The notes beneath the pieces are model-generated. The model did no database searches. It saw only the letters and a program-made list of their open reading frames with translations, and had not been told where the DNA came from. 64,000 bases of DNA from Lachnospiraceae bacterium (GTDB lineage: Bacteria > Bacillota > Clostridia > Lachnospirales > Lachnospiraceae): contig JAFTKW010000011.1 in the NCBI GenBank assembly GCA_017453065.1, forward strand, positions 1 to 64,000. The letters run 5' to 3'. Position numbers and translations under genes: made by a program. Of this stretch, positions 1 to 64,000 are shown piece after piece (within the stretch, counting starts at the first letter, position 1; each line of letters opens with the position of its first letter).

Positions 1-4
1 CCAT
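1..4 (-). CDS. First bases of a gene leaving the left edge
   Basis: Only the start codon region is inside the window. On the minus strand an ATG occupies 4..2, and a strong Shine-Dalgarno AAAGGAGG (complement of 14-21) sits nine bases upstream. The product cannot be known. A candidate promoter lies at 55-82, and a small hairpin (GTGC-GGTT arms, about 33-53) would lie in its short leader. Confidence 0.55.
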
Positions 5-54
5 TTTGGATAACCTCCTTTGTATAATCTCGTGCGGTTGGCGAACCTGCACTC

Positions 55-82
55 ATTATACTACAGGAGGTTTTTTCTTGAA
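55..82 (-). promoter_or_regulatory. Candidate promoter for the gene leaving the left edge
   Basis: On the minus strand a perfect -10 TATAAT (55-60) is preceded by 16 bases and a weak -35 TTCAAG (77-82). It points at the ATG at base 4. The -35 is poor, so the call is tentative. Confidence 0.4.
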
Positions 83-102
83 GCTAAAGCCATCTGGGAA
101 CA

Positions 103-119
103 CACCTGCATAGCAGGTG
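103..119. other. Small hairpin, function unknown
   Basis: CACCTGC and GCAGGTG form a 7-bp stem around ATA. On the plus strand GTTTTATT follows, which resembles a weak terminator, but no plus-strand gene ends here. It lies between the terminator of the GH13 gene and the promoter of the left-edge gene. Confidence 0.3.
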
Positions 120-141
120 GTTTTATTGGTTCTCAAACCAA

Positions 142-174
142 CAAAAAAAGCCGAAGAGATGTGTCTCTTCGACT
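142..174 (-). terminator. Terminator of the GH13 gene
   Basis: Read on the minus strand, AGTCGAAGAGA and TCTCTTCGGCT form an 11-bp stem (one G-T pair) around CACA, followed by seven T residues. It lies 24 bases past the stop codon of the GH13 gene. Confidence 0.85.
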
Positions 175-197
175 TTTGGTTTATTTTATAATGCATT

Positions 198-2090
198 TTA
201 GTAAATTGCCAATAAATAACTAGCCTTTGCAGGCACCACAACCTTTAGCCCCTCATCTGTCTTGCTCCAGGACACTTCGTTTCCTAAAAGTTCCTTTACC
301 CGCTCTCCTTCAAAACCATATTGGTGCGTTGGCAATATAATCTCCGCTTCCTCTTTTTCCATGGAGCAGATGGTAATCAGCATTTCTTGGTCTGTAAATC
401 TTGCAAAAGAAACCACATTCTCTTCAGCATACAAAATTTGGAAACCACCATCTATCAAGGCTTCCGATGAAGTCTTTAGTTTGCAAAGAGTCTGATAATA
501 GGTAAATCGCTCTCTCGCCTCTAACTTACTTTCCCAGTTCCAATCCATAGGATAGCGCGCAAACTCTACAGCATCTATTTTGCCATCCAGCGCAACCTCA
601 TCTCCATAGTAGACATTGGTCGTTCCAGGAAGTGTGAACATCATCAAAACTGCCGCTTTAATTCCCGCCTCGTCAATTTGAGGATTGTTGTGTAGTCTAG
701 GCACATCATGACTATCTAGCAAGTTAAACATCTGATACGCCACCGCCCCGGGCATCTTTCCAAGAAACTGGCAGATTCGCTCTGCCAATTGACTTGCAGA
801 CATATGGCTGTCAAAGCTTCTCATGGCTGGCCATCTGCCCTGTACCAAATCTGGTTCACCCACAAACTGTCTTACTGGTCTTCCACATCCAAAATAGTTC
901 ATAGTGGAATCCCATCTATCTCCCTGCAAATCCTCTGAACAATCTACCCAGTCTTCTGCAAGCAAAAAGACATCCTCTTTTTCATCCTTTAAATAAGTTC
1001 TAATTTCTCGAAGCACTTCCTCATGGACATCAATATCATCATTTCTAGCCAAGCAGTCTGCCACATCAAAGCGCCAGCCATCTATTTCAAATGGTGCCTT
1101 TAGCCATTTCTTTAAGACGCTATCTTCCTTACGGTAAATCACATCTCGAAGTTTTTGGGAACCATAGTTTAACTTTGGCATGGTTGGGACACCAGCCCAT
1201 TTGTCGTAGGACCCATCCTCGCGAATAAAGTAGTAATCTCTCTCCTCGCTGTCAGGATTGTGATATGCTCCCAAGGACACATCATAAAAATCTCCACTTT
1301 TGTTAAACCACTTAGCATCGGAGCTAGTGTGGTTGATAGAGATATCCAGCATGAGACGCATTCCACGTTTGTGCATTTCTTCTGTCAGTTTAGAAAGCGC
1401 CTCATCGCCACCCAAATGTGGATCCACCGCGGTATAGTCCAAACTGTCATAGCGGTGGGCGGATGGACTATAGAAAATAGGATTCAGATAAATCGCATTG
1501 ACACCTAACCGCTGCAAGTAATCCAATTTTTGGATCACACCTTCCAGATCGCCACCGTAAAAATCTACATTTCTGCCTTCTTCATATGGTAGCGCTGGGC
1601 TTCCCCATGGCAAGGCCTTTACCGCTACTCCCTGATAGACAAACTCGCCTTCTTTTACGCTAAGTGCATCATTTCCATTGCAAAAACGCTCTGGGTATAT
1701 CTGATAAAAAACAGAACCTTTTACCCACTGCGCAGGCTTAAAGTCTGCTAATAACACAAAGTCTCTTGTTTCATCTGGGAAATAATCTGTCAGACGATAC
1801 TGCGAGTAATAATGTGGCTTACCATCTATAAAAATCAAAAAGTGGTAATGGAACCTTTTTTCCTTCATGGTGATTTCTGTTTCAAATCGCAACACCTTGC
1901 CTTTTGAAACTAGGTCCATTTGACGGAACTGCTCCATTCCGAATTCTCTAAAACGAATAAATACCTTGTCTGGGTTTGCATCCCCACTCATTTGCAGAGC
2001 AATAGTTACTGTTTCTCCCTTTTTTGGATATGGATTGCTTACAAAATATTTCGTAGTATCACTGTAAATACCATACAACCAATTTTTCAT
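198..2090 (-). CDS. GH13 alpha-amylase family enzyme (neopullulanase / cyclomaltodextrinase type)
   Basis: A 630-residue enzyme expected to hydrolyse alpha-1,4 (and possibly alpha-1,6) links in maltodextrins, cyclodextrins or pullulan. Residues 1 to about 115 look like the beta-sandwich N-domain of the neopullulanase group; the (beta/alpha)8 barrel starts at GSVFYQIYPERF. Catalytic residues are visible: nucleophile Asp in GWRFDVAD (near 341), acid/base Glu in LLAEDW (near 378) and Asp in LLDSHDVPR (near 460). There is no signal peptide, so it acts in the cytoplasm on imported oligosaccharides. AGAGG lies just before the ATG. It is the last gene of a minus-strand run and sits 52 bases after rsmA. 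Exact substrate is inferred. Confidence 0.9.
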   Translation of the reverse strand: MKNWLYGIYSDTTKYFVSNPYPKKGETVTIALQMSGDANPDKVFIRFREFGMEQFRQMDLVSKGKVLRFETEITMKEKRFHYHFLIFIDGKPHYYSQYRLTDYFPDETRDFVLLADFKPAQWVKGSVFYQIYPERFCNGNDALSVKEGEFVYQGVAVKALPWGSPALPYEEGRNVDFYGGDLEGVIQKLDYLQRLGVNAIYLNPIFYSPSAHRYDSLDYTAVDPHLGGDEALSKLTEEMHKRGMRLMLDISINHTSSDAKWFNKSGDFYDVSLGAYHNPDSEERDYYFIREDGSYDKWAGVPTMPKLNYGSQKLRDVIYRKEDSVLKKWLKAPFEIDGWRFDVADCLARNDDIDVHEEVLREIRTYLKDEKEDVFLLAEDWVDCSEDLQGDRWDSTMNYFGCGRPVRQFVGEPDLVQGRWPAMRSFDSHMSASQLAERICQFLGKMPGAVAYQMFNLLDSHDVPRLHNNPQIDEAGIKAAVLMMFTLPGTTNVYYGDEVALDGKIDAVEFARYPMDWNWESKLEARERFTYYQTLCKLKTSSEALIDGGFQILYAEENVVSFARFTDQEMLITICSMEKEEAEIILPTHQYGFEGERVKELLGNEVSWSKTDEGLKVVVPAKASYLLAIY

Positions 2091-2142
2091 AATCCTCTAC
2101 CTCTTTTCAGTTTTTATTGCCCTAAACTTTCACGCCCCACAA

Positions 2143-3000
2143 CTATGAAAGCAAATCACTGAGTAATCCAAACTGCTCAAGAGTAAGCGCCTCGCCTCGA
2201 ATCTGTGCGGACACACCCATTTTGTCCAACGCTTCAAGCACCTGCTCTTTGGTCAATTGTAAATTTGGTGCATTGGTCAGCCCGTTGACCAATGTTTTCC
2301 TGCGCTGATTAAAAGATGCCCTAACCAAATCAAACATAAATCGCTCACTCTTTACCTGCACTGGTGGCTCTTCGTGTCTAGTCAATTTGATTACTGCACT
2401 TCCCACATTTGGTCTAGGGATAAAACAGTTTGGTGGCACATTCGCCACTATCTGAGGCTTGGCATAAAACTGCACCGCCAAGGAAAGTGCTCCATAGTCT
2501 TTTGTACCTGGCCCTACCTGCATACGATCCGCCACTTCCTTTTGCACCATGATGGTAATGCTTTTAAGCGGCACATGGCTCTCAAACAAGCCCATGATAA
2601 TCGGTGTAGTAATATAGTAAGGCAGATTCGCTACCACCTTAATAGGCTTGCCATCGTTTTTCTCCTGAACCAGTTTCGCAATATCTACCTTTAAAATATC
2701 ATCATTGATGATGGTTACATTGTCATAGGCCGACAAGGTGTCCTGCAAAATTGGAATCAAATTCTTGTCAATCTCAACCGCCACCACTTCTCTGGCACTT
2801 TCTGCTAAATACTGTGTCATGGTTCCAATACCAGGTCCGATCTCCAATACACAGTCTTCCTTGGTAATCTCTGCGGAAGAAATAATCTTGTCCAGCACAT
2901 TGGTATCAATCAAAAAGTTCTGTCCAAAACGCTTCTGAAAATTAAAATTGTATTTCTGTAATACCGCTATGGTATTTTGTGGAATTCCTAAATTTGCCAT
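2143..3000 (-). CDS. rsmA: 16S rRNA (adenine1518/1519-N6)-dimethyltransferase
   Basis: RsmA/KsgA dimethylates the two adjacent adenines in helix 45 of 16S rRNA during small-subunit maturation. The start at MANLGIPQNT gives 285 residues, normal for the family, and has AGGGAG upstream; a longer reading from a TTG at 3051 adds 17 residues with no ribosome site. Family motifs are clear: FGQNFLID near the N-terminus, the SAM-binding DCVLEIGPGIGTMT, the catalytic NLPYYITTP, and a C-terminal helical domain. It lies between the HAD fusion gene and the GH13 gene on the same strand. Confidence 0.96.
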   Translation of the reverse strand: MANLGIPQNTIAVLQKYNFNFQKRFGQNFLIDTNVLDKIISSAEITKEDCVLEIGPGIGTMTQYLAESAREVVAVEIDKNLIPILQDTLSAYDNVTIINDDILKVDIAKLVQEKNDGKPIKVVANLPYYITTPIIMGLFESHVPLKSITIMVQKEVADRMQVGPGTKDYGALSLAVQFYAKPQIVANVPPNCFIPRPNVGSAVIKLTRHEEPPVQVKSERFMFDLVRASFNQRRKTLVNGLTNAPNLQLTKEQVLEALDKMGVSAQIRGEALTLEQFGLLSDLLS

Positions 3001-3055
3001 TCTTTTCTCCCTGAAGAAGTCCTTTCCTATTCGTTCTTTGGTAGTGTCCAATCCT

Positions 3056-4282
3056 CTATTTCACATCTTCGCTTAGATAGTCTCTCACCGCAAAAAGATT
3101 CTCAAAAACGCCTGTGCACAGGCCCTTTATCTCCTCTGTTGGTGCAATCATATCTGGCACCATTAGTGCCTTCATCCCTGCACCATGAGCCGCCCTGATT
3201 CCATTGGGGGAATCCTCTATGGCATAAGCTTCCTCTGGCTTTACTCCCATCTCCTTGCATGCCAGCAAATATATCTCTGGATTAGGCTTACTATGCTCTA
3301 CCATGTCTCCACCGACTACAATCTGAAAGTAATCCAGTATCCCTGCATCCTGAAGCTGCTCAAGCACCCGTCCCTTTCTGGTGGAAGAGGCTAGCCCAAT
3401 TCGATAATTGTTCCTCTGCAAATAATCCAACAGTTCACGCACGCCCTTCATCATAGGCAGGCCGTCCCTTGCTATACTCTCCTTGGCCAAAACCACTGCC
3501 CGATTCCACACATCATCATAGGGATACTCTGGTCCCATTAGTTCCATAAAGAGCGCTCTGGTATCTGCCGCATTTCTTCCAATAGCGCCTAGCACTGCCT
3601 CTTTAATATCGTCATATCCATATTCTTTGGCGGCTTCCATCCAGCCCTTGGCATAAATGCTCTCGGTATCAAAAATAACACCGTCCATATCAAAAATGAC
3701 CGTACCTTTGGTCTCCTGCGTCAAATTCATCATCAGCTGCGTTCCCGTAAACATTTCCACCCCCTGCACAAACATCATCCGCCGGTGCAAAAAGGGTTGC
3801 AAATGCTCCTTTACTTTTTTCACATTTCCCACACAGTAGTTTCCATCGGTCACCACTATAATAAGCTTGCTTCTAGCATAAAACAGTTTTAACTGTCTCG
3901 TCAATTCCTGCAACGACTTAGGGCCCGTGACCACAAGGTCGCGAGCCACTTTTGTTAATCCTAGCATATCGGTGGTCTGCTCTACCAATCTAAAATAATC
4001 CTGAAACACGCTGCCCATCTGCACATAAGCCATAGGCGCAAGCTCTTTGACAATCAGACTATCGTCAATCCATTTGATTACATTAAGACGTACGTTTCGA
4101 AAAACTTCGCTGTGTTTTTTCAGTGTAGATACAATTTCTCCTGCGATTTCAGTCAGTTCCTGCTGCGGAATGTGATAATCGCACACCAATGCCATCTCCA
4201 AGATCCCGCCTGCATATCCACCAGGCGCATGGAGAATTCTTTCCACCATATTTTTCAATTGCTTTTGCTGTACTATATTCAT
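3056..4282 (-). CDS. HAD-superfamily phosphatase with an extra N-terminal domain
   Basis: A 408-residue, two-part protein. The C-terminal ~215 residues are a HAD subfamily IA hydrolase of the beta-phosphoglucomutase/phosphatase kind: motif I VIFDMDGVIFD (near 195-205), motif II SST, motif III Lys in HSKPNPEIY, motif IV AIEDSPNG. The N-terminal ~190 residues are not a HAD cap. They end in a strand-turn LIIVVTDGNYCVGN resembling the core of a von Willebrand A fold, but no DxSxS metal site is seen, so that assignment is only a guess. Substrate unknown. The gene starts six bases after the DHHW gene with a weak ribosome site, suggesting coupled translation. Confidence 0.8.
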   Translation of the reverse strand: MNIVQQKQLKNMVERILHAPGGYAGGILEMALVCDYHIPQQELTEIAGEIVSTLKKHSEVFRNVRLNVIKWIDDSLIVKELAPMAYVQMGSVFQDYFRLVEQTTDMLGLTKVARDLVVTGPKSLQELTRQLKLFYARSKLIIVVTDGNYCVGNVKKVKEHLQPFLHRRMMFVQGVEMFTGTQLMMNLTQETKGTVIFDMDGVIFDTESIYAKGWMEAAKEYGYDDIKEAVLGAIGRNAADTRALFMELMGPEYPYDDVWNRAVVLAKESIARDGLPMMKGVRELLDYLQRNNYRIGLASSTRKGRVLEQLQDAGILDYFQIVVGGDMVEHSKPNPEIYLLACKEMGVKPEEAYAIEDSPNGIRAAHGAGMKALMVPDMIAPTEEIKGLCTGVFENLFAVRDYLSEDVK

Positions 4283-4288
4283 GGTCTG

Positions 4289-5446
4289 CTACTTTCTGTA
4301 CTGGAACTCCTCAATAAAGTGAATCACATTGTAAAGAACCAGCATATCATACTCATCTTCTGGCGCATAGTTTTCCGTTGCCAAATCAATCAATTGATAC
4401 AGACTCATATTACAATACCTAAGGTCTATGATGCAAATAGTTTCATAGTGCTCTGTCAGGAAAGGAACTAAGCAGTTTGCATAGGAATCCTTAATCACAA
4501 ACAGTGTCTTTCCATTACTCAATCCAGTCTCTATCTGTACAAAACCATGGTTGTCATCCAAAAAATAGCCGTATTTGTTCTTGGTATCTAAATACTTTTC
4601 TTCATAAATACTGTCTTTCGCAGATGGAGTCATGTCGTAGTAGACCTGATAAGTTCTATCCTCTGGAAGTTTGTATCCTTCCATCACATCAGGGTTTAAA
4701 TCCAAATTGGTCTTGGAATGAAGTGTTCCCAAAAACTCTTCCGAAAGCACTTCCTTGGTCTGCTGGTCAAATGACACTGGTGTCACTCCTATTTCCTCAG
4801 CCCACTCAAGGTATGCAAGGTACGCCCCCTGGGTTGTCCAATGGTGATCTGTCAGGTAATAGATATATTCTTCTTTGTGCTGCTCCAAGGTATCCCACAA
4901 ATCAATGATATGTTCCTGCCCTACTGCTTCTGCCACTTGCTCAAGAAACGGCTTCTGATCAAAATACTGAGCATGGTTTGGAAGTCTGTGGGTTTGTATA
5001 TTATCTGCCGTTGGAGCTAACATCACATGGAAATTATTGAAACTTCCTTGTTCTTCATAGTGTTGCATTAGTTCTGACAGAAGTGTCACCTTTTCTTGTG
5101 CTTTCTGCACATCGATATCAGAAGGCAAATGTTTCTCTATAAGCCCTCCATCCTTGGTCAGATAGACTCCACCTACATCTTTTTTCCCTAACGCTATATC
5201 TGACGCTGTTTTCAGAGCAATCCACTGATCTCTGAATACAAATTGATCTGTAACATAGGTTTCAAAATCAGAAGTGTATTCTCCTTCAAACAGTTCTTTA
5301 AAACTAAACTCTGGTGCAGAGGCAAGAATTCGATTTTCGGTTTGGGAGAACTTTCTATCCTGCGTGATGAAATCAGCAACAGTAAGTCCAAATACCACTG
5401 TCACACCCATCACAATTGTAATTAGTTGCGCTATTCGTTTCTTCAT
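4289..5446 (-). CDS. DHHW family protein (AlgX/AlgJ-like SGNH acyl-transfer partner)
   Basis: A 385-residue protein with one N-terminal membrane segment (about 8-28) and an extracellular domain. The signature YYLTDHHWTTQGAY is at about 194-207, the motif that names the family and provides the Asp-His pair of SGNH-type esterases/acyltransferases. Relatives of AlgJ/AlgX receive an acyl group passed through an MBOAT membrane protein and transfer it to an exported polysaccharide. The MBOAT gene lies immediately upstream (10-base gap), supporting a two-protein surface O-acetylation machine. AGGAGG precedes the ATG. The glycan target cannot be told from this window. Confidence 0.85.
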   Translation of the reverse strand: MKKRIAQLITIVMGVTVVFGLTVADFITQDRKFSQTENRILASAPEFSFKELFEGEYTSDFETYVTDQFVFRDQWIALKTASDIALGKKDVGGVYLTKDGGLIEKHLPSDIDVQKAQEKVTLLSELMQHYEEQGSFNNFHVMLAPTADNIQTHRLPNHAQYFDQKPFLEQVAEAVGQEHIIDLWDTLEQHKEEYIYYLTDHHWTTQGAYLAYLEWAEEIGVTPVSFDQQTKEVLSEEFLGTLHSKTNLDLNPDVMEGYKLPEDRTYQVYYDMTPSAKDSIYEEKYLDTKNKYGYFLDDNHGFVQIETGLSNGKTLFVIKDSYANCLVPFLTEHYETICIIDLRYCNMSLYQLIDLATENYAPEDEYDMLVLYNVIHFIEEFQYRK

Positions 5447-5456
5447 CTGACACCTC

Positions 5457-6866
5457 CTAAAATCTAAAATACAAGAATGGATTGTAGGAAGATTCTACAA
5501 TGTAGCCAATAGAAACAATTAATATCGCTGCCAAAGCAAGGTTTTCTATAACAGAAACCACAATGCTCTCTCTGTGTTTGGCTGTTATCCACAACCAGCC
5601 TTTTTTAAGCAGAGGGGTTGCACCCACAACCAAGATGACCAGCAAAATCCACTGATTGGATAACAGATAAAGTGTAGCCCCACTTAGCAGCCCTGCGCTT
5701 CCCATACCAAACATGGTCTCAAAATACGAAGTAAGTTGTGTCATATCTGATATTTCAAAGAATACCCAGCCAAGCAGTACAACCAACATGGTATATACCC
5801 AGCCAAGCGCTGGCAATTTCTGAAGCACTTTTCCGAGAAACGCTTTTTCCAGAATCAAGAATAACGCAAACCACAGCCCCCACAAAAGAAAGTTCCAGCC
5901 CGCTCCATGCCATATTCCAGTCAGCATCCAAACAATCAAGATATTCAAAAGCTGTCTCTTGATGCCTTTACGGTTTCCGCCAAGTGGAATATACACATAA
6001 TCTCTGAACCAACTTCCGAGCGTCATGTGCCATCTACGCCAAAACTCTGTTATGCTTCTAGATATATATGGATAGTTAAAGTTTTCCGGAAATACAAAGC
6101 CAAAAATGGAACCCAATCCGATCGCCATATCGGAATAGCCAGAAAAGTCAAAGTAAATCTGGAACGCATAGGCTATGATACCTAGCCATGCCATCACCAT
6201 AGTTCTTTCTTCACTGGCCATACCAATCACTTCGGTCCAAATGAGGCCTGCGCTGTTTGCCAGGAGCACTTTTTTGCCTAGTCCAAGAATAAATCTGCGG
6301 ATGCCATAAGCCGTCCCTTGAGGGGTCGTCCTTCGATTGGTCAGTGCTTTGTCCACCTGATTGTACTGTACAATAGGTCCTGCTATCAGCTGAGGGAACA
6401 TAGTTACAAACACGCCGAAATCCAACATACTCTTCTGAGCTTTGGCATCGCCTCGATACACATCAATCGAATAAGACATCGTCTGGAAAGTATAAAAAGA
6501 AATGCCAATTGGCAACGGAAGGATGAGAAGTGGCACAGAAGCACCTGTTACATTGTTAAACACTCCAATTGCAAAATCAGCATACTTAAAGAAACCTAGC
6601 AGTGCTAGATTCACAACGATGGAAGAAACCAAGTACCCCTTTGCACTTTTTCCTTCCTCTTTTCTTTTTTCAATCCTACGCCCATGCCAAAAATCAGAAA
6701 ATGTGGAGAACAACATCAATACCACATAAACTGGTTCTCCCCATGCATAGAAAATGAGGCTCCCAAAAAAGAGAACCCAGTTCTTTACTTTTTGGGGAGC
6801 CACAAAATAGCATAGTAGGAAAATTGGTAAAAACCGAAACATGAATAGTACGCTACTAAAAATCAT
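5457..6866 (-). CDS. MBOAT family O-acyltransferase (AlgI/DltB/PatA-like)
   Basis: A 469-residue polytopic membrane protein. The family signature RRWHMTLGSWFRDYVYIPLG lies in the middle and the essential His is in GIWHGAGW (near 319). It should take acyl groups, usually acetyl from acetyl-CoA, from the cytoplasm and pass them outward to a periplasmic or extracellular acceptor. The C-terminus ends in SYNPFLYFRF, a typical MBOAT tail. AAGGAA precedes the ATG. It is flanked by a DUF4358 lipoprotein upstream and a DHHW protein downstream, a combination I associate with Lachnospiraceae surface-polysaccharide modification. Confidence 0.93.
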   Translation of the reverse strand: MIFSSVLFMFRFLPIFLLCYFVAPQKVKNWVLFFGSLIFYAWGEPVYVVLMLFSTFSDFWHGRRIEKRKEEGKSAKGYLVSSIVVNLALLGFFKYADFAIGVFNNVTGASVPLLILPLPIGISFYTFQTMSYSIDVYRGDAKAQKSMLDFGVFVTMFPQLIAGPIVQYNQVDKALTNRRTTPQGTAYGIRRFILGLGKKVLLANSAGLIWTEVIGMASEERTMVMAWLGIIAYAFQIYFDFSGYSDMAIGLGSIFGFVFPENFNYPYISRSITEFWRRWHMTLGSWFRDYVYIPLGGNRKGIKRQLLNILIVWMLTGIWHGAGWNFLLWGLWFALFLILEKAFLGKVLQKLPALGWVYTMLVVLLGWVFFEISDMTQLTSYFETMFGMGSAGLLSGATLYLLSNQWILLVILVVGATPLLKKGWLWITAKHRESIVVSVIENLALAAILIVSIGYIVESSYNPFLYFRF

Positions 6867-6935
6867 ATCTTTTTCCTTACCATATAAATCATTTTAGCGT
6901 TTACGAGTTACTTTTTTACTCTTGTTCTTGTCAGA

Positions 6936-7583
6936 TTACTGTTCTGCAACAGCTTTGATTGCATCGTAAGCTGTCTGGTTGTCCGCCTGGCATTTTTCAA
7001 TAACAGCCTCTTCGCTAATCTCCTGCTCCGCCATTGTATCTGCGCCAAGCTGGATAAAGCATACGAAGTTACCGATTACATCTACTCTGGATGCCTGAAT
7101 CTTGCCAAGGTTGGAAGGATACTGGAATGTATCGTTAACCAATACATCGCGGTATGCGTTCAACGCTGCTTCTACTGCTTCTACCTGACCTTCTTTGGCC
7201 TGAACAATAATCAAAGTGTCAACATTTGCGCTAATCATTGGCATATCAGCCACATATGCGTCGTACATATCAGGAGTCACCCCATATGTTGTCTCAAGGA
7301 AATCTGCTGGAATTTCCATGTTTGGCCAGAAGTTTTCGCCCAGAGCTGCAATTACTGCATCCTTAAGATCCTGTGGAGTTACGCCTTCAGCCACTTCGCC
7401 GCCATCTGCTTCTGTACTCTCTTCTACTTCTGAGCTCTCCTCTTTTGAGCTTTCCTCTACGCTAGACTCCACTACACTTGTACTAGGTTCTGTAGAGCCA
7501 TTGTTCTTGTCCTTCTTTCCGCCACATGCCACTACAGAAAGTGTCATTGCAGCAAGTAATAATGTTACAACTAATTTCTTCAT
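6936..7583 (-). CDS. DUF4358-type lipoprotein
   Basis: A 215-residue secreted lipoprotein. The start at MKKLVV has AAGAGGAG upstream; an in-frame extension to 7679 would add 32 residues that run over the promoter. The signal peptide ends in the lipobox LSVVAC, followed by a Ser/Glu-rich linker (about 25-75) and a compact domain resembling DUF4358. It leads the cluster that continues with MBOAT and DHHW genes, so it probably assists surface acylation from the outer face of the membrane. The molecular role of the family is unknown to me. Confidence 0.8.
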   Translation of the reverse strand: MKKLVVTLLLAAMTLSVVACGGKKDKNNGSTEPSTSVVESSVEESSKEESSEVEESTEADGGEVAEGVTPQDLKDAVIAALGENFWPNMEIPADFLETTYGVTPDMYDAYVADMPMISANVDTLIIVQAKEGQVEAVEAALNAYRDVLVNDTFQYPSNLGKIQASRVDVIGNFVCFIQLGADTMAEQEISEEAVIEKCQADNQTAYDAIKAVAEQ

Positions 7584-7651
7584 AATCAATCTCCTCTTAA
7601 TAAAACAAAAAACAAATAGTTCACAGATGCTCTTCCTCATCTGCACGGTCA

Positions 7652-7680
7652 GTATAGCATAGCCTAGTACTTTTGTCACG
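7652..7680 (-). promoter_or_regulatory. Promoter of the lipoprotein-MBOAT-DHHW run
   Basis: On the minus strand, -35 GTGACA (7675-7680), a 17-base spacer and -10 TATACT (7652-7657), about 70 bases upstream of the lipoprotein ATG. Confidence 0.6.
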
Positions 7681-7719
7681 TCAACTAATTATTAAGAAAG
7701 TATAACCCAATCTTAAGAG

Positions 7720-7749
7720 TTGTAAACAAATTAGTTTTTGTGTTAAAAT
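7720..7749 (+). promoter_or_regulatory. Promoter of the first ABC-F gene
   Basis: -35 TTGTAA (7720-7725), an 18-base spacer and -10 TAAAAT (7744-7749), followed 50 bases later by TAGGAG and the ATG at 7800. It diverges from the lipoprotein promoter. Confidence 0.6.
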
Positions 7750-7799
7750 GTCTTAGTTACTGCGCCTACCAGCGCATCATGCACATAGGAGTTTGAAAA

Positions 7800-9356
7800 A
7801 TGAGTATTTTAAACGTTGAAAATTTGACACATGGTTTTGGTGACAGAGCTATCTTCGAGGATGTATCCTTTCGCCTTCTAAAAGGGGAACACATTGGTCT
7901 AATCGGTGCCAACGGCGAAGGTAAGTCTACCTTTATGAATATCATCACTGGCAAGCTCATGCCTGATGAAGGCAAAATCGAATGGTCCAAGAATGTACGC
8001 GTTGGCTACTTAGACCAGCATACTGTACTAGAAAAAGGCATGACCATCCGCGATGTTTTGGCCTCCGCCTTCCAATTTTTGTTTGAAATGGAACAGCGCA
8101 TGAATGAAATCTGCGACAAGATGGGCGAAGCTGATGAACAGCAACTAGAAGAATATATGGAAGAGTTGGGAACCATTCAAGATCTTCTCACCATGCATGA
8201 TTTCTATATGATAGATTCCAAAGTAGAGGAAGTAGGTAAGGCCTTGGGGCTTGCAGACATTGGTCTAGACCGTGATGTAACTGAACTAAGCGGTGGCCAG
8301 CGTACCAAAGTTCTTTTGGCAAAACTGCTTTTGGAAAAACCAGACATCCTTCTTTTGGACGAGCCTACCAACTACCTAGATGTGGAGCATATCGAATGGC
8401 TGAAGCGCTACCTCAATGAGTACGAAAACGCCTTCATCCTTATCTCCCACGATATTCCTTTCCTAAATAGCGTAATCAATCTGATTTATCATATGGACAA
8501 CCGTCAGCTTACCCGCTATGTGGGTGACTACGACAAGTTCCAGGAAGTATACGCCATGAAGCAGTCTCAGCTCGAGGCCGCCTACAACAAGCAGCAAAAA
8601 GAAATGGCCGAACTGCGAGACTTCGTAGCCCGCAACAAAGCTCGCGTAGCAACCAGAAACATGGCTATGTCACGCCAGAAAAAGTTGGACAAGATGGATG
8701 TCATTGAACTGGCTGCCGAAAGACCAAAGCCAGAGTTCAACTTCAAAGAAGCCAGAACCCCTAGCCGTTACATCTTCCAAACCAAGGATTTGGTCATCGG
8801 ATATGACGAGCCTCTTTCCAAGCCGCTTAATCTTGAGATGGAGCGAGGCCAGAAAATTGTCCTGACAGGTGCCAACGGTATCGGTAAGACCACTCTGTTA
8901 AAAAGTATCTTAGGCCTGATCAAACCAATTTCCGGCGAAGTAATGCAGGGTGACTACTTGGAAATCGGTTATTTTGAACAGGAAATGAGTCAGGATATTT
9001 CCACCACCTGTATCGAAGAAATCTGGCAGGAGTTCCCAAGCTTTACTCAGTACGAAGTTCGCTCTGCACTGGCAAAATGCGGACTGACTACCAAACACAT
9101 TGAAAGTTTGGTTAAGGTGCTCAGTGGTGGCGAACAGGCGAAGGTACGTCTGTGTAAACTGATTAACCGAAACACCAATATTCTTCTACTAGACGAGCCT
9201 ACTAACCACTTAGATGTGGATGCCAAGGCAGAGTTAAAGAGAGCACTCCAGGCCTATAAAGGCAGCATTCTGATGGTTTGCCATGAGCCTGATTTTTACG
9301 AGGGTTTGGCTACTGACGTGTGGGATTGTACCAAATGGACTACTCGCGTGTTCTAG
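7800..9356 (+). CDS. ABC-F family ATPase (translation factor type)
   Basis: A 518-residue protein with two ABC domains and no membrane segments. First domain: Walker A GANGEGKST (about 36-44), signature LSGGQRTK, Walker B with DEPTNYLD. An interdomain linker (about 240-320) is rich in charged helices, as in proteins that reach the ribosomal P-site. Second domain: GANGIGKTT, LSGGEQAK, DEPTNHLD. ABC-F proteins act on stalled or initiating ribosomes; some give antibiotic resistance. The canonical motifs and lack of a leader attenuator favour a housekeeping EttA/YbiT/Uup-like role, unlike the second ABC-F gene at 18255-19799. TAGGAG lies eight bases before the ATG. Confidence 0.92.
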   Translation: MSILNVENLTHGFGDRAIFEDVSFRLLKGEHIGLIGANGEGKSTFMNIITGKLMPDEGKIEWSKNVRVGYLDQHTVLEKGMTIRDVLASAFQFLFEMEQRMNEICDKMGEADEQQLEEYMEELGTIQDLLTMHDFYMIDSKVEEVGKALGLADIGLDRDVTELSGGQRTKVLLAKLLLEKPDILLLDEPTNYLDVEHIEWLKRYLNEYENAFILISHDIPFLNSVINLIYHMDNRQLTRYVGDYDKFQEVYAMKQSQLEAAYNKQQKEMAELRDFVARNKARVATRNMAMSRQKKLDKMDVIELAAERPKPEFNFKEARTPSRYIFQTKDLVIGYDEPLSKPLNLEMERGQKIVLTGANGIGKTTLLKSILGLIKPISGEVMQGDYLEIGYFEQEMSQDISTTCIEEIWQEFPSFTQYEVRSALAKCGLTTKHIESLVKVLSGGEQAKVRLCKLINRNTNILLLDEPTNHLDVDAKAELKRALQAYKGSILMVCHEPDFYEGLATDVWDCTKWTTRVF

Positions 9357-9404
9357 TCGCCACACTGCCCACTTGCCTCAATGAAAAAGGATATTTCAAA
9401 AAAT

Positions 9405-9440
9405 AAGGGAGCAAATCCGATGATTTGCCCCCTTTTCTTA
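9405..9440. terminator. Bidirectional terminator between ABC-F and tatD genes
   Basis: AAGGGAGCAAAT (9405-9416) pairs with ATTTGCCCCCTT (9423-9434) with one mismatch. T-rich sequence follows on the plus strand and A-rich sequence precedes, so it can serve both converging genes. Confidence 0.8.
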
Positions 9441-9459
9441 TTTATTTTCTGTTTACCTG

Positions 9460-10227
9460 TTATGCCATACGATACAATCTCTTTGCATTGTCATAGGTAA
9501 TGCGTTCCACTTCCTCTTTGGAAATTCCTTTGATTTCTGCAATTGCCTCCACTACATAAGTTAAGTTCAAAGAAGAGTTTCTTTTTCCCCTGAAAGGAAC
9601 TGGTGCCAAATATGGGCAGTCTGTCTCTAACACAATTCGATCCATTGGAATTTCTTCCACCGCCTCTTTCAGTTTCTTTCCATTAGAAAAAGTAATCACT
9701 CCACCAACCCCAATATAGAAGCCCATATCCAAAAAAATCTTCGCCGTTTCCTTGGTGTAAGAAAAGCAGTGAATCACGCCGCCAATCTCCTGCGCCTTTT
9801 CTTCCTTCATAATATCTATGGTATCCTGTGCAGCATCTCTAGAATGAATGACTACTGGAAGGTGCATCTTTCTTGCCAAATTCAGTTGTCTTCGAAACCA
9901 CTTCTTCTGAATCTCTCTGTCTGGCTCATCCCAGTAGTAATCCAGCCCAATTTCACCGATTGCCAGACACTTAGGATGCTTACAAGCTTCTTCAAGCCAT
10001 TCAAGTCCTGCCTCTTCCAGTTGGTCTGTATCGTTTGGGTGAATACCCAAAACTCCATATACGAAATCATACTGTTTTATTAACTCCAATGTCTGCTGGT
10101 TGGACCCCATGCTAGCGCCAATATTCACTACCTTGTCTATACCTGCACCTGGCAGGCTTCGCAAAAGGTCATCTCTATCCTCATCAAACTGTCTGTCATC
10201 ATAATGTGCATGTGTTTCAAAAATCAT
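9460..10227 (-). CDS. TatD family metal-dependent hydrolase (3'-5' DNase)
   Basis: A 255-residue TIM-barrel amidohydrolase. The N-terminal metal ligands are in FETHAHYD (HxH, residues 6-8), a carboxylate ligand is in AIGEIGLDYYW, later ligands are in VIHSRDA and GGVIHCFSY, and the final Asp is in LETDCPYLAP. TatD/YcfH relatives are magnesium-dependent nucleases linked to DNA repair or nucleic acid turnover. GGAAG lies upstream of the ATG. It is a single gene ending at a shared terminator. In many Firmicutes the tatD gene neighbours rsmA, which here lies 6.5 kb away. Confidence 0.93.
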   Translation of the reverse strand: MIFETHAHYDDRQFDEDRDDLLRSLPGAGIDKVVNIGASMGSNQQTLELIKQYDFVYGVLGIHPNDTDQLEEAGLEWLEEACKHPKCLAIGEIGLDYYWDEPDREIQKKWFRRQLNLARKMHLPVVIHSRDAAQDTIDIMKEEKAQEIGGVIHCFSYTKETAKIFLDMGFYIGVGGVITFSNGKKLKEAVEEIPMDRIVLETDCPYLAPVPFRGKRNSSLNLTYVVEAIAEIKGISKEEVERITYDNAKRLYRMA

Positions 10228-10306
10228 TTCCGTGTCTTCCTTTACCTGTTCAATATTCCGAGCAATTTCTTTATGATAAATTGTATATGCAATTTCTGGT
10301 TAGCAC

Positions 10307-10336
10307 TTTCAATTATTGTACAACATGTGGTATAAT
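10307..10336 (+). promoter_or_regulatory. Promoter of the GH28 gene
   Basis: -10 TATAAT (10331-10336) is perfect; an 18-base spacer leads back to a weak -35 TTTCAA (10307-10312). The ATG at 10388 has AGGAGG upstream. Confidence 0.55.
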
Positions 10337-10387
10337 ATTGTAAGATGTATCTTGAAATAATTTTACCGTAAAATAGGAGGGTTCCTT

Positions 10388-11707
10388 ATGGTTTATAATG
10401 TATTAGATTTTGGTGCTGTTGGGGATGGCACCACACTTGATACTCCTGCTATTCAGCAGGCAATTGATACTTGTTCCATGGCAGGAGGCGGCAGAGTCGT
10501 TTTGCCGGGCGGAAAAGTATACCGCTCTGGTTCTATTGAGCTCCGTTCTTTTGTCGAATTTCATCTGGAAACCGGTGCCATATTAAAAGCAAGCGATCAC
10601 CTCAAAGATTTTGATCTATTTCAGCAAAATGAATCCGAGCCTGAGGCTAGTGAAATTCCTTCCTACGAAAGCTCAGAGTACAACGGTGCTCCAAGCTACT
10701 ACTTTATTTATGGCAAAGACTTGGAAGACGTTTCCATCACAGGTTTTGGCAAAATAGACGGTAACGAAGAAATTTTCTACGGGGAGGTAACTCCTTGGCA
10801 TATTGAAGGAGCCTTTTATCCTCGTGTTCCTCTTATATACCTAGAACATGTAAACAGCCTGACCGTGCAACATGTCACTCTGCAGCGTTCCGCATTCTGG
10901 ACTCTGCACATGGTTGGTTGTAAGGATGTGCTCGTTGACGGTATCCGCATTCGCAACAACTTAAAGTTAGCCAACTGCGACGGTATCGATCCTGACCACT
11001 GTCAGAATGTACGAATCCAGGGCTGTTCTATTGAAAGCGCAGATGACTGTATCGTACTTAAAAATACAGCAAGTGCTTCAGAATATGGCCCTTGTGAAAA
11101 CATCATAATCACTGGCTGTACATTGACCTCTACTAGTGCCGCTATCAAGATTGGTACAGAAAGCGAGGATGTATTCCGCAACATTTTGGTTGAGAACTGT
11201 CTTATTACCCGTTCCAACCGCGGCATCTCCCTGCAACTTAGAGATAAAGGCTCCATTGAAAATGTTTCCTTCAATCACATTTCCATCGAGACTAAGCTGT
11301 TTACCCCTAAGTATTACTGGGGTTGCGCAGAGCCAATCTCCATCACGGCAGTAAAACGCAAAAGTGATACCGATATCGGACATATCAAGGATATCCGCTT
11401 CAACAACATCCATTGCTCTGGCGAAAACGGTATTTTTATCTACGGCGATGTGGACAAAAACATCAGCGAGATTTACTTCGACAATGTTTCCGTTCACCTA
11501 ACTGAGAAATCCATTTATCCTAAAAATCGCCATGATTTAAGGCCTACCTCCGGAATAAATCTCACAGAAGAAGGCCTAAATAGCATCTATATTCGCAACG
11601 CATCCTACATAGTCTTTAGAAACTTCCTTCAAAAGGTGGATCTTTCTATGCAGCACGTTATGTCTACAGCCATCAATGTGGATGCATGCGACAATTTCAT
11701 TATGTAA
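10388..11707 (+). CDS. GH28 family glycoside hydrolase (polygalacturonase type)
   Basis: A 439-residue right-handed beta-helix enzyme. It opens with the usual YNVLDFGAVGDGTTLDTPAIQ strand-turn. GH28 catalytic motifs are visible: ANCDGIDPD (the N-x-D motif) and SADDCIVLKN (the paired aspartates), around residues 195-225. The later GHG-type motif is not obvious, and the stretch after SAAIKIGTE may replace it. The family hydrolyses galacturonan or rhamnogalacturonan backbones by inversion. There is no signal peptide, so it should act inside the cell on imported pectic oligomers, suggesting an exo-acting enzyme. AGGAGG precedes the ATG. Confidence 0.88.
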   Translation: MVYNVLDFGAVGDGTTLDTPAIQQAIDTCSMAGGGRVVLPGGKVYRSGSIELRSFVEFHLETGAILKASDHLKDFDLFQQNESEPEASEIPSYESSEYNGAPSYYFIYGKDLEDVSITGFGKIDGNEEIFYGEVTPWHIEGAFYPRVPLIYLEHVNSLTVQHVTLQRSAFWTLHMVGCKDVLVDGIRIRNNLKLANCDGIDPDHCQNVRIQGCSIESADDCIVLKNTASASEYGPCENIIITGCTLTSTSAAIKIGTESEDVFRNILVENCLITRSNRGISLQLRDKGSIENVSFNHISIETKLFTPKYYWGCAEPISITAVKRKSDTDIGHIKDIRFNNIHCSGENGIFIYGDVDKNISEIYFDNVSVHLTEKSIYPKNRHDLRPTSGINLTEEGLNSIYIRNASYIVFRNFLQKVDLSMQHVMSTAINVDACDNFIM

Positions 11708-11721
11708 TATGGTTTAAACAC

Positions 11722-11757
11722 AGGCTACTAATTATTCAACATTGGTAGCCTCTTTTT
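11722..11757 (+). terminator. Terminator of the GH28 gene
   Basis: AGGCTACTAAT (11722-11732) pairs with ATTGGTAGCCT (11741-11751, one G-T pair) and is followed by CTTTTTC. Its 3' half lies inside the end of the converging folT gene. Confidence 0.7.
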
Positions 11758-12328
11758 CAAATGGATAAGTATAGTTTCTAGAGTTGCGGTTTCCTCTTAA
11801 TATTTTAAGCAGAAGCCCCAACGCCACGAACAAAATCACTGTGTCAATTGGGAGCATAATTGCGTTTTTAATCACTCTAGCTGGCAAAAGAGCCATGAAA
11901 CCCTTTCCATAGAGCATGGATACCCAGAGAGTATTGAGTCCGCAGTTGATAAATACTTTTACGAGCACTTCAGGAATGAAAACACGCCACCACTTGAGAG
12001 GTTTTTTGTAAAGGAAGATTCCATAAATCACCCCTCCAAGGATAGCATCCAGAGTAAACCCGAAAAAGAATGGACCATTTGGCTTCACCATGTATTTCAG
12101 TACATCCATGATTCCACCAAAGATGCCTCCCACGATAGGACCGAACAAAAAATCTACGATTCGGTTGGGAATTCCTGAAAAACCAATTCGGATATAAGGG
12201 CCTAAGTCAATGGACGCCACCAAACTTAACACTACACCCAAGGCACCCAAAATACCCAAAGTTGCCAAGTGTCCCAAGGTAGAAAACGCATTTCCTGATT
12301 CTACCATCAGCTGTTTGAATTTCTTCAT
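11732..12328 (-). CDS. folT: Folate-family ECF transporter S component
   Basis: A 198-residue membrane protein with about six hydrophobic segments. Sequence features of the FolT S-component are present: GPYIRIGFSGIPNRIVDFLFG and GPFFFGFTLDAILGG. It captures folates for the shared ECF module (EcfA/EcfA'/EcfT), which is not in this window. The start at MKKFKQ has AAGGAGGC six bases upstream; a longer in-frame start would fold back over the leader. A tetrahydrofolate riboswitch precedes it (12403-12512), which independently supports the folate assignment. Confidence 0.93.
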   Translation of the reverse strand: MKKFKQLMVESGNAFSTLGHLATLGILGALGVVLSLVASIDLGPYIRIGFSGIPNRIVDFLFGPIVGGIFGGIMDVLKYMVKPNGPFFFGFTLDAILGGVIYGIFLYKKPLKWWRVFIPEVLVKVFINCGLNTLWVSMLYGKGFMALLPARVIKNAIMLPIDTVILFVALGLLLKILRGNRNSRNYTYPFEKEATNVE

Positions 12329-12402
12329 AAAAAAAGCCTCCTTTATGCAGTTATACCAGAAACTACATAAGAAGACGAAACTTAGCTTCACCTTTACTAT
12401 GT

Positions 12403-12512
12403 AGCAGCGGGATGCGAATGCTGCACCGCAAGCGAAAGTCTATCCTTTTGCTTTTCGTCCATGTGACAACTCCCTGTTCACACAGCACTTAACGCGTAAC
12501 ATTCTACTCTGC
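12403..12512 (-). promoter_or_regulatory. Tetrahydrofolate (THF) riboswitch upstream of folT
   Basis: On the minus strand the leader matches the THF riboswitch in order: closing stem GCAG (12509-12512) with CTGC near 12404-12407, then AGTAG, the conserved ACGCGTTAAGTG, a GTGTGAAC...GTTGTCACA arm, GACGAAAAGC, a GCGGTG segment and GCATCCCGCTGC. This class binds reduced folates and controls folate uptake and synthesis in Clostridia. No U-tract terminator is seen between it and the ATG; CTACATA and TATGTAG can pair across the 3' side, so control of ribosome access is more likely than termination. Confidence 0.93.
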
Positions 12513-12520
12513 AATATCTT

Positions 12521-12550
12521 TTGATATTTTTCTATGAACGTAAGTATACT
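12521..12550 (+). promoter_or_regulatory. Promoter of the GPH transporter/alpha-glucosidase operon
   Basis: -35 TTGATA (12521-12526), an 18-base spacer and -10 TATACT (12545-12550). The ATG at 12597 follows AAAGGAG. The -10 overlaps the -10 of the opposite-strand folT promoter. Confidence 0.65.
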
Positions 12551-12571
12551 CGTATGCCACAAAAAAGTAAA
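12543..12571 (-). promoter_or_regulatory. Promoter of the folT riboswitch transcript
   Basis: On the minus strand, -35 TTTACT (12566-12571), a 17-base spacer and -10 TATACT (12543-12548). Transcription would start near 12536, about 24 bases before the riboswitch. The palindrome AGTATACT (12543-12550) can serve as -10 in both directions. Confidence 0.6.
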
Positions 12572-12596
12572 GCACTTTAACTAGAAAGGAGTTCTT

Positions 12597-13958
12597 ATGA
12601 ACACAAAACGCAACAAATTTACCTTTGGACTGGGCACCGTCGGAAGAGATATGGTTTACACCATGGTCAGCATGTATCTGATGTTCTATTTGACAGATGT
12701 ATTAACGCTGAGTACCGATGTGCTTTGGTGGGTAACCAGCATTATGATGGTTGTACGAATTTTTGACGCAGTCAACGATCCTTTTATGGGCGTAATTGTT
12801 GACAACAGCCATTCCAGATTTGGACGCTTCAAGCCTTGGATTTGTATTGGCGGAATATTATCCAGTATTTTTACAGTACTATTTTTTACCGATCTCGGTT
12901 TGGAAGGGGCTCCATATATTATCTTCTTCACTATTGTATATCTATTTTGGGAGATTTCCTACACCATGCACGACATTGCCTATTGGTCTATGCTTCCAAC
13001 TTTGAGTCAGGATCTGCATGAGAGAGAAAAAATTGGTTCTGTCGCTCGAATCTGTGCCAACGTGGGACTCTTTTTAGTTGTCGCTTTGATTGTTCCTATT
13101 ACCACCGCACTTGGCAATATTTTTGGCAGTCTGCAGAAGGGCTACTTTGTACTGGCAATTATCCTGGTTTCCATCATGATACTCTTCTTGTGTTTCACCG
13201 TATTCGGTGTAAAAGAAACAAACCTGGCTGTAGAACAGAAAGACTCCACCTCCTTTAAGGAGCTCCTTAGTATCATATTTAAAAACGATCAGCTTATGGT
13301 AACTGCCATCGCAAATGCTCTTTTCATGATCGGTTATTCGACTACTACAAGCTTTGGTCTTTACTATTTCAAATATGTATACGGCAACGAGGATATGTAT
13401 TCTATCTTTGCAGTTATACTTGGTGTATCTCAGATTGTGGCACTTTCTGTATTCCCTGCTTTTGCCTCCAAGTACCCTCGCAAGTTGCTCTATACGATTG
13501 CAACAGGACTGGTGCTCGCTGGCTATGTGATCTTCTTCTTTGCCCCAAACACCACCATGCTCTACATTGGCATTGCTGGCATCCTGCTCTTCGTAGGCCA
13601 GGCCTTCATTCAGGTGTTGATGCTTCTGTTTTTGACTGATAGCGTAGAATACGGGGAATGGAAATTAGGAAAAAGAAATGACAGCGTTACCTTCTCCCTG
13701 CAGCCTTTCATCAACAAGATGGGTGGCGCAGTTGCCAGTGGCATAGTAGGCGCAATTGTCATTGTTTCCGGTATGCAAAAGGCACAGTCTGCCGCAGATA
13801 TGACGGAAGAAGGCTTACTTATTTTCAAGATGGCAATGATGGTATTCCCTCTGGTTTGTATCGTAGTGGGCTTCCTCATTTATCGTGCCAAATATATTTT
13901 AGATGAAAAAATGTTTACCAAGATCGTGGAGGAACTCAATGAGCGAAACAGCAAATAA
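12597..13958 (+). CDS. GPH-family sugar:cation symporter (MelB-like)
   Basis: A 453-residue transporter with about twelve membrane segments. The N-terminal half shows GPH family hallmarks: FGLGTVGRDMVYTMVSMY, the cation-site RIFDAVNDPFMG near residues 52-63, and SRFGRFKPWI. GPH proteins import glycosides, pentosides or hexuronides with protons or sodium. The next gene, an alpha-glucosidase, overlaps its end by 20 bases, so the substrate is probably an alpha-linked disaccharide or oligosaccharide such as isomaltose or maltose. AAAGGAG lies upstream of the ATG. Confidence 0.92.
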   Translation: MNTKRNKFTFGLGTVGRDMVYTMVSMYLMFYLTDVLTLSTDVLWWVTSIMMVVRIFDAVNDPFMGVIVDNSHSRFGRFKPWICIGGILSSIFTVLFFTDLGLEGAPYIIFFTIVYLFWEISYTMHDIAYWSMLPTLSQDLHEREKIGSVARICANVGLFLVVALIVPITTALGNIFGSLQKGYFVLAIILVSIMILFLCFTVFGVKETNLAVEQKDSTSFKELLSIIFKNDQLMVTAIANALFMIGYSTTTSFGLYYFKYVYGNEDMYSIFAVILGVSQIVALSVFPAFASKYPRKLLYTIATGLVLAGYVIFFFAPNTTMLYIGIAGILLFVGQAFIQVLMLLFLTDSVEYGEWKLGKRNDSVTFSLQPFINKMGGAVASGIVGAIVIVSGMQKAQSAADMTEEGLLIFKMAMMVFPLVCIVVGFLIYRAKYILDEKMFTKIVEELNERNSK

Positions 13959-15807
13959 AATGACCATGCAACACCGTTTGGGCGAGCTCTATGCTACTCC
14001 TATCGGACACGATACCTTATCAAAGGTACTAATGCAGCTTAATATCTCCGACAAACTAATTACCAAAGGGCCTCTTTCTCGTATCAAGTTAAAAACCTTG
14101 GCTGGAATCGCCAAGCCCTTTGTAGGAGAGGGTTTTTTCGATACCTTTTTGGAACTGATTAATGGCGAAACAGATACCCCTTTCATATCACGTGGTGAGA
14201 TTACTCACAAGTGGTGGAAGGAAGCAGTATTTTATCAGATTTATCCTCGCAGTTTTTATGACACAGACGGCGATGGCATTGGAGATTTGCGTGGCATCAT
14301 AAACAAACTAGACTATTTGAAGGATTTGGGCGTAGACGCACTTTGGCTATCCCCTATCTATGATTCTCCAAACGACGACAACGGTTACGATATCCGCAAC
14401 TACCGCAAAATTATGCAGGAGTTCGGCACCATGGAGGACTTTGATGAATTACTCTCCAAGGTACATGACAAAGGCATGCGCCTGATTATGGATTTGGTCA
14501 TCAACCATACCTCCGACGAACATGAATGGTTTAAGGCCGCTTTGGCAGACCCAAATTCCAAATATAGAGATTACTATTACTTTAGACCAGGTGGGGACGG
14601 GGTGACCCCTCCAAACAACTGGAACTCCTTCTTTGCAGGCCCTGCTTGGAATTACTATCCTAAGCAAGATGTATGGGCATTACATCTTTTTTCCAAAAAA
14701 CAGATGGACTTAAACTGGGAAAACCCTAACGTACGGGCCGACCTAATCGAAATGATTAACTGGTGGCTGGACAAAGGTGTAGACGGTTTCCGCATGGATG
14801 TCATTAACTACATCTCCAAGAAAGAAGGACTTCCAGACGGAAACGAAACCATCGGGAAATTGATGGGCTATTACGGAATCGAGCATTATTATTATGGCCC
14901 TAAATTGCATCAGTTCTTGGCAGAAGTGCAGGCCAAGGCCTTCAAGCCCCACAATGCTTTTTCTGTAGGCGAAACTCCAGGCATCGGCATGAATATGTGC
15001 CGTTTTGTTACAGGACAGGAACGTGGTGAGCTGGACATGGTATTTTCCTTTGACCACTTAGAGACTCCAGGACACGTTCGCATGGATGATTACGCATATG
15101 ATCTTAACTATTACCGCGATTACATGATTGAATGGATGACCGGCTATGGCAACAACTGCTGGATGTCTATCTTTTACAACAACCATGACAATCCTCGCAT
15201 GATTAGCAAGATTACCAAGGACGCCTCACAACATCCTTCTTTAGCAAAGTTGCTGGCGACCATGCAATTCACATTGAAAGGTACTCCTTTTATCTTCCAG
15301 GGAGATGAAATGGGTCTGGCAAACTATGAATTCACCTCTATGGATCAGATTACAGACGTGGAAGCCAAAGGTTACTACGCTGAGTATTTAGAAACCATGA
15401 CTCCTGAGGCTGCCTTCCAAAAGATCTTGGCCGGCACCAGAGAACACTGCCGCGTACTTCTGCCATGGAACGAAACCTATCCTTCCTATCATCAAGGACT
15501 GACCCAGGAAATTCGCGAAGATGTAGTTACTGTCTACAAACAGCTGATTTCACTAAGACATCAGGACCCCGCTCTGGTATATGGCGAATTCAATGTACTA
15601 GATAGACGCAAGGACCACTTCACTTATGAAAGGCGTTTAGGCGATACCGTGTACGTCATTGACTGTAACCTAAGCAACAAGCCACTTGGCGGATTTATTC
15701 CTGAAGAAGAACAAGCTGGTGCACAACTACTGTTTAGCACTCTTTGTGACAAAAACAATGCCAATCAGGCGCTTCTTCCTTATGAAGCACGAATCTGGAA
15801 ACTATAA
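13939..15807 (+). CDS. GH13 alpha-glucosidase (oligo-1,6-glucosidase type)
   Basis: A 622-residue cytoplasmic enzyme. The start at MSETANK is chosen because GGAGG lies seven bases upstream. About 85 residues precede the catalytic barrel, an extension without an obvious domain; the barrel opens at WWKEAVFYQIYPRSF. Catalytic residues: Asp in GFRMDVINY (near 283), Glu in SVGETPG (near 343), Asp in NNHDNPR (near 415). The GDGIGDLRGI segment is typical of oligo-1,6-glucosidases and trehalose-6-phosphate or isomaltose hydrolases. It overlaps the GPH transporter gene, so uptake and cleavage are co-expressed. A strong terminator follows. Confidence 0.93.
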   Translation: MSETANKMTMQHRLGELYATPIGHDTLSKVLMQLNISDKLITKGPLSRIKLKTLAGIAKPFVGEGFFDTFLELINGETDTPFISRGEITHKWWKEAVFYQIYPRSFYDTDGDGIGDLRGIINKLDYLKDLGVDALWLSPIYDSPNDDNGYDIRNYRKIMQEFGTMEDFDELLSKVHDKGMRLIMDLVINHTSDEHEWFKAALADPNSKYRDYYYFRPGGDGVTPPNNWNSFFAGPAWNYYPKQDVWALHLFSKKQMDLNWENPNVRADLIEMINWWLDKGVDGFRMDVINYISKKEGLPDGNETIGKLMGYYGIEHYYYGPKLHQFLAEVQAKAFKPHNAFSVGETPGIGMNMCRFVTGQERGELDMVFSFDHLETPGHVRMDDYAYDLNYYRDYMIEWMTGYGNNCWMSIFYNNHDNPRMISKITKDASQHPSLAKLLATMQFTLKGTPFIFQGDEMGLANYEFTSMDQITDVEAKGYYAEYLETMTPEAAFQKILAGTREHCRVLLPWNETYPSYHQGLTQEIREDVVTVYKQLISLRHQDPALVYGEFNVLDRRKDHFTYERRLGDTVYVIDCNLSNKPLGGFIPEEEQAGAQLLFSTLCDKNNANQALLPYEARIWKL

Positions 15808-15810
15808 ACG

Positions 15811-15844
15811 AAAAAATAGTCCGCAAAAGCGGACTATTTTTATT
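15811..15844. terminator. Bidirectional terminator
   Basis: AATAGTCCGC (15815-15824) and GCGGACTATT (15829-15838) form a perfect 10-bp stem with an AAAA loop, with T-runs on one side and A-runs on the other. It serves the alpha-glucosidase operon and overlaps the stop codon of the converging gene. Confidence 0.9.
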
Positions 15845-17117
15845 TCTCCAACATCAGTTTTACGATTTCTTTGTCTGTCTCTCTCATACCTATCTTGCCA
15901 ATGTATCCCACACAGCTGATGGTCTCTTCCACCTCTTCTCTCAGGATACCTGTATAAGCCTCGTAGGCATGGCCTTCCATCGCCAAATGATGCGCCATCA
16001 TGGCTGCATCTACACTGGAAGCAATCTTGGCTGCACAGGAAATCTTTGCACCATCACAAATAATTCCTGGAATATTTGCCAAAGTGTTGTCTATGGTGTC
16101 TCTGATTTGCTTGATACTTCCACCTTTCATATATGTGATGGCAGCGCCTGCTGCACAAGATGCAGAGACTGCACCACAAAAAGCAGAAAGCTTGCCAATA
16201 AACTCTTTTTGAAAGATCGTCAAAAGTCCTGCAAACGCCAAGGATCTGTAAAGTATCTCCTGGCGCACATTGTTTTCTCTTGCATAGACAATTACTGGCA
16301 CGGAAGATGCAATTCCCTGATTGCCACTTCCTGAATTGATGATAACTGGCATGTTACATCCAGCCATACGGGCTTCAGATGCTGCCGCAGCATAAGCCTT
16401 CATACGAGTAATGGTACTGTCAGCATAGGCACTTCGAATCACTCTTCCAATCCCAAGTCCATAGTCTCCAGATATACCTTCATAGGCAATATCCATATTG
16501 CAACGAATCTGCTGTTCAAACAAATCCTTGATCTCTTTGATTTCTACTTCATCCGCAAAGGTTTTAATCTGCTCAAGGCTTAGTGCAGATCGATCCGCAG
16601 GCTTTCTATTTTCCTGCTCCACTCCGCCTTCCTCTGCCAACAGCACTTTGCCGTCTTTTGCAATGCGAACTACATTTAGATGAGAGTACTTCACTTCGAC
16701 CAGAACAGATTCCTGACCCTCCCACATCTCTATTTGAAAGTGAAGTGGAATTTCAGAATCCAAAAAGTCCACTCTGCAAGCCTCCTTGGATAGCAAATCT
16801 TTGGTCTGAGCGATATGCTCCTTAGTTGCAGCCTCCAAAACTTCCATCTCCTTGGAAGCGTCACCACCTATCGCACCAAGTATAACTGCCGCTTCTATAC
16901 CATGCATTCCATCGGAATTTGGAATGCTGACACACCTTACATTTTTAATGATGTTTCCACTACATTTCGCAACAATACGCTCTGGATCAGCGCTTAAGTA
17001 CTCTCTTCCTTTTGCTGCCGCATACGCAAGTGCAATAGGTTCCGTACATCCCATAGCTGGAATCAATTCTTCTTTTAATATAGCCAAAAAGTTTTCTTTT
17101 GTACTTGTATCCAACAT
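15840..17117 (-). CDS. L-cysteine desulfidase / L-serine dehydratase-like protein (CyuA, UPF0597 family)
   Basis: A 425-residue protein of the CyuA/YhaM family. Members split L-cysteine to pyruvate, sulfide and ammonia using an iron-sulfur cluster. Conserved cysteines fit cluster binding: GCTEP near residue 23, GCNMPVIINSGSGNQG in the middle and CDGAKISCAAKIASS near the C-terminus. The Gly-rich SGSGNQG segment resembles iron-sulfur serine dehydratases. It is a single gene with no visible cysteine transporter beside it, so cysteine detoxification or catabolism is inferred from family only. Confidence 0.85.
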   Translation of the reverse strand: MLDTSTKENFLAILKEELIPAMGCTEPIALAYAAAKGREYLSADPERIVAKCSGNIIKNVRCVSIPNSDGMHGIEAAVILGAIGGDASKEMEVLEAATKEHIAQTKDLLSKEACRVDFLDSEIPLHFQIEMWEGQESVLVEVKYSHLNVVRIAKDGKVLLAEEGGVEQENRKPADRSALSLEQIKTFADEVEIKEIKDLFEQQIRCNMDIAYEGISGDYGLGIGRVIRSAYADSTITRMKAYAAAASEARMAGCNMPVIINSGSGNQGIASSVPVIVYARENNVRQEILYRSLAFAGLLTIFQKEFIGKLSAFCGAVSASCAAGAAITYMKGGSIKQIRDTIDNTLANIPGIICDGAKISCAAKIASSVDAAMMAHHLAMEGHAYEAYTGILREEVEETISCVGYIGKIGMRETDKEIVKLMLEK

Positions 17118-17194
17118 AGTAATAACTCCTTTTCCCTTGTAGGGTGCGGTTTCATTATACGTTCAAAAGCGCTATTTTTCAACATTCCTACAGT

Positions 17195-17270
17195 ATTTAG
17201 AATTTTTTCTAAATAGGTATTGCATTTTCCCATTCTTCATGCTACTCTATATTTAGAAAATTTTCTAAAT
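17195..17270 (+). promoter_or_regulatory. Promoter with two palindromic operators for the sdpRI-like pair
   Basis: Two palindromes share the same arms: ATTTAGAA-TTTT-TTCTAAAT (17195-17214) and the perfect ATTTAGAAAATTTTCTAAAT (17251-17270), both followed by AGG and 56 bases apart. Between them lie -35 TTGCAT (17220-17225), a 17-base spacer and -10 TACTCT (17243-17248). The second palindrome covers the start point. This is the layout expected for autorepression by the ArsR-type protein encoded next. Confidence 0.8.
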
Positions 17271-17301
17271 AGGTTTTAATACAGAGAAAGGAGCATTTGC
17301 C

Positions 17302-17571
17302 ATGGGTTTTGCAGAAACATTCAAAGCCTTGTCCGACCCTATCAGACGTGAAATACTGGAATTGCTCAAGAAAGATCAACTATCAGCAGGAGAAATCGGC
17401 GCTCATTTCGATATGACAGGCGCTACCATTTCTTACCATCTCAGTATTTTAAAAAAGGCAGACCTGGTTAAGGAAACCAAGAAAAAGAACTTTATTTACT
17501 ATGAGCTCAACGCTTCCGTCGTAGAGGAAGTTATGCTCTGGCTAACAGAATTGAAAGGAGACAAATCATGA
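17302..17571 (+). CDS. ArsR/SmtB-type repressor (SdpR-like autorepressor)
   Basis: An 89-residue winged-helix protein. The N-terminus FKALSDPIRREILELL and the recognition helix region GATISYHLSILKKADLVKE are typical of ArsR family repressors. No cysteine pair for metal sensing is present. It lacks added domains and overlaps an SdpI-like gene by four bases (ATGA), the arrangement of Bacillus sdpR-sdpI, in which SdpI inactivates the repressor at the membrane. Two palindromes upstream are its likely operators. Confidence 0.9.
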   Translation: MGFAETFKALSDPIRREILELLKKDQLSAGEIGAHFDMTGATISYHLSILKKADLVKETKKKNFIYYELNASVVEEVMLWLTELKGDKS

Positions 17572-18218
17572 AACTAAAAGATTACAAAGGCACAATTATC
17601 CTAACCTCCATCATCATCCTTCTTCCCATCCTAGTAGGACTTTATCTGTGGCCACAGCTTCCTGAGCAGATTGCCACACACTTTGATGCCAACAATCAGC
17701 CAAACGGATATAGCAGCAAAGAGTTTACCGTATTTGGGCTTCCACTCTTTATGCTGTTTGTTCATATCTTATGTCTGGCAGGAACCAAAGCAGATCCAAA
17801 GAGTGAAAACATTCACTCCAAGATGATTAATCTAGTGCTTTGGATTTGCCCTATTGTTTCTTTGATGATGGGTCTTGTCACCTATTCCTACGCTCTAGGC
17901 TACAATATAGATGTCTCCTCCATTGCTATGGCACTTGTGGGACTGATGTTTATCATCGTAGGCAACTACCTGCCAAAGAGCAAGCAGAGCTATACCATGG
18001 GCATCAAACTTCCATGGACCTTGGCTGACGAGGGCAACTGGAATCGCACGCATCGTATGGCAGGCTTCTTGTGGATGCTTTGTGGTATCATCACCATCAT
18101 CAGTATGCTTCTTCGAGTATATTGGACCGTTCCTGTAGTAATTGCAGTAGCAGTATTTGTTCCTACCATCTATTCTTATGTTCATTATTGTACACACAAA
18201 AACAGCAAAAAGAATTAG
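17568..18218 (+). CDS. SdpI/YhfL family membrane protein (DUF1648 + SdpI)
   Basis: A 216-residue membrane protein with about six hydrophobic segments. The N-terminal part contains YLWPQLPEQIATHFDANNQP, the DUF1648 signature, and the C-terminal part carries the SdpI signature GNYLPKSKQSYTMGIKLPWT and NWNRTHRMAGFLW. In Bacillus subtilis SdpI gives immunity to the SDP toxin and relays a signal to SdpR. No toxin gene (sdpC-like) is visible nearby, so this pair is probably one of the common orphan SdpR/SdpI modules. Confidence 0.9.
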   Translation: MKLKDYKGTIILTSIIILLPILVGLYLWPQLPEQIATHFDANNQPNGYSSKEFTVFGLPLFMLFVHILCLAGTKADPKSENIHSKMINLVLWICPIVSLMMGLVTYSYALGYNIDVSSIAMALVGLMFIIVGNYLPKSKQSYTMGIKLPWTLADEGNWNRTHRMAGFLWMLCGIITIISMLLRVYWTVPVVIAVAVFVPTIYSYVHYCTHKNSKKN

Positions 18219-18249
18219 AAGCATAATCATCCCAGATTGGGAACGTCCC

Positions 18250-18285
18250 AAGGACTAGCCACGTAAAGTTGCTAGTCCTTTTTCT
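18250..18285 (+). terminator. Terminator of the sdpRI-like operon
   Basis: AAGGACTAGC (18250-18259) and GCTAGTCCTT (18271-18280) form a 10-bp stem followed by TTTTCTG. It lies within the last codons of the converging ABC-F gene. Confidence 0.75.
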
Positions 18286-19799
18286 GTAAGTTCATAGATG
18301 ATATCGCACACTTCTTCCATGTATTTTCTATCATGCGAAATGCTGATAATTGCACCCGAAAACTCGGACAACATTTTCCGGATCACTGGCCCTGATAGTG
18401 GTGAAAAATTACGCGTTGGTTCATCTAATATCAATACATTAGTGCCAGACAGACTCATCTTAAGCAGCAAAACCTTTGCCTTTTGTCCACCAGACAGTTC
18501 TGCAATAGGTCTCTCCATCTCGTCAGCAGTGTATTTTAAGGCCCCAAGATAAGTTCGAATTCTGGTTATCTCCTCCTTGTCCCCTGTTGTATCCAAAAAA
18601 TCCACGGGAGTCTGTGTCAGATCCAAAACATCTTCATAATTCTGCGGAATATATTCTGCTCGAATATCTTTTCTTTCCAGCAGATCAGACGCTATTTTCT
18701 TTAATAGAGTGGTTTTGCCAATTCCATTGTGCCCTACTATACAAATTTTCTTACTGCCACGAACCGCCAACTTTATGTCCTTCGCCAGCACTCTTTTCCC
18801 ATCTGGAGTCAGCAATTCTTCCAGTTCGAACTCTATGACTGTTTTCCCTGCGGGAATGGCTAACTCGCTTCCTCCCAATTTGAAAAATATTGCTTCTTCT
18901 TGCTCTGGCATTTCCGTCATGTTTTCATCTTCTCTTTCAAAACGTCTTCCCATGGATTTGACAGAGTGCATCTTATCTTTGAGATTTTTAGCAACGCTTG
19001 GCGCCTGCCTGGAGCAGCTTGCCAATTGGTTTTGTACCTCTTGATATATCTTGGCGAATTTCTCATCACGAATTCTCTTTTCCCTGCGCTCGCTTTGGGC
19101 TTGCTGCAGCTGTCTCTCAAAATTGTGAAGTCGCTCCTCCACATACCGTCTGTAATCCATCTTCGCAACCGTGAATCTCGGCTCTGTCTTACGTTTAATC
19201 TGCTCCAAATGAATCACCATATTGGCGGTATTCTCAATCAGCATTTCATCATGAGAAATATAAAGAACAATGTATTCCCATTTATTAATGATGTCTTCCA
19301 AAAGCTCTAGGGTCTTAATATCAATATCATTCGATGGTTCGTCTAGCAAAAGAACTGTTGGTTTTTCCATCAAAATTCGCATTAGCTGAGCTTTGATCTT
19401 TTCTCCTCCTGACAGGGTTCCCATCTTTTGTTCACTGTAAAAGAAATCCACATCCAGATGGAATTCCTTTGCCATTTGCATCAAATCTTTAGGCGAATAA
19501 TCAAAGAAAAAGTCACTTTCTGCAAAGAATTCGTATATCGTAGTTTCCCTCTCTGTTGCCGGCAGTTCCTGCGGAAGGTAGCAAAGCTTCTCTTTTCCTA
19601 TGATACGCTCCCCTGTGCATTCCACATATTCTTCTGCCAACTCTGGGTTGTAAATCCACTTCATCAAAGTAGATTTACCATTTCCTTCTTCTCCAATTAT
19701 GACCGCCTTATCTCCGTAATTCAAAACGCAGGAAAAATCTTTCATGATTACCCGCAAATCTTTTTTATGTGTAATACTTAAATCTTTAATCTGTAACAT
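18255..19799 (-). CDS. ABC-F family ATPase, probable antibiotic-responsive ribosome protection protein
   Basis: A 514-residue protein with two ABC domains and no membrane segments. The start at MLQIKDLS has AAGGAGGTC three bases upstream. First domain: Walker A GEEGNGKST, LSGGEKIK, Walker B ending LLDEPSNDID. Second domain: GHNGIGKTT, LSGGQKAK, LILDEPTRNFSPLSG. Both Walker B tails depart from the canonical DEPTNHLD of housekeeping ABC-F proteins. The interdomain region (about 205-310) is highly charged. A transcription attenuator and a four-codon leader ORF precede the gene, the hallmark of ABC-F resistance genes induced by ribosome-targeting drugs. Drug range cannot be told. Confidence 0.85.
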   Translation of the reverse strand: MLQIKDLSITHKKDLRVIMKDFSCVLNYGDKAVIIGEEGNGKSTLMKWIYNPELAEEYVECTGERIIGKEKLCYLPQELPATERETTIYEFFAESDFFFDYSPKDLMQMAKEFHLDVDFFYSEQKMGTLSGGEKIKAQLMRILMEKPTVLLLDEPSNDIDIKTLELLEDIINKWEYIVLYISHDEMLIENTANMVIHLEQIKRKTEPRFTVAKMDYRRYVEERLHNFERQLQQAQSERREKRIRDEKFAKIYQEVQNQLASCSRQAPSVAKNLKDKMHSVKSMGRRFEREDENMTEMPEQEEAIFFKLGGSELAIPAGKTVIEFELEELLTPDGKRVLAKDIKLAVRGSKKICIVGHNGIGKTTLLKKIASDLLERKDIRAEYIPQNYEDVLDLTQTPVDFLDTTGDKEEITRIRTYLGALKYTADEMERPIAELSGGQKAKVLLLKMSLSGTNVLILDEPTRNFSPLSGPVIRKMLSEFSGAIISISHDRKYMEEVCDIIYELTEKGLATLRG

Positions 19800-19811
19800 A
19801 TAGACCTCCTT

Positions 19812-19846
19812 AAAAAAAGAGTCTGTTCGCATATCCGAACAGACTC
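19812..19846 (-). terminator. Attenuator terminator in the ABC-F leader
   Basis: On the minus strand GAGTCTGTTCG (19836-19846 complement) and CGAACAGACTC form a perfect 11-bp stem around GATATG, followed by seven T residues, directly before the Shine-Dalgarno of the ABC-F gene. A strong terminator in this place can only control readthrough into the gene. Confidence 0.9.
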
Positions 19847-20004
19847 ATACTCAAATAAAACCTATACGATTTACCTGTAAAACAAAACAAAATAACTTAG
19901 GTAAGATAGCAGGGTTCTAAATAAGCGGATAATCTAATTCGGCGTACGCAAACAAGCCTATCTTATAGGCTACTCTCAAAATTGTTTGCTTCATCCAAAT
20001 CAAA

Positions 20005-20019
20005 CTATCTGTTTATCAT
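20005..20019 (-). CDS. Four-codon leader ORF (MINR) upstream of the ABC-F gene
   Basis: ATG-ATA-AAC-AGA-TAG on the minus strand, preceded by AAGGTG five bases upstream (20025-20030). It lies in the leader RNA about 40 bases after the predicted start point and about 160 bases before the attenuator stem. Short leader ORFs of this kind let drug-stalled ribosomes alter leader folding in ABC-F resistance genes. Being so short, it could be chance, but the ribosome site is good. Confidence 0.55.
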   Translation of the reverse strand: MINR

Positions 20020-20064
20020 TTGCTCACCTTACACAATACTTGTGCCTTTCCCTAATCTATATTA

Positions 20065-20093
20065 ACTATACTCTAGCACCATATAAAAAGCAA
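20065..20093 (-). promoter_or_regulatory. Promoter of the ABC-F leader transcript
   Basis: On the minus strand, -35 TTGCTT (20088-20093), a 17-base spacer and -10 TATAGT (20065-20070). It gives a leader of about 260 bases. Besides the attenuator, the leader holds GCAAACA...TGTTTGC enclosing AGCCTAT/ATAGGCT, and a TTACCT/AGGTAA pair. No other gene lies in 19800-20126. Confidence 0.65.
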
Positions 20094-20126
20094 GAATAAC
20101 TCTTTCTAAGAAACAGTAGGCATCCG

Positions 20127-20804
20127 TTAATCTTCGATCAACCTTAATCCTGCCGTATCTGTAACAGGAAGGGAGAATACGATAGATTTCGCCTTGCTGT
20201 CTACACCTGCGTTCTCCATAATTGCCTTCATGATATCATTCTTCTGCTCTGTTTTGGCAACGATGAAGGTCATCTCCTTTTCAGCTGCCAAGGACACACC
20301 CATGAATTTCTCAGCCTCTTCCATGCCTGTTCCTTTGGCATGAATTACAGTTCCACCATATGCTCCAGCACTTCTTGCTGCTTCCATAACTAAATCTACA
20401 TATCCCTGGTCTGAAATAACCACTATCAATTCATGCGTTGTATCCTTCAAGGTTGATTCCTCCTCTTTCTTGAAATCCTCTTTTTCCAATAAAAACTGAA
20501 GTGTCTTTTTGCCACCGATACTGCTCAGTGGAACCACAAAAGCGATTCCTCCTCCAGGAGCATCAATCTGCAGTTTCTTTTGCAGTAGTTTCTTAGTCTC
20601 AAACCAGGATTCTTCTTCCTGAAGTGAAAAAATAACTGCCTTTTCCGCACTGTCCAATCCCAAATAGTCCATAACTTCACTAGATGCAGTTCCTGCTCCC
20701 AAGGTTACGAATAGGACTGTTCTTCCTGTTTCGTTGTACAGGTCTATATATTTTTTAGCAATTTTTCTATCCACGATTGTGGTCATCCAATATAAACTTC
20801 CCAT
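20127..20804 (-). CDS. Tandem PII-like signalling protein, partner of the DUF1538 transporter
   Basis: A 225-residue soluble protein that appears to consist of two PII-like units. The second (about 120-225) runs from HELIVVISDQGYVDLVMEAA through AYGGTVIHAKGTG to SIVFSLPVTDTAG, the order of strands and the T-loop region seen in PII proteins. The first half shows weaker counterparts (VLFVTLGAGTASSEVMDYLG, AVIFSLQEEE). PII proteins sense nucleotides or 2-oxoglutarate and plug partner transporters. The adjoining upstream gene is a DUF1538 membrane protein 61 bases away, so this is its likely regulator. GAGG precedes the ATG. Confidence 0.75.
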   Translation of the reverse strand: MGSLYWMTTIVDRKIAKKYIDLYNETGRTVLFVTLGAGTASSEVMDYLGLDSAEKAVIFSLQEEESWFETKKLLQKKLQIDAPGGGIAFVVPLSSIGGKKTLQFLLEKEDFKKEEESTLKDTTHELIVVISDQGYVDLVMEAARSAGAYGGTVIHAKGTGMEEAEKFMGVSLAAEKEMTFIVAKTEQKNDIMKAIMENAGVDSKAKSIVFSLPVTDTAGLRLIED

Positions 20805-20865
20805 TTTGTCCTCATTTCTTGTATGTTGCTCATGTAGTTTAAGCTAGCTTGCTACAAAACAAATA

Positions 20866-22395
20866 CTACAGTTCGATGATCTCCATGTCGTCTGCTGTCT
20901 GTGGAGTTTCTGCCTGAACTGCTTTCTTGTGAAGCTTGTTCTCTTTGAGTTTAAATATCATACCCATGATCTGAATAGTAATCAGAGGGGTCATTGCTAC
21001 CATTGCCACGATTCCGAATGCATCTGTTATTAGGTTACCTCCTATAGCAACACAGGCTCCCATAGCAAAAGGAAGCAGGAAGGTTGCTGTCATAGGACCA
21101 GATGCAACTCCACCAGAGTCAAATGCAATCGCGGTAAATAATTTAGGTACGAAGAATGACAACACTAATGCAATAAAATATCCCGGAATTAAGAACCACA
21201 TAATAGAGATACCTGTCAGCACTCTAATCATCGCCAGTCCAACAGATGCTGCTACACCGATAGACAAGCTAGTTCCCATCGCTTTCGCTGAAATCGCGCC
21301 AGAGGTGAGTTCCTCTACCTGCTTCGTTAAAACAAACACAGCAGGCTCTGCTTTAACAATAAAGTAACCGATGATGATACCGATTGGAACAATAATCCAT
21401 GCATAAGGCAGCGCCGCAATAGTCTGGCCCAAGTAATTACCCGCTGGCATAAATCCGATGTTTGCTCCTGTAAGGAACAATACCAGACCAACATATGTAT
21501 AAATCAAACCAATACCAATCTTAATTAGGCTCTTCTTGTTGATATCTCTTGTGACTAACTGAAATACCAAAAAGATTAAGATAATAGGCAACAGAGATAC
21601 TGCCATCTCTTCTATATAAGTAGGAAGGCCCTGTGAGAAAAGTCTCCACAAATCTACCGTATTGTCAATCACTGGAATGCTCTCTGATACCGCTTCCGCA
21701 GAACCTGGATTAAACAAAAGGCCCAAAATCAAAACTGCCAAAATAGGGCCGATGGAGCATAGCGCCACCAGACCGAAACTATCGTTAGAGGCATGTTTGT
21801 CGCTTCGAATTGCAGATACACCAATACCAAATGCCATGATAAATGGTACAGTCATTGGTCCAGTTGTAACTCCGCCAGAGTCAAATGCAATCGCCAAAAA
21901 GTCACCAGGAACAAATGCTGCCAACGCAAAAACAATCACATAGAAAAATACTAACAGATAGGACAATGGAATTCCAAGAAGCATACGAAGCAGTGCTACT
22001 ACCAAAAATGCTCCTACACCAATTGCAACTGCCATAATCAACACCATGTTTGGAATAGAAGGCACCTGCTCAGCCAGCACCTGAAGGTCTGGTTCAGAAA
22101 TGGTGATCACCAATCCCATAACAAAACTTATCAGGATAATGATAGGTACCTTTTTGGTCTTGGTCATAATAGTACCTACTCGCTCACCCATAGGTGTCAT
22201 GGACATCTCAACGCCTACGTTAAAGAAAATCATTCCCACAGTCAAAAGAAATGCTCCCACTAAGAATGTCAAAAGTATACTAGGTGGTATGGGGGCTATA
22301 GAAAAACACAGCAAAAGAACGATAGCCAAAATAGGCAATACCGCTTTGAGAGTTTCTGATAATTTTTCTTTGATTTTAGTGTGTGTGAATCGCAA
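20866..22395 (-). CDS. DUF1538 integral membrane protein (putative transporter)
   Basis: A 509-residue polytopic protein built from two related halves. Each half carries the same signature, FDSGGVTTGPMTVPF (near 172) and FDSGGVASGPMTATF (near 426), a sign of internal duplication as in many transporters. DUF1538 proteins are uncharacterised to my knowledge, and are commonly paired with PII-like genes, as here. The charged C-terminal tail (about 475-509) is cytoplasmic and could contact the PII-like partner. The start is a TTG at 22395 with AAAGGTG rather far upstream, so a slightly different start is possible. Confidence 0.85.
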   Translation of the reverse strand: MRFTHTKIKEKLSETLKAVLPILAIVLLLCFSIAPIPPSILLTFLVGAFLLTVGMIFFNVGVEMSMTPMGERVGTIMTKTKKVPIIILISFVMGLVITISEPDLQVLAEQVPSIPNMVLIMAVAIGVGAFLVVALLRMLLGIPLSYLLVFFYVIVFALAAFVPGDFLAIAFDSGGVTTGPMTVPFIMAFGIGVSAIRSDKHASNDSFGLVALCSIGPILAVLILGLLFNPGSAEAVSESIPVIDNTVDLWRLFSQGLPTYIEEMAVSLLPIILIFLVFQLVTRDINKKSLIKIGIGLIYTYVGLVLFLTGANIGFMPAGNYLGQTIAALPYAWIIVPIGIIIGYFIVKAEPAVFVLTKQVEELTSGAISAKAMGTSLSIGVAASVGLAMIRVLTGISIMWFLIPGYFIALVLSFFVPKLFTAIAFDSGGVASGPMTATFLLPFAMGACVAIGGNLITDAFGIVAMVAMTPLITIQIMGMIFKLKENKLHKKAVQAETPQTADDMEIIEL

Positions 22396-22498
22396 TTTTA
22401 GTCCGTCACCTTTCTATTAGTCTTACTTTATTAGTGTAACATGTGAAATCATCATTTCCAAGTGAAGAAATTATTAAATTTTGCTATTTTTACGCCTT

Positions 22499-23056
22499 TT
22501 ATTGCTTTGTTCTTTCTATCAGTTTCTTATATATATTTTCCACCATCCAAGATTCCTTGGATGCGGCAAGTGCTTCCTCGAAGGTAAACCATCTGACAGC
22601 CTGATTTTCTTCTTTGTTTACCACTAAGTCTTCGCTCTCATCTGCTTGAGCAAGGAAAGTGATATTCATGTGCAGATGGCTTGGCACATACTGACCGCGT
22701 TTGATATGCCCATTCACGGTGAGCACCTCAAGACTCATAATATCTTCGCTCAGAATTTTTCCGTGTGTGACTCCAGTTTCTTCCTGTAATTCACGCAGTG
22801 CAACCTGGCACAAGTCTTCAATTCCATCCGCGTGCCCACCAATCCACGCCCATGAATCGTATATGTTATGATATGCCATCAGCGTCTTGGTTCGCTCCTT
22901 GTTCACCGTCCAAATAGAGGTAGTGAAGTGGGCAACCAAGTTGGTTCTATCCAGATAGTCATCGTTGCCCTCTATAAACTGAATCATCACTTCTTTGTCG
23001 CGCATTTCCTGCTCATTCACAGGAACGTAGTTCTTGATTTTGTCCAATAAGCTCAC
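22499..23056 (-). CDS. NUDIX hydrolase
   Basis: A 185-residue protein with a complete Nudix box, GHADGIEDLCQVALRELQEE followed by TGV (about 76-98), which binds the divalent metal used to hydrolyse nucleoside diphosphate derivatives. The substrate is unknown. The start is a GTG at 23056 with AGGAGA seven bases upstream. It lies 11 bases after the GNAT gene on the same strand, so the two are likely co-transcribed. Confidence 0.92.
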   Translation of the reverse strand: MSLLDKIKNYVPVNEQEMRDKEVMIQFIEGNDDYLDRTNLVAHFTTSIWTVNKERTKTLMAYHNIYDSWAWIGGHADGIEDLCQVALRELQEETGVTHGKILSEDIMSLEVLTVNGHIKRGQYVPSHLHMNITFLAQADESEDLVVNKEENQAVRWFTFEEALAASKESWMVENIYKKLIERTKQ

Positions 23057-23067
23057 AGTTCTTTCTC

Positions 23068-23631
23068 CTACTTTGTCCTCTGAAAATACTCATCTGCCAG
23101 CAATCCATACATGCAGGCATCTACAATTCCTTGATTGCTCCAGTCTGCCTTTCGCAAGGTTCCCTCGTATGTAAGGCCACACTTTTTCATCACATTTCCC
23201 GAATTTGGATTGTTGGGATCGTGTTGTGATTCAATGCGCCCTGCTTTTACTTCCTTAAAAAAGAAAGGAATGATTCTGGCAAAGGCCTCACTGGTATATC
23301 CCTGATGCCACCACTTGCTCCCTATACAATAGCCGATATGAATCTTGTCTGTTCGATCATCCATATCCACTACAGAGATCGTTCCGATTGGCTCTCCTAA
23401 TTCTTTCAGCTCTATTGCCCACTGATAAAAGGTAGGGGCATCATAGCATTCCAACCAGTTTTTTAACACTCTATCGGTTACCGAGATATCTTTATGAGTC
23501 GGCCAGCGCAGGTACTTGGTCACCTGCTCGTCACTAGTCCAGTTTCGAAATGCGGGCTCTATATCTCCTATTGTAAATGGTCGCAACATAAGTCTGTCTG
23601 TTTCTAGACGTATCGTTCCTTTATGTTCCAT
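23068..23631 (-). CDS. GNAT family N-acetyltransferase (RimJ/RimL-like)
   Basis: A 187-residue acetyltransferase. It opens with LETDRLMLRPFTIGDIEPAF, typical of the RimJ/RimL branch; the acetyl-CoA pocket lies around IGYCIGSKWWHQGYTSEA (about 97-114). N-x-x-S-G-N-V-x-K-K near 140-155 is the usual C-terminal signature of this branch. The acceptor, a protein N-terminus or small amine, is unknown. AAGGAG precedes the ATG, and the NUDIX gene follows closely. Confidence 0.9.
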   Translation of the reverse strand: MEHKGTIRLETDRLMLRPFTIGDIEPAFRNWTSDEQVTKYLRWPTHKDISVTDRVLKNWLECYDAPTFYQWAIELKELGEPIGTISVVDMDDRTDKIHIGYCIGSKWWHQGYTSEAFARIIPFFFKEVKAGRIESQHDPNNPNSGNVMKKCGLTYEGTLRKADWSNQGIVDACMYGLLADEYFQRTK

Positions 23632-23714
23632 ATTTTATCTCCTTGCTTTGCATCATTTTCAGTGTATGGTATAACAATCTGTAAGTCAAGAAAACCTCTT
23701 TACGACGTCTGTCT

Positions 23715-25046
23715 CTAGAACATGATGTTCTTTGGTGTTCTAGGATATGCGATAACATCGCGAATGTTTTCCACTCCTGTAATATAGCGTAGCATGCGCT
23801 CCACGCCCAAGCCAAAACCACTGTGCATGCAGCTACCAAATCTACGCAGGTCGCAATACCAGTCGTAGTCTTCTTGCTTAAGTCCGCACTCATCGATACG
23901 TCTTTGTAGCACTTCTAGTCTATCTTCTCGTTGGCTAGCCCCTACGATCTCTCCTAGTTTTGGGAAAAGCAAATCTGTAGCCGCCACGGTTTTGCCATCA
24001 TCGTTTAGGTACATATAGAATGCTTTTTGCTCCTTTGGATAATCTGTCACAAACACTGGCTTTCCAAATACTACGCCTGCCAGATAACGCTCATGCTCTG
24101 TCTGGATAGGTGTTTCGAAGGATGCCGGAATCTGGAAGTCCTGGCCAGACTCCATCAAAATTTTGACTGCATCATGGTAGCTGATCTTTGCAAAATCTGT
24201 GCTAACCACTTGCTCCAATTTGTCTATCAAACCAGGCTCAATAAAACGCTCGAAAAACTCAAGTTCCTCTCTTGCCTCCTCTAAGCATGTACGAATGATG
24301 TGCTTGCACAGCGCTTCGATCACTTCCATAAGTCCCTGCAAATCACAAAACGCAATCTCCGGTTCTACCTGCCAAAATTCTGCGGCATGCCTTGTAGTGT
24401 TGGAGTCCTCTGCACGAAAGCTTGGCCCAAAAGCATACACCTTTCGTAGGGCCTGAGCAAATGGCTCCACATGCAGCTGACCAGTAACTGTCAAATAGGT
24501 TTCTTTTCCAAAAAACTCTTCTGTCTTAAGGCGAAATACTTCCCCTGCCCCCTCTCCATCGCAAGAAGTCATAAATGGTGTATGTATCTGCGTGAATCCT
24601 TCCTTGTACAGATAGTCTGTAATAGCATGCGTAACAACGGAGCGCATACGAAAGATTGCTGCAAATAAGTTGGTTCTTGGTCTGAGATGAGGAATCGTGC
24701 GCAGATACTCGTTGCTGTGTCTCTTCTTTTGAAGTGGGTAATCCGCACCTGCATCGCCTTGTACACTTATTTCCTCCGCTACTACCTCAAAAGGCTGTTT
24801 GGCATCTGGTGTAAGTTTCAAGCTTCCTCTTACCATCAGGCAGGCCCCAACTCCAAAGGATAGATCTAGCTTTTTACTACCTTCCATTACAATCTGGATG
24901 TTTTTCATACATGTGCCATCACTGATCTCCACAAAGCCAATCTCTTTTCCCTCGCGCTTGGTCTTAACCCAGCCACTAACGACCACGCTTTGACCATCCA
25001 TTTCCTCATAGCCCTGATAGAATTCCTTTACTGTTAATAGTTTCAT
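23715..25046 (-). CDS. asnS: Asparaginyl-tRNA synthetase
   Basis: A 443-residue class II synthetase that charges tRNA-Asn. An N-terminal OB-fold anticodon-binding domain (about 15-100, VVVSGWVKTKREGKEIGFVEI) is followed by the catalytic domain with motif 2 near SFRAEDSNTTRHAAEFWQVE and motif 3 SGFGLGVERMLRYITG. The start at MKLLTVKE has AGGAGGTT upstream; an in-frame extension to 25091 would enter the terminator. Instead of a T-box, the leader encodes a short peptide with four consecutive Asn codons and alternative hairpins (25085-25245), a plausible attenuation control by Asn-tRNA supply. Confidence 0.96.
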   Translation of the reverse strand: MKLLTVKEFYQGYEEMDGQSVVVSGWVKTKREGKEIGFVEISDGTCMKNIQIVMEGSKKLDLSFGVGACLMVRGSLKLTPDAKQPFEVVAEEISVQGDAGADYPLQKKRHSNEYLRTIPHLRPRTNLFAAIFRMRSVVTHAITDYLYKEGFTQIHTPFMTSCDGEGAGEVFRLKTEEFFGKETYLTVTGQLHVEPFAQALRKVYAFGPSFRAEDSNTTRHAAEFWQVEPEIAFCDLQGLMEVIEALCKHIIRTCLEEAREELEFFERFIEPGLIDKLEQVVSTDFAKISYHDAVKILMESGQDFQIPASFETPIQTEHERYLAGVVFGKPVFVTDYPKEQKAFYMYLNDDGKTVAATDLLFPKLGEIVGASQREDRLEVLQRRIDECGLKQEDYDWYCDLRRFGSCMHSGFGLGVERMLRYITGVENIRDVIAYPRTPKNIMF

Positions 25047-25079
25047 AATAAACCTCCTAAGAATTAGTATTTTTAAAAA

Positions 25080-25127
25080 CAAAAAGACCACATTCCTTTG
25101 AAAAAATAATTCAAAAAAATGTGGTCT
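25080..25127 (-). terminator. Attenuator terminator of asnS
   Basis: On the minus strand AGACCACATT (25118-25127) pairs with AATGTGGTCT (25085-25094) across an A/T-rich loop, followed by TTTTTGTTTTT. It stands between the leader peptide and the asnS start, 34 bases before the ATG. Confidence 0.9.
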
Positions 25128-25201
25128 ATTCTTTATATTCAGAATTTAAACCACAGCCGAAAGGCATCTGCCAATCGCTGTGGTTAGCAATTGACGATGC
25201 C
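25085..25201 (-). promoter_or_regulatory. Mutually exclusive hairpins of the asnS leader
   Basis: Minus-strand segments in order: (1) GGCATC (25196-25201, starting at the last base of the leader stop codon) plus AATTGC (25187-25192); (2) AACCACAGC (25177-25185) continuing to GCGATT (25173-25178) and GATGCC (25163-25168); (3) GCTGTGGTTT (25148-25157); (4) AGACCACATT; (5) AATGTGGTCT. Segment 2 can pair with 1 or with 3; segment 3 can pair with 2 or with 4; segment 4 can pair with 3 or with 5. Pairing 1:2 frees 3 to block the 4:5 terminator. This is read directly from complementarity. Confidence 0.8.
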
Positions 25202-25245
25202 TAGATATTATTATTATTCATGACTACCGCAATGTAAGTTTTCAT
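25201..25245 (-). CDS. asnS leader peptide (14 residues, four consecutive Asn)
   Basis: The ORF reads MKTYIAVVMNNNNI, with four AAT Asn codons just before the stop. AGAGG lies nine bases upstream of the ATG. The stop codon abuts the first hairpin segment. A ribosome stalled on the Asn codons would leave that segment free, while one reaching the stop would cover it, which fits control by charged tRNA-Asn. Too short for normal gene calling. Confidence 0.8.
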   Translation of the reverse strand: MKTYIAVVMNNNNI

Positions 25246-25277
25246 TCTGAAATAACCTCTTGTTTTTATTTTGACCT

Positions 25278-25306
25278 AATTTAGCACAGGTTTGAGAACT
25301 TGTCAA
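25278..25306 (-). promoter_or_regulatory. Promoter of the asnS leader transcript
   Basis: On the minus strand, a perfect -35 TTGACA (25301-25306), a 17-base spacer and -10 TAAATT (25278-25283). The start point would be near 25271, 26 bases before the leader peptide ATG. The -35 overlaps the stop codon of the upstream nuclease gene. Confidence 0.8.
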
Positions 25307-26187
25307 ATGGTTTTGATGATCTTTTCTGCCTCTTCTCTGCTAATATGACATATTTCTATCAATTTCTCGATGGTTTCTTCCCTAGTGAGCCCCAGAGACA
25401 GGCAAGTAGAAACGACGCCTCTCTGTTGGCCAAGCTCCATACCTATCTCTTTGCCAACCTCTTCTCCTATTTCTCTTTCGCTTTCCCTAATTCGTCGAAG
25501 TTCTCTTTCCTCATCGTATTCGTAAATACTTACCATAGTTACCTCCGCTTTCTGCGCCAGCAGAAAATCTTTTAAGATATTTTCTGCTATGCATTCATCT
25601 ACCGCTTGCTCTACAGCATCTATCAGTTCCATGGAATTAGCATAATCTCGAACTTTCTCTACATATTGCATGTACTCTCTTAGCACAGGACATCTCTCTT
25701 TCAACTCCTCGTTCATCCCCTTGTTGATGTTTAGAACGGTTACTTTTAATTCCAGCGAAGGCATTTCTGTACAGTGTTCGTAAGAGTCCGACAGTTTTAG
25801 TTCCAATTGTTCTGGCATCGCCCGGGTACCATTATAAAATACCACAAAAAACGGTGTTGGGATTTGAACTAGTTTGCTTTCATAAAGGCTTTTGCTCTTT
25901 AACCTTTTTTGAATAATGTCCGTCACATAAAGCAAGTCTCTGAGTGGCATATTTGGGTTCACTGTAGATTGATGCTCATACAAATGCATTTGATGTGCAA
26001 TCACAAAAGACAAATCATTTTTCAAATTCATGTAAATCGCATTTTCTAATGTGTTGTACTCCAAAAGAGTGGGATCTGTATAGTCTGTTCCACTCAGCCC
26101 ATTGTATAGGCTTAAAGCATTTTTAGGGTCTTTAAACAAGAGTCTAAAGACTGTGTCCTTGTACTTCTTTTGCGCTTCTTTCTTCAT
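25303..26187 (-). CDS. Rpn/PD-(D/E)XK nuclease-family protein ('transposase' family PF12784-like)
   Basis: A 294-residue protein of the group often labelled recombination-promoting nuclease or PD-(D/E)XK transposase. The core shows KKYKDTVFRLLFKDPKNALSL at the N-terminus and NDLSFVIAHQMHLYEHQSTVN (Asp ... Glu-x-Gln) near 50-75, which fits the nuclease active site. The C-terminus has a charged, Glu-rich coiled region and a small helical tail with SREEAEKII. The start at MKKEAQ has AAAAGGAGGAC upstream; a longer in-frame start adds 66 unlikely residues. Such genes are frequent and variable in Lachnospiraceae. It is next to a repeat-rich patch. Confidence 0.85.
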   Translation of the reverse strand: MKKEAQKKYKDTVFRLLFKDPKNALSLYNGLSGTDYTDPTLLEYNTLENAIYMNLKNDLSFVIAHQMHLYEHQSTVNPNMPLRDLLYVTDIIQKRLKSKSLYESKLVQIPTPFFVVFYNGTRAMPEQLELKLSDSYEHCTEMPSLELKVTVLNINKGMNEELKERCPVLREYMQYVEKVRDYANSMELIDAVEQAVDECIAENILKDFLLAQKAEVTMVSIYEYDEERELRRIRESEREIGEEVGKEIGMELGQQRGVVSTCLSLGLTREETIEKLIEICHISREEAEKIIKTI

Positions 26188-26402
26188 TTTTTGTCCTCCT
26201 TTTACAGGAGTCCTGTAGCGCACTTTCCGTTTTCTGAACTCCTGCTTTTTTATGTTTGGGTATAAAAGCATTGATTTCAGAAAACCGAATGGTTTGTAAA
26301 AGATACACAAGACGTGTAATGAACATAAGAACGTTAGAAATATATGCTTTGTGTAAATCTTAGCATTCTTAAAAAAAGCAGTCAACTCGAAAATGCGAAT
26401 AA

Positions 26403-26753
26403 GTCACGGGCTTCGCCATGTCTCGCCCTATAAACTTTTCACGTTTAGCTGAAGCCGTACAACCTCGCTGCAAAGCCGCTCGGTCACGGGCTTCGCCATG
26501 TCACATGAGCGAGACGTGCTAGGCCTTGTACTTGCTTCGCAAGCACAAGGCTTGAGGGCGTTCGCCGAATATCTCTTTTCACGTTTAGCTGAAGCCGTAC
26601 ACCTCGATTACGCTTCGCGAGCAAACTCGCTTTGCTTCATCTCGGTCACGGGCTTCGCCCTATAAAAGAATAGGCATATACACTTCTCTGTGAGCGAGCT
26701 CACCCGAAGTGTATATGCCTATTCTTTTGCACGGCTTCAGCTAAACGTGAAAA
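26403..26753. repeat. Patch of short direct and inverted repeats
   Basis: The 606-base stretch 26188-26793 has no gene. GTCACGGGCTTCGCC occurs at 26403, 26483 and 26645. A longer unit TTTTCACGTTTAGCTGAAGC continuing to CGTA occurs directly at about 26435-26460 and 26575-26600, and inverted at 26731-26753. The last two could be terminal inverted repeats of a 178-bp unit that contains a large palindrome (26664-26728). The GC-rich, 'cttcgcc/gcttcgc' composition differs from neighbouring genes. No ORF inside looks coding. It may be a MITE-like or REP-like element. Confidence 0.7.
26664..26728. repeat. Large palindrome with 23-bp arms
   Basis: Bases 26664-26686 and 26706-26728 are perfect reverse complements (arm begins AAAAGAATAGGCATATACAC). 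The loop contains its own hairpin, GTGAGC-GA-GCTCAC (26690-26703), so the whole could form a branched hairpin or cruciform. A T-run follows in both directions, so it may also stop transcription from tRNA-Lys. Confidence 0.8.
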
Positions 26754-26793
26754 AAGCCCCGACACCGTCGATGCAGTGCTGAAGCCTTTGAAG

Positions 26794-26866
26794 TGCGCCT
26801 CCAGGGGCTCGAACCCTGGACACCCTGATTAAGAGTCAGGTGCTCTACCAACTGAGCTAGAGGCGC
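26794..26866 (-). tRNA. tRNA-Lys (CTT anticodon)
   Basis: Minus strand, 73 bases with the discriminator A and no encoded CCA. Acceptor GCGCCTC pairs with GAGGCGC; the D-arm has AGCTCAGTTGGTAGAGC; the anticodon arm CCTGA-CTCTTAA-TCAGG gives anticodon CTT; the T-arm has GGTTCGAGCC. It is a single tRNA gene between the repeat patch and the Fur-family gene. Confidence 0.96.
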
Positions 26867-26898
26867 ATATATATAAAGCGTTTTTCAACGCAAGTGTT

Positions 26899-26927
26899 AC
26901 TATATCACAATGTATTTTCCTTTGCAA
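26899..26927 (-). promoter_or_regulatory. Promoter of tRNA-Lys
   Basis: On the minus strand, -35 TTGCAA (26922-26927), a 17-base spacer and -10 TATAGT (26899-26904), about 32 bases upstream of the mature 5' end. Confidence 0.7.
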
Positions 26928-26975
26928 GTGTTTTTTTAATTTTTTGAAAAATTTTTTACAATTCGGTCAAGCCCG

Positions 26976-27398
26976 TTATTTAGCGCATTCTTTGCAATAT
27001 CCATACAGTTCCAATTTGTGGCTGGTTACCTGAAAATCATTTGTGTGAATATCTAACTTCAACTGTTCAAATGGGCAAGATGGTAGCGCTACTCTTTTGT
27101 GACATCCTAGGCATACTGCATAGTGTCTGTGCCCACCCTTATTCCACTCGTATACTACCGTACCATCTGCCATACATACAGATTTGTTCACCATGCCTTT
27201 TTCTTCAAAGGTAGAGAGAATTCTATAAATAGTAGAAACAGCATAGTCCATCTCGCCGTCTATGGCAATCTGTTGGTAAATTTGTGCTGGGCTGAGCGGC
27301 TGGCTCGCCCCTAGCAATACATGGTATACGTCCTTACGCTGTTTGGTCCATTTAAGCCCTGGCGGATATGCCAGTTTGCTTTCACATACGTGTTCCAT
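26976..27398 (-). CDS. Fur-family metalloregulator (Zur/PerR/Fur type)
   Basis: A 140-residue repressor. The start at MEHVCESK is preferred because GGAG lies six bases upstream; a start four codons earlier has no good site. The winged helix is around QRKDVYHVLLG to DYAVSTIYRILSTFEEKGMV, typical of Fur proteins. The HYAVCLGCHKRVALPSCPF segment and the C-terminal YGYCKECAK provide CxxC pairs for structural zinc. The metal sensed cannot be decided. It follows a heavy-metal-exporter-like gene by 63 bases on the same strand, and a 27-bp palindrome upstream of that gene is a plausible operator. Confidence 0.9.
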   Translation of the reverse strand: MEHVCESKLAYPPGLKWTKQRKDVYHVLLGASQPLSPAQIYQQIAIDGEMDYAVSTIYRILSTFEEKGMVNKSVCMADGTVVYEWNKGGHRHYAVCLGCHKRVALPSCPFEQLKLDIHTNDFQVTSHKLELYGYCKECAK

Positions 27399-27461
27399 AT
27401 CTTTCTCCATATCTCACAACTAACTCGAAGCGTATTTTTCACTCCAAATCCGTCCAACTTA

Positions 27462-28319
27462 CTACATTGTAATGTGCAAAACTTCCATCATTATACCAGC
27501 CACTGCACCGATGACAAACAGGCAACCAATAATATTTAAGTCTTCCTTGCGATCCGTGTTGGACTTAAGCAAAACTAACACACCTACTCCAGAGTTTACT
27601 AGCAGGCCTGCCATCATAGCACCAAAGCTAAGCGCACCTTCCAGATAAAGAGTGGTGAGTACTACAGAGGAAGCGCAGTTTGGAATCAGACCAACTACAC
27701 TTGCAAGAATTGGTCCTAAAACTGGTTTGTTCAAAATCAGACTTGCAAGCACATCCTCGCCTACAAACTCTAAAACTGCATTCAGTGCAAAGGTAATAAG
27801 CAAAAGGAAAAAGGTTATCTGCAAAGTATGTTTCAAAGAAGACTTCCAAATACTCTCTCCCTGCTGGCAATTGCAATGATCATGCTCACACATCTCATGG
27901 ATGTGGTCATGGCTATGCTCCTGCTTCTTTGCAGGAAATATAAAGTCAATCAAAAATCCTGCTGCCATACCGATTACTATCTTCATAGCCAGTATCTTGG
28001 CAATCACTGTCACATCTACAGACTGTGCAATCAAGATAGGAAGCATCTCATCTGATGTAGACAAAAAGATGGCTATCAAAGTGCCCATCGTGATAACTCT
28101 CCCTGCATAGAAGTTTGCCGCTGCGGCACTAAATCCACACTGTGGCAAAGCGCCAAACAAGCTTCCAATAACAGGACCAAAGTTTCCACTCTTTTTCACA
28201 AAGCGAAGCGTTTTCTCCCCTGCCTTGTGCTCCAAGAACTCCATCGCAAGATAAGTGATAAAGAGAAATGGCACTAATTTAATTGTATCTAAAAGTGTAT
28301 GTTCAATAACGTGTAGCAT
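27462..28319 (-). CDS. Putative heavy-metal/manganese transporter (ArsP_2-like, 10TM family)
   Basis: A 285-residue membrane protein with two related halves, each with a motif of the same kind: GALPQCGFSAAAANFYAG (about 55-72) and GLIPNCASSVVLTTLYLEG (about 208-226). A cytoplasmic loop between them is rich in His and Cys (EHSHDHIHEMCEHDHCNC), a likely metal-binding stretch. This fits the 'putative 10TM heavy-metal exporter' family, often labelled a manganese transporter. The co-oriented Fur-family gene and the palindromic operator at the promoter suggest metal-controlled expression. AGGAGGT precedes the ATG. Confidence 0.82.
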   Translation of the reverse strand: MLHVIEHTLLDTIKLVPFLFITYLAMEFLEHKAGEKTLRFVKKSGNFGPVIGSLFGALPQCGFSAAAANFYAGRVITMGTLIAIFLSTSDEMLPILIAQSVDVTVIAKILAMKIVIGMAAGFLIDFIFPAKKQEHSHDHIHEMCEHDHCNCQQGESIWKSSLKHTLQITFFLLLITFALNAVLEFVGEDVLASLILNKPVLGPILASVVGLIPNCASSVVLTTLYLEGALSFGAMMAGLLVNSGVGVLVLLKSNTDRKEDLNIIGCLFVIGAVAGIMMEVLHITM

Positions 28320-28330
28320 AAAGACCTCCT

Positions 28331-28357
28331 AAATGCAAATGCTAAGCATTAGCATTT
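28331..28357 (-). promoter_or_regulatory. Palindromic operator, probable Fur-family box
   Basis: A 27-base near-perfect palindrome, AAATGC-N-AATGCT-N-AGCATT-N-GCATTT, in which only the three spacer positions break symmetry. It lies between the -10 and the Shine-Dalgarno of the metal transporter gene. Two interleaved half-site pairs are as expected for Fur-family dimers. Confidence 0.75.
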
Positions 28358-28360
28358 AGA

Positions 28361-28389
28361 AATCTACCACGTTTTTTCTTTTCCGTCAA
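28361..28389 (-). promoter_or_regulatory. Promoter of the metal transporter/Fur genes
   Basis: On the minus strand, -35 TTGACG (28384-28389), a 17-base spacer and -10 TAGATT (28361-28366). The palindromic operator begins four bases downstream, covering the transcription start. Confidence 0.7.
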
Positions 28390-28390
28390 C

Positions 28391-28423
28391 AAAAAAATTA
28401 GGGCGGTCAAAAAACCGCCCTAA
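28391..28423 (-). terminator. Terminator of the XRE/ABC transporter operon
   Basis: On the minus strand TTAGGGCGGT and ACCGCCCTAA form a 10-bp stem (28398-28407 with 28414-28423), followed by seven T residues. It lies just after the ABC permease gene. Confidence 0.92.
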
Positions 28424-28433
28424 GTATCATTCT

Positions 28434-29612
28434 TTATTTAGAGAACATAACCTTCTCACTGTTAAAGAGTTTTGTAAGCACAAAGGTTAAAACGCCTGCA
28501 TATACAATGTTCATAGCAATGGTAACAAGAATATGTACCATGTTCACCTGGAAGGAGAACACCTCGTTCATGCAAAGTACGCTGTTAAAAATAGGAATAA
28601 AGAACATACCTAATTTGTTTAATTCCTCTGTACCCATCATTGGCACAAGGCTAACCACCATAGAAAGAATCATAAGTGGTGAACAAAGTCCTGCTGCTTC
28701 TTTGATACTCTTTGCAAATGCAGAGATTACAGAAATCAAAGCTACAAGAAGAAGTACTGTAGACAAAATTACACCTAGAAGCAACGCATAGTCGGAAGCT
28801 GTATAGAATGCTGTATCAAGTCCAGCACTACCTCCCATAAGTTTAGGAAGAGACAGCATAGCTCCGATGAAACTGGATACACCAGACAAAAGCGCGATGC
28901 AGCTAAGGCTGACAATCTTGCCCATTGCAAGAGAGCTTCTCTTCATTGGTGTTACAAGCAAAGTTGCGATGGTGCCTCTTTCTTTTTCACCGGCAATAGA
29001 TTCTGGTGCTACGGAGTTACATCCTGTAAAAAGGAATGTCATCAGAAGCATTGGAAGAAGCATTGCAAACATCTGTCCAGATGCATCCTTTTCAGAAGCC
29101 ATATTGTACTGTACTTGGCCTGCATTGATGTCAAACTTATTGGTAACAGAAGCTTCATATGCCTCCAACATAGGAATAATCATATTTGCAATATCACTGG
29201 ACTCTGGTTTGGTAGAATTATAATATACTCCAATATTAGGAGCAGCCTCACCGCTTGCCACATCATAAGCAGCCATCAAATCCATAAAGTTCTCTGGGAA
29301 CACGAGAAGCACATCTGCTTCCTTTGTAGTAAGTGCCGCCTGAACATCTGTAGCCCCGGTAGCGTCAATGTCCTGCCAGGTTACTGGAAGTTCATTAAAC
29401 ATTGCTTCCAATTCTGCAGGCATATTCTGAACATATCCGCTTGCAACAAAGCCCTCTTCAGAAGTAAACTGGTTCATCATCATCTCTCCCATGAGAGTGT
29501 AGAGAACATACAGCATAAGTCCTGGCAATAAAATAGTAGAAAATACCAGTCCCTTGTCGCCAAAAAAGCGGGCGAATTCTTTCTTTATTATAGTAAGTAT
29601 ATTAGTCTTCAT
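28434..29612 (-). CDS. ABC-2 type transporter permease (NatB-like)
   Basis: A 392-residue permease. The start at MKTNILTIIKKEFARFFGDKG overlaps the ATPase gene by 11 bases. One N-terminal membrane segment is followed by a large extracytoplasmic region (about 45-170), then five more membrane segments. The segment SIAGEKERGTIATLLVTPMKRS marks the ABC-2/NatB family. It forms an exporter with the ATPase encoded upstream; sodium or a drug/peptide may be the cargo, which is not decidable from sequence. A strong terminator follows the gene. Confidence 0.92.
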   Translation of the reverse strand: MKTNILTIIKKEFARFFGDKGLVFSTILLPGLMLYVLYTLMGEMMMNQFTSEEGFVASGYVQNMPAELEAMFNELPVTWQDIDATGATDVQAALTTKEADVLLVFPENFMDLMAAYDVASGEAAPNIGVYYNSTKPESSDIANMIIPMLEAYEASVTNKFDINAGQVQYNMASEKDASGQMFAMLLPMLLMTFLFTGCNSVAPESIAGEKERGTIATLLVTPMKRSSLAMGKIVSLSCIALLSGVSSFIGAMLSLPKLMGGSAGLDTAFYTASDYALLLGVILSTVLLLVALISVISAFAKSIKEAAGLCSPLMILSMVVSLVPMMGTEELNKLGMFFIPIFNSVLCMNEVFSFQVNMVHILVTIAMNIVYAGVLTFVLTKLFNSEKVMFSK

Positions 29613-30384
29613 CGATTGCACCCACCTTTTCTTCGTAAATTTCAAAGAACCTGTCTTCCAGACTCTTACCCTGTCTGATTGTTTCTAAGTCATCGCAGGC
29701 AATCATCTGGCCATTGATTACGATACCAACTCTGTCACAGATTTTTTCAATCAGGCTAAAGATATGTGTGGATACAATAATGGTTTTACCTTTTGCTTTT
29801 AAATCAAGCAAAAAGTCTGTTACCACTTTTGCAGTAAGTACATCGAGACCATTGGTAGGCTCGTCAAAGATAATAACATCTGGGTCGTGTACCAAAGATA
29901 CCACCAAAGAAACCTTCTGTTTCATACCAGTAGAAAGATTTCCTACTTTTACCTCTGCAAACTTGTCGATGCCAAATCTCTCAAAATAATCCTGCTTTCT
30001 TGCCTTGGCCGTCTCTGCTGGCACACCGTGCAAGTCAGAGAAAAAGTCATAAAGGTAATTTGGTGTAAAAAACTCTTCCAGTTTTAATTCACTAGTCAAA
30101 AATCCGATTTTACTTCTCACCTCTTCAGGAGCACCTACAATGCTTGCTCCATCCAAAATCGCATCTCCCTCATCTGGCTTAATGAGTGTTGCAAGCATAC
30201 GAAGTGTGGTAGTTTTACCTGCACCGTTTGGTCCAAGTAAGCCAAATACTTCCCCCCTGTATGCGGTAAAGGACAAGTCATTCACAGCGACCTTTACCTT
30301 GTCGTTTGTCTTTTCGATTTTCTGCTGTTTCGCAGAGAGTTTGAAGGTCTTTTTCAGTCCCTTCACTTCCAAAATCTGTTCCAT
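29602..30384 (-). CDS. ABC transporter ATP-binding protein (NatA-like)
   Basis: A 260-residue ATPase. Walker A GPNGAGKTT (about 52-60), signature NLSTGMKQK, Walker B VIIFDEPTNGLD and the switch His in IIVSTHIFS are all present. It powers the permease encoded directly downstream. AAAGG precedes the ATG. The gene follows the XRE/membrane protein pair by 93 bases on the same strand; that gap contains a weak GAAGTA/TACTTC hairpin but no clear terminator, so a four-gene operon is likely. Confidence 0.94.
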   Translation of the reverse strand: MEQILEVKGLKKTFKLSAKQQKIEKTNDKVKVAVNDLSFTAYRGEVFGLLGPNGAGKTTTLRMLATLIKPDEGDAILDGASIVGAPEEVRSKIGFLTSELKLEEFFTPNYLYDFFSDLHGVPAETAKARKQDYFERFGIDKFAEVKVGNLSTGMKQKVSLVVSLVHDPDVIIFDEPTNGLDVLTAKVVTDFLLDLKAKGKTIIVSTHIFSLIEKICDRVGIVINGQMIACDDLETIRQGKSLEDRFFEIYEEKVGAIDED

Positions 30385-30477
30385 GTTTCTTTCCTTTCCT
30401 CTTGAAGTATCCTAAATACTCCCCTCTAAGGTACTTCGATTTATTTTAAACTCCCTATATATTTATTGTCATTCCCC

Positions 30478-30972
30478 CTACATCATTCTGCTGACAATCT
30501 TTCTGCAGACGATATAGCTGACAAAAAATAACAAAATTAAACCACATACTACCAGTACTGCCTCGTTGGCAATGAAAGTACACATCAGCATTACCAGATA
30601 AAGCGCCACCATCATTACTTTAGAGGTCATACGAATTGCTCTGTTAGAAATCTCTCTTTCCCTCTCATCGGTTTCAGCCAAGCGGGCCGCCTTTAAACTT
30701 GCTTCGTCTTTCATTCTTTTGCGAAGCTGAAGCGCTCCCACCACAGAGCCCGCCATAAGACCAACTCCTACTCCTGTAAAGAGACCTGCGCGAAAGCTTT
30801 CCATCATCTCAGGATTCTGCCAAATCAGCACTCCCATTGTAATCAGTGTCAGTACTCCTAGCACAAATAAAACGACCATTGATCTCATTCGCTTCTTTAA
30901 CTCTAGTTTGTACTCTTCATTGTTCTTTGCTGTGCAGTCATACACGAAACTCTTTAAGTCCCACAAACTCAT
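30478..30972 (-). CDS. Four-segment membrane protein paired with an XRE regulator
   Basis: A 164-residue membrane protein. Hydrophobic segments lie at about 32-48, 62-82, 118-136 and 140-157, with the conserved-looking cytoplasmic motif LAETDEREREISNRA between the second and third. It overlaps the XRE regulator gene by four bases (ATGA), the arrangement of Bacillus-type regulator/DUF2178-like membrane protein pairs. The membrane protein may modulate the regulator or sense envelope stress; this is inference from gene order. Confidence 0.7.
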   Translation of the reverse strand: MSLWDLKSFVYDCTAKNNEEYKLELKKRMRSMVVLFVLGVLTLITMGVLIWQNPEMMESFRAGLFTGVGVGLMAGSVVGALQLRKRMKDEASLKAARLAETDEREREISNRAIRMTSKVMMVALYLVMLMCTFIANEAVLVVCGLILLFFVSYIVCRKIVSRMM

Positions 30973-31178
30973 AAATTTTCTTCCTCCAAATCAAAGATAA
31001 ATAGGTCTTCAATCATTACTCCGAAAAACTGAGCTAACTTATGGGCTAAAACTAAAGATGCGTTGTACTTCCCGTTTTCCAAGGAAATAATGGTTTGCCT
31101 TGTTACATCCACTGCGTCAGCCAACTCATTTTGAGTGATACGGCGTTCCTTGCGCAGCTCTTGAATTCTTGTCTTCAT
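30969..31178 (-). CDS. Small XRE-family DNA-binding protein
   Basis: A 69-residue helix-turn-helix protein of the Cro/cI type. RRITQNELADAVDVTRQTII is the HTH, followed by SLENGKYNASLVLAHKLAQFF, as in YozG-like regulators. It has no sensor domain. GAAGG precedes the ATG. The promoter 220 bases upstream carries a large inverted repeat over the -10 (31372-31425), a likely binding site for this protein. It heads the run of membrane protein and NatAB-like transporter genes. Confidence 0.92.
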   Translation of the reverse strand: MKTRIQELRKERRITQNELADAVDVTRQTIISLENGKYNASLVLAHKLAQFFGVMIEDLFIFDLEEENL

Positions 31179-31258
31179 TCCATACCTTCCATTTCTACGA
31201 CGAAATCCATTGGTTACTTAACAAAAATTATTAACAAACCCTCATAACTCCCTCTATT

Positions 31259-31278
31259 GAGTTCTACTTGTAGAACTC
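31259..31278. other. Hairpin in the XRE operon leader
   Basis: GAGTTCTA and TAGAACTC form an 8-bp stem in the 220-base untranslated leader. The leader (31179-31400) also has CGCCA...TGGCG and other GC-rich palindromic bits at about 31280-31350 that resemble the repeat patch at 26.4-26.7 kb in style. No ORF or terminator with a T-run is seen here. Confidence 0.45.
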
Positions 31279-31371
31279 ACGCGCCAAGCGCAGTCGCTGG
31301 CGACATACTCCTTATGCGCGAGTGCGCATCCCCGCGGAGCGTTTGCCTGATGTTCTCTTCTATCAAGCAAA

Positions 31372-31434
31372 AAAGTAAAGCAAACTATACTTCTTACAAT
31401 CCGAAAGTATAGTACGCTTTACTTTTAATGTCAA
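31372..31434 (-). promoter_or_regulatory. Promoter and inverted-repeat operator of the XRE operon
   Basis: On the minus strand, a perfect -35 TTGACA (31429-31434), a 17-base spacer and -10 TATACT (31406-31411). A large inverted repeat spans 31372-31425: AAAGTAAAGC-GT-ACTATACTT on one side and AAGTATAGT-TT-GCTTTACTTT on the other. It covers the spacer, the -10 and the start point, as an autoregulatory operator should. Confidence 0.8.
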
Positions 31435-31454
31435 GCACATTTTACATTTTTATT

Positions 31455-31637
31455 TTAGAAATCACTGGGCCGTACGCCATCTGACCTATCTATCATAGAC
31501 AAAGGTCTTCCTGTAAAGTGATAAAAACTTCCCTTGGAATCTCCTAAAACATTGGATTTACATACCAGATGCATGGTAATCATGAACGCAAAGGTTGCCG
31601 CAAGGGCCAGTCCCAAGATAACTGCTATTCCAATCAT
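31455..31637 (-). CDS. 60-residue single-pass membrane protein
   Basis: A small protein with one hydrophobic segment at residues 3-24 (IAVILGLALAATFAFMITMH) and a hydrophilic tail. Its ATG overlaps the stop of the upstream zinc-ribbon gene by four bases, so translation is coupled and the two products probably work together. I do not recognise a family. Confidence 0.6.
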   Translation of the reverse strand: MIGIAVILGLALAATFAFMITMHLVCKSNVLGDSKGSFYHFTGRPLSMIDRSDGVRPSDF

Positions 31638-32824
31638 TGATATGCACCTCCTGACTGTTCCTGTCTATTGTGAGCGTATTGATTGATCTGCGTAGAAGCA
31701 GTCAACTTTTGATTTTCTTGTGCACGGCGCATCTTACGATATCCCGAAGATCCCATTCCAAACGCAGCCGCCGCCATCAGGAAAAGAAGCTTAGACAAAT
31801 CCTCATCCATCCACATGCTGGAGATAAGTCCGATACAGATTGGTATAAAAACAGCGGCAGCGGCCAAGAAGGTCAATATTAAGGTAGCTACCACTTTCTT
31901 GGTATCAAAAGGAACGGCTCCTACCAATTTACCTGTCTGTCCATTCACCAGCATTGTATATGGTCTGTCCTGATAGCGGAAGGTCATAAACCAGGCTGGA
32001 AATAGCGCATAGGACTTTTTCAAAACCCTGTGCGTAGGTCCACTGGATTCAATTTTCTTGTTTCTGGCGTTGACGCTCTCAAGCATCTTTTCGTCGAATA
32101 GTTCTTTGCTTCTATAATATGCAGTGCTTTCTAGGTCTCCTGCACTCTGATCATAACAATCCGCATAGTATCCAGACATGTAAGCCACCTCAAAGGCTTT
32201 CATCTCCTCCGTATCAAAAGGTTCTAAACGCTGTGAAGACTCATCATTTAATTTGCTGGAAGCATCGATACTGAGATTGTGGAATTCACATTCTGCTTCT
32301 CGCATAAAGTATTTCGTTCTACTTCTTTTGCCACTTCCAACCGTACCTTTAATCAATTGTTTGTCATAATGATATGTATCAAAGAGCCAATAAGGAATAT
32401 AGATTCCTCTCACTCTCTCCACCTCAAAGTCTTTAACTTCTTTAGGTATGAACATCCCCTGACGGAAACGACCACGAATCGCTTCTACCGCCTGCTCCTT
32501 TGGCACCTTAAATGGAATAATCCACTCCGGTCTGCGCTCCTGTGACACACGGCTGAACACGATTGTAGGCTGGCCACAATATGCACAGAAAGTGGATGCC
32601 TCCACGCCATTTACAGAAAGTTCTGCTCCACAAGCAGTGCAGCTGTAGATGTTACATTCCATGGTATCTGGCGATTCTTGTTTCTTTGCTGCTGCAAGTT
32701 CTTTTTCCTCTTGATCCTTCACATCCTCCATAGAGAAGGAGCAACCACAGAACCTACACTCCATCTTTCCTGAAGTTGCATCGAACATAAGAGACGCAAA
32801 ACAGTTCGGACAATTAACCTTCAT
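31634..32824 (-). CDS. Zinc-ribbon membrane protein of unknown function
   Basis: A 396-residue protein that opens with CPNCFASLMFDATSGKMECR and a second CxxC (residues 4-27), followed by a second ribbon, CTACGAE...CAYCGQP (about 57-84). A central soluble domain includes repeated charged and aromatic segments (IPFKVPKEQAVEAIRGRF), and two hydrophobic segments near 310-335 and 340-356 anchor it. Such proteins are common in Firmicutes and I know no established role. AAGGAGG precedes the ATG. The 60-residue gene overlaps its end. Its promoter diverges from that of the leuA fusion. Confidence 0.75.
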   Translation of the reverse strand: MKVNCPNCFASLMFDATSGKMECRFCGCSFSMEDVKDQEEKELAAAKKQESPDTMECNIYSCTACGAELSVNGVEASTFCAYCGQPTIVFSRVSQERRPEWIIPFKVPKEQAVEAIRGRFRQGMFIPKEVKDFEVERVRGIYIPYWLFDTYHYDKQLIKGTVGSGKRSRTKYFMREAECEFHNLSIDASSKLNDESSQRLEPFDTEEMKAFEVAYMSGYYADCYDQSAGDLESTAYYRSKELFDEKMLESVNARNKKIESSGPTHRVLKKSYALFPAWFMTFRYQDRPYTMLVNGQTGKLVGAVPFDTKKVVATLILTFLAAAAVFIPICIGLISSMWMDEDLSKLLFLMAAAAFGMGSSGYRKMRRAQENQKLTASTQINQYAHNRQEQSGGAYQ

Positions 32825-32925
32825 TCTTCCCCCTCCTTAATGTCCCTACATACTAAACTCGTCTTTTCTATCTTAATACAACCCCTTCCATGTTGAAAAG
32901 ACGGAAAACTGTACTTTATGTAAGT

Positions 32926-32954
32926 TTATCGTACATATTTGTACATTCTGTCAA
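32926..32954 (-). promoter_or_regulatory. Promoter of the zinc-ribbon gene
   Basis: On the minus strand, -35 TTGACA (32949-32954), an 18-base spacer and -10 GATAAA (about 32925-32930). GTAC motifs lie in its spacer. Confidence 0.5.
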
Positions 32955-32996
32955 TATTGCATAAAATAAATCAAGTAAATTGATTAAATCTGTACC

Positions 32997-33025
32997 TTGT
33001 TTGCACCACTTTAGTGTGTTACTAT
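32997..33025 (+). promoter_or_regulatory. Promoter of the leuA-araC fusion gene
   Basis: -35 TTGTTT (32997-33002), a 17-base spacer and -10 TACTAT (33020-33025). The spacer holds the small palindrome CACTTTAGTG. Upstream are four GTAC motifs at 32911, 32931, 32941 and 32992, spaced 20, 10 and 51 bases, close to whole helical turns. No T-box or Leu-rich leader peptide is seen. Confidence 0.55.
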
Positions 33026-33063
33026 TTTACAAGACAACAGTAAAAAACGAAGGAGCAATACCA

Positions 33064-35055
33064 ATGAACATTCAAGAAAAGTATGTAAAACCGTATTTCA
33101 TGCCTCCAGTCCTTACCTTCGACTGGGTGCAGAAGGAAACCATCGACAAAGCACCTATCTGGTGTTCTGTTGACCTGCGTGATGGCAATCAGGCCCTAAT
33201 TGAGCCTATGAGCCTAGAAGAAAAATTACAGTTCTTCCAGATGTTGGTTGATCTTGGTTTCAAAGAGATTGAAGTTGGTTTCCCTGCTTCTTCTGATACC
33301 GAATACAACTTTGTACGCGCACTTATCGAGCGAAACATGATTCCTGATGACGTAACCATCCAGGTACTTACTCAAGCCAGAGAACACATCATCAAAAGAA
33401 CCTTTGAAGCAGTGAAGGGTGCTCCACACGCTATCGTGCATTTGTACAACTCCACTTCTGTAGCACAGAGAGAGCAGGTTTTCCGCAAATCCAAAGAAGA
33501 GGTAAAGCAGTTGGCTATAGATGGAGCCGTACTTCTGAAACAATTGGCGGACGAAACCGATGGAAACTTCACCTTTGAATACAGCCCAGAAAGCTTCCCT
33601 GGCACAGAGGTTGACTACGCTTTAGAAGTCTGCAATGCAGTGTTGGATGTATGGCAGCCTACTCCTGACCGAAAGGTAATTATCAATATTCCTACTACCG
33701 TACAGGTTGCTATGCCTCATGTTTTCGCATGTCAGGTAGAATACATTCACAAAAACTTGAAGTATAGAGATGCTGTTACTATCAGTGTTCATCCTCACAA
33801 TGACAGAGGCTGTGGTGTCAGCGATGCAGAACTTGGTGTTTTGGCTGGCGCAGATCGTATTGAGGGCACTCTCTTTGGCAATGGAGAACGTACTGGTAAC
33901 GTGGACATCGTAACCGTAGCTATGAATATGGTTTGTCACGGTGTAGATCCACAGCTTGATTTCTCTCACATCACTCATGTCAGAGAGACCTACGAAAAGC
34001 TGACTGGCATGAAGGTTCACGAAAGATCTCCTTATGCTGGCGATTTGGTCTTTACCGCTTTCTCCGGTTCCCATCAGGATGCTATTTCCAAAGGTATGGC
34101 TTACCGCAACGAAGGCAAATGTGGTCAGAAATGGATTGTTCCATACCTTCCAATTGATCCTCAGGATTTAGGTCGCGAATATGAATCAGATGTTATCCGT
34201 ATCAACAGCCAGTCCGGAAAGGGTGGTATCGCCTTTATCCTGAAGCAGAACTTTGGCTTTACTCTCCCAGAAAAGATGCGCGAGGAAGTGGGTTACCTTG
34301 TCAAAGGTGTTTCCGACAGACGCCATCAGGAGTTGGCACCAAAGGATATTTATCAAATCTTCGAAGAACACTATGTGGATCAGACCACAGTCTTCAATAT
34401 TCCTGACTGTCACTTCAAACAGATTGACGGAATTCAGGCAGAGGTTACTATCGAACAGGGCAAAGACAAGCGTACTGTCACTGCAGAGGGTAATGGTCGT
34501 CTTGACGCAGTCAGCAATGCAATCAAGATGTACTTTGGCCTCAACTATGAATTGTCTATCTACGAAGAGCATGCTATCTCTAAAGGTTCTTCCTCCAAGG
34601 CTGCTGCCTATGTTGGTCTTTTGAAAGATGGAAAAATGTTCTGGGGTGTTGGTATCGATGAAGATATTATCAAGAGTTCCATCGCCGCTTTGGTTGCCGC
34701 TGCAAACAAATTAGCGCAAAGCGAAAACAAGGTAGAAGGCTTGGAAGACCGCATCGTAGACATCATGAAATATATCCAGACCCACTACACCGATGTTACC
34801 TTAGATGAATTGGCAGAAGCCTTCTCACTCTCCAAACCATATTTGTCCAAATACATCAAAGACAAATCTGGTATGACATTCCAGGACGCAGTGAAGTCTG
34901 CACGCCTCAAAAAAGCCCGCAGACTGTTGAAAGAAACCAATCAAAAAATTGAATCCGTAGCAGAAGCAGTTGGCTATGAAAGTGTAGAGCACTTTAATCG
35001 TCTTTTCAAAAAGGAATATGGCATTACACCTAACCAGTTCCGCAGCCAGAAATAG
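33064..35055 (+). CDS. leuA: 2-isopropylmalate synthase fused to a C-terminal AraC-type DNA-binding domain
   Basis: A 663-residue fusion. Residues 1 to about 555 are a long-form LeuA, which joins acetyl-CoA and 2-oxoisovalerate in leucine synthesis: [15 protein letters not shown] holds the metal-binding Asp (near 40), [11 protein letters not shown] the His pair (near 241), GERTGNVDI follows, and the C-terminal allosteric domain is around 425-550. Residues about 562-663 are a complete two-HTH AraC domain ([14 protein letters not shown] to [12 protein letters not shown]). The reading frame is continuous and a strong terminator follows, so this is not a frameshift artefact within the window. AAGGAG lies seven bases before the ATG. 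A leucine-sensing enzyme-regulator is inferred. Confidence 0.93.
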
Positions 35056-35092
35056 CTTGATGCCTCTTTAGGATCCAAAGATAAAGATTAAT

Positions 35093-35128
35093 AAAACGCT
35101 ACCAACCAAACGGTCGGTAGCGTTTTTT
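35093..35128. terminator. Bidirectional terminator after the leuA fusion
   Basis: AAAACGCTACC (35093-35103) and GGTAGCGTTTT (35116-35126) form an 11-bp stem that extends inward by three pairs, flanked by A- and T-runs. It serves the leuA fusion and the converging GNAT gene. Confidence 0.92.
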
Positions 35129-35633
35129 AAACTCCCAATCTGTAATTGCTGATATCCAAATATCTTCCATGCTTGAAACCCACTTCACGAATACGGCCGC
35201 AGAATTCAAAGCCAAATTTCTCATGCAGTCTTTCACTTGCACTGTTCCCACTAGTAATCACAGACACCACGGTATGTATGGTCTCGTCCTTCTTCGCCTC
35301 CTCCAGGATAAATCCCATCAGTGCAGTGGCGATTCCCTTGCCTCGAAAGCCAGGAGATATATAAATAGACAATTCCACCGTGCTCTTGTACGCGTCCTTC
35401 TCTCTATATGGAGAAAGACTGGCGTATCCAGCAATTTCTGTCCCCACTTGTGCCACATAAAGAGGGTGGTTATCCACATTGTGAACTGAGAACCACTTTT
35501 TACGCTCCTCTACTGTTTTGGGCTCAAGATCAAAGGTTGCCACCCCACTAGTTACCTCGTAATTGTAGATTTCTGTCATGGCTGGAAGGTCCACCAGAGC
35601 AGCCTTGCGAATCGTCATATCTGTTATCAACAT
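35127..35633 (-). CDS. GNAT N-acetyltransferase (phosphinothricin acetyltransferase-like)
   Basis: A 168-residue acetyltransferase. TIRKAALVDLPAMTEIYNYE at the N-terminus and ELSIYISPGFRGKGIATALM (acetyl-CoA site R-G-K-G-I-A) are typical of the PAT/YncA group, which acetylates phosphinothricin, methionine sulfone or other small amines. The start at MLITDMTIRKA has AAGAAGG seven bases upstream. The open frame runs on to 35996 but that part lies over the divergent PilZ gene and its promoter, so it is not used. Confidence 0.88.
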   Translation of the reverse strand: MLITDMTIRKAALVDLPAMTEIYNYEVTSGVATFDLEPKTVEERKKWFSVHNVDNHPLYVAQVGTEIAGYASLSPYREKDAYKSTVELSIYISPGFRGKGIATALMGFILEEAKKDETIHTVVSVITSGNSASERLHEKFGFEFCGRIREVGFKHGRYLDISNYRLGV

Positions 35634-35704
35634 TTGAAAGCCTTCTTTCACTCTTATTTCATCAACAAGTATACCATTTTTAGACATCTTTTGGCAATTA
35701 TTCG

Positions 35705-35733
35705 TTGACCTCGTCAAATTTATACAGTATTCT
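35705..35733 (+). promoter_or_regulatory. Promoter of the PilZ gene
   Basis: -35 TTGACC (35705-35710), a 17-base spacer and -10 TATTCT (35728-35733), 38 bases before the ATG at 35772. Confidence 0.65.
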
Positions 35734-35771
35734 ATTGAAAGAAGGGTATTTTTAGAAAGTGGGTTACATAT

Positions 35772-36434
35772 ATGCAGCTTGAAGAACTTGAAAGAGGGCA
35801 GAGCGTTCTCATCCAGGTAGTCATCGATGCTACACAGCATGAATTCCCTACCGAGATTATTGAAGCGCCTAAAGGCCAGTATGTCTTGGCCGCTCCCATA
35901 TTTAAGCAAGGCAAGATTATTTCTTTTCAATCGGAAAAAATTATTACCAACCTTATCGTGAATATTCCCAATGCGAAACCGCATATCTTCTTCCATGTAA
36001 AGGTGCGTGCACTCAAAACTAGCAATGGGCAGTTCATGTATCAGATTATTACAGATAGTCCTAGCCGTGAATTTAATAGACGAGGCGCGTTCCGCTGTTA
36101 TATCGGATTACCAACCTCTATTCGTATCGGTGCAGATCACAAGGCATTGGAAACCACCATCAAAGACGTAAGTCTTTCTGGCTTCTCCTTTGTAATGCCA
36201 TACGGCTCTCAGTCTTACAATACGGATGAGCCAGTGCATACCGTACTCAACGAGTTCATCAACGAAAAAAAAATGCGCTTCTCCATGCACCTGTTTGGTG
36301 TGATTGTTCGCAAAGAAGAACTGGACAATGGAAACGTGGTTTATGGCTGTCGCCTGACCTCTCCTGTCTCTGGTTTGGAAAAATATATTATGCTCAAAGA
36401 AAGATTAAGCATTGCAAAATCCCGAGGTATGTAA
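35772..36434 (+). CDS. PilZ-domain protein (YcgR-like, probable cyclic-di-GMP effector)
   Basis: A 220-residue cytoplasmic protein. The N-terminal half (about 1-95) resembles the YcgR_2/PilZN beta-barrel; the PilZ domain follows with SREFNRRGAFRCYI (R-x-x-x-R loop, near 97-110) and DVSLSGFSF (D-x-S-x-x-G, near 136-144), the cyclic-di-GMP binding motifs. YcgR relatives brake the flagellar motor or control exopolysaccharide. No flagellar genes are in this window. The ribosome site is weak. A terminator overlaps its stop codon. Confidence 0.88.
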   Translation: MQLEELERGQSVLIQVVIDATQHEFPTEIIEAPKGQYVLAAPIFKQGKIISFQSEKIITNLIVNIPNAKPHIFFHVKVRALKTSNGQFMYQIITDSPSREFNRRGAFRCYIGLPTSIRIGADHKALETTIKDVSLSGFSFVMPYGSQSYNTDEPVHTVLNEFINEKKMRFSMHLFGVIVRKEELDNGNVVYGCRLTSPVSGLEKYIMLKERLSIAKSRGM

Positions 36435-36450
36435 ATACCACGGGATTTTT
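36419..36450 (+). terminator. Terminator overlapping the PilZ stop codon
   Basis: ATCCCG-A-GGTAT (36419-36430) pairs with ATACC-A-CGGGAT (36435-36446), followed by TTTT. The loop GTAA contains part of the PilZ stop codon. Downstream transcription of the esterase gene would need readthrough or its own promoter. Confidence 0.75.
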
Positions 36451-36468
36451 AAAAGAAGGAGGGATTTT

Positions 36469-37596
36469 ATGAATCCAAATAACAACCTGAAGTATTATCC
36501 TTTAAATGAAATAGCCAATGCCAAAATTCATGGCAGAACAGACCTAAGCCAGCAGCCACTTCCCCTTTTTTGGAATGGAAGTGCTATTGAAATAAACGCA
36601 ACTGGCACAGAACTTTGGATCGAAGTGGAAGTAGACTTTGATTTTCATGAACCATGGGTTGCCTATCAGATTGACGGTGCCTTCATTGGACGCCAGATGC
36701 TTATGCCTGGCAAGCACAAACTATGTCTATTCCGCAACATGTTCCCCGACAATGCTAAGAACCTTCGTTTCTACAGGGAATTGCAGGCCATGTCTGAAGA
36801 CATCAACTGCCATATTTTGATTCACGGTTTCTATAGCGATGGAGAGTTCCTTCCTGTGAAAGATAGACCTTTCAAGATTGAATTTATTGGTGACAGCATC
36901 ACCTCTGGTGAAGGCACCTATGGGCCAGAAGGTACTCACCCCTGGGTTCCTATGTTTATGAGCGCAAGTCGCAATTATGCCGCTATGACAGCCGATGCTC
37001 TCAATGCAGAATACCGACTTTTATCTCAGGGCGGCTGGGGTATCTATTGTGGTTGGGACAATGATATTCGTCATGCGCTTCCTGCTTACTATGAAGAAAT
37101 ATGTAGTCTTGGCCTTGGAGAAGCCCGTAAAGCACTGGGCGGTGGCGCTGCTCATGACTTTAACAGTTGGCAACCAGACATCGTGGTCATCAACCTTGGT
37201 ACCAACGACAACAGTGCATTCAATCAGCCTGCCTGGGTTGACCCCGAAACAGGAATATCCTACAAGCAACGCAAAAACGAAGATGGTTCTTTCCATCCAG
37301 AGGATGCAGTCAAATTCGAAGACGCTGGTATCGCATTCTTACAGACGGTACGCAAACACAATCCAAACGCTGTAATTGTCTGGGTATATGGTATGCTTGG
37401 CTACGATTTGACTCCACATATTACCAACACTGTCAACCGTTTCCGCATTCAAACCGGCGATACAAAGACCTATTTCCTTCACTTACCAAACACCACTAGT
37501 GAAACCATAGGATGCAATTTCCATCCAGGTCTGAAATCTCACGAAAAAGCTGCTGCCGTATTGACAGAATATCTTGGACAGTTTTTGTACAACTAA
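36469..37596 (+). CDS. CE2-like SGNH carbohydrate esterase
   Basis: A 375-residue enzyme with two parts. Residues 1 to about 135 form a beta-sandwich (jelly-roll), and the rest is an SGNH hydrolase: block I EFIGDSITSGEG (near 140-150, catalytic Ser), GGWGIYCGW (Gly block), VVINLGTNDNSAF (Asn block) and the C-terminal FHPGLKSHEKAA with the catalytic His. The order and the Trp-rich G-W-G-I-Y motif match carbohydrate esterase family 2 acetyl-xylan/glucomannan deacetylases. No signal peptide is seen, so it would act on imported acetylated oligosaccharides. GAAGGAGGG precedes the ATG. Confidence 0.85.
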   Translation: MNPNNNLKYYPLNEIANAKIHGRTDLSQQPLPLFWNGSAIEINATGTELWIEVEVDFDFHEPWVAYQIDGAFIGRQMLMPGKHKLCLFRNMFPDNAKNLRFYRELQAMSEDINCHILIHGFYSDGEFLPVKDRPFKIEFIGDSITSGEGTYGPEGTHPWVPMFMSASRNYAAMTADALNAEYRLLSQGGWGIYCGWDNDIRHALPAYYEEICSLGLGEARKALGGGAAHDFNSWQPDIVVINLGTNDNSAFNQPAWVDPETGISYKQRKNEDGSFHPEDAVKFEDAGIAFLQTVRKHNPNAVIVWVYGMLGYDLTPHITNTVNRFRIQTGDTKTYFLHLPNTTSETIGCNFHPGLKSHEKAAAVLTEYLGQFLYN

Positions 37597-37610
37597 TTAA
37601 ATTCCAGTAA

Positions 37611-37638
37611 AAAAAGAAAGCCCGAAGGCTTTCTTTTT
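37611..37638. terminator. Bidirectional terminator
   Basis: AAAAAGAAAGCC (37611-37622) and GGCTTTCTTTTT (37627-37638) form a 12-bp stem with a CGAA loop. It serves the esterase gene and the converging ABC fusion gene, whose stop codon it touches. Confidence 0.92.
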
Positions 37639-40600
37639 TATTCTGTTCGAAGTGCTACCACAGGGTCCTTCTTCGCTGCGCTTCTGGAAGGAATGATTCC
37701 TGCAAATGCTGTCAACAGGATACTGATAACTACCAATATTAGTGCCACTTCTACTGGAAGATATGCACTCAAGTTTGGAATCCCTGTCAATGCATGAATA
37801 ACTGCATTGATTGGAATGCAAAGTATATATGTCACAATGACTCCCAATGCACCAGACGTAAATCCAATGATTACTGTTTCTGCAGTAAACATACTGGAAA
37901 CATTCTTCTTGGATGCACCGATAGCACGAAGGATACCAATTTCCTTGGTTCTCTCCTGTACAGAAATCAATGTGATTACACCAATCATAATAGAGGATAC
38001 CACTAAAGAAATTGCTACAAAGGCTATCAGTACATAGGTAATCGCATTGATAATGGTTGTAATAGAACTCATCATAAGTCCAATATAGTCTGTGTACTTA
38101 ATCTGGGAAAGTTCCTCTCTTCCCTCATTGTACTCGGCGATAGCATCCTCAATAACATCCTTGCTTTCAAAGGTTGCCGCATACAGATTGATGGTTGCTG
38201 GGTCATCCAAGTCCAGGCGACCAAGAGAGGTCAAATTGTCCTCGTAAGTAGATTCGGAGAACTCCAAAATCTCCTCATAGTACTGTGCGCACTGCTCCGT
38301 AGTGTAGGCATCCATAGCCAATGCAAGTGCTCCTGCCAATTGGTCTACAGACATCATTCCAAGCTGTGCTTCGACCTCTGCCGCATACTGCATTTTGATT
38401 TGCTCTGCAATCATCTCTGCGAACAACTCTGTGATTTCTTCGTCTGTCATTGAACCTGTGTATTCAGTGATATCATCTTCACTCATACCCATCTGTTGAA
38501 CCATAGCCTGAACCATGGTCGCTTCCATGTCTGCTCTGGTCATTGGGTCCATCACCTGACTGAGCATCTGCTCAAGCTGTTCTGCGCTAGGAATAGACAT
38601 GATACGAATGTATGCTTCTGCCTGCCCACCCAAATCCAAATCTTCAATGTGTGCACGGAAGTCAGCAGCCTTTTCTTCATCGCTCATCTTTCCTGCATTG
38701 TCCTGAAAAGGAAGGCCTGTGAAAATATCAATTTCAGGGCTATCCATCTGCGCCTGTACTACCTCAGAGTCCTGAGCCTCTGTAATAATATACTCTGTCA
38801 ACTTGCTGGTATATCCAATTGCACCGGTCAACATAGCAGATACCGCATCTTCGCTAGGGCGAATGATACCAGAAACCTTAAGTGGAATTCCATTGTCATA
38901 AAGGTATCGGAGTCCTGCCTCTGTCTCTCTCAAATCGGAATAGATACCTGTAGACTCATCTAGCACATAGCAATCCGCAGGAAGAATGGTGCGAAACTCC
39001 ATGTCACAGATTTCTTCATAACTCCAACTCTTGGCATCTACCTTGATATCCTCTTTGTTGAGGACTGACTCCATGATAGCGTCCATCTCTTCTTCCGTCT
39101 TAAGCCCAAGGGCATACAAAGTCATGTCGTCAAGTTCATTTTGGCTGTCTACTACAAGTACTACCTCGTTGTACTCCGTAGGCCAGGAGCCGTAGATTAC
39201 ATCATACTGTTTTTCTAAAAGCTCACTGATTAATTTTCCATCTTCGCCTGGAAGCATCTCCTGCCAGAGATTCATGCTTGCCCCACTTCCACTGGAAGAC
39301 ATCAAACTCATCATAGGACTGCTTTCTGCCATTGACATCATGTTGTCCATGTTGGCACTGTCCATTCCCATCATCTCTGCCATCATCTCTTGCATCAATT
39401 CCTGCGTGTCAGAGACAACTATATCTCCCTCTACATTTTTGGTGTAGATTTTCATATCCAAATCATAGGTATACTGAATTCCAGAAATCGCCTGAGCCAC
39501 TTCGCTTTCTGGATCCGCCATTTTATCTTCTATATATTCCTTGAATGCTTCCAAGTCATTTTCTGTTGACTCCAAATTGTTAAATGCATTCAGCATATCA
39601 TAAACAACTGGCTTTGAGTAAATCGCATCTTTTTCATGGGTAAAGCTGGAAGATGCCGTTTCCATGAAAGTGAGCATCAGCGTACTAATATCAATATGGG
39701 AAGACTCTAAGGTCAAAGGATAGGAAGACAATGTATCTTCCTGTACCGTATTGATATAAGTAGTCATACCCTGTGAAACTGCAAAAATAAGGGCAATTCC
39801 TATGATACCGATAGAACCTGCAAAGGAAGTAAGAATGGTTCTTCCCTTCTTGGAAATCAAGTTTCTAAGAGAAAGGGAAAAAGAGGTAAAAAGAGACATG
39901 GAAGGTTTCTTCTGTTTCTTGGTCTCCACTGCCTTTTTCTCATCTGCTTCACAAAGTTTTACTACTTCTTCCTCCCCCAGGGGATTGGAATCATCTGTAA
40001 TCAATCCATCTAGCATACGAATGATTCGTGTAGAATACTTCTCTGCCAGATCTGGATTGTGCGTAACCATAATGACCAGGCGATCCTTTGCTACCTCTTT
40101 CAGCAAATCCATAACTTGTACGCTGGTCTCTGTATCCAGTGCTCCTGTAGGTTCGTCTGCCAAAATGATATCTGGGTTGTTTACCAGCGCCCTGGCAATG
40201 GCCACACGCTGCATCTGACCACCGGACATTTGGTTTGGACGTTTGCTGAGCTGATTGCCTAAGCCCACTTTTTCCAGTGCCTCTTTTGCACGCTTTCTGC
40301 GCTCCTGCTTGGATACGCCAGAAAGGGTCAACGCCAACTCTACATTCTTTAATACTGTCTGGTGAGGAATCAGATTGTAGGTCTGAAATACAAATCCTAC
40401 GGAGTGGTTGCGATATCCATCCCAATCTCTATCCTTAAAATTCTTCGTGGAGCGTCCATTAATTACCAAATCGCCCTCTGTATATTGGTCCAAACCACCA
40501 ATGATATTCAGCATGGTAGTTTTGCCACAGCCAGAAGGGCCTAAGATAGAAACAAATTCATTTTCGCGAAACTGGAGCGTAATCCCTCTCAGCGCTTCCA

Positions 40601-40652
40601 CCTTTCCATCCCCTGCTGGATATTCTTTTTTTATCTGTTTTAGTTCAAGCAT
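37638..40652 (-). CDS. ABC transporter ATPase-permease fusion (MacB/LolD-FtsX type) with a large outer domain
   Basis: A 1004-residue protein. The N-terminal ATPase has Walker A GPSGCGKTT (about 38-46), NQMSGGQMQRVAIARALVNN, Walker B ILADEPTGALD and a switch His in MVTHNPD. After a charged linker comes one membrane segment (about 280-302), then some 570 outward-facing residues unusually rich in Met, Glu and Asp (such as EMMAEMMGMDSANMDNMMSM), then three membrane segments with the FtsX signature SVQERTKEIGILRAIGASKK. MacB-type systems transmit force rather than move cargo through the membrane, exporting lipoproteins, peptides or drugs. AAGGAG precedes the ATG. No partner gene adjoins it. Confidence 0.92.
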   Translation of the reverse strand: MLELKQIKKEYPAGDGKVEALRGITLQFRENEFVSILGPSGCGKTTMLNIIGGLDQYTEGDLVINGRSTKNFKDRDWDGYRNHSVGFVFQTYNLIPHQTVLKNVELALTLSGVSKQERRKRAKEALEKVGLGNQLSKRPNQMSGGQMQRVAIARALVNNPDIILADEPTGALDTETSVQVMDLLKEVAKDRLVIMVTHNPDLAEKYSTRIIRMLDGLITDDSNPLGEEEVVKLCEADEKKAVETKKQKKPSMSLFTSFSLSLRNLISKKGRTILTSFAGSIGIIGIALIFAVSQGMTTYINTVQEDTLSSYPLTLESSHIDISTLMLTFMETASSSFTHEKDAIYSKPVVYDMLNAFNNLESTENDLEAFKEYIEDKMADPESEVAQAISGIQYTYDLDMKIYTKNVEGDIVVSDTQELMQEMMAEMMGMDSANMDNMMSMAESSPMMSLMSSSGSGASMNLWQEMLPGEDGKLISELLEKQYDVIYGSWPTEYNEVVLVVDSQNELDDMTLYALGLKTEEEMDAIMESVLNKEDIKVDAKSWSYEEICDMEFRTILPADCYVLDESTGIYSDLRETEAGLRYLYDNGIPLKVSGIIRPSEDAVSAMLTGAIGYTSKLTEYIITEAQDSEVVQAQMDSPEIDIFTGLPFQDNAGKMSDEEKAADFRAHIEDLDLGGQAEAYIRIMSIPSAEQLEQMLSQVMDPMTRADMEATMVQAMVQQMGMSEDDITEYTGSMTDEEITELFAEMIAEQIKMQYAAEVEAQLGMMSVDQLAGALALAMDAYTTEQCAQYYEEILEFSESTYEDNLTSLGRLDLDDPATINLYAATFESKDVIEDAIAEYNEGREELSQIKYTDYIGLMMSSITTIINAITYVLIAFVAISLVVSSIMIGVITLISVQERTKEIGILRAIGASKKNVSSMFTAETVIIGFTSGALGVIVTYILCIPINAVIHALTGIPNLSAYLPVEVALILVVISILLTAFAGIIPSRSAAKKDPVVALRTE

Positions 40653-40754
40653 GGTCTTCTCCTTATTCTTGACTATTTATACACTTCGTTGGTATTATAT
40701 CCCTCCAAAAAAAGAGTTTCAATAAACAGAGTATTAAATATTCATAAATTCACA

Positions 40755-40787
40755 AAGCGGTGTAGACCCCAAAGGTTTACACCGCTT
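40755..40787 (-). terminator. Hairpin after the sugar kinase gene
   Basis: AAGCGGTGTAGACC (40755-40768) pairs with GGTTTACACCGCTT (40774-40787, one G-T pair). T-runs are poor on both sides, so it may be a weak terminator for the pfkB-type kinase gene that ends at 40804. Confidence 0.55.
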
Positions 40788-40803
40788 ATCTTGTACTATA
40801 ATC

Positions 40804-41748
40804 TCATTCTATCGGAAATACGTCTCGCAGAGCCTCTACCTGCTCTCTGGTTGCCAGCTGCTTCGAAAAAGCACTGGCACTTCCAGCCGCAACCGCAGTA
40901 TAGAAAGCCTCCAAATATACATTTGTTGTGTTTGACTTTTCCTCCTGCTTTTCACGTCCTTCTATATAGCCAGCCAGAAAACCTGCTACCATGGAATCGC
41001 CTGCTCCCACGCCGTTTACCAGTGTTCCTTTAGGGGCTGGGCTTTCATACTCCTGCCCATTCTCATCTACCAGCACTGCACCCTCTCCAGCAAGGGAAAC
41101 CAACACATTTTTGGCCCCCATCTGGCGTAACTTCTGTGCATAAGTAATGGCCATGGCTCTATCCTCGATTTTAACATCAAAGATTTCGCCTAACTCGTCC
41201 CGATTTGGCTTAATCAAGAATGGATGATAGGAAAGTGTATTTAGAAGCAATTGGCCTGCAGCATCCACCACTACTTTTACTTCTTTGTCTGCAAGATTAT
41301 GCAAAATTTGTTTGTAAATATCCGTCGGCAAACCAGCTGGAATGCTTCCCGCCAGCACCAGTATATCTCCCGCCTGCAGCTTACCTAGTTGGCAAAGCAA
41401 CTGACTTAGAGCATCCTCTGTAATCACAGGACCCATACCGTTGATTTCTGTTCCTTCACTACCCAAAAGCTTCACATTAATACGACTTACCCCTTCTGGC
41501 AGTTTCACAAAATCGGTAGAAATGCCCAGAGCCTGTACTCTTTTTACAATTTCTTCTCCTGTAAATCCAGCCACAAATCCTAGGGCAGTAGTTCCTAACC
41601 CCAAGTTCTTCAAAACTGTGGATACATTAATTCCCTTGCCACCAGCAAGCATATGCTCTGTGCTGGTTCGGTTGGTCTTGCCAAGCGAAAAATCCTGTAC
41701 TGTCACAAAATAATCTAAAGCAGGATTGAATGTAATAGTATAAATCAT
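40804..41748 (-). CDS. fruK: PfkB-family phosphosugar kinase (1-phosphofructokinase type)
   Basis: A 314-residue ribokinase-fold kinase. Motif 1, AGGKGINVSTVLKNLG, is near 36-51, and motif 2 with the catalytic Asp, NGVGAGDSMVAGF, is near 247-259. The start MIYTITFNPALD is typical of FruK/LacC, which phosphorylate fructose-1-phosphate or tagatose-6-phosphate. No fructose PTS or lac genes adjoin, so fructose-1-phosphate is favoured only by similarity. It begins seven bases after trmL on the same strand, an unusual pairing. AGGTAGG precedes the ATG. Confidence 0.85.
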   Translation of the reverse strand: MIYTITFNPALDYFVTVQDFSLGKTNRTSTEHMLAGGKGINVSTVLKNLGLGTTALGFVAGFTGEEIVKRVQALGISTDFVKLPEGVSRINVKLLGSEGTEINGMGPVITEDALSQLLCQLGKLQAGDILVLAGSIPAGLPTDIYKQILHNLADKEVKVVVDAAGQLLLNTLSYHPFLIKPNRDELGEIFDVKIEDRAMAITYAQKLRQMGAKNVLVSLAGEGAVLVDENGQEYESPAPKGTLVNGVGAGDSMVAGFLAGYIEGREKQEEKSNTTNVYLEAFYTAVAAGSASAFSKQLATREQVEALRDVFPIE

Positions 41749-41755
41749 AACCTAC

Positions 41756-42250
41756 CTATTCTTTCCAGTGAAGGCGATGTAACTCGCCTGCCATCTGCAT
41801 CTGCTGAAACTCATTCTGTCTCAATGCTTCATAGAGCACAATCGCTACCGCATTGGACAAATTGAGGGAACGAATCTCTGAAAGCATTGGTATACGAATA
41901 CAGTTCTCCTCATTTTCCACCAAGATTTCCTCTGGAATACCTGCACTTTCTTTGCCGAACATGATGAAATCATCTGGGCCAAAATCTACATCGCAATAAG
42001 AGTATTTGGCCTTGGTTGTTGCCATCCAAACCTTTGCCCCTGGATGCTGCTTTTTGAATTCCTCATAATTCATGTATGTGTGCAAATCAATCTTGTGCCA
42101 ATAATCCATCCCCGCTCTCTTAATCGCCTTCTCGTCGATCCGAAAGCCCAATGGTTCAATCAAATGTAAGGACGTGCCTGTGGCTACACAGGTACGTCCA
42201 ATATTTCCAGTATTAGCTGGTATTTCTGGTTGATGTAATACGATATGCAT
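41756..42250 (-). CDS. trmL: tRNA (cytidine34/uridine34-2'-O)-methyltransferase
   Basis: A 164-residue SPOUT methyltransferase. HIVLHQPEIPANTGNIGRTC is the family N-terminus; LIEPLGFRIDEKAIKRAGMDYW, MFGKESAGIPEE and IRSLNLSNAVAIVLYEALRQ form the knotted SAM site. TrmL methylates the wobble ribose of the tRNA-Leu isoacceptors. GAGAGGAAT lies upstream of the ATG. It sits between the aminotransferase gene and the sugar kinase gene in a dense minus-strand run. Confidence 0.95.
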   Translation of the reverse strand: MHIVLHQPEIPANTGNIGRTCVATGTSLHLIEPLGFRIDEKAIKRAGMDYWHKIDLHTYMNYEEFKKQHPGAKVWMATTKAKYSYCDVDFGPDDFIMFGKESAGIPEEILVENEENCIRIPMLSEIRSLNLSNAVAIVLYEALRQNEFQQMQMAGELHRLHWKE

Positions 42251-42265
42251 TACGAATTCCTCTCT

Positions 42266-43447
42266 TTACTGCTCCTTCGCTTGTTCCTTACGAAGTTTCT
42301 CCACAAAGTGCTGCATTCTTCCCATGGCAACCTTCAAGTTCTCCAATGAATATGCATAGGAAATACGAAGGAAGCCTTCTCCGCTATCACCGAAAGCAGT
42401 TCCTGGTACTGCCGCCACTTTTTCCTCCTCAAGGAATCGGGTAGCGAACTCATCACTGGTCATTCCGAACTCTTTAATACATGGGAATACATAAAATGCT
42501 CCATAAGGCTCAAAACACTCCAGTCCCATCTCTTTGAAGGTATGCATCAGATAACGTCTACGGCGATTGTACTCTTCGCGCATCATCTTCACATCTTCAT
42601 CGCCATTTCTAAGCGCATCAATGGCAGCATACTGGCTGGTAGTTGGTGCACACATAATCGCGAACTGATGAATCTTGGTCATCTGTTCCAAGATAACTCT
42701 AGGCCCACATGCGTAACCTAGTCTCCATCCAGTCATAGCATACGCCTTGGAAAAACCGTTAATCAAAATCGTTCTCTCCTGCATGCCTGGAAGACTTGCG
42801 ATAGAAACATGATCACCCTTGTAGGACAGTTCAGCATAGATTTCATCAGACATGACAAATATGTCATGTTTAATGATGACTTCTGCAATAGCCTCCAAAT
42901 CGCTCTTCTCCATAATAGCACCAGTTGGATTGTTAGGATAAGGCAAAATCAGTACCTTGGTTTTGTCTGTAATAGCTTCTTCAAGTTCTTTGGCAGTAAG
43001 ACGGAATTCATTTTCTGCTTTTAGGTTGATGATTACAGGAACACCACCTGCCAAGACAGTACATGGCTCATAGGAAACATAACTAGGCTGTGGTATCAGC
43101 ACTTCATCCCCTGGATTGAGCATTGCACGAAGGCCAATATCAATTGCCTCTGAACCACCTACTGTAATCAGAACTTCCTTGGCTGGATCATAGGTAATGT
43201 TCTGTGTTCTCTTTATGTAATTGCAAATCTCTTTTCGAAGTTCCATAAGTCCTGAGTTGGAAGTATAAAAGGTCTTTCCTTTTTCCAAGGACATAATGCC
43301 TTCTGCACGAACATGCCAAGGCGTATCAAAATCGGGCTCACCTACACCAAGAGAGATTGCGTCTTTCATCTCGCTTACGATATCAAAAAACTTTCTGATA
43401 CCAGAAGGCTTGATTTCTACGACTTTGTCTGCAAGGGGATTTCTCAT
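42266..43447 (-). CDS. PLP-dependent aminotransferase, class I/II (PatA/AspC-like)
   Basis: A 393-residue aminotransferase. GVGEPDFDTPWHVR near residue 36, PYPNNPTGA near 170, DEIYAELSY near 202 and the PLP lysine in NGFSKAYAMTGWRLGYACG (near 235) match the aspartate/aromatic/N-acetyl-LL-diaminopimelate aminotransferase group. The substrate is not fixed by sequence. Its ATG overlaps the stop of an Lrp-type regulator gene (ATGA), suggesting the regulator responds to a related amino acid. Confidence 0.92.
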   Translation of the reverse strand: MRNPLADKVVEIKPSGIRKFFDIVSEMKDAISLGVGEPDFDTPWHVRAEGIMSLEKGKTFYTSNSGLMELRKEICNYIKRTQNITYDPAKEVLITVGGSEAIDIGLRAMLNPGDEVLIPQPSYVSYEPCTVLAGGVPVIINLKAENEFRLTAKELEEAITDKTKVLILPYPNNPTGAIMEKSDLEAIAEVIIKHDIFVMSDEIYAELSYKGDHVSIASLPGMQERTILINGFSKAYAMTGWRLGYACGPRVILEQMTKIHQFAIMCAPTTSQYAAIDALRNGDEDVKMMREEYNRRRRYLMHTFKEMGLECFEPYGAFYVFPCIKEFGMTSDEFATRFLEEEKVAAVPGTAFGDSGEGFLRISYAYSLENLKVAMGRMQHFVEKLRKEQAKEQ

Positions 43448-43926
43448 GGTGTCATCAACTCTCTTTCGTCATTTGTTTTGGTTTTGAAGATGGTACCATG
43501 ATCCTTGTACTTTTTCAAAACAAAGTGAGTTGCTGTGCTGAGCACTGCATCCAGCGCAGAAAGTTTTTCGGACACGAAGTTAGATACTTCTTTCAGACTC
43601 TTGCCTTCCAAAATAACCATCAAGTCATATTTGCCAGAAATCAAATATACGCTGCGCACTTCAGAATATCTAAAAATCTTCTCTGCGATGGCATCAAAAC
43701 CCTGACCAGTCTGAGGTGTAACAGATACTTCGATGAGTGCTGTCACCTTCTCGTCAGATGTATTGTCCCAGTTAATCAAAGTGTGATAACCACAGATAAT
43801 ACCTTCGTTTTCCATTTGTGCCATCTCATTGGCAATATCTACTTCTGAAGTTCCCAGCATTGCTGCTAGTTCTTTTAAATCAATACGACTGTTCTTTTCT
43901 AATACTCGTAACAATTCTTCTCTCAT
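43444..43926 (-). CDS. Lrp/AsnC family transcriptional regulator
   Basis: A 160-residue regulator. The N-terminal winged helix is RVLEKNSRIDLKELAAMLGT and the effector-binding RAM domain starts at ALIEVSVTPQTGQGFDAIAEK, with the ligand-site region YLISGKYDLMVILEGK. The start is taken as the ATG at 43926, whose ATGA overlaps the upstream stop and which has GGAGG ten bases upstream; a GTG two codons earlier is possible. It is sandwiched by ATGA overlaps between a PurM-like enzyme gene and an aminotransferase gene, a tight three-gene unit. Confidence 0.92.
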   Translation of the reverse strand: MREELLRVLEKNSRIDLKELAAMLGTSEVDIANEMAQMENEGIICGYHTLINWDNTSDEKVTALIEVSVTPQTGQGFDAIAEKIFRYSEVRSVYLISGKYDLMVILEGKSLKEVSNFVSEKLSALDAVLSTATHFVLKKYKDHGTIFKTKTNDERELMTP

Positions 43927-44924
43927 TTCCACAATTCCTCCATTTTATATATTTCATCTGTCCTTGGTCTGTCCAAGAAACGTGTCTCATCCTCGTTTGT
44001 GACAACCCTGTCATGTCCTTCTGTAATCTTGCCTATTACGGTTGCTGGAATCTGTGCCTGTGCAAGGGCTTCTACCAAAGCCTCGCCGTCCTCCGCAATC
44101 ATAATCAGACTACCACCTGACAGCATTTCATATGGGTTGAGCTGAAAAAATTCACAAATCTCCACAGTTTCCTGCCTGATTGGAATCTTTTTCAGATCTA
44201 CATTTAGTCCAACGCCTGCGCGCTGCGCAACCTCCCAGAGAGCCCTAAAAATCCCTCCTTCGGAAACATCATGCATTCCGCTGACCTTGGACGTGATGGC
44301 GACTGCAGCCTCTGGCACTATGGACATTTGCTGCTTCATGGCCTCTCCCTCATCAATGAGGTACAAAGGATATCTCTCCTTGAGCCTGTCCCGTCCAACC
44401 TTTGCCACCAAGGCAGTTCCTTCTAGTGCTATCCACTTGCTCACCACGATATCCTGCCCTGGCAAAACTTTACCATGTGGGCAAAGAGAGCTGTCTGGTA
44501 TCGCCGCAATACCAGTAACTGCTACATGCATCTGCTTCGTATCTGGGGAAACGTTGGTCTGTCCCCCCATGATGTTCATATTTAAAGATTTGCAAATAAT
44601 CGCCATTTCCTTTGTGTAAGTTTGCAAATCCTGTTCTTCCATTTCTTCTGGCAACAGCAGACTCACCATCACGCCAACGCTCTTTGTAGCCCCCACGCAG
44701 GCAAGATTGTTTGCAACGCGGTGAAAGAGTCTGTACAAATCATCTTTGTCCCTAATCAGAGACTCTTGCATGGAGGAGCACATCTTTTCACCGGAAAAAG
44801 GCTCAAAAATGGCGCAATCTGCCCCTACAGATGCGCCATCAATCATTTTCATGCCTTGATTCAGTTTAATCTGCTTCAGCACAGAGCGATTCAATACACT
44901 CTCTGCCACTTTGCCGATTTTCAT
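43923..44924 (-). CDS. AIR synthase-related (PurM/HypE-like) protein
   Basis: A 333-residue protein of the PurM/HypE/ThiL/SelD ATP-binding superfamily. The N-terminal half holds DGASVGADCAIF and NLACVGATKSVGVMVSLLLPE; the middle has MGGQTNVSPDTKQMHVAVTG and the C-terminal half MHDVSEGGIFRALWEVAQ and LSGGSLIMIA. It is not a typical PurM, HypE or SelD: no neighbouring purine, hydrogenase or selenium genes. Its substrate is unknown. GGAGG precedes the ATG. The following Lrp regulator and aminotransferase genes overlap end to end, so a role in amino acid chemistry is inferred. Confidence 0.82.
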   Translation of the reverse strand: MKIGKVAESVLNRSVLKQIKLNQGMKMIDGASVGADCAIFEPFSGEKMCSSMQESLIRDKDDLYRLFHRVANNLACVGATKSVGVMVSLLLPEEMEEQDLQTYTKEMAIICKSLNMNIMGGQTNVSPDTKQMHVAVTGIAAIPDSSLCPHGKVLPGQDIVVSKWIALEGTALVAKVGRDRLKERYPLYLIDEGEAMKQQMSIVPEAAVAITSKVSGMHDVSEGGIFRALWEVAQRAGVGLNVDLKKIPIRQETVEICEFFQLNPYEMLSGGSLIMIAEDGEALVEALAQAQIPATVIGKITEGHDRVVTNEDETRFLDRPRTDEIYKMEELWK

Positions 44925-44949
44925 ATACTGCCTCCAAGTCTTTTACTTC

Positions 44950-46437
44950 TTAAGGTGTCTGATTTGCAGCTTGTGCTGCTAGCAAGTTTGCCAATACTGT
45001 CTTTACATGGTTGATATCTTGTGTTCCCACTGCAGCCATAATTTCATTGTAAGCTACTGGGTCATCCGTCATCACACCAACCGTTGCGCTTCTAGGAGAA
45101 GCCTTGTACTTACTGGTATTTACGATTTCGCGACTGACTTCCACACCGTCTACTTTGACCACCTTCCAGAGTCTTGCCTTATACCCTACATGCTTACTCT
45201 GAACATCAATATAGCCAAGTGGCTGCTTGCTGTCTATATAGACAAGTTCTGGACCTGGGTCGGTTTCCTCCAGAATTTCTGGAACATACTCCACGGTTCT
45301 GGATGGATCTCTGGTCTCTACACCATAGATTTTGAACACCAACTGTTTGGATTTGGTGGTATATCCCTCAATATATATAGGATGCTCTGTATTGTTGACA
45401 AACTTGAAGTCCTTTCCTGAAGAAGAAGCAATTGCTGCATCCTCAGAAGGCTCCACATAGGAAACTGTCATGGAATGATTGTATCTCTTCGTTACATCCA
45501 ATTCCGCTTCCAGTACTGCTTTATATAAGGTAGTAGATACCTGACAGATTCCTCCGCCAAAGCTGTCTACGCTCTTTCCATTGATATAGGCTCCCGCCTT
45601 AAAATATCCATTTGACTCTCCAAATGGACCAGCTGTCTCAATCATGGAGAACTCTTCCCCTGGGTACAGAGTCAAGCCATTGATGAAACTACATCCAACC
45701 ATCACATTTCCTGATCTATTTTCATTGGATGCTGCAAAGGAGGTTCTAAAACTTCCAAGAACATCTCTTACCAATGCCAGTTCTTCTTCACTGCCCTGTG
45801 GCTGCAAAGTCGTCACCGCCATCTGCAAGGTTTCAGCGTTGTGGTTCCAACCCTCTGTAAAGAAATTGTAAATAGTATTTGTGGAAGCCTCCATCTCCAG
45901 AGCATTGCCTTCTTTGCCTTCCACGGTATAAAACTCATTGCCCTCTTTTCGCAGCATCATATTTACTGCAGGATAATCAAAAGGAACACACTGCTCTGCC
46001 AAGAAGCTTTGAATCAATTCCAAATCCACATCCAACTCCATAGGATATACCTTGTTGGAATGTTCCAAATCCTTCATGGCTTTGTATCTTGCAATCACAT
46101 CTCCCTCAGTTCCAAGGGCAATTGCTTCCTTGACCAATTCACTATTGACCCACTCTAAGCCTAACTGTCCTGGCGTGACAACCACTTCCTGTCCACCACT
46201 GACAATCAATTTGACTTCTAGGTTAGACAGCGCTTCCATATAATCATTCATGGTGCTTTCTATCTCATCCAAGGTCATTCCTGACAAATCAATAATCGGT
46301 TGTTCTTCGGTAATTCCAATCCAGACACCGTTCTTCACACGTCCGTCTTCCTCTGCCGCAACCTGACTTGGTGTCAAACAGAAGCCACATAGTACAATGA
46401 AAGCTGCTGTGAGGTTAAGCAAAGCTTTTTTCATCAA
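44950..46437 (-). CDS. VanW family protein with peptidoglycan-binding-like domain
   Basis: A 495-residue exported protein. A signal peptide (about 1-29, ending SQVAAEE) is followed by two DUF/PG_binding_4-type segments (about 50-200; EVVVTPGQLGLEW) and a VanW domain (about 235-360) with GGGICQVSTTLYKAVLEAEL and RYNHSMTVSYVEP. A disordered-looking C-terminal region ends it. VanW proteins occur in vancomycin clusters and also widely in Firmicutes, and their activity is not established. No van resistance genes adjoin, so this is a general cell-wall protein. GAGAGGAATT precedes the start. Confidence 0.9.
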   Translation of the reverse strand: MMKKALLNLTAAFIVLCGFCLTPSQVAAEEDGRVKNGVWIGITEEQPIIDLSGMTLDEIESTMNDYMEALSNLEVKLIVSGGQEVVVTPGQLGLEWVNSELVKEAIALGTEGDVIARYKAMKDLEHSNKVYPMELDVDLELIQSFLAEQCVPFDYPAVNMMLRKEGNEFYTVEGKEGNALEMEASTNTIYNFFTEGWNHNAETLQMAVTTLQPQGSEEELALVRDVLGSFRTSFAASNENRSGNVMVGCSFINGLTLYPGEEFSMIETAGPFGESNGYFKAGAYINGKSVDSFGGGICQVSTTLYKAVLEAELDVTKRYNHSMTVSYVEPSEDAAIASSSGKDFKFVNNTEHPIYIEGYTTKSKQLVFKIYGVETRDPSRTVEYVPEILEETDPGPELVYIDSKQPLGYIDVQSKHVGYKARLWKVVKVDGVEVSREIVNTSKYKASPRSATVGVMTDDPVAYNEIMAAVGTQDINHVKTVLANLLAAQAANQTP

Positions 46438-46516
46438 ATTAATTCCTCTCTAAAAAAACACACTACATTTACAGTCCAAGTTTCTTCCTATATAATAAGA
46501 CATATAGGATTTGTCT

Positions 46517-46618
46517 TTAGAGTACAACGTAGGATAACACTGGAACCACCATTGCAATCACCAAAATGATTACGATTACAGCCGCGATTACCCTTCTGTG
46601 TTTGTTCATGTTAAACAT
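46517..46618 (-). CDS. 33-residue single-pass membrane microprotein
   Basis: The ORF reads from MFNMNKHRRVIAAVIVIILV to a TAA at 46517-46519. A positively charged N-terminus (KHRR) precedes a hydrophobic segment (about 10-30), so it should sit in the membrane with the N-terminus inside. AGGAAGG lies about eleven bases upstream of the ATG. Similar short proteins with an 'MNKHRR' start followed by a transmembrane segment occur, as I recall, in Lachnospiraceae, but I know no function. It lies between the VanW gene and a divergent gene. Confidence 0.6.
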   Translation of the reverse strand: MFNMNKHRRVIAAVIVIILVIAMVVPVLSYVVL

Positions 46619-46701
46619 GCTCTACCAATCCTTCCTACCCCATCATGGCGAATCACCAATGGGTGCACAATCAATTAAAACTACTGAAAGGATATTATAA
46701 T

Positions 46702-47319
46702 ATGCTTTTATACATTTTGGCAAGTTTAATTATCCTCTGTATGCTGATTGCATACGAGAATAAAAAGCACGAAAAACAAGAAAAAGACAAGATTGCCGCC
46801 TTTTGGGAGCGTGAGCGCATGGCCAACCACGTCCGCAGGAAACCGCTGGATGATTTGGACTATATTTCCATCCCCTTTGACAGCCTTCCTTTTGATGTCC
46901 TGAAAGAGGATGAAAAGGTTGCCGAATGCCATCAGCAGCTTCGTACCTTAAGTGAACTAAAAATAGTCAATTTCACAGGTATTTCCAACACAGATTTAAA
47001 GCTTCAATATGGCACCGCCAACATCACTTTGCTTTCGGAATATGATCAAAACTTTACCGTCTTAGCCCGCACCCTTCAGACCTGGGCCAAGCTACTCTAT
47101 GAACATGGTTTCGAAACAGAGACCCGTCAAATACTGGAATATGCCATTTCCATCAAAACCGATGTCAGCAAAAGCTACTACCTTTTGGCTCACATCTATG
47201 AAAGACAAGGCGAAGTATCCAAAATAAAGAACCTGATTCAAGTAGCAGAAAACTTAAATTCTGTTCTCTCTACTACAATCGTCCGTACTTTGCAAGAACC
47301 TGGTCCGTATATCGACTAG
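46702..47319 (+). CDS. Membrane-anchored protein of unknown function
   Basis: A 205-residue protein with an N-terminal membrane anchor (LLYILASLIILCMLIAY, residues 2-18) and a cytoplasmic, helical domain. The C-terminal portion (about 120-195) has two helix-turn-helix-like repeats resembling TPR (AKLLYEHGFETETRQILEYA, YYLLAHIYERQGEVSKIKNL). The start at MLLYIL is chosen because AAAGGA lies ten bases upstream; an earlier ATG adds 19 hydrophilic residues. Its last 47 bases overlap the end of the converging exonuclease gene. Confidence 0.7.
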   Translation: MLLYILASLIILCMLIAYENKKHEKQEKDKIAAFWERERMANHVRRKPLDDLDYISIPFDSLPFDVLKEDEKVAECHQQLRTLSELKIVNFTGISNTDLKLQYGTANITLLSEYDQNFTVLARTLQTWAKLLYEHGFETETRQILEYAISIKTDVSKSYYLLAHIYERQGEVSKIKNLIQVAENLNSVLSTTIVRTLQEPGPYID

Positions 47320-48016
47320 CTTCACTTCTAGTCATCTGCTCTGGAGCTATTTCTGGATTCAGTTTATGCTGTGCAATCAACTTATATAACCGCTCCACCT
47401 GCGCCTTTGTGGCAGGAGTATCGCGTTTTACCTGAAAAAGAAGATTTCCCGCAAGGAAATCTTTTTTTGTTTCCTCGGTGGCAAAATTTTCCTTTAGCTT
47501 GTGATACAGCGCTACCGTTGCTTTGGCATCCTCCAAGGCTCTATGCGCTTTGTGTGGAATTTCATAGTGCTTGCACAAAAAGTCCAAACTCCTACTCTCA
47601 AGATTCGGCAAAAACTTGCGCGCAATCTTCAGCGTATCTACTCCAAGTCTTTCAAACTTAAGTTTCTGATCTACTGCTGCCTTTTTCAAAAAAGAATAAT
47701 CAAAAAGAATGCTATGTCCAAGTAGCACATCTTCACCTACAAATTCTAGTACGCTAGGCAATATCTCAGTGATATCCTTTGCTCCCTCTAAGTCCTTAGG
47801 GTCTATGCCAGTCAACTGCTGTATTCGCTCTTCCAAAGGCCTATGTGGATTTACAAAGGTTTCAAAGGTATCCACCACTTCTCCCTTTACTACTTTCACA
47901 GCTCCAATCTCTATGATTTTGTCTTTCTTAGGATTTAAGCCTGTGGTCTCTAAATCTATGCACACAAAGCTTTCCACCATCTCTAGCCGACTCTCCATCA
48001 ATTCACTTTCATCCAT
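47273..48016 (-). CDS. DnaQ/PolC-type 3'-5' exonuclease
   Basis: A 247-residue DEDDh exonuclease. Exo I FVCIDLETTGLNP, Exo II LLGHSILFDYSFL and Exo III HRALEDAKATVALYH are all present. Such stand-alone proteins resemble DNA polymerase III epsilon or the PolC exonuclease domain, and may proofread or trim DNA or RNA. A C-terminal tail of about 60 residues after the domain is unassigned. The start overlaps the radical SAM gene by 19 bases and the end overlaps a converging gene by 47 bases. Confidence 0.93.
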   Translation of the reverse strand: MDESELMESRLEMVESFVCIDLETTGLNPKKDKIIEIGAVKVVKGEVVDTFETFVNPHRPLEERIQQLTGIDPKDLEGAKDITEILPSVLEFVGEDVLLGHSILFDYSFLKKAAVDQKLKFERLGVDTLKIARKFLPNLESRSLDFLCKHYEIPHKAHRALEDAKATVALYHKLKENFATEETKKDFLAGNLLFQVKRDTPATKAQVERLYKLIAQHKLNPEIAPEQMTRSEASRYTDQVLAKYGRL

Positions 48017-49806
48017 CTCGCCTCAAAGTTCAATGGATTCCTTTCTTTATAGTCGAACAATACCAGCACCGGCTTAGGCAAAGCCTGTACCTCTACCAAA
48101 AATTCTTTTCCCTCTCCTACCCTTTGAGCGCTCTCCCAAACAGGATAGTAAAATGGCTCTAAATGAGTCATCTTGGCCAGTTGCTTTCTGTCATACTCTT
48201 GGTAAGTTGGAAGGTAGGTACGTTTCTCTTCCTCCTGAAGATAAAACTCCCTACTTTCTTCCTTGAACACACTAAGTTCTTTGGCAAAAGTAGGTCTGCT
48301 CTTTAAATTCTCTCTCAAATACAAGTCAAAAGTCAGCGCTTCTTTGTATAGTTCCGATCTCTCCCCATCTACATCTGTAGCAAAATCCAGTAGTACCTGA
48401 TAACGGTAGCTTCTAGATGGACTATTTATAAAATAGCCCTTGGTTTCATAGAACTGAGCAAGCGCCTCATACATCTGAAAAGCACTTTCAAATACCTGCT
48501 CTAAATAAGGTAGCGTATGCGTGAACTGGTTGCTGTTGTAGTAAAGCTCCACCATCTCTTCTACACGCTTTAGCTTCAGCATCTGCTCATAGCTAAGCCA
48601 CTTGGTATAAAGCACCTCATACGGTGGCAAGCTGCCATACACTAGTCCGTACTCCTGTGCCATCTCCTCCATATAGGAGCCTTTGAGCACTTTTAAAAAT
48701 CCCAGCTGTAACTGCTCAGGCTTCATACCATAGACACGGTCAAAAGATTTCCCAAAACTTTCATAATCCTCGTATGGCAACCCTGCAATCAAATCCAAAT
48801 GCAAGTGGATATTGTTTGCCTCACTAAGCTTTGCCACCACCTGCTCTAGGTGATCTATATCCATCACTCTTCGAATTTCTTTTAGGGTTTGAGGATTGCT
48901 GGTCTGTACCCCGATTTCGAGCTGCACTAGCCCTGGGCGCATCTGAGACAGCAATTCTATCTCATCCTCCTTCAGAAGATCCGCTGCAATCTCGAAATGG
49001 AAGTTTGTGACACCATTGTCATGTTCTAATATATAGCTCCATATCGCCATGGCATGGTTGTGATTACAGTTAAATGTTCTATCCACAAATTTAACCTGAG
49101 GTACTTTGTGATCCAGGAAAAACTGCAACTCCTTTTTCACAATTTCTATATCTCTAAGGCGTACCGTTTTGTCTATGGAGGAAAGGCAATAGCTACATCT
49201 AAAAGGGCAACCTCTGCTAGATTCATAATAAATAATACGGTTTTCAAAAGGTTTTAAGTCATCATACAAAAAAGGTACCTTTGACAAATCTGTCAGTCCT
49301 CTAGGTACGGTGGCTCCTGAAGAAAGAACCAAACCCGCAATCTGACTCAGTTCTTCCGTTTCTATTGTTCCTGCCTTTGTCTGTTCCCCTTTCGTATTAC
49401 ACTTGAGGTTCTCAAGATTTACATAATACGAAAGCAATTGGCGAAAGGTCTCCTCGCCTTCCCCCACCATAATACCTGTCACCATGGGATATTTGTCGAG
49501 AAGCTTCGGACCATCAAAGGAAACCTCTGGTCCGCCTAACCAGATTGGCATCTTTGGAAGCAGCTTGTGTATCTCTACCACCAACTGCTGAATCACCGTC
49601 CAGTTCCAGATATAGCAGGAAAATCCTATGACATCTGGCTTTTGTTTATAAATATCTCCCAATATATCACCAACGGTCTGATTGATGGTATATTCTGCGA
49701 TTTCTACATGTTTCGCTAATTCCTCCCCCACATAGCCTCTTAGGCTGTATACCGCTGGATTGGAATGTATGTATTTGGCATTTACTGCTGTCAGCAGAAA
49801 TTTCAT
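47998..49806 (-). CDS. B12-binding-domain radical SAM protein with a DUF4080-type C-terminus
   Basis: A 602-residue enzyme. The N-terminal ~150 residues are a Rossmann domain like the cobalamin-binding fold (DILGDIYKQKPDVIGFSCYI, MPIWLGGPEVSFDGPK), though no DxHxxG is obvious. The radical SAM core has SSRGCPFRCSYCLSSIDKT near 195-213 (C-x3-C-x2-C for the 4Fe-4S cluster) and a TIM barrel to about 430. The C-terminal part, with a coiled segment and YLPTYQEYDRKQLAKM, resembles DUF4080. Function unknown. The exonuclease gene overlaps its end. AGGAGAG precedes the ATG. Confidence 0.9.
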   Translation of the reverse strand: MKFLLTAVNAKYIHSNPAVYSLRGYVGEELAKHVEIAEYTINQTVGDILGDIYKQKPDVIGFSCYIWNWTVIQQLVVEIHKLLPKMPIWLGGPEVSFDGPKLLDKYPMVTGIMVGEGEETFRQLLSYYVNLENLKCNTKGEQTKAGTIETEELSQIAGLVLSSGATVPRGLTDLSKVPFLYDDLKPFENRIIYYESSRGCPFRCSYCLSSIDKTVRLRDIEIVKKELQFFLDHKVPQVKFVDRTFNCNHNHAMAIWSYILEHDNGVTNFHFEIAADLLKEDEIELLSQMRPGLVQLEIGVQTSNPQTLKEIRRVMDIDHLEQVVAKLSEANNIHLHLDLIAGLPYEDYESFGKSFDRVYGMKPEQLQLGFLKVLKGSYMEEMAQEYGLVYGSLPPYEVLYTKWLSYEQMLKLKRVEEMVELYYNSNQFTHTLPYLEQVFESAFQMYEALAQFYETKGYFINSPSRSYRYQVLLDFATDVDGERSELYKEALTFDLYLRENLKSRPTFAKELSVFKEESREFYLQEEEKRTYLPTYQEYDRKQLAKMTHLEPFYYPVWESAQRVGEGKEFLVEVQALPKPVLVLFDYKERNPLNFEARWMKVN

Positions 49807-49832
49807 AGTTTTCTCTCCTGTTTTCTAAAGAG

Positions 49833-50690
49833 TTATTCAATACCAAGGTCTTTGGCCACTTCTTCCCACACGTTCTCTGGCACCTGTGGAATGGGCAGAC
49901 CTGATTTGCGCGTGGCTTCGACCACGCATTTGAAAAAGTAATTTACGCCAGTGCGAAGAGTCTTCACTGTGGCTCTGGCAAGCACATAACCTTCGGCTGC
50001 CATTCCGCTCTCTTCAAAATCCTTTAGAAAGCTTTTCAAATCATAGGCTATGCTCATAAGCTGCACCTTCCATTGCCCTTCTGTTCCTTCCAATATGGCA
50101 AAAGGCGCTCTGCCTCCTATGCCATCGATAGCCATACCTAGTGCTCCAGGATTTATATAGGTTTTGTTGTAGAGCTGTGCTATCTCCTGTCTATGCGTAT
50201 GTCCTCCTATCAGATAAGGTGCTGTCAAAGACTTCATATTCTTGGCATGCATACCTGGGTCTTCCATAAAATTGCATCTGGTATCTGTTGGCGATCCATG
50301 ACAGATCAATATCTCTGGTAAGCCCTTATATTGCAAGTTTCTAGTCAGAGGAAGTTTTTCCATGAAATCCACAATTTCAGGAGTCAATCTCTGTGCCACA
50401 AACTGAAGCATTCCACTTGCAGAGCTAGGCTTCCAGCCCTGAGAACTCTTAATATTGTTTAGCAAATATTCTTCTCTGTTTCCCACTACAAAATGTGTCG
50501 GATATTTCTCGCTCATATCCTTTAGCATCTGCATAACTCTCTGGGGGTCTGGACCGTCTGTAAAATAGTCTCCCAGGCATAGAATCTCATCTATTCCCTC
50601 TCCCTCTTCCTGCAGGGCTTCTATATATTCCCAAAAGGCTTCCAACGCTTTGTAATTTCCATGTATATCGCTAATTACTGCCAACTTCAT
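49833..50690 (-). CDS. Calcineurin-like metallophosphoesterase (YfcE/MPP family)
   Basis: A 285-residue phosphoesterase. The metal ligands are in VISDIHGNYKAL (D-x-H, near 5-12), CLGDYFTDGPDP (G-D), VGNREEYL (G-N-R-E), and ILICHGSP and GGHTHRQ. It probably hydrolyses phosphodiesters, nucleotides or phosphoproteins; the substrate is unknown. The C-terminal ~90 residues after the metal-binding core are family-typical. AGAGGG precedes the ATG, and it lies 26 bases upstream of the radical SAM gene. Confidence 0.92.
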   Translation of the reverse strand: MKLAVISDIHGNYKALEAFWEYIEALQEEGEGIDEILCLGDYFTDGPDPQRVMQMLKDMSEKYPTHFVVGNREEYLLNNIKSSQGWKPSSASGMLQFVAQRLTPEIVDFMEKLPLTRNLQYKGLPEILICHGSPTDTRCNFMEDPGMHAKNMKSLTAPYLIGGHTHRQEIAQLYNKTYINPGALGMAIDGIGGRAPFAILEGTEGQWKVQLMSIAYDLKSFLKDFEESGMAAEGYVLARATVKTLRTGVNYFFKCVVEATRKSGLPIPQVPENVWEEVAKDLGIE

Positions 50691-50749
50691 CTTGTTTTCC
50701 CTCTAGCCAAAACAATGGTTTATCTTATCTATTTTACCACGCTATTACA

Positions 50750-50791
50750 AAAGGCTACAAGAGAAGGTTTCGCCTTCTTTTGTAGCCCTTT
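50750..50791 (-). terminator. Terminator of galT
   Basis: GGCTACAA...AGAAGG and CCTTCT...TTGTAGCC form a stem of about 15 pairs around TTTCG, followed on the minus strand by TTTTG. It lies 14 bases past the galT stop. Confidence 0.85.
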
Positions 50792-50804
50792 CAAAGGTAC
50801 AATC

Positions 50805-52340
50805 TTAGGATAACGTTTCAATAAATCTCTTAAATGCCGCCTGGCCTTCCTCGGTGCGCTTATAGACACCAGCATCTTCCAGTACCTGCATAAATACTAA
50901 TCCGATTTCTGCTTCCACGATGGAGTCGATATTGCTCTCGTCTATCTGGTCATACTTCTGGCTAAACTCATCTACCCAGTCAGCATGTTTCTCTAATACT
51001 TCGTCATCTCGCAGGTCTGCACCCTCAAGCATTGCCTTTTTCAAAAGCTGCATCTCTTCTTTCAATCTGGCAGGAAGCACTGCCAATCCCATTACTTCAA
51101 TGAGACCGATGTTTTCCTTTTTGATGTGATGAAGGTTTGCATGTGGGTGATATACGCCAAGTGGATGCTCTGCAGTTGTAATATTGTTACGAAGGACCAA
51201 ATCCATCTCATATTTGTCCCCTCGCTTACGCGCAATCGGCGTGATGGTGTTGTGAGGCTCCCCATCTGTCTCGGCATACACAAAAGCAGCCTCATCTGTA
51301 TAGCCTCTCCACTTACCCAAAATCAAATCTGCCAATTCTATGATGCGGTCTGTGTCATCTCCACTGAGACGAATGACAGACATTGGCCAATTTACAATAC
51401 CTGCATTTACATCTTCAAAGCCTTTTACGGTAAACATGCACTCCAAAGGAGCCTTTGCCATGGCGAACTCATAATTGCCGCCCTGGAAATGGTCGTGACT
51501 CAAAATGGAACCGCCCACGATAGGCAAATCAGCATTGGAACCCACAAAATAATGTGGGAACTGCTTTACAAAGTCAAACAACTTGCAGAAGGTCGCTTTC
51601 TCAATCTTCATAGGAATGTGCTGACTGTTGAACACGATGCAATGCTCATTGTAATACACATAAGGAGAATACTGGAATCCCCACTTGCTGTCATTGATTA
51701 CCACAGGAATGATACGATGGTTTTGTCTTGCAGGGTGATTCACTCTTCCTGCGTAGCCTTCGTTTTCCATGCAGAGCAGACATTTTGGATAACCGGACTG
51801 CTTGGCATTCTTCGCTGCTGCGATGGCCTTTGGATCTTTTTCTGGCTTGGAAAGATTAATCGTAATATCCAAATCACCATAAGCAGTAGGTGCTACCCAC
51901 TTCATATCCTTTTTGATGCGATATCTGCGAATATAGTCAGAATCCTGACTTAATTTGTAATAAAAGTCTGTAGCGGCTTTTGGTGACTGATGCTCATACA
52001 GATCCTTAAACTTCGCAATCACCTGGCTTGGTCTAGGCATCAACTGGCTCATAATCTTGGTGTCAAATAAATCTCTGTAAACTATGCTGTCTCCTTCCAT
52101 CAGGCCATTTGCACAGGCATAGTCCAGCATATCAGAGAGAATCTCTTCTAAGTACTCTGGCTCAAAGCTGCCATCTTTACCTGTCACAGCATCCTTTGCA
52201 TCCATATCTGCACAGTCTTCCAACTCATCCAGGCAGAAAAGTTCTAACAAACGGTTGGTTGTATATATTTTATCTTCTGGCTCCACCAGACCAGTGCTAA
52301 GACCGTAGGCAACCAGCTCTCTAATTCTTTTCTGTATCAT
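50805..52340 (-). CDS. galT: UDP-glucose--hexose-1-phosphate uridylyltransferase (Gram-positive type)
   Basis: A 511-residue enzyme of the second GalT family found in Firmicutes, longer than the 350-residue E. coli type. It exchanges UMP between UDP-glucose and galactose-1-phosphate in the Leloir pathway. Family motifs: SGYPKCLLCMENEGYAGR, NHRIIPVVINDSKWGFQYSP and GGSILSHDHFQGGNYEFAM (near 276-294). The start at MIQKRIRELV has GAGG eight bases upstream; an earlier in-frame ATG at 52400 adds 20 residues including a hairpin. It follows galK by 69 bases, with a hairpin between them. Confidence 0.95.
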   Translation of the reverse strand: MIQKRIRELVAYGLSTGLVEPEDKIYTTNRLLELFCLDELEDCADMDAKDAVTGKDGSFEPEYLEEILSDMLDYACANGLMEGDSIVYRDLFDTKIMSQLMPRPSQVIAKFKDLYEHQSPKAATDFYYKLSQDSDYIRRYRIKKDMKWVAPTAYGDLDITINLSKPEKDPKAIAAAKNAKQSGYPKCLLCMENEGYAGRVNHPARQNHRIIPVVINDSKWGFQYSPYVYYNEHCIVFNSQHIPMKIEKATFCKLFDFVKQFPHYFVGSNADLPIVGGSILSHDHFQGGNYEFAMAKAPLECMFTVKGFEDVNAGIVNWPMSVIRLSGDDTDRIIELADLILGKWRGYTDEAAFVYAETDGEPHNTITPIARKRGDKYEMDLVLRNNITTAEHPLGVYHPHANLHHIKKENIGLIEVMGLAVLPARLKEEMQLLKKAMLEGADLRDDEVLEKHADWVDEFSQKYDQIDESNIDSIVEAEIGLVFMQVLEDAGVYKRTEEGQAAFKRFIETLS

Positions 52341-52366
52341 TTCTTTTCCTCTTTTTCCCAAAGATA

Positions 52367-52390
52367 AGGGCTGCATATTCAGGCAGCCCT
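52367..52390 (-). other. Hairpin between galK and galT
   Basis: AGGGCTGC (52367-52374) and GCAGCCCT (52383-52390) form an 8-bp GC-rich stem in the 69-base gap. The trailing sequence is TATCTTT, a weak T-run. It may attenuate or stabilise the message rather than terminate it fully. Confidence 0.55.
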
Positions 52391-52409
52391 CATACTCCAT
52401 GTTTCCAAT

Positions 52410-53573
52410 TTACAGTACAGATGGGCCATCTCCGATTTCTACAACATAGAAATCTGCAGCGTATCCAATCTTCGCCTCGTAGGCTTTTCCTACCTGTGCG
52501 ATAAAGGTGTCAATTGCCTCGTCCTTTACAATACTTACAGTACAGCCGCCAAAGCCTGCGCCTGTCATACGGGAGCCAATCACGCCTTCTACCTTCCAAG
52601 CCTCTTCCACCAATGTATCTAATTCAATACCAGTTACTTCATAGTCATCGCGAAGAGATACATGAGAAGCATTCATCAGCTGACCAAACGCTGTGATATC
52701 GTTTGCCTTCAGAGCTGCTACAGCCTTCATAGTGCGCTGATTCTCATATACAGCGTGTTTTGCTCTCTTGGTTCTAATGTCGCTATCAATAGCAGATTTC
52801 ACTTCTTCAAACTCTGCTTCCTGCAAATCGCCAAGGGTCGCAATCTTCTTTACAGACTGGATTTCTGCAAGTGCCTGCTCACATTCACTTCTGCGTTCAT
52901 TGTACTTGGAGTCACCAAGTCCACGCTTCTTGTTGCTGCATGCAATTACAATTTTTGCACCTTCCAAAGAAATAGGTGCATATTCAAAGGAAAGATCTGC
53001 TGTGTCAAGGAAGATTGCATGATCTTTTTTGCCCATAGCAATTGCAAACTGATCCATGATGCCGCAGTTGACACCGTTGAACTTGTTCTCGGAGAACTGT
53101 CCAATAAGCGCCAAATCCTGATTTGTCACATCGAATCCAAACATATCGCGAAGGATGAATCCTGTCAAAACCTCTACAGATGCAGAGGAGGAAAGTCCTG
53201 ATCCGTTTGGAATATTTCCGTTAAGAAGCAAATCCATACCACATGGAATCTGCATTCCTTTTTCCTGGAATGCCCACATCACTCCCTTTGGATAGTTGGT
53301 CCAATCTGCTTCCTTGTAAGGCTTTAAGTCTTCCAAAGAAGATTCAATTACACCCAAATTTTCAAAATTCATGGAATAGAAACGGAGCTTGCTGTCCTCT
53401 CTCTTGCGGGCAACACCGTATGTTCCAATGGTAAGTGCGCATGGAAAAACATGGCCACCGTTGTAGTCTGTGTGTTCACCAATCAGGTTCACACGTCCTG
53501 GAGCGAAGTATGCTCTTGCCTCTTTGTCATCCCCAAAAACCTCAGCAAATTTAGCCAAAATCGTTTCTTTCAT
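52410..53573 (-). CDS. galK: Galactokinase
   Basis: A 387-residue GHMP kinase that phosphorylates galactose at C1. The galactokinase signature GRVNLIGEHTDYNGGHVFP is at about 26-44, the ATP loop NGSGLSSSASVEVL near 124-137, and the C-terminal motif MTGAGFGGCTVSIV near 343-356. AGGAGAAGG precedes the ATG. It is followed by galT, completing the first two Leloir steps; galE is not in the window. The AraC regulator immediately upstream may control it. Confidence 0.96.
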   Translation of the reverse strand: MKETILAKFAEVFGDDKEARAYFAPGRVNLIGEHTDYNGGHVFPCALTIGTYGVARKREDSKLRFYSMNFENLGVIESSLEDLKPYKEADWTNYPKGVMWAFQEKGMQIPCGMDLLLNGNIPNGSGLSSSASVEVLTGFILRDMFGFDVTNQDLALIGQFSENKFNGVNCGIMDQFAIAMGKKDHAIFLDTADLSFEYAPISLEGAKIVIACSNKKRGLGDSKYNERRSECEQALAEIQSVKKIATLGDLQEAEFEEVKSAIDSDIRTKRAKHAVYENQRTMKAVAALKANDITAFGQLMNASHVSLRDDYEVTGIELDTLVEEAWKVEGVIGSRMTGAGFGGCTVSIVKDEAIDTFIAQVGKAYEAKIGYAADFYVVEIGDGPSVL

Positions 53574-53620
53574 TTTTCCTTCTCCTTTACTAAAAAGCCT
53601 TTATGTAATGCTATTATGCA

Positions 53621-53668
53621 AAAAAAACAAACCGATTACTATATCGATTTGTTTTTTGAATCTGTCAA
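53621..53668 (-). promoter_or_regulatory. Hairpin and candidate promoter between the AraC gene and galK
   Basis: On the minus strand, AAACAAATCGAT (53643-53654) pairs with ATCGGTTTGTTT (53625-53636, one G-T pair), followed by a run of T, so it works as a terminator for the AraC gene. The same 5' area has a perfect TTGACA (53663-53668) and TATAGT (53638-53643) 19 bases apart, so the palindrome may alternatively be an operator over a galK promoter. The two readings cannot be separated by eye. Confidence 0.55.
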
Positions 53669-53672
53669 AATG

Positions 53673-54560
53673 TTAAATATGTCCCAGTAATTCTTCGATT
53701 TTCTCCAAATTCTTTTTGCCCTGGTCCCGAACCTCTATATGTTCCTCCTTGCGATATGCCGAAGGAGACATGCCGTGCGCCGCGCGGAAAGCCTTCGAAA
53801 AAACCAGTGCATCGCTATATCCACAGGACAACGCAATACTTTCTATCGGATAGGTGGTAGATTCCAGTAGTTCCTTCGCCTTCGCAAGGCGAAAGGTGGA
53901 AAGGAATTGCTGTGGAGACATCTTTAAATACTGTTCAAACAGAGTATAAAGATAGCTGCGGTTGATACACACATACTCCGCCACATCTGTAACCTTGATT
54001 TGGTTACAGTAGTTGCTTTGAATAAAGGATATGGCCTTGCGCACATATTCGTTCCCTCGATCCTCCTCTGGCTTCTCCACCACCGCTGCACTGTTCGCTA
54101 TAATGGATAGAAATACACCTAATTGACCATTTCTGCGAAGGTCATTGGCCATTCCAAAGGTATTGTGATCCATCATATCTTTCACTACGGCATAGAGTTC
54201 ATCCGATTGCTTGCAGGCAAACACCGGATGCTGCGAGGATAGCCCCATGGCACTTAGATAGTGCTCAGCCTCTGTGCCGTCAAATCCCACCCAAAGATAG
54301 GTCCATGGGTCTTTTTCATCTGCCTGATAAAAAGCCAACTGATCAGGACAAATTAGAAATCCGTAGCCCGCCTCTAAGGTAAACTCTTTGTCTCCATAGC
54401 GAAACAGGCCCTTGCCACTGAGCACATAGTGAATCAAAAAATGTGGCTTTACTGCAGGACCAAAGCTGTGCAACGGCTCCGTTTTGGAGCAGCCGCAACA
54501 GTTCACATATAAACTACCCTTTTTTTCATTGTCAAAAGCTAACTTATAGGCTTTTTCCAT
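53673..54560 (-). CDS. AraC-family transcriptional regulator with cupin sensor
   Basis: A 295-residue regulator. The N-terminal cupin (about 1-150; PHFLIHYVLSGKGLFRYGDKEF, GYGFLICPDQLAFY) binds a sugar or derivative; the C-terminal AraC domain (about 180-285) has DVAEYVCINRSYLYTLFEQY and SIALSCGYSDALVFSKAFRAAHGMSP. MsmR/RafR-type regulators of this kind activate galactoside genes, and galK and galT follow directly. Control of the gal genes is inferred from position. The ATG has TAGG upstream, a modest site. Confidence 0.9.
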   Translation of the reverse strand: MEKAYKLAFDNEKKGSLYVNCCGCSKTEPLHSFGPAVKPHFLIHYVLSGKGLFRYGDKEFTLEAGYGFLICPDQLAFYQADEKDPWTYLWVGFDGTEAEHYLSAMGLSSQHPVFACKQSDELYAVVKDMMDHNTFGMANDLRRNGQLGVFLSIIANSAAVVEKPEEDRGNEYVRKAISFIQSNYCNQIKVTDVAEYVCINRSYLYTLFEQYLKMSPQQFLSTFRLAKAKELLESTTYPIESIALSCGYSDALVFSKAFRAAHGMSPSAYRKEEHIEVRDQGKKNLEKIEELLGHI

Positions 54561-54572
54561 AGTATGTACCTA

Positions 54573-55706
54573 CTAATAAATCATTTCTTTCTTGTCTAAG
54601 TCTGCCTGAACCTTCTTTAAATCTTCACGGATGGAAAGCTTCTGAGGACAAGCCTTTTCACACTTTCCACATTGGATACAGTTCTTCGCCTGACCTTCCT
54701 CGCCAATCTCTTTTTCCCAAGACCAGCTCACACGGTTGTAATTCTGGTACATGTGATAGGTATTCCAGACACGGAAGTTCCCTGGAATGTTTACTCCCGC
54801 TGGACAAGGCATACAGTAACGGCATCCTGTACATCCACTCTGCACACGGCTGTTGAGAATTTCAACCACTTCTTTGATGGTTGCCTGCTCCTTGTCATTC
54901 AATGGTTTGAACTGTGCAAAGGTCTTTAGATTGTCTTCTACCTGCTCCATGGTAGACATACCACTTAAGATTACTTTTACATTTGGGAAAGTGCCCACCC
55001 ATCTAAGAGCATAGGATGCAGTACTTGCCTCTGGGTCCAGCGCACGGAACTTTTCTGTCAAGTCATCCGCATAACTTGCCAGAGAACCACCCTTGATTGG
55101 CTCCATGATAATGAGCGGAATCTGTTTTTCTTCAGTCAGTTTGTATCCTCTGATACCTGCCTGCTCGTGCTCATCCATATAGTTGAACTGAATCTGGCAA
55201 AAATCCCAATCCATGTAGTTGATCATCTCTTCAAACACTTCATAGGAATCGTGGAAAGAAAAGCCCAGATATTTAATCTTTCCGTCTGCTTTCAGCTGTT
55301 TGCAGAAATCAACTACGCCAAGCTGTAGCATTTTGTCCCACTTTTCTTTACCCATGGCATGAAGCAGGTAAAAATCAATATAGTCTGTCTGAAGTCTAGT
55401 GAGCTGTTCTTCAAAGATACGCTTTGCATCCTCTACACTGTTGACTGCCCATACAGGAAGCTTAGTTGCCAAGTAAAGGGAACTTCTGTCATATTTCTTA
55501 AGTACCTTTCCCACAAATGGCTCACTTTCTCCATTGTGATATGGGTAAGCGGTGTCAATATAGTTCACTCCTGCTGCGATGGCTTTGTCCAACATCTTTT
55601 CTGCTTCTGGCTCGTTGATTTTGCCATCTACTGTAGGAAATCTCATACATCCAAAGCCAAGCAAGGATACGTCAATCCCCAATTTCTCCAATCTTCTCTT
55701 TTCCAT
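54573..55706 (-). CDS. Aldo/keto reductase with C-terminal 4Fe-4S domain
   Basis: A 377-residue enzyme. An AKR barrel (about 1-280) shows GFGCMRFPTVD, DTAYPYHNGESE (Tyr site), LATKLPVW (Lys) and FYLLHAMGK (His). The last ~90 residues hold two cysteine clusters, CTGCRYCMPCPAG (near 291-303) and CIQCGKCEKACP (near 342-353), for iron-sulfur clusters. This combined form is widespread in anaerobes and may reduce sugar- or quinone-like carbonyls with ferredoxin-linked electrons; the true substrate is not known to me. AAGGAG precedes the ATG. The AraC gene follows after 12 bases. Confidence 0.92.
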   Translation of the reverse strand: MEKRRLEKLGIDVSLLGFGCMRFPTVDGKINEPEAEKMLDKAIAAGVNYIDTAYPYHNGESEPFVGKVLKKYDRSSLYLATKLPVWAVNSVEDAKRIFEEQLTRLQTDYIDFYLLHAMGKEKWDKMLQLGVVDFCKQLKADGKIKYLGFSFHDSYEVFEEMINYMDWDFCQIQFNYMDEHEQAGIRGYKLTEEKQIPLIIMEPIKGGSLASYADDLTEKFRALDPEASTASYALRWVGTFPNVKVILSGMSTMEQVEDNLKTFAQFKPLNDKEQATIKEVVEILNSRVQSGCTGCRYCMPCPAGVNIPGNFRVWNTYHMYQNYNRVSWSWEKEIGEEGQAKNCIQCGKCEKACPQKLSIREDLKKVQADLDKKEMIY

Positions 55707-55732
55707 TACATATCTCCTTCTCTATTTCAACT

Positions 55733-57007
55733 TTACTGTTGCTCACTTTCCTGCGTTGTCTGACTTTCTTCTGGTGCAGTGCTCTCCTCGGTTTTCTCTT
55801 CCTTCGGTTGCTCTTCTGGCAAAGTCTCCTCCTTAGGAATCGGATTGCCCTCGTAGTCAAACTTCACGTCAAACTGCTTGCTGTACTTATTTATCTTGTC
55901 AATAACGCGCACCGCGTCCTCTCCTGTCACTGGCGTTGGCTGAAAATCATTTCGATGTGACACAGAACTGATGGTACAAGGAATCACCTTAAAGACCTGA
56001 TCCTCCTGTTTTACCCCATCTACGAAGGTAAAGGTCTGCTGGAAAATCATAGTATCTTTTTCCTTTGGATTTTTATTACCCCCAAAGCAGAAATTGCCAA
56101 GGCTGTACACTATCAATTTGCCCTGATAGACTTCAATACCCTGCATGACATGTGGATGGTGTCCCAATACCAAATCAGCACCCCAATCGATGCATTTCTT
56201 TCCAAGACCGAGCTCATACTCATCTGGATATCTGTCTAGTTCTTCGCCCCAATGGCAACATGCAATTACCAAGTCTACTGTATCATCTGCTTTCAGCGCC
56301 TTGATGCCTTCCTCCAAATAAGTTTCTACCAGAGTTCCATCATATACTTCATTGATAGATACATATCCCACCTTGATTCCTGTATCCGGATCTTCGTAGT
56401 AGCCAAGGATGTCATCGTAGCCGTATACAATTCCTACGCTCTCAAGCGCTGCGACGGTATCCTCAAGCCCCTGCTGCCCGTAGTCCATGCGATGATTGTT
56501 TCCCATGGCTGCTGCCTCAACATTTCCATCCACCAGGATTTGAACATATTCAGGAGCTCCCTTTATGTTGTACATTTTTTCTACTCTTTCATTGCTGGTA
56601 GTCAGAACGCCTTCGAAGTTGACAATGGTCATATCGTCTGCTTCAAAAATCCCTTTGACACTTTCAAAGAAATAGCTGGATCCCTTTAAGTCCCACATTT
56701 CGTTGAAGGTACCTTCATAGCCGTGAATCTGCAGATTCCCCAGAGACACATCTCCTGTGGCACTAATGGTAAATGTGACAATCTCTGGCTCTGGCGGAGT
56801 AGTAGGTTCTTCAGTGGAAGGCTCCTCTTCTACTGCTGGCTCTTCCAAAGAAGGCTCCTGTATAGTCTGGGATGCTTCCTCACTCTCTGTCGTCTGTTCT
56901 ATCTCCACGCTTTGCACTGGCGTATTCACTGGCTGATTTGCACAGCCTGTAAGCAGGGCCATGCACAAGGTCAGTCCCAAAATTTTAATTACATTCTTTT
57001 GTCTCAT
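55733..57007 (-). CDS. CapA family lipoprotein (PGA synthesis-like phosphoesterase fold)
   Basis: A 424-residue exported protein with lipobox LLTGC (Cys near 22) and acidic, Thr/Pro/Glu-rich linkers at both ends (about 25-75 and 390-424). The core has TISATGDVSLGN (first metal site), NFEGVLTTSNERVEK, AAAMGNNHRMDYGQQG, ACCHWGEELDRYPDE and VLGHHPHVMQGIEVYQGK, the family order of CapA. Capsule/poly-gamma-glutamate genes are absent here, so another surface role is likely. AGAGG precedes the ATG. The YitT gene lies 13 bases upstream on the same strand. Confidence 0.9.
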   Translation of the reverse strand: MRQKNVIKILGLTLCMALLTGCANQPVNTPVQSVEIEQTTESEEASQTIQEPSLEEPAVEEEPSTEEPTTPPEPEIVTFTISATGDVSLGNLQIHGYEGTFNEMWDLKGSSYFFESVKGIFEADDMTIVNFEGVLTTSNERVEKMYNIKGAPEYVQILVDGNVEAAAMGNNHRMDYGQQGLEDTVAALESVGIVYGYDDILGYYEDPDTGIKVGYVSINEVYDGTLVETYLEEGIKALKADDTVDLVIACCHWGEELDRYPDEYELGLGKKCIDWGADLVLGHHPHVMQGIEVYQGKLIVYSLGNFCFGGNKNPKEKDTMIFQQTFTFVDGVKQEDQVFKVIPCTISSVSHRNDFQPTPVTGEDAVRVIDKINKYSKQFDVKFDYEGNPIPKEETLPEEQPKEEKTEESTAPEESQTTQESEQQ

Positions 57008-57020
57008 TTACATCCTCTTT

Positions 57021-57878
57021 CTAGTTGAAACCACGGAAACCTTTTCCAATGATTTCGCTACTCTTAGTAATCGTAATAAATGCCGTAGGCTCTGTCACAC
57101 GAATGAAGTTTCTAAGCTGCACCGCCTGACTTCTTTTCAGCACTGTAATGATAACAGTCTTCTCCGTATGTGTATAAGCGCCTTCCGCCTTGTAGATGGT
57201 TGCACTTCTTTTTAGATGTTCATTGATATACTTGGTAATTGGCTCTGGGTTCTCACTAATGATTGTGAAGCACTTGCAAAGATTGATGTTCTCAATCACA
57301 TCGTCGATTACCAAAGACTTGGCAAGCAATCCACATAGAGAGAACAGTCCTGTAGTAATATCAAATACAAAGCAGGCAGAAATCACAATTGCCAAATCTA
57401 CCATCATAAGGGCGGTTCCTATATTCCAACTGGTATATTTTTTTAGTATCATTGCCACGATATCCGTGCCTCCGCCAGAGGCGCCTAAATTAAACATAAT
57501 GGCTGCGCTGACAGATGGCAAAAAGATGGCAAACACAAGCTCCAGCACAGGCTCATTTGTAAGTGGCGCTGACATGGGATAAATCCACTCCAAAGCGCTA
57601 AGTCCTACAGACATCAGCACACTGACATATACCGTCTTTATTCCAAAACTCTTGCCCAAGAACAAAAAGCCCAGTAACAAAAGAGCCATGTTGATGACAA
57701 AGGTAATCGTGGATGGAGATGCCGATATAAACTTAGCAAGCACAATCGCCATACCTGTCACGCCGCCAAAGGAAAATGCGTTGGGAAATTTGAAAAAATA
57801 GACACCGATAATCAATACCACGGTCGCTAATGTTAAAATCAAATATTCCAAAACTTCTCTCTTTACATTCTGTTTCAT
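57021..57878 (-). CDS. YitT family membrane protein (DUF161 + DUF2179)
   Basis: A 285-residue protein. The N-terminal ~195 residues have about five membrane segments (family YitT_membrane; FPNAFSFGGVTGMAIVLAKF, FNLGASGGGTDIVAMILKKY). The C-terminal ~90 residues are a cytoplasmic DUF2179 domain with ATIYKAEGAYTHTEKTVIIT and VRVTEPTAFITITKSSEIIG-like strands, related to small-molecule-binding domains. Function is unknown, possibly transport. AGGG precedes the ATG. The LysR regulator gene is 16 bases upstream in the same direction, so the pair may be regulator and target. Confidence 0.9.
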   Translation of the reverse strand: MKQNVKREVLEYLILTLATVVLIIGVYFFKFPNAFSFGGVTGMAIVLAKFISASPSTITFVINMALLLLGFLFLGKSFGIKTVYVSVLMSVGLSALEWIYPMSAPLTNEPVLELVFAIFLPSVSAAIMFNLGASGGGTDIVAMILKKYTSWNIGTALMMVDLAIVISACFVFDITTGLFSLCGLLAKSLVIDDVIENINLCKCFTIISENPEPITKYINEHLKRSATIYKAEGAYTHTEKTVIITVLKRSQAVQLRNFIRVTEPTAFITITKSSEIIGKGFRGFN

Positions 57879-57894
57879 AATGCCCTCAGGCCTC

Positions 57895-58797
57895 CTACAG
57901 TGGTGAAGATTTCTTTACTTCTTCCAGATATATCTGCGCCAGCGTGCTCAATGCCACGCCTTTACGCTTTAAATAACCGATCGTCATTCGTTCATCTGAT
58001 TTCAGCTTCACAGCAATATACTCAGAGCCGTTTAATTTTTCGCATACAATTCCTGAACAAAGAGTATATCCGTTGAGCCCCTTCATCAGGTTTAGAATCG
58101 TTGCTCTATCATTAACCTTAATCAACTGTTTGTAATCGTATGCGCTGAGCACTTCTTCCGCAAAATAAAAAGAGTTATAAACACCTTGTTCAAAGGAAAG
58201 ACAAGGGTATTCCTGCAACTGCTCAATGGTTATTTCTTCTTGCTTCGCCAAAGGATGTCCTTCCCACATATAGACATAAACACTACACTCAAATAACTCA
58301 TGGAATTCCAAGTCATTGTCGTGGAACAGCTTACTCATGACCTTACGGTTAAAGTCGTTTACATATAGGATACCCAGTTCACTTCGGAAATTCTTGACAT
58401 CTTCAATCACCTCATAAGTCTTGGTTTCTCTGGCCGCAAACTCGTATTCATCCATACCAAATTGCTTCACCAACTCTACAAAGGCGTTTACCGAAAAAGT
58501 GTAATGCTGCATGGAAACACCAAATTTCTTTTTCACATTTCTTTTTTCCACGTATCTGGATTCCATCAGCTGATACTGCTGCTCTACCTGTCTTGCATAT
58601 CCTAAAAACTCTGCCCCTTCATTGGTCAGTACTGCGCCTCGGTTGCTCCTCTTAAAAAGTTCAAAGCCAATCTCTGCCTCTAGTTCCTTCAGCGCCAAGG
58701 ACAAACTTGGCTGAGAAATATAGAGAGTTTTGGCCGCTTCATTTAAGGAGCCTGTATCTGCGATTGCAATTACATACTTAAGTTGTGTCAGTGTCAC
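57895..58797 (-). CDS. LysR-family transcriptional regulator
   Basis: A 300-residue regulator. The N-terminal winged helix, LTQLKYVIAIADTGSLNEAA then TLYISQPSLSLALKELEAEIG, is diagnostic; the effector domain follows from about 90. The start is a GTG at 58797 with AGAGG nine bases upstream. The effector is unknown. Co-directional YitT, CapA and aldo/keto reductase genes follow within short gaps, so it may lead this run, although LysR targets are more often divergent. Confidence 0.92.
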   Translation of the reverse strand: MTLTQLKYVIAIADTGSLNEAAKTLYISQPSLSLALKELEAEIGFELFKRSNRGAVLTNEGAEFLGYARQVEQQYQLMESRYVEKRNVKKKFGVSMQHYTFSVNAFVELVKQFGMDEYEFAARETKTYEVIEDVKNFRSELGILYVNDFNRKVMSKLFHDNDLEFHELFECSVYVYMWEGHPLAKQEEITIEQLQEYPCLSFEQGVYNSFYFAEEVLSAYDYKQLIKVNDRATILNLMKGLNGYTLCSGIVCEKLNGSEYIAVKLKSDERMTIGYLKRKGVALSTLAQIYLEEVKKSSPL

Positions 58798-58881
58798 TTT
58801 CTTGTCCTCTTTTGACTCCTACTCATCGTAGGGATTTACGCCTATCTTCATCATACTATTTGATAGATAGAAATTCAAGAA

Positions 58882-58917
58882 AAAAGGACTTTCTCGCCCT
58901 TGCAAGAAAGCCCTTTT
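58882..58917 (-). terminator. Terminator of the GH5 gene
   Basis: AAAAGG-N-CTTTCT and AGAAAG-N-CCTTTT form a long stem with one internal mismatch around a C-rich loop. On the minus strand CCTTTTTT follows. It lies about 40 bases after the GH5 stop and before the LysR gene. Confidence 0.8.
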
Positions 58918-58955
58918 CTGTCAAAATGTTTATTTACTATGAACTTTTACTTTTC

Positions 58956-60890
58956 TTAATTCCCTGGAAGGTATTCAAAGGTTACTTCAATCGTTTTTAC
59001 CATGCCCAGTGTCTCTGCATCCAATACACATGGTGTGCAATAGTTGATGTTTCCACCCTGTACACGTGCATCGTCTGGCACTGCTGTTACCCATGCATTG
59101 TAAAGATTGCTACGCGTACAAACCTTGTCATCGGAGGAGGTATAAGGCCTTCCGCCTACCATTTTGTATGGTTCTCCATTAATCTTGATTTCTTTGATAT
59201 TGATAATATATCCAGGATACAAAACTTCTCCGTTAGAAATACCAATTGCAGAGAATACCACACTGTTGGCTGCTCCAGCACTTGTTCCTGTAAAGTCGAG
59301 ACCGATGGTGTAAGTACCTTCGCCAGTAATCTCAGCGTTGGTTGCCACGATACCTGCGGTTGCAGAAGTATCATCAAATACATCTCCTACGCTGTAGGAA
59401 ATAGCCCAGTCACTACTATTATACATAATCCATGCCAGGGCTGTGTTTTCATCTACACCACCCACATCTTCTGCTTTAGCCAGTTCTGCTTCCAAGGTAG
59501 CTTTTGCATCAGCAATGATTTCTTCCTTGGTCATGTTCTTCTGGTTCAAACTATAACTGTGATCAAGGTAAAGCTGTGCTACGTCTGCATCATACATCTT
59601 CGCCTGATTACGCATATACATATTGTTGCAATCCCAGAGCATTGGGCAGTAGCCATACAAATCACAGTTTGCAAGGAAGTTGGTGTAGTACTCCAAGGTA
59701 TGAGGCTTCATATCTCCTGTTTCCATCAAAACGCCATATTCACCAATAATAATTCCATAGCCTTGCTCCGTGAACTTTGTCATCTTTGCAAGCATTTCAT
59801 TCTGGCTTTCATGGTCTTTCTTTGTTCCCCAATCTCCTACGCTAGTGAAAATACAGTAGCCAGAAGGATCATAGTAATGTACAGAAAGAAGCAACTTGCT
59901 CTTTGCACTATCTGTAGGCATCTTGAACTCATCCTTGCAGGTGTTGGTAATATCTGTTCCAAAACCGGCAATCAAAAGGAAACGGTTAGCATTGTTTCCG
60001 CCTGTTGCACGGATAGTGTCTACAAAAGTCTGATTAATTTTATTGGCCATCTCATAGCACTCTGCATCGGAAAGGGCTCCAGAATCTCTTGCCACATCTT
60101 TATCGTTGAGACGGAAACCAATTTCTTCGTTCCCTGCTTCAAAAATCAACTTGTCAGAGTATTCTTTATATCTTTCTGCAATCTGTGTCCACATAGAAGT
60201 GTACATTTCAAAGGCTTTGTCCACAGTTCCCTGGGTTGCGGAACCAAACATTCCCCACCATCCACCATCCCAGTGGTCGTTGATTACAACATACATATCT
60301 GCATTGATTGCATAGTTAATGATCTCTTCTACACGGTTGAGGTAAGACTCGTCAATGGTGTAATCCCCTTTTTCATAATCCATGGCGTTGGTCCACGCAA
60401 TTGGAATACGAATAGAGTCAAAACCTGCTGCCTTCATACCATCCAGCATCGCCTGTGTGGTAACTGGCTGTCCCCAGAATGTCTCATATAAAGAAACATC
60501 ATTCTTGGTTCCAAAGGAGGTACGGCCGTAAGCTTCCATGGTATTTCCAAGGTTGATACCATTTCCCATGAGTTCCACAAGTTCAAGTGCTGTCAGATTC
60601 TCTCTGACAATACCATTGTCCACGGTATCAATGCCATTGGCAGATTTGTGCACTGCCACTGGGCCTGCATCCTCCTTGGACTGTGTTGGATCATTGGCTG
60701 TATCTTCTGTGCTCTGCTCTGGCTGACTTACTTCTTCAGAACTTGGCTCCGCAGAGCTTACTACTTCACTGGACTGCATCACGCTGTCAGAAGCTGGGCT
60801 GTCTGCTGGCTTGTCGTTTCCACATGCTATAAGTCCCAAGCACATAGAGGCTGCTAAAAGCATCGCTGCGATTTTGCTAAACTTTTTCAT
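58956..60890 (-). CDS. GH5 family glycoside hydrolase lipoprotein with C-terminal beta-sandwich domain
   Basis: A 644-residue surface enzyme. The signal peptide ends in the lipobox GLIAC (Cys near 23), followed by a Ser/Glu-rich linker to about 75. The GH5 barrel (about 95-440) opens with NGINLGNTMEAYG and has RIPIAWTNAMDY, the acid/base Glu in FEAGNEEIGF (near 255), HYYDPSGY, and the nucleophile Glu in IIIGEYG (near 382). The C-terminal ~135 residues after a charged helix look like a carbohydrate-binding beta-sandwich. Endoglucanase, mannanase or licheninase activity is possible. A hairpin sequesters its ribosome site (60897-60939). Confidence 0.92.
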   Translation of the reverse strand: MKKFSKIAAMLLAASMCLGLIACGNDKPADSPASDSVMQSSEVVSSAEPSSEEVSQPEQSTEDTANDPTQSKEDAGPVAVHKSANGIDTVDNGIVRENLTALELVELMGNGINLGNTMEAYGRTSFGTKNDVSLYETFWGQPVTTQAMLDGMKAAGFDSIRIPIAWTNAMDYEKGDYTIDESYLNRVEEIINYAINADMYVVINDHWDGGWWGMFGSATQGTVDKAFEMYTSMWTQIAERYKEYSDKLIFEAGNEEIGFRLNDKDVARDSGALSDAECYEMANKINQTFVDTIRATGGNNANRFLLIAGFGTDITNTCKDEFKMPTDSAKSKLLLSVHYYDPSGYCIFTSVGDWGTKKDHESQNEMLAKMTKFTEQGYGIIIGEYGVLMETGDMKPHTLEYYTNFLANCDLYGYCPMLWDCNNMYMRNQAKMYDADVAQLYLDHSYSLNQKNMTKEEIIADAKATLEAELAKAEDVGGVDENTALAWIMYNSSDWAISYSVGDVFDDTSATAGIVATNAEITGEGTYTIGLDFTGTSAGAANSVVFSAIGISNGEVLYPGYIINIKEIKINGEPYKMVGGRPYTSSDDKVCTRSNLYNAWVTAVPDDARVQGGNINYCTPCVLDAETLGMVKTIEVTFEYLPGN

Positions 60891-60896
60891 AAGAAA

Positions 60897-60939
60897 GTCT
60901 CCTTTACGTTCTACTAGATAGTACCATTGTAAAGGAGAC
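60897..60939 (-). promoter_or_regulatory. Hairpin sequestering the GH5 ribosome binding site
   Basis: GTCTCCTTTAC (minus strand, 60929-60939 complement) pairs perfectly over 11 bases with GTAAAGGAGAC (60897-60907 complement), which contains the Shine-Dalgarno AAAGGAG. The ATG at 60890 is seven bases further. The stem would hide the ribosome site, suggesting translational control of the GH5 gene. Confidence 0.65.
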
Positions 60940-61036
60940 TCGCTTAATTAAAAATAGTGATAATTAGTGAGAATATAGGGAATTATTAAAGATTGCTTTT
61001 CAACCAATGGTAGAAAAATTCTCTCCATAAGGGTTA

Positions 61037-61064
61037 TTGTTTTTATGTTTATGCGTGTTATAGT
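61037..61064 (+). promoter_or_regulatory. Promoter of the XRE/TPR regulator gene
   Basis: -35 TTGTTT (61037-61042), a 16-base spacer and -10 TATAGT (61059-61064), followed by GGAGG ahead of the ATG at 61110. The 60891-61109 gap otherwise holds AT-rich sequence with an AGTGATAATTAGTGAG direct repeat at about 60955-60970. Confidence 0.6.
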
Positions 61065-61109
61065 GATATTAGGATAAGCGCTGATCCAATTCAATTTGGA
61101 GGAAATACA

Positions 61110-61925
61110 ATGATTAAACTTGGAGAAAAAATCAAGACACTAAGAAAACAGAAGAACATATCTCAGGAGGTTTTTGCCAACTACCTTGGCGTATCCTTCC
61201 AGGCAGTTTCCAAATGGGAGAACGGAAACACTATGCCAGACGTATCCCTGATTCCTGCCATCGCATCCTTCTTTGGGGTTTCCACAGATGAGCTTTTCGA
61301 CTTTAATCTCTTTGAAATGGAAAAACAGGTTGAAGACATCTGCGACGAGGCATATAAATACCGTTTCTCGGATCCTGCAAAGTCAGAAAAGATTTTAAGA
61401 GAAGGTTTGCAGAGATTCCCTGGCAATGACATCATTTTGAACAACCTGCTCTATACATTGGATTATCAGACAAGAGCAGAGGAAGTAATCTCTCTTTGCA
61501 AAACACTTATCGAATCCACTAAGGATGATTCCGTAAAATATGATGCCTGCCGTATCCTAGCTACCTGCTACAAGGAAAATGGCCATTTAGATTTGGTCAA
61601 ACCCACCTTGGAAATCATCCCAGAAATCTATTTCACAAAATTGGAGTTAGTGGCTTCCTTGTTAGACGGTGAAGACAGTTACGAAGCTGCACAGAGACAA
61701 AAGAATATTTCTGCCGAAGACCTGATAGATATGCTGATTATTACTGGCAAACGATTAATGGAAATGGGCGAAACAGAAAAAGGGCTTTCTCAATTTAGAA
61801 TCGCCAAGAATGTAAGAGAGGCATTCAAAGAAGATTTTGTGGAAAGCAAGTGGTTCAGGGCAACCGCCTATGAATATACAAAGGAACAGCGAGAAGAAAT
61901 CGAAAAGGTGCTAGGAGAAGCATAG
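61110..61925 (+). CDS. XRE-family regulator with helical-repeat C-terminus
   Basis: A 271-residue regulator. The N-terminal HTH is KTLRKQKNISQEVFANYLGV then SFQAVSKWENGNTMPDVSLI (residues 8-47), typical of Xre/HipB-type domains. The C-terminal ~200 residues are predicted helical with TPR-like pairs (EKILREGLQRFPGNDIILNN, AEEVISLCKTLIESTKDDSV). Such proteins resemble peptide-sensing regulators, but no cognate peptide gene is visible. TTTGGAGG precedes the ATG. No clear terminator follows before the tandem repeats. Confidence 0.92.
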   Translation: MIKLGEKIKTLRKQKNISQEVFANYLGVSFQAVSKWENGNTMPDVSLIPAIASFFGVSTDELFDFNLFEMEKQVEDICDEAYKYRFSDPAKSEKILREGLQRFPGNDIILNNLLYTLDYQTRAEEVISLCKTLIESTKDDSVKYDACRILATCYKENGHLDLVKPTLEIIPEIYFTKLELVASLLDGEDSYEAAQRQKNISAEDLIDMLIITGKRLMEMGETEKGLSQFRIAKNVREAFKEDFVESKWFRATAYEYTKEQREEIEKVLGEA

Positions 61926-62205
61926 ACATCGACCGCGAACACAAGCAAGTGAGATCCAACGTCTCGCTGCTGCAAAAAAGTGAGGCGACGGGGAGTCGAA
62001 CAGTAGACTTGCAAGCAAGTCTACCTCGAGTTTGCACTACGTGCAAACATCGACCGCGGGCGAGTGAGATCCAACGTCTCGCTGCTGCAAAAAAGTGAGG
62101 CGACGGGGAGTCGAACAAGAGACTTTGTAAACAAAGTCTCTATCAAGTTTGTGCTATCGCCCAAACTTGACCGCAGGCAAGTGAGATCCAACGTCTCGCT
62201 GTCTA
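61926..62205. repeat. Three tandem repeats of about 115 bp with a tRNA-like core
   Basis: A unit of 115-117 bases occurs three times in 61926-62205. The core, AGTGAGATCCAACGTCTCGC continuing TG, starts at 61948, 62063 and 62180. Units 1 and 2 also share TGCAAAAAAGTGAGGCGACG and GGGAGTCGAAC; read on the minus strand this is GTTCGACTCCCC...CGCCTCA, like a tRNA T-loop and acceptor end. Between cores lie variable hairpins (GTAGACTTGC/GCAAGTCTAC; AGAGACTTTG/CAAAGTCTCT). The third unit runs into the terminator and tRNA-Gly. No ORF here looks real. Confidence 0.75.
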
Positions 62206-62210
62206 ACAAA

Positions 62211-62243
62211 AAAGAGATATCCAATCGGATATCTCTTTTTGTT
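62211..62243. terminator. Terminator of the tRNA operon
   Basis: AAAAAGAGATATCC (about 62212-62222) and GGATATCTCTTTTT (62227-62240) pair around AATC, and the arms extend to CTAAC/GTTAG. T-runs lie on both sides. It is directly after the 3' end of tRNA-Gly(GCC). Confidence 0.85.
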
Positions 62244-62245
62244 AG

Positions 62246-62317
<72 letters not shown>

Positions 62318-62353
62318 ATATGAAATTGTAAGCTGGGTGAAATATCCCGCTAA

Positions 62354-62424
62354 AGCGGGTGATGGGAATCGAACCCACGTATCCAGCTTGGAAGGCTGGT
62401 GTTCTACCATTGAACTACACCCGC
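62354..62424 (-). tRNA. tRNA-Gly (TCC anticodon)
   Basis: Minus strand, 71 bases without encoded CCA. Acceptor GCGGGTG pairs with CACCCGC, the anticodon arm CCAGC-CTTCCAA-GCTGG gives anticodon TCC, and the T-arm has GGTTCGATTCC. It lies 36 bases before the second tRNA-Gly. Confidence 0.96.
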
Positions 62425-62463
62425 ATATATAGAAAGCATTCGGCCAAAAGGCCTCCTGCGTAA

Positions 62464-62536
<73 letters not shown>

Positions 62537-62583
62537 GCTCAAGTTATGTAGCTTTATCTAATGTAATCGCCACAACATTGAAC

Positions 62584-62612
62584 ATTTTAACCGTTAGTCC
62601 CTACATTGTCAA
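62584..62612 (-). promoter_or_regulatory. Promoter of the tRNA-Phe-Gly-Gly operon
   Basis: On the minus strand, a perfect -35 TTGACA (62607-62612), a 17-base spacer and -10 TAAAAT (62584-62589), about 47 bases before the tRNA-Phe 5' end. Confidence 0.8.
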
Positions 62613-62638
62613 GACTAAGCGCAAACTTTTTTATCGCC

Positions 62639-63691
62639 TTATTTTTTATACATACTGTAATCATAATACTGATAAACACTTTGCACTTCACTCCAATGTT
62701 TATCATAATTCTCCTTTGTTAATAGTCCTGTTTTTTCATTTATCATGATAAGTATCTCACTGTTAATCCAAGGACCATAGTGTAATGTATCTGTATAATT
62801 ATCCAAATTTCCAGTAATATCCGTCATTAAACTAAAGTCATATACCTCTATATTATCAGCTTCTAAAAGTATTTCTGTCGCTATTTTTTGAGCTTCTATT
62901 TGTAGCTCCAACTGATTAGTCCTCTCTAGTGCCTCCCAAAAGCACACACTATAGGGTGGAAAAAAGAGATAAAATGTAACGTCTGGGTTATCCAAGGCTA
63001 ATTTTAGCAAATTCTCCGTCACGTTCTCTGTAATCTGTTCCTTATCTGTCTCAGAAAGGGCATACTCTTCTTCATGTTCTTCCACTAACGTAAAACTAGC
63101 AAGTACAGTTTCTTTACCATATGATTTATATGCACCCCAAAAACCATACTCATCCATTGATGTTGTTTTATTTCCTGCTCGCGTATAATTTAACACTGCC
63201 ACCGTCTTAGGCAATACTTCCTTGTTCAAGAAATAGTTCACATCATTAAATGGATTTTCATCATAAAAATACTCTGGATATCCATCATATGTGTTCTGAT
63301 TTGCTGGGTAATTCACCATAGTTCCATCTAAACTACATAAAACATATTTTATCTCTGGTTGATAATCTAATGCCCTCTTTATAGTACTTCTAGATTCACA
63401 AAAGCTCGCTCCTGAATGAGTTAATTTTACGGTCTTTCCTCCCCACAAAGCATCAAATTCGCTTGGTTTGAAATTTTGGCACATGCTTGTTCCGGTTATA
63501 ATTCCATCATAATCATAGTGCCTAGCAATTCCGTCATTCTGATATCTCTCATCTTTCAATGGATATTGCAGTCCAAGCAAACCATCATGATAATGTAAAA
63601 ATGGGTCTATTACAATTGTGATTAACGCCAGTAATAGGAGTGCCCCAAAAGTACAACCTATTACTATATAATTCCATTTTTTTGCATTCAT
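62639..63691 (-). CDS. SGNH-hydrolase-like membrane-anchored protein of a surface acylation locus
   Basis: A 350-residue protein with an N-terminal membrane segment (about 6-28; YIVIGCTFGALLLLALITIV) and an outer domain. IITGTSMCQNFKPSEFDALW (near 66-85) fits an SGNH block I with Thr-Ser, and a C-terminal YTDTLHYGPWINSEIL (Asp-x-x-His) fits its catalytic pair. The partial gene upstream ends like an MBOAT protein, so the pair matches the MBOAT/DHHW pair at 4.3-6.9 kb in design but not closely in sequence. The ATG at 63691 is preferred to an in-frame TTG six codons earlier; its ribosome site is weak. The region is AT-rich. Confidence 0.7.
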   Translation of the reverse strand: MNAKKWNYIVIGCTFGALLLLALITIVIDPFLHYHDGLLGLQYPLKDERYQNDGIARHYDYDGIITGTSMCQNFKPSEFDALWGGKTVKLTHSGASFCESRSTIKRALDYQPEIKYVLCSLDGTMVNYPANQNTYDGYPEYFYDENPFNDVNYFLNKEVLPKTVAVLNYTRAGNKTTSMDEYGFWGAYKSYGKETVLASFTLVEEHEEEYALSETDKEQITENVTENLLKLALDNPDVTFYLFFPPYSVCFWEALERTNQLELQIEAQKIATEILLEADNIEVYDFSLMTDITGNLDNYTDTLHYGPWINSEILIMINEKTGLLTKENYDKHWSEVQSVYQYYDYSMYKK

Positions 63692-63717
63692 ATTTTTCTC
63701 GTTTCTCAAACAATAAT

Positions 63718-64000
63718 TTAAAAATTAAAATACAAGAATGTGGACAATCCGGAGAGCGAAAAAACACCCCAAATCATTAACATTACGGTTAACATTCCAT
63801 TCCACACACTTGGTTTAAATTCCTTTTCGTGGTTATTTTTCGGAATTAATGCTATAGCAAGCGCTAATATCACTACTATAAGTAGGTGCAAATAAGGCAT
63901 CTGCTCAATTAGATTGCCTAGCACTTGTATATGTTCTTCTACATAAGTGAATTCTAACAAATCGAAGCAGTTGAGTAGAGATTCGCTTACTCTCATCTCC
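63718..64000 (-). CDS. C-terminal part of an MBOAT O-acyltransferase, cut by the right edge
   Basis: The frame is open to the edge. The visible ~93 residues have two hydrophobic segments and end in WGVFSLSGLSTFLYFNF, the usual MBOAT tail (compare SYNPFLYFRF in the gene at 5457). An internal ATG at 63996 has no proper ribosome site, so it is not the start. The SGNH-like gene follows after 26 bases. Family assignment rests on the tail and the neighbour. Confidence 0.65.
   Translation of the reverse strand, partial: EMRVSESLLNCFDLLEFTYVEEHIQVLGNLIEQMPYLHLLIVVILALAIALIPKNNHEKEFKPSVWNGMLTVMLMIWGVFSLSGLSTFLYFNF

Follow-up and report, generated by a model that had tools for sequence, protein, structure and literature searches.

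What controls the asparaginyl-tRNA synthetase gene on the minus strand of this Lachnospiraceae contig, and why is it preceded by a run of asparagine codons? We addressed this question within a window of 64,000 nucleotides, the whole stretch of DNA analysed. The original prediction, made from the same DNA, placed an Asn-codon leader-peptide attenuator before an asnS gene, and overlooked that the asnS found here is a second, spare copy. We conclude that a ribosome-mediated, Asn-specific transcription attenuator very probably controls this spare gene, called asnS2 below.

The gene (23715 to 25046, minus strand, with its ATG at 25046) encodes a spare asparaginyl-tRNA synthetase of 443 residues and is preceded on the same strand by the Shine-Dalgarno sequence AGGAGG (25053 to 25058). 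Its product exceeds the cut-offs of two NCBIfam equivalogs for asparagine--tRNA ligase (TIGR00457, 561.4 bits with a cut-off of 342.6; NF003037, 572.6 bits with a cut-off of 414) and carries the tRNA-synt_2 and OB-fold domains. Another asnS, 54% identical to asnS2, lies on contig C16 of the window's genome (G000). A contaminant contig was considered as the source of the two copies, given the assembly's completeness of 84.7% and contamination of 5.06%. This explanation is disfavoured because four other genomes carry both copies too.

Among the best 80 of at least 572 relatives, L007 and L008 are 79% and 78% identical to asnS2, and all others are 61% identical or less. Two further relatives, L152 and L153, were found in the genus of G386, the genome that holds L007. 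These four relatives are 78-79% identical to asnS2 and belong to a genus other than that of the window. At a threshold of 1e-163, asnS2 is present in 4/10 genomes of the G386 genus (G386 to G395) and in 1 of the 138 genomes of the window's genus. No further ortholog was found in 250 genomes of the window's family (the next best match is 56% identical), in 397 genomes of the relatives' family at 1e-166 (only the query's own) or in 391 genomes of the class at 1e-166 (only the window's own). All five asnS2 carriers also have a housekeeping asnS. The G386 genus includes six genomes (of ten) without asnS2; five of these show the housekeeping gene, and G389 shows neither at 1e-60. Within this one genus, asnS2 is a gene that has been gained or lost.

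In phylogenetic trees the five spare copies form one clade (100/100), which is nested in a group (100/100) made up of Oscillospiraceae and other Clostridia and stands apart from the housekeeping copies of Lachnospiraceae. This placing is the same in both trees, each of which comprises about 50 hand-picked loci. In the first tree L010, L017 and L069 look like wrong reading frames; for the second, L069 was left out and L010 and L017 were mended, and the rows of L025, L054, L068 and L140 look wrong. The tree placing, the patchy distribution and the different gene neighbours suggest that asnS2 was probably acquired laterally. No asnS2 relative was detected in IMG/VR with exact peptide patterns of the window protein, and the 102 plasmid records with a match are all less than 60% identical.

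Downstream of asnS2, and in the same orientation, lie genes for a GNAT acetyltransferase (Acetyltransf_3) and a NUDIX hydrolase (22499-23631). A cassette uniting them with asnS2 was considered and dropped, because homologs of both were sought without success in roughly 20 kb around the asnS2 genes of the four relatives. Other features of the window include a THF riboswitch (12403-12513, minus strand, 83 bits) and, also on the minus strand, a gene for an arsenic-efflux-like permease (NF037962, 27465-28319) followed by one for a Fur-family regulator (26979-27410).

Upstream of asnS2, on its strand, is a sigma-70 type promoter with the -35 box TTGACA at 25306-25301, a spacer of 17 nt and the -10 box TAAATT at 25283-25278, with TG before the -10 box. 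The sequence is the one originally described as perfect, but the promoter is better called good, agreeing with the consensus at 10 of 12 positions. All four relatives have TTGACA-18-TAAACT at the equivalent place. The -35 box overlaps the TGA stop codon (25305-25303) of an upstream ORF (25303-26385). Downstream of the promoter we recognize, from the sequence and its orthologs, a candidate leader ORF of 14 codons with the stop codon TAG, which encodes MKTYIAVVMNNNNI (25245-25201, minus strand). It is preceded by a Shine-Dalgarno-like AGAGG (25256 to 25260, minus strand), which reads AAGGGG in the relatives. Four consecutive AAT codons (25218-25207, minus strand) are the proposed sensor. This run had been reported to lie immediately before the stop codon; the run itself is there, but one Ile codon separates it from the stop. 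When the window is shuffled, 26 of 100 sequences contain at least one run of four Asn codons, and a four-Asn run alone is weak evidence. Its place and its conservation are not weak. The 188-nt leader folds at -63.1 kcal/mol, compared with -34.1 (sd 4.0) for shuffles, 7.2 standard deviations below.

Short ORFs with three successive Asn were sought in as much as 450 nt of upstream sequence at 151 asnS loci; 145 of these loci had at least 300 nt of such sequence and 6 had less, and some loci are near-identical. An Asn-run leader precedes 5/5 spare asnS genes and none of the 146 other asnS loci scanned. The leader ORF and its Asn run, expected to recur in homologous leaders if the original prediction held, do so in all five orthologous leaders found. 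The relatives' leaders encode MKTYVMTTMNNNNNI (L007), MKTYVIVAMNNNNNI (L008 and L153) and MKTYVIVAMNNNNNS (L152), and each has five consecutive Asn codons, as against four in the window. The indel that separates these leaders is exactly one Asn codon, exchanges between AAC and AAT keep both frame and residue, and residues 6 to 8 vary. In L007 the run reads AAC AAC AAT AAT AAT; such mixed codons exclude an AAT microsatellite as its source and indicate that codon identity has been kept. A covariance model of the five leaders (R1), which matches its own members by construction, has one match in each of the five carrier genomes and no match in the other 143 of 148 genomes. These comprise 137/138 genomes searched with stricter filters, under which 26 candidates a genome were scored, and 6/10 of the relatives' genus. 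Gene and leader therefore occur together in 5/148 genomes and are both missing from 143/148, and in none of the 148 genomes was the leader found before another gene at E <= 0.01.

These leaders also bear on the alternative that the ORF senses general translation stress, for example from ribosome-targeting drugs, and that its Asn run is incidental. Attenuators with drug-responsive leaders are described in Firmicutes (PMC4191407, PMC4335068). We nevertheless regard a stress sensor as very unlikely at this locus, given that 4-5 Asn codons are found in 5/5 leaders, where they directly precede the segments of the switch and the cognate synthetase gene lies downstream. In addition, the free variation of residues 6-8 is more in keeping with codon sensing than with an arrest peptide.

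Under Asn-specific attenuation the switch would reside in five segments of the minus strand, each of which has alternative partners or competes for one. Segment 1, GGCATCGTCAATTGCT (25186 to 25201), is the proposed site of occlusion by a ribosome at the stop codon. Segment 2, AACCACAGCGATTGGCAGATGCC (25163 to 25185), can pair with 1 or 3, and segment 3, CGGCTGTGGTTT (25148 to 25159), with 2 or 4. Segment 4, AGACCACA (25120 to 25127), can join segment 3 in an antiterminator or segment 5 (25094-25085) in a terminator, and a U run comes next. The resulting intrinsic terminator hairpin, 4:5, has 18 pairs followed by the U run (25127-25085, minus strand). On its own it folds at -23.2 kcal/mol (z -8.4), and 0/200 shuffles are as good. 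A simple scan detects a terminator at this site in the window, L152 and L153 and misses it in L007 and L008; a hairpin with a U-rich tail folds in all five leaders, L007 and L008 included. The leader ORF, the interlocking segments and the terminator before asnS that had been predicted are thus all confirmed as elements of the minus strand.

The alternative pairings were compared in five sequences, of which four are closely related. In helix 1:2 every one of the 70 cells of the comparison is paired; 13 of the 14 pairs never vary (n=5) and the remaining one has a one-sided change, so this helix offers no covariation for or against. In the automatic alignment, helix 2:3 has one pair with a two-sided change, and the helix was non-significant in a shuffle control (131/500), partly because the window's row was misaligned. 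Because the automatic alignments were wrong at the terminator and at the window's row for 2:3, we aligned 2:3, 3:4 and 4:5 by hand. Helix 2:3 then shows an A-U to U-A exchange at a pair that is missing as a whole in the window; four further pairs carry compatible changes on one side, and the window has a single bulged base. In helix 4:5, two pairs change from G-C to A-U and a third from A-U to U-G, with one bulge in L007. Helix 3:4 has 8/8 pairs in the window and L008 and 7/8 in L007, L152 and L153. In other words, the mutually exclusive pairing of antiterminator and terminator is conserved: the covariation anticipated for the stems is seen as compensatory changes in 2:3 and 4:5, with 3:4 kept in 5/5 leaders, and is lacking in 1:2. 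Together with the conservation of the leader and its Asn run, these compensatory changes support the earlier interpretation of the locus as an Asn attenuator of asnS.

We propose that the attenuator would work as follows. RNA polymerase would start downstream of the promoter (25306-25278), and a ribosome would trail it on the leader ORF. If charged tRNA-Asn were short, the ribosome would stall on the first Asn codons and segment 1 would be left free. Segments 1 and 2 would then pair, as would 3 and 4, and segment 5 would be without a partner; no terminator would form and asnS2 would be transcribed. If charged tRNA-Asn were plentiful, a ribosome at the stop codon would cover segment 1, so that 2:3 and 4:5 would pair and transcription would end before asnS2. 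Additional AsnRS would thereby be made whenever the housekeeping enzyme fails to keep tRNA-Asn charged. A leader peptide of this kind would gauge whether the ribosome can use tRNA-Asn, beyond whether tRNA-Asn is uncharged.

Equilibrium folding, with the edge of the ribosome set 13 nt from the A-site codon's first base, gives a clear switch in the window, in line with the predicted geometry, a partial one in two relatives and a poor one in the other two. In the window the modelled P(3:4) is 1.00 for a ribosome stalled at any of Asn codons 1 to 3 and 0.04 for one at the stop. The sequestration of segment 4 falls from 0.96 with stalling on Asn 1 to 0.05 at the stop, a swing matched by 0/200 shuffles. 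The window's OFF state requires a ribosome edge of at least 11 nt; sequestration at the stop is 0.60 with an edge of 10 nt and 0.96 with one of 8. In the relatives P(3:4) is 0.82 to 1.00 on stalling. At the stop it is 0.23 in L007, 0.17 in L008 and 0.71 in both L152 and L153, and the last two therefore do not switch by equilibrium alone. Helix 1:2 in L007 reaches a probability of only 0.15-0.40 on stalling. Sequestration of segment 4 on stalling and at the stop is 0.91 and 0.49 in L007, 0.98 and 0.51 in L008, 0.98 and 0.80 in L152, and 1.00 and 0.80 in L153; shuffles reach these swings in 12/200, 5/200, 54/200 and 44/200 cases, respectively. At equilibrium, the window thus switches clearly, L007 and L008 to an intermediate degree, and L152 and L153 poorly. 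The order of transcription, in which 2:3 is complete before segment 4 emerges, should favour 2:3 beyond equilibrium, and for the relatives this co-transcriptional order would have to be invoked. Modelled with no ribosome, four of the five sequences adopt the ON fold (P(3:4) 0.98 to 1.00), the exception being L007 (0.01). By this model, an untranslated leader should leave asnS2 on, unlike the trp leader.

There may be a further conserved element. The segment UUCAGAAU, over the start codon of the leader ORF (25251-25244, minus strand), is complementary to AUUCUGAA, between segments 3 and 4 (25145-25138, minus strand), and the two tentatively form a start-site helix. The complementarity is present in all five leaders, with a Watson-Crick run of 8 in the window and 9 in L007 and L152. 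When the letters of the linker are shuffled, that run is reached in 60/5000 cases for the window, 2/5000 for L007 and 4/5000 for L152; with wobble pairs allowed, the counts are 934/5000, 48/5000 and 370/5000. Such a helix may close the leader's start site after the decision has been made.

A second alternative holds that the short ORF is untranslated and that the leader belongs to a different type of structured RNA, either T-box-like or an amino-acid riboswitch. In its favour, stem 1:2 is strong and nearly invariant, and T-boxes occur in all three genomes checked: matches at E <= 0.001 number 11 in G000, 12 in G386 and 14 in G387, and those above the Rfam cut-off 6, 9 and 8. In these genomes, however, the nearest T-box on the contigs that carry asnS is more than 8 kb from either asnS gene. 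The scan with a T-box model, suggested at the outset as a means to exclude one, returned neither a T-box (RF00230) nor any other Rfam family at the leader locus at the gathering threshold, and at that threshold no T-box was found in the window, L002, L007 or L008. Furthermore, the indel of one Asn codon and the AAC/AAT swaps preserve frame and residue, and in the folding model the window is turned OFF by a ribosome that has reached the stop. Taken together, these observations leave a structured RNA of another type with a very slight probability, below that of a stress sensor.

The last 294 residues encoded by the upstream ORF (25303-26385) match no Pfam or NCBIfam family at 0.001, and no homolog of this ORF was detected in the region of about 20 kb that surrounds asnS2 in each of the four relatives. 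That the hairpins form a constitutive terminator, which merely ends transcription of the upstream gene and holds asnS2 at a low steady level, is the least probable account of all: although the stop codon of the upstream ORF falls within the -35 box and the scan detects no further terminator from there to asnS2, the relatives keep promoter, leader ORF and switch with no homolog of that ORF found nearby, and the compensatory changes in 2:3 would be unexplained.

The Asn-specific attenuator may also be seen in a wider context. It is conceivable, though somewhat doubtful, that it and a laterally acquired spare AsnRS move together as one unit, in hosts that make use of T-boxes as well, that its five-segment relay is ON by default without translation, and that it may hold the further conserved start-site helix. 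The unit would then amount to a self-contained emergency synthetase, perhaps retained as protection from poisons of the housekeeping AsnRS.

How does this attenuator compare with known systems? The leader of the trp operon of E. coli has a leader peptide with regulatory codons, mutually exclusive hairpins and an intrinsic terminator, and is transcribed further when the cognate tRNA is uncharged; it terminates when no ribosome is present. The asnS2 leader shares the regulatory codons, the exclusive hairpins and the terminator, but has five segments where trp has four. In our model its stalled ribosome would sit upstream of segment 1 and leave that segment unmasked, and the ribosome that finishes the ORF would provoke termination. 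The window without a ribosome is predicted to fold ON, whereas trp terminates. The thrZ and tyrZ genes of B. subtilis are second synthetase genes under T-box control, induced by uncharged cognate tRNA. They resemble asnS2 as spare synthetase genes with such induction, which for asnS2 is proposed. They differ in that their RNA binds tRNA directly, whereas the asnS2 leader would be read by the ribosome through its codons.

Seliverstov et al. (2005, PMC1262725) described leader-peptide attenuators on synthetase genes, namely trpS2 and leuS in Streptomyces and pheST in gamma-proteobacteria. These are alike in kind, in other phyla and for other amino acids; according to that 2005 study, none of these synthetase genes is under classical attenuation in Firmicutes. 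A uORF with Cys codons precedes cysS in Rhodobacterales (PMC8632094). Within Firmicutes, the ilv-leu operon of S. aureus has a Leu-rich attenuator peptide (PMC5794164) and his operons have His attenuators (PMC9413887). Both share with asnS2 an amino-acid-specific leader peptide, a terminator and an antiterminator, but serve biosynthetic operons and other amino acids.

A close parallel lies in bacilli, for which Naville and Gautheret (2010, PMC2965389) predicted a His leader peptide ahead of hisZ and of hisS*, a synthetase paralog. As in our case, hisS* of Bacillus is a duplicated Firmicutes synthetase gene with a short ORF, a run of cognate codons and a premature terminator; the likeness is one of described features, and the amino acid is histidine rather than asparagine. 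Moreover, hisS itself has a T-box in bacilli, whereas none was found for the housekeeping asnS of G000, G386 or G387. This predicted precedent tempers the original view that a leader-peptide attenuator on a Firmicutes synthetase gene, in place of the usual T-box, is unusual, as does the description of asnS as T-box controlled in only a few Firmicutes species (PMC2494555). The type of switch is known, and its use on a duplicated Firmicutes synthetase has been predicted before. In the open-licence papers searched we found no Asn-specific leader-peptide attenuator. What appears to be new is the specificity for Asn, the host group, and a relay of five segments whose fold without translation is ON in 4/5 sequences. 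If the attenuator is real, asparagine joins the amino acids read by such leaders, and asnS2 becomes the second case, after the predicted hisS* of Bacillus, of a duplicated Firmicutes synthetase under a leader peptide and not a T-box. Since three of the carriers hold T-boxes elsewhere, they would allow a direct test of why codon reading might serve the spare synthetase.
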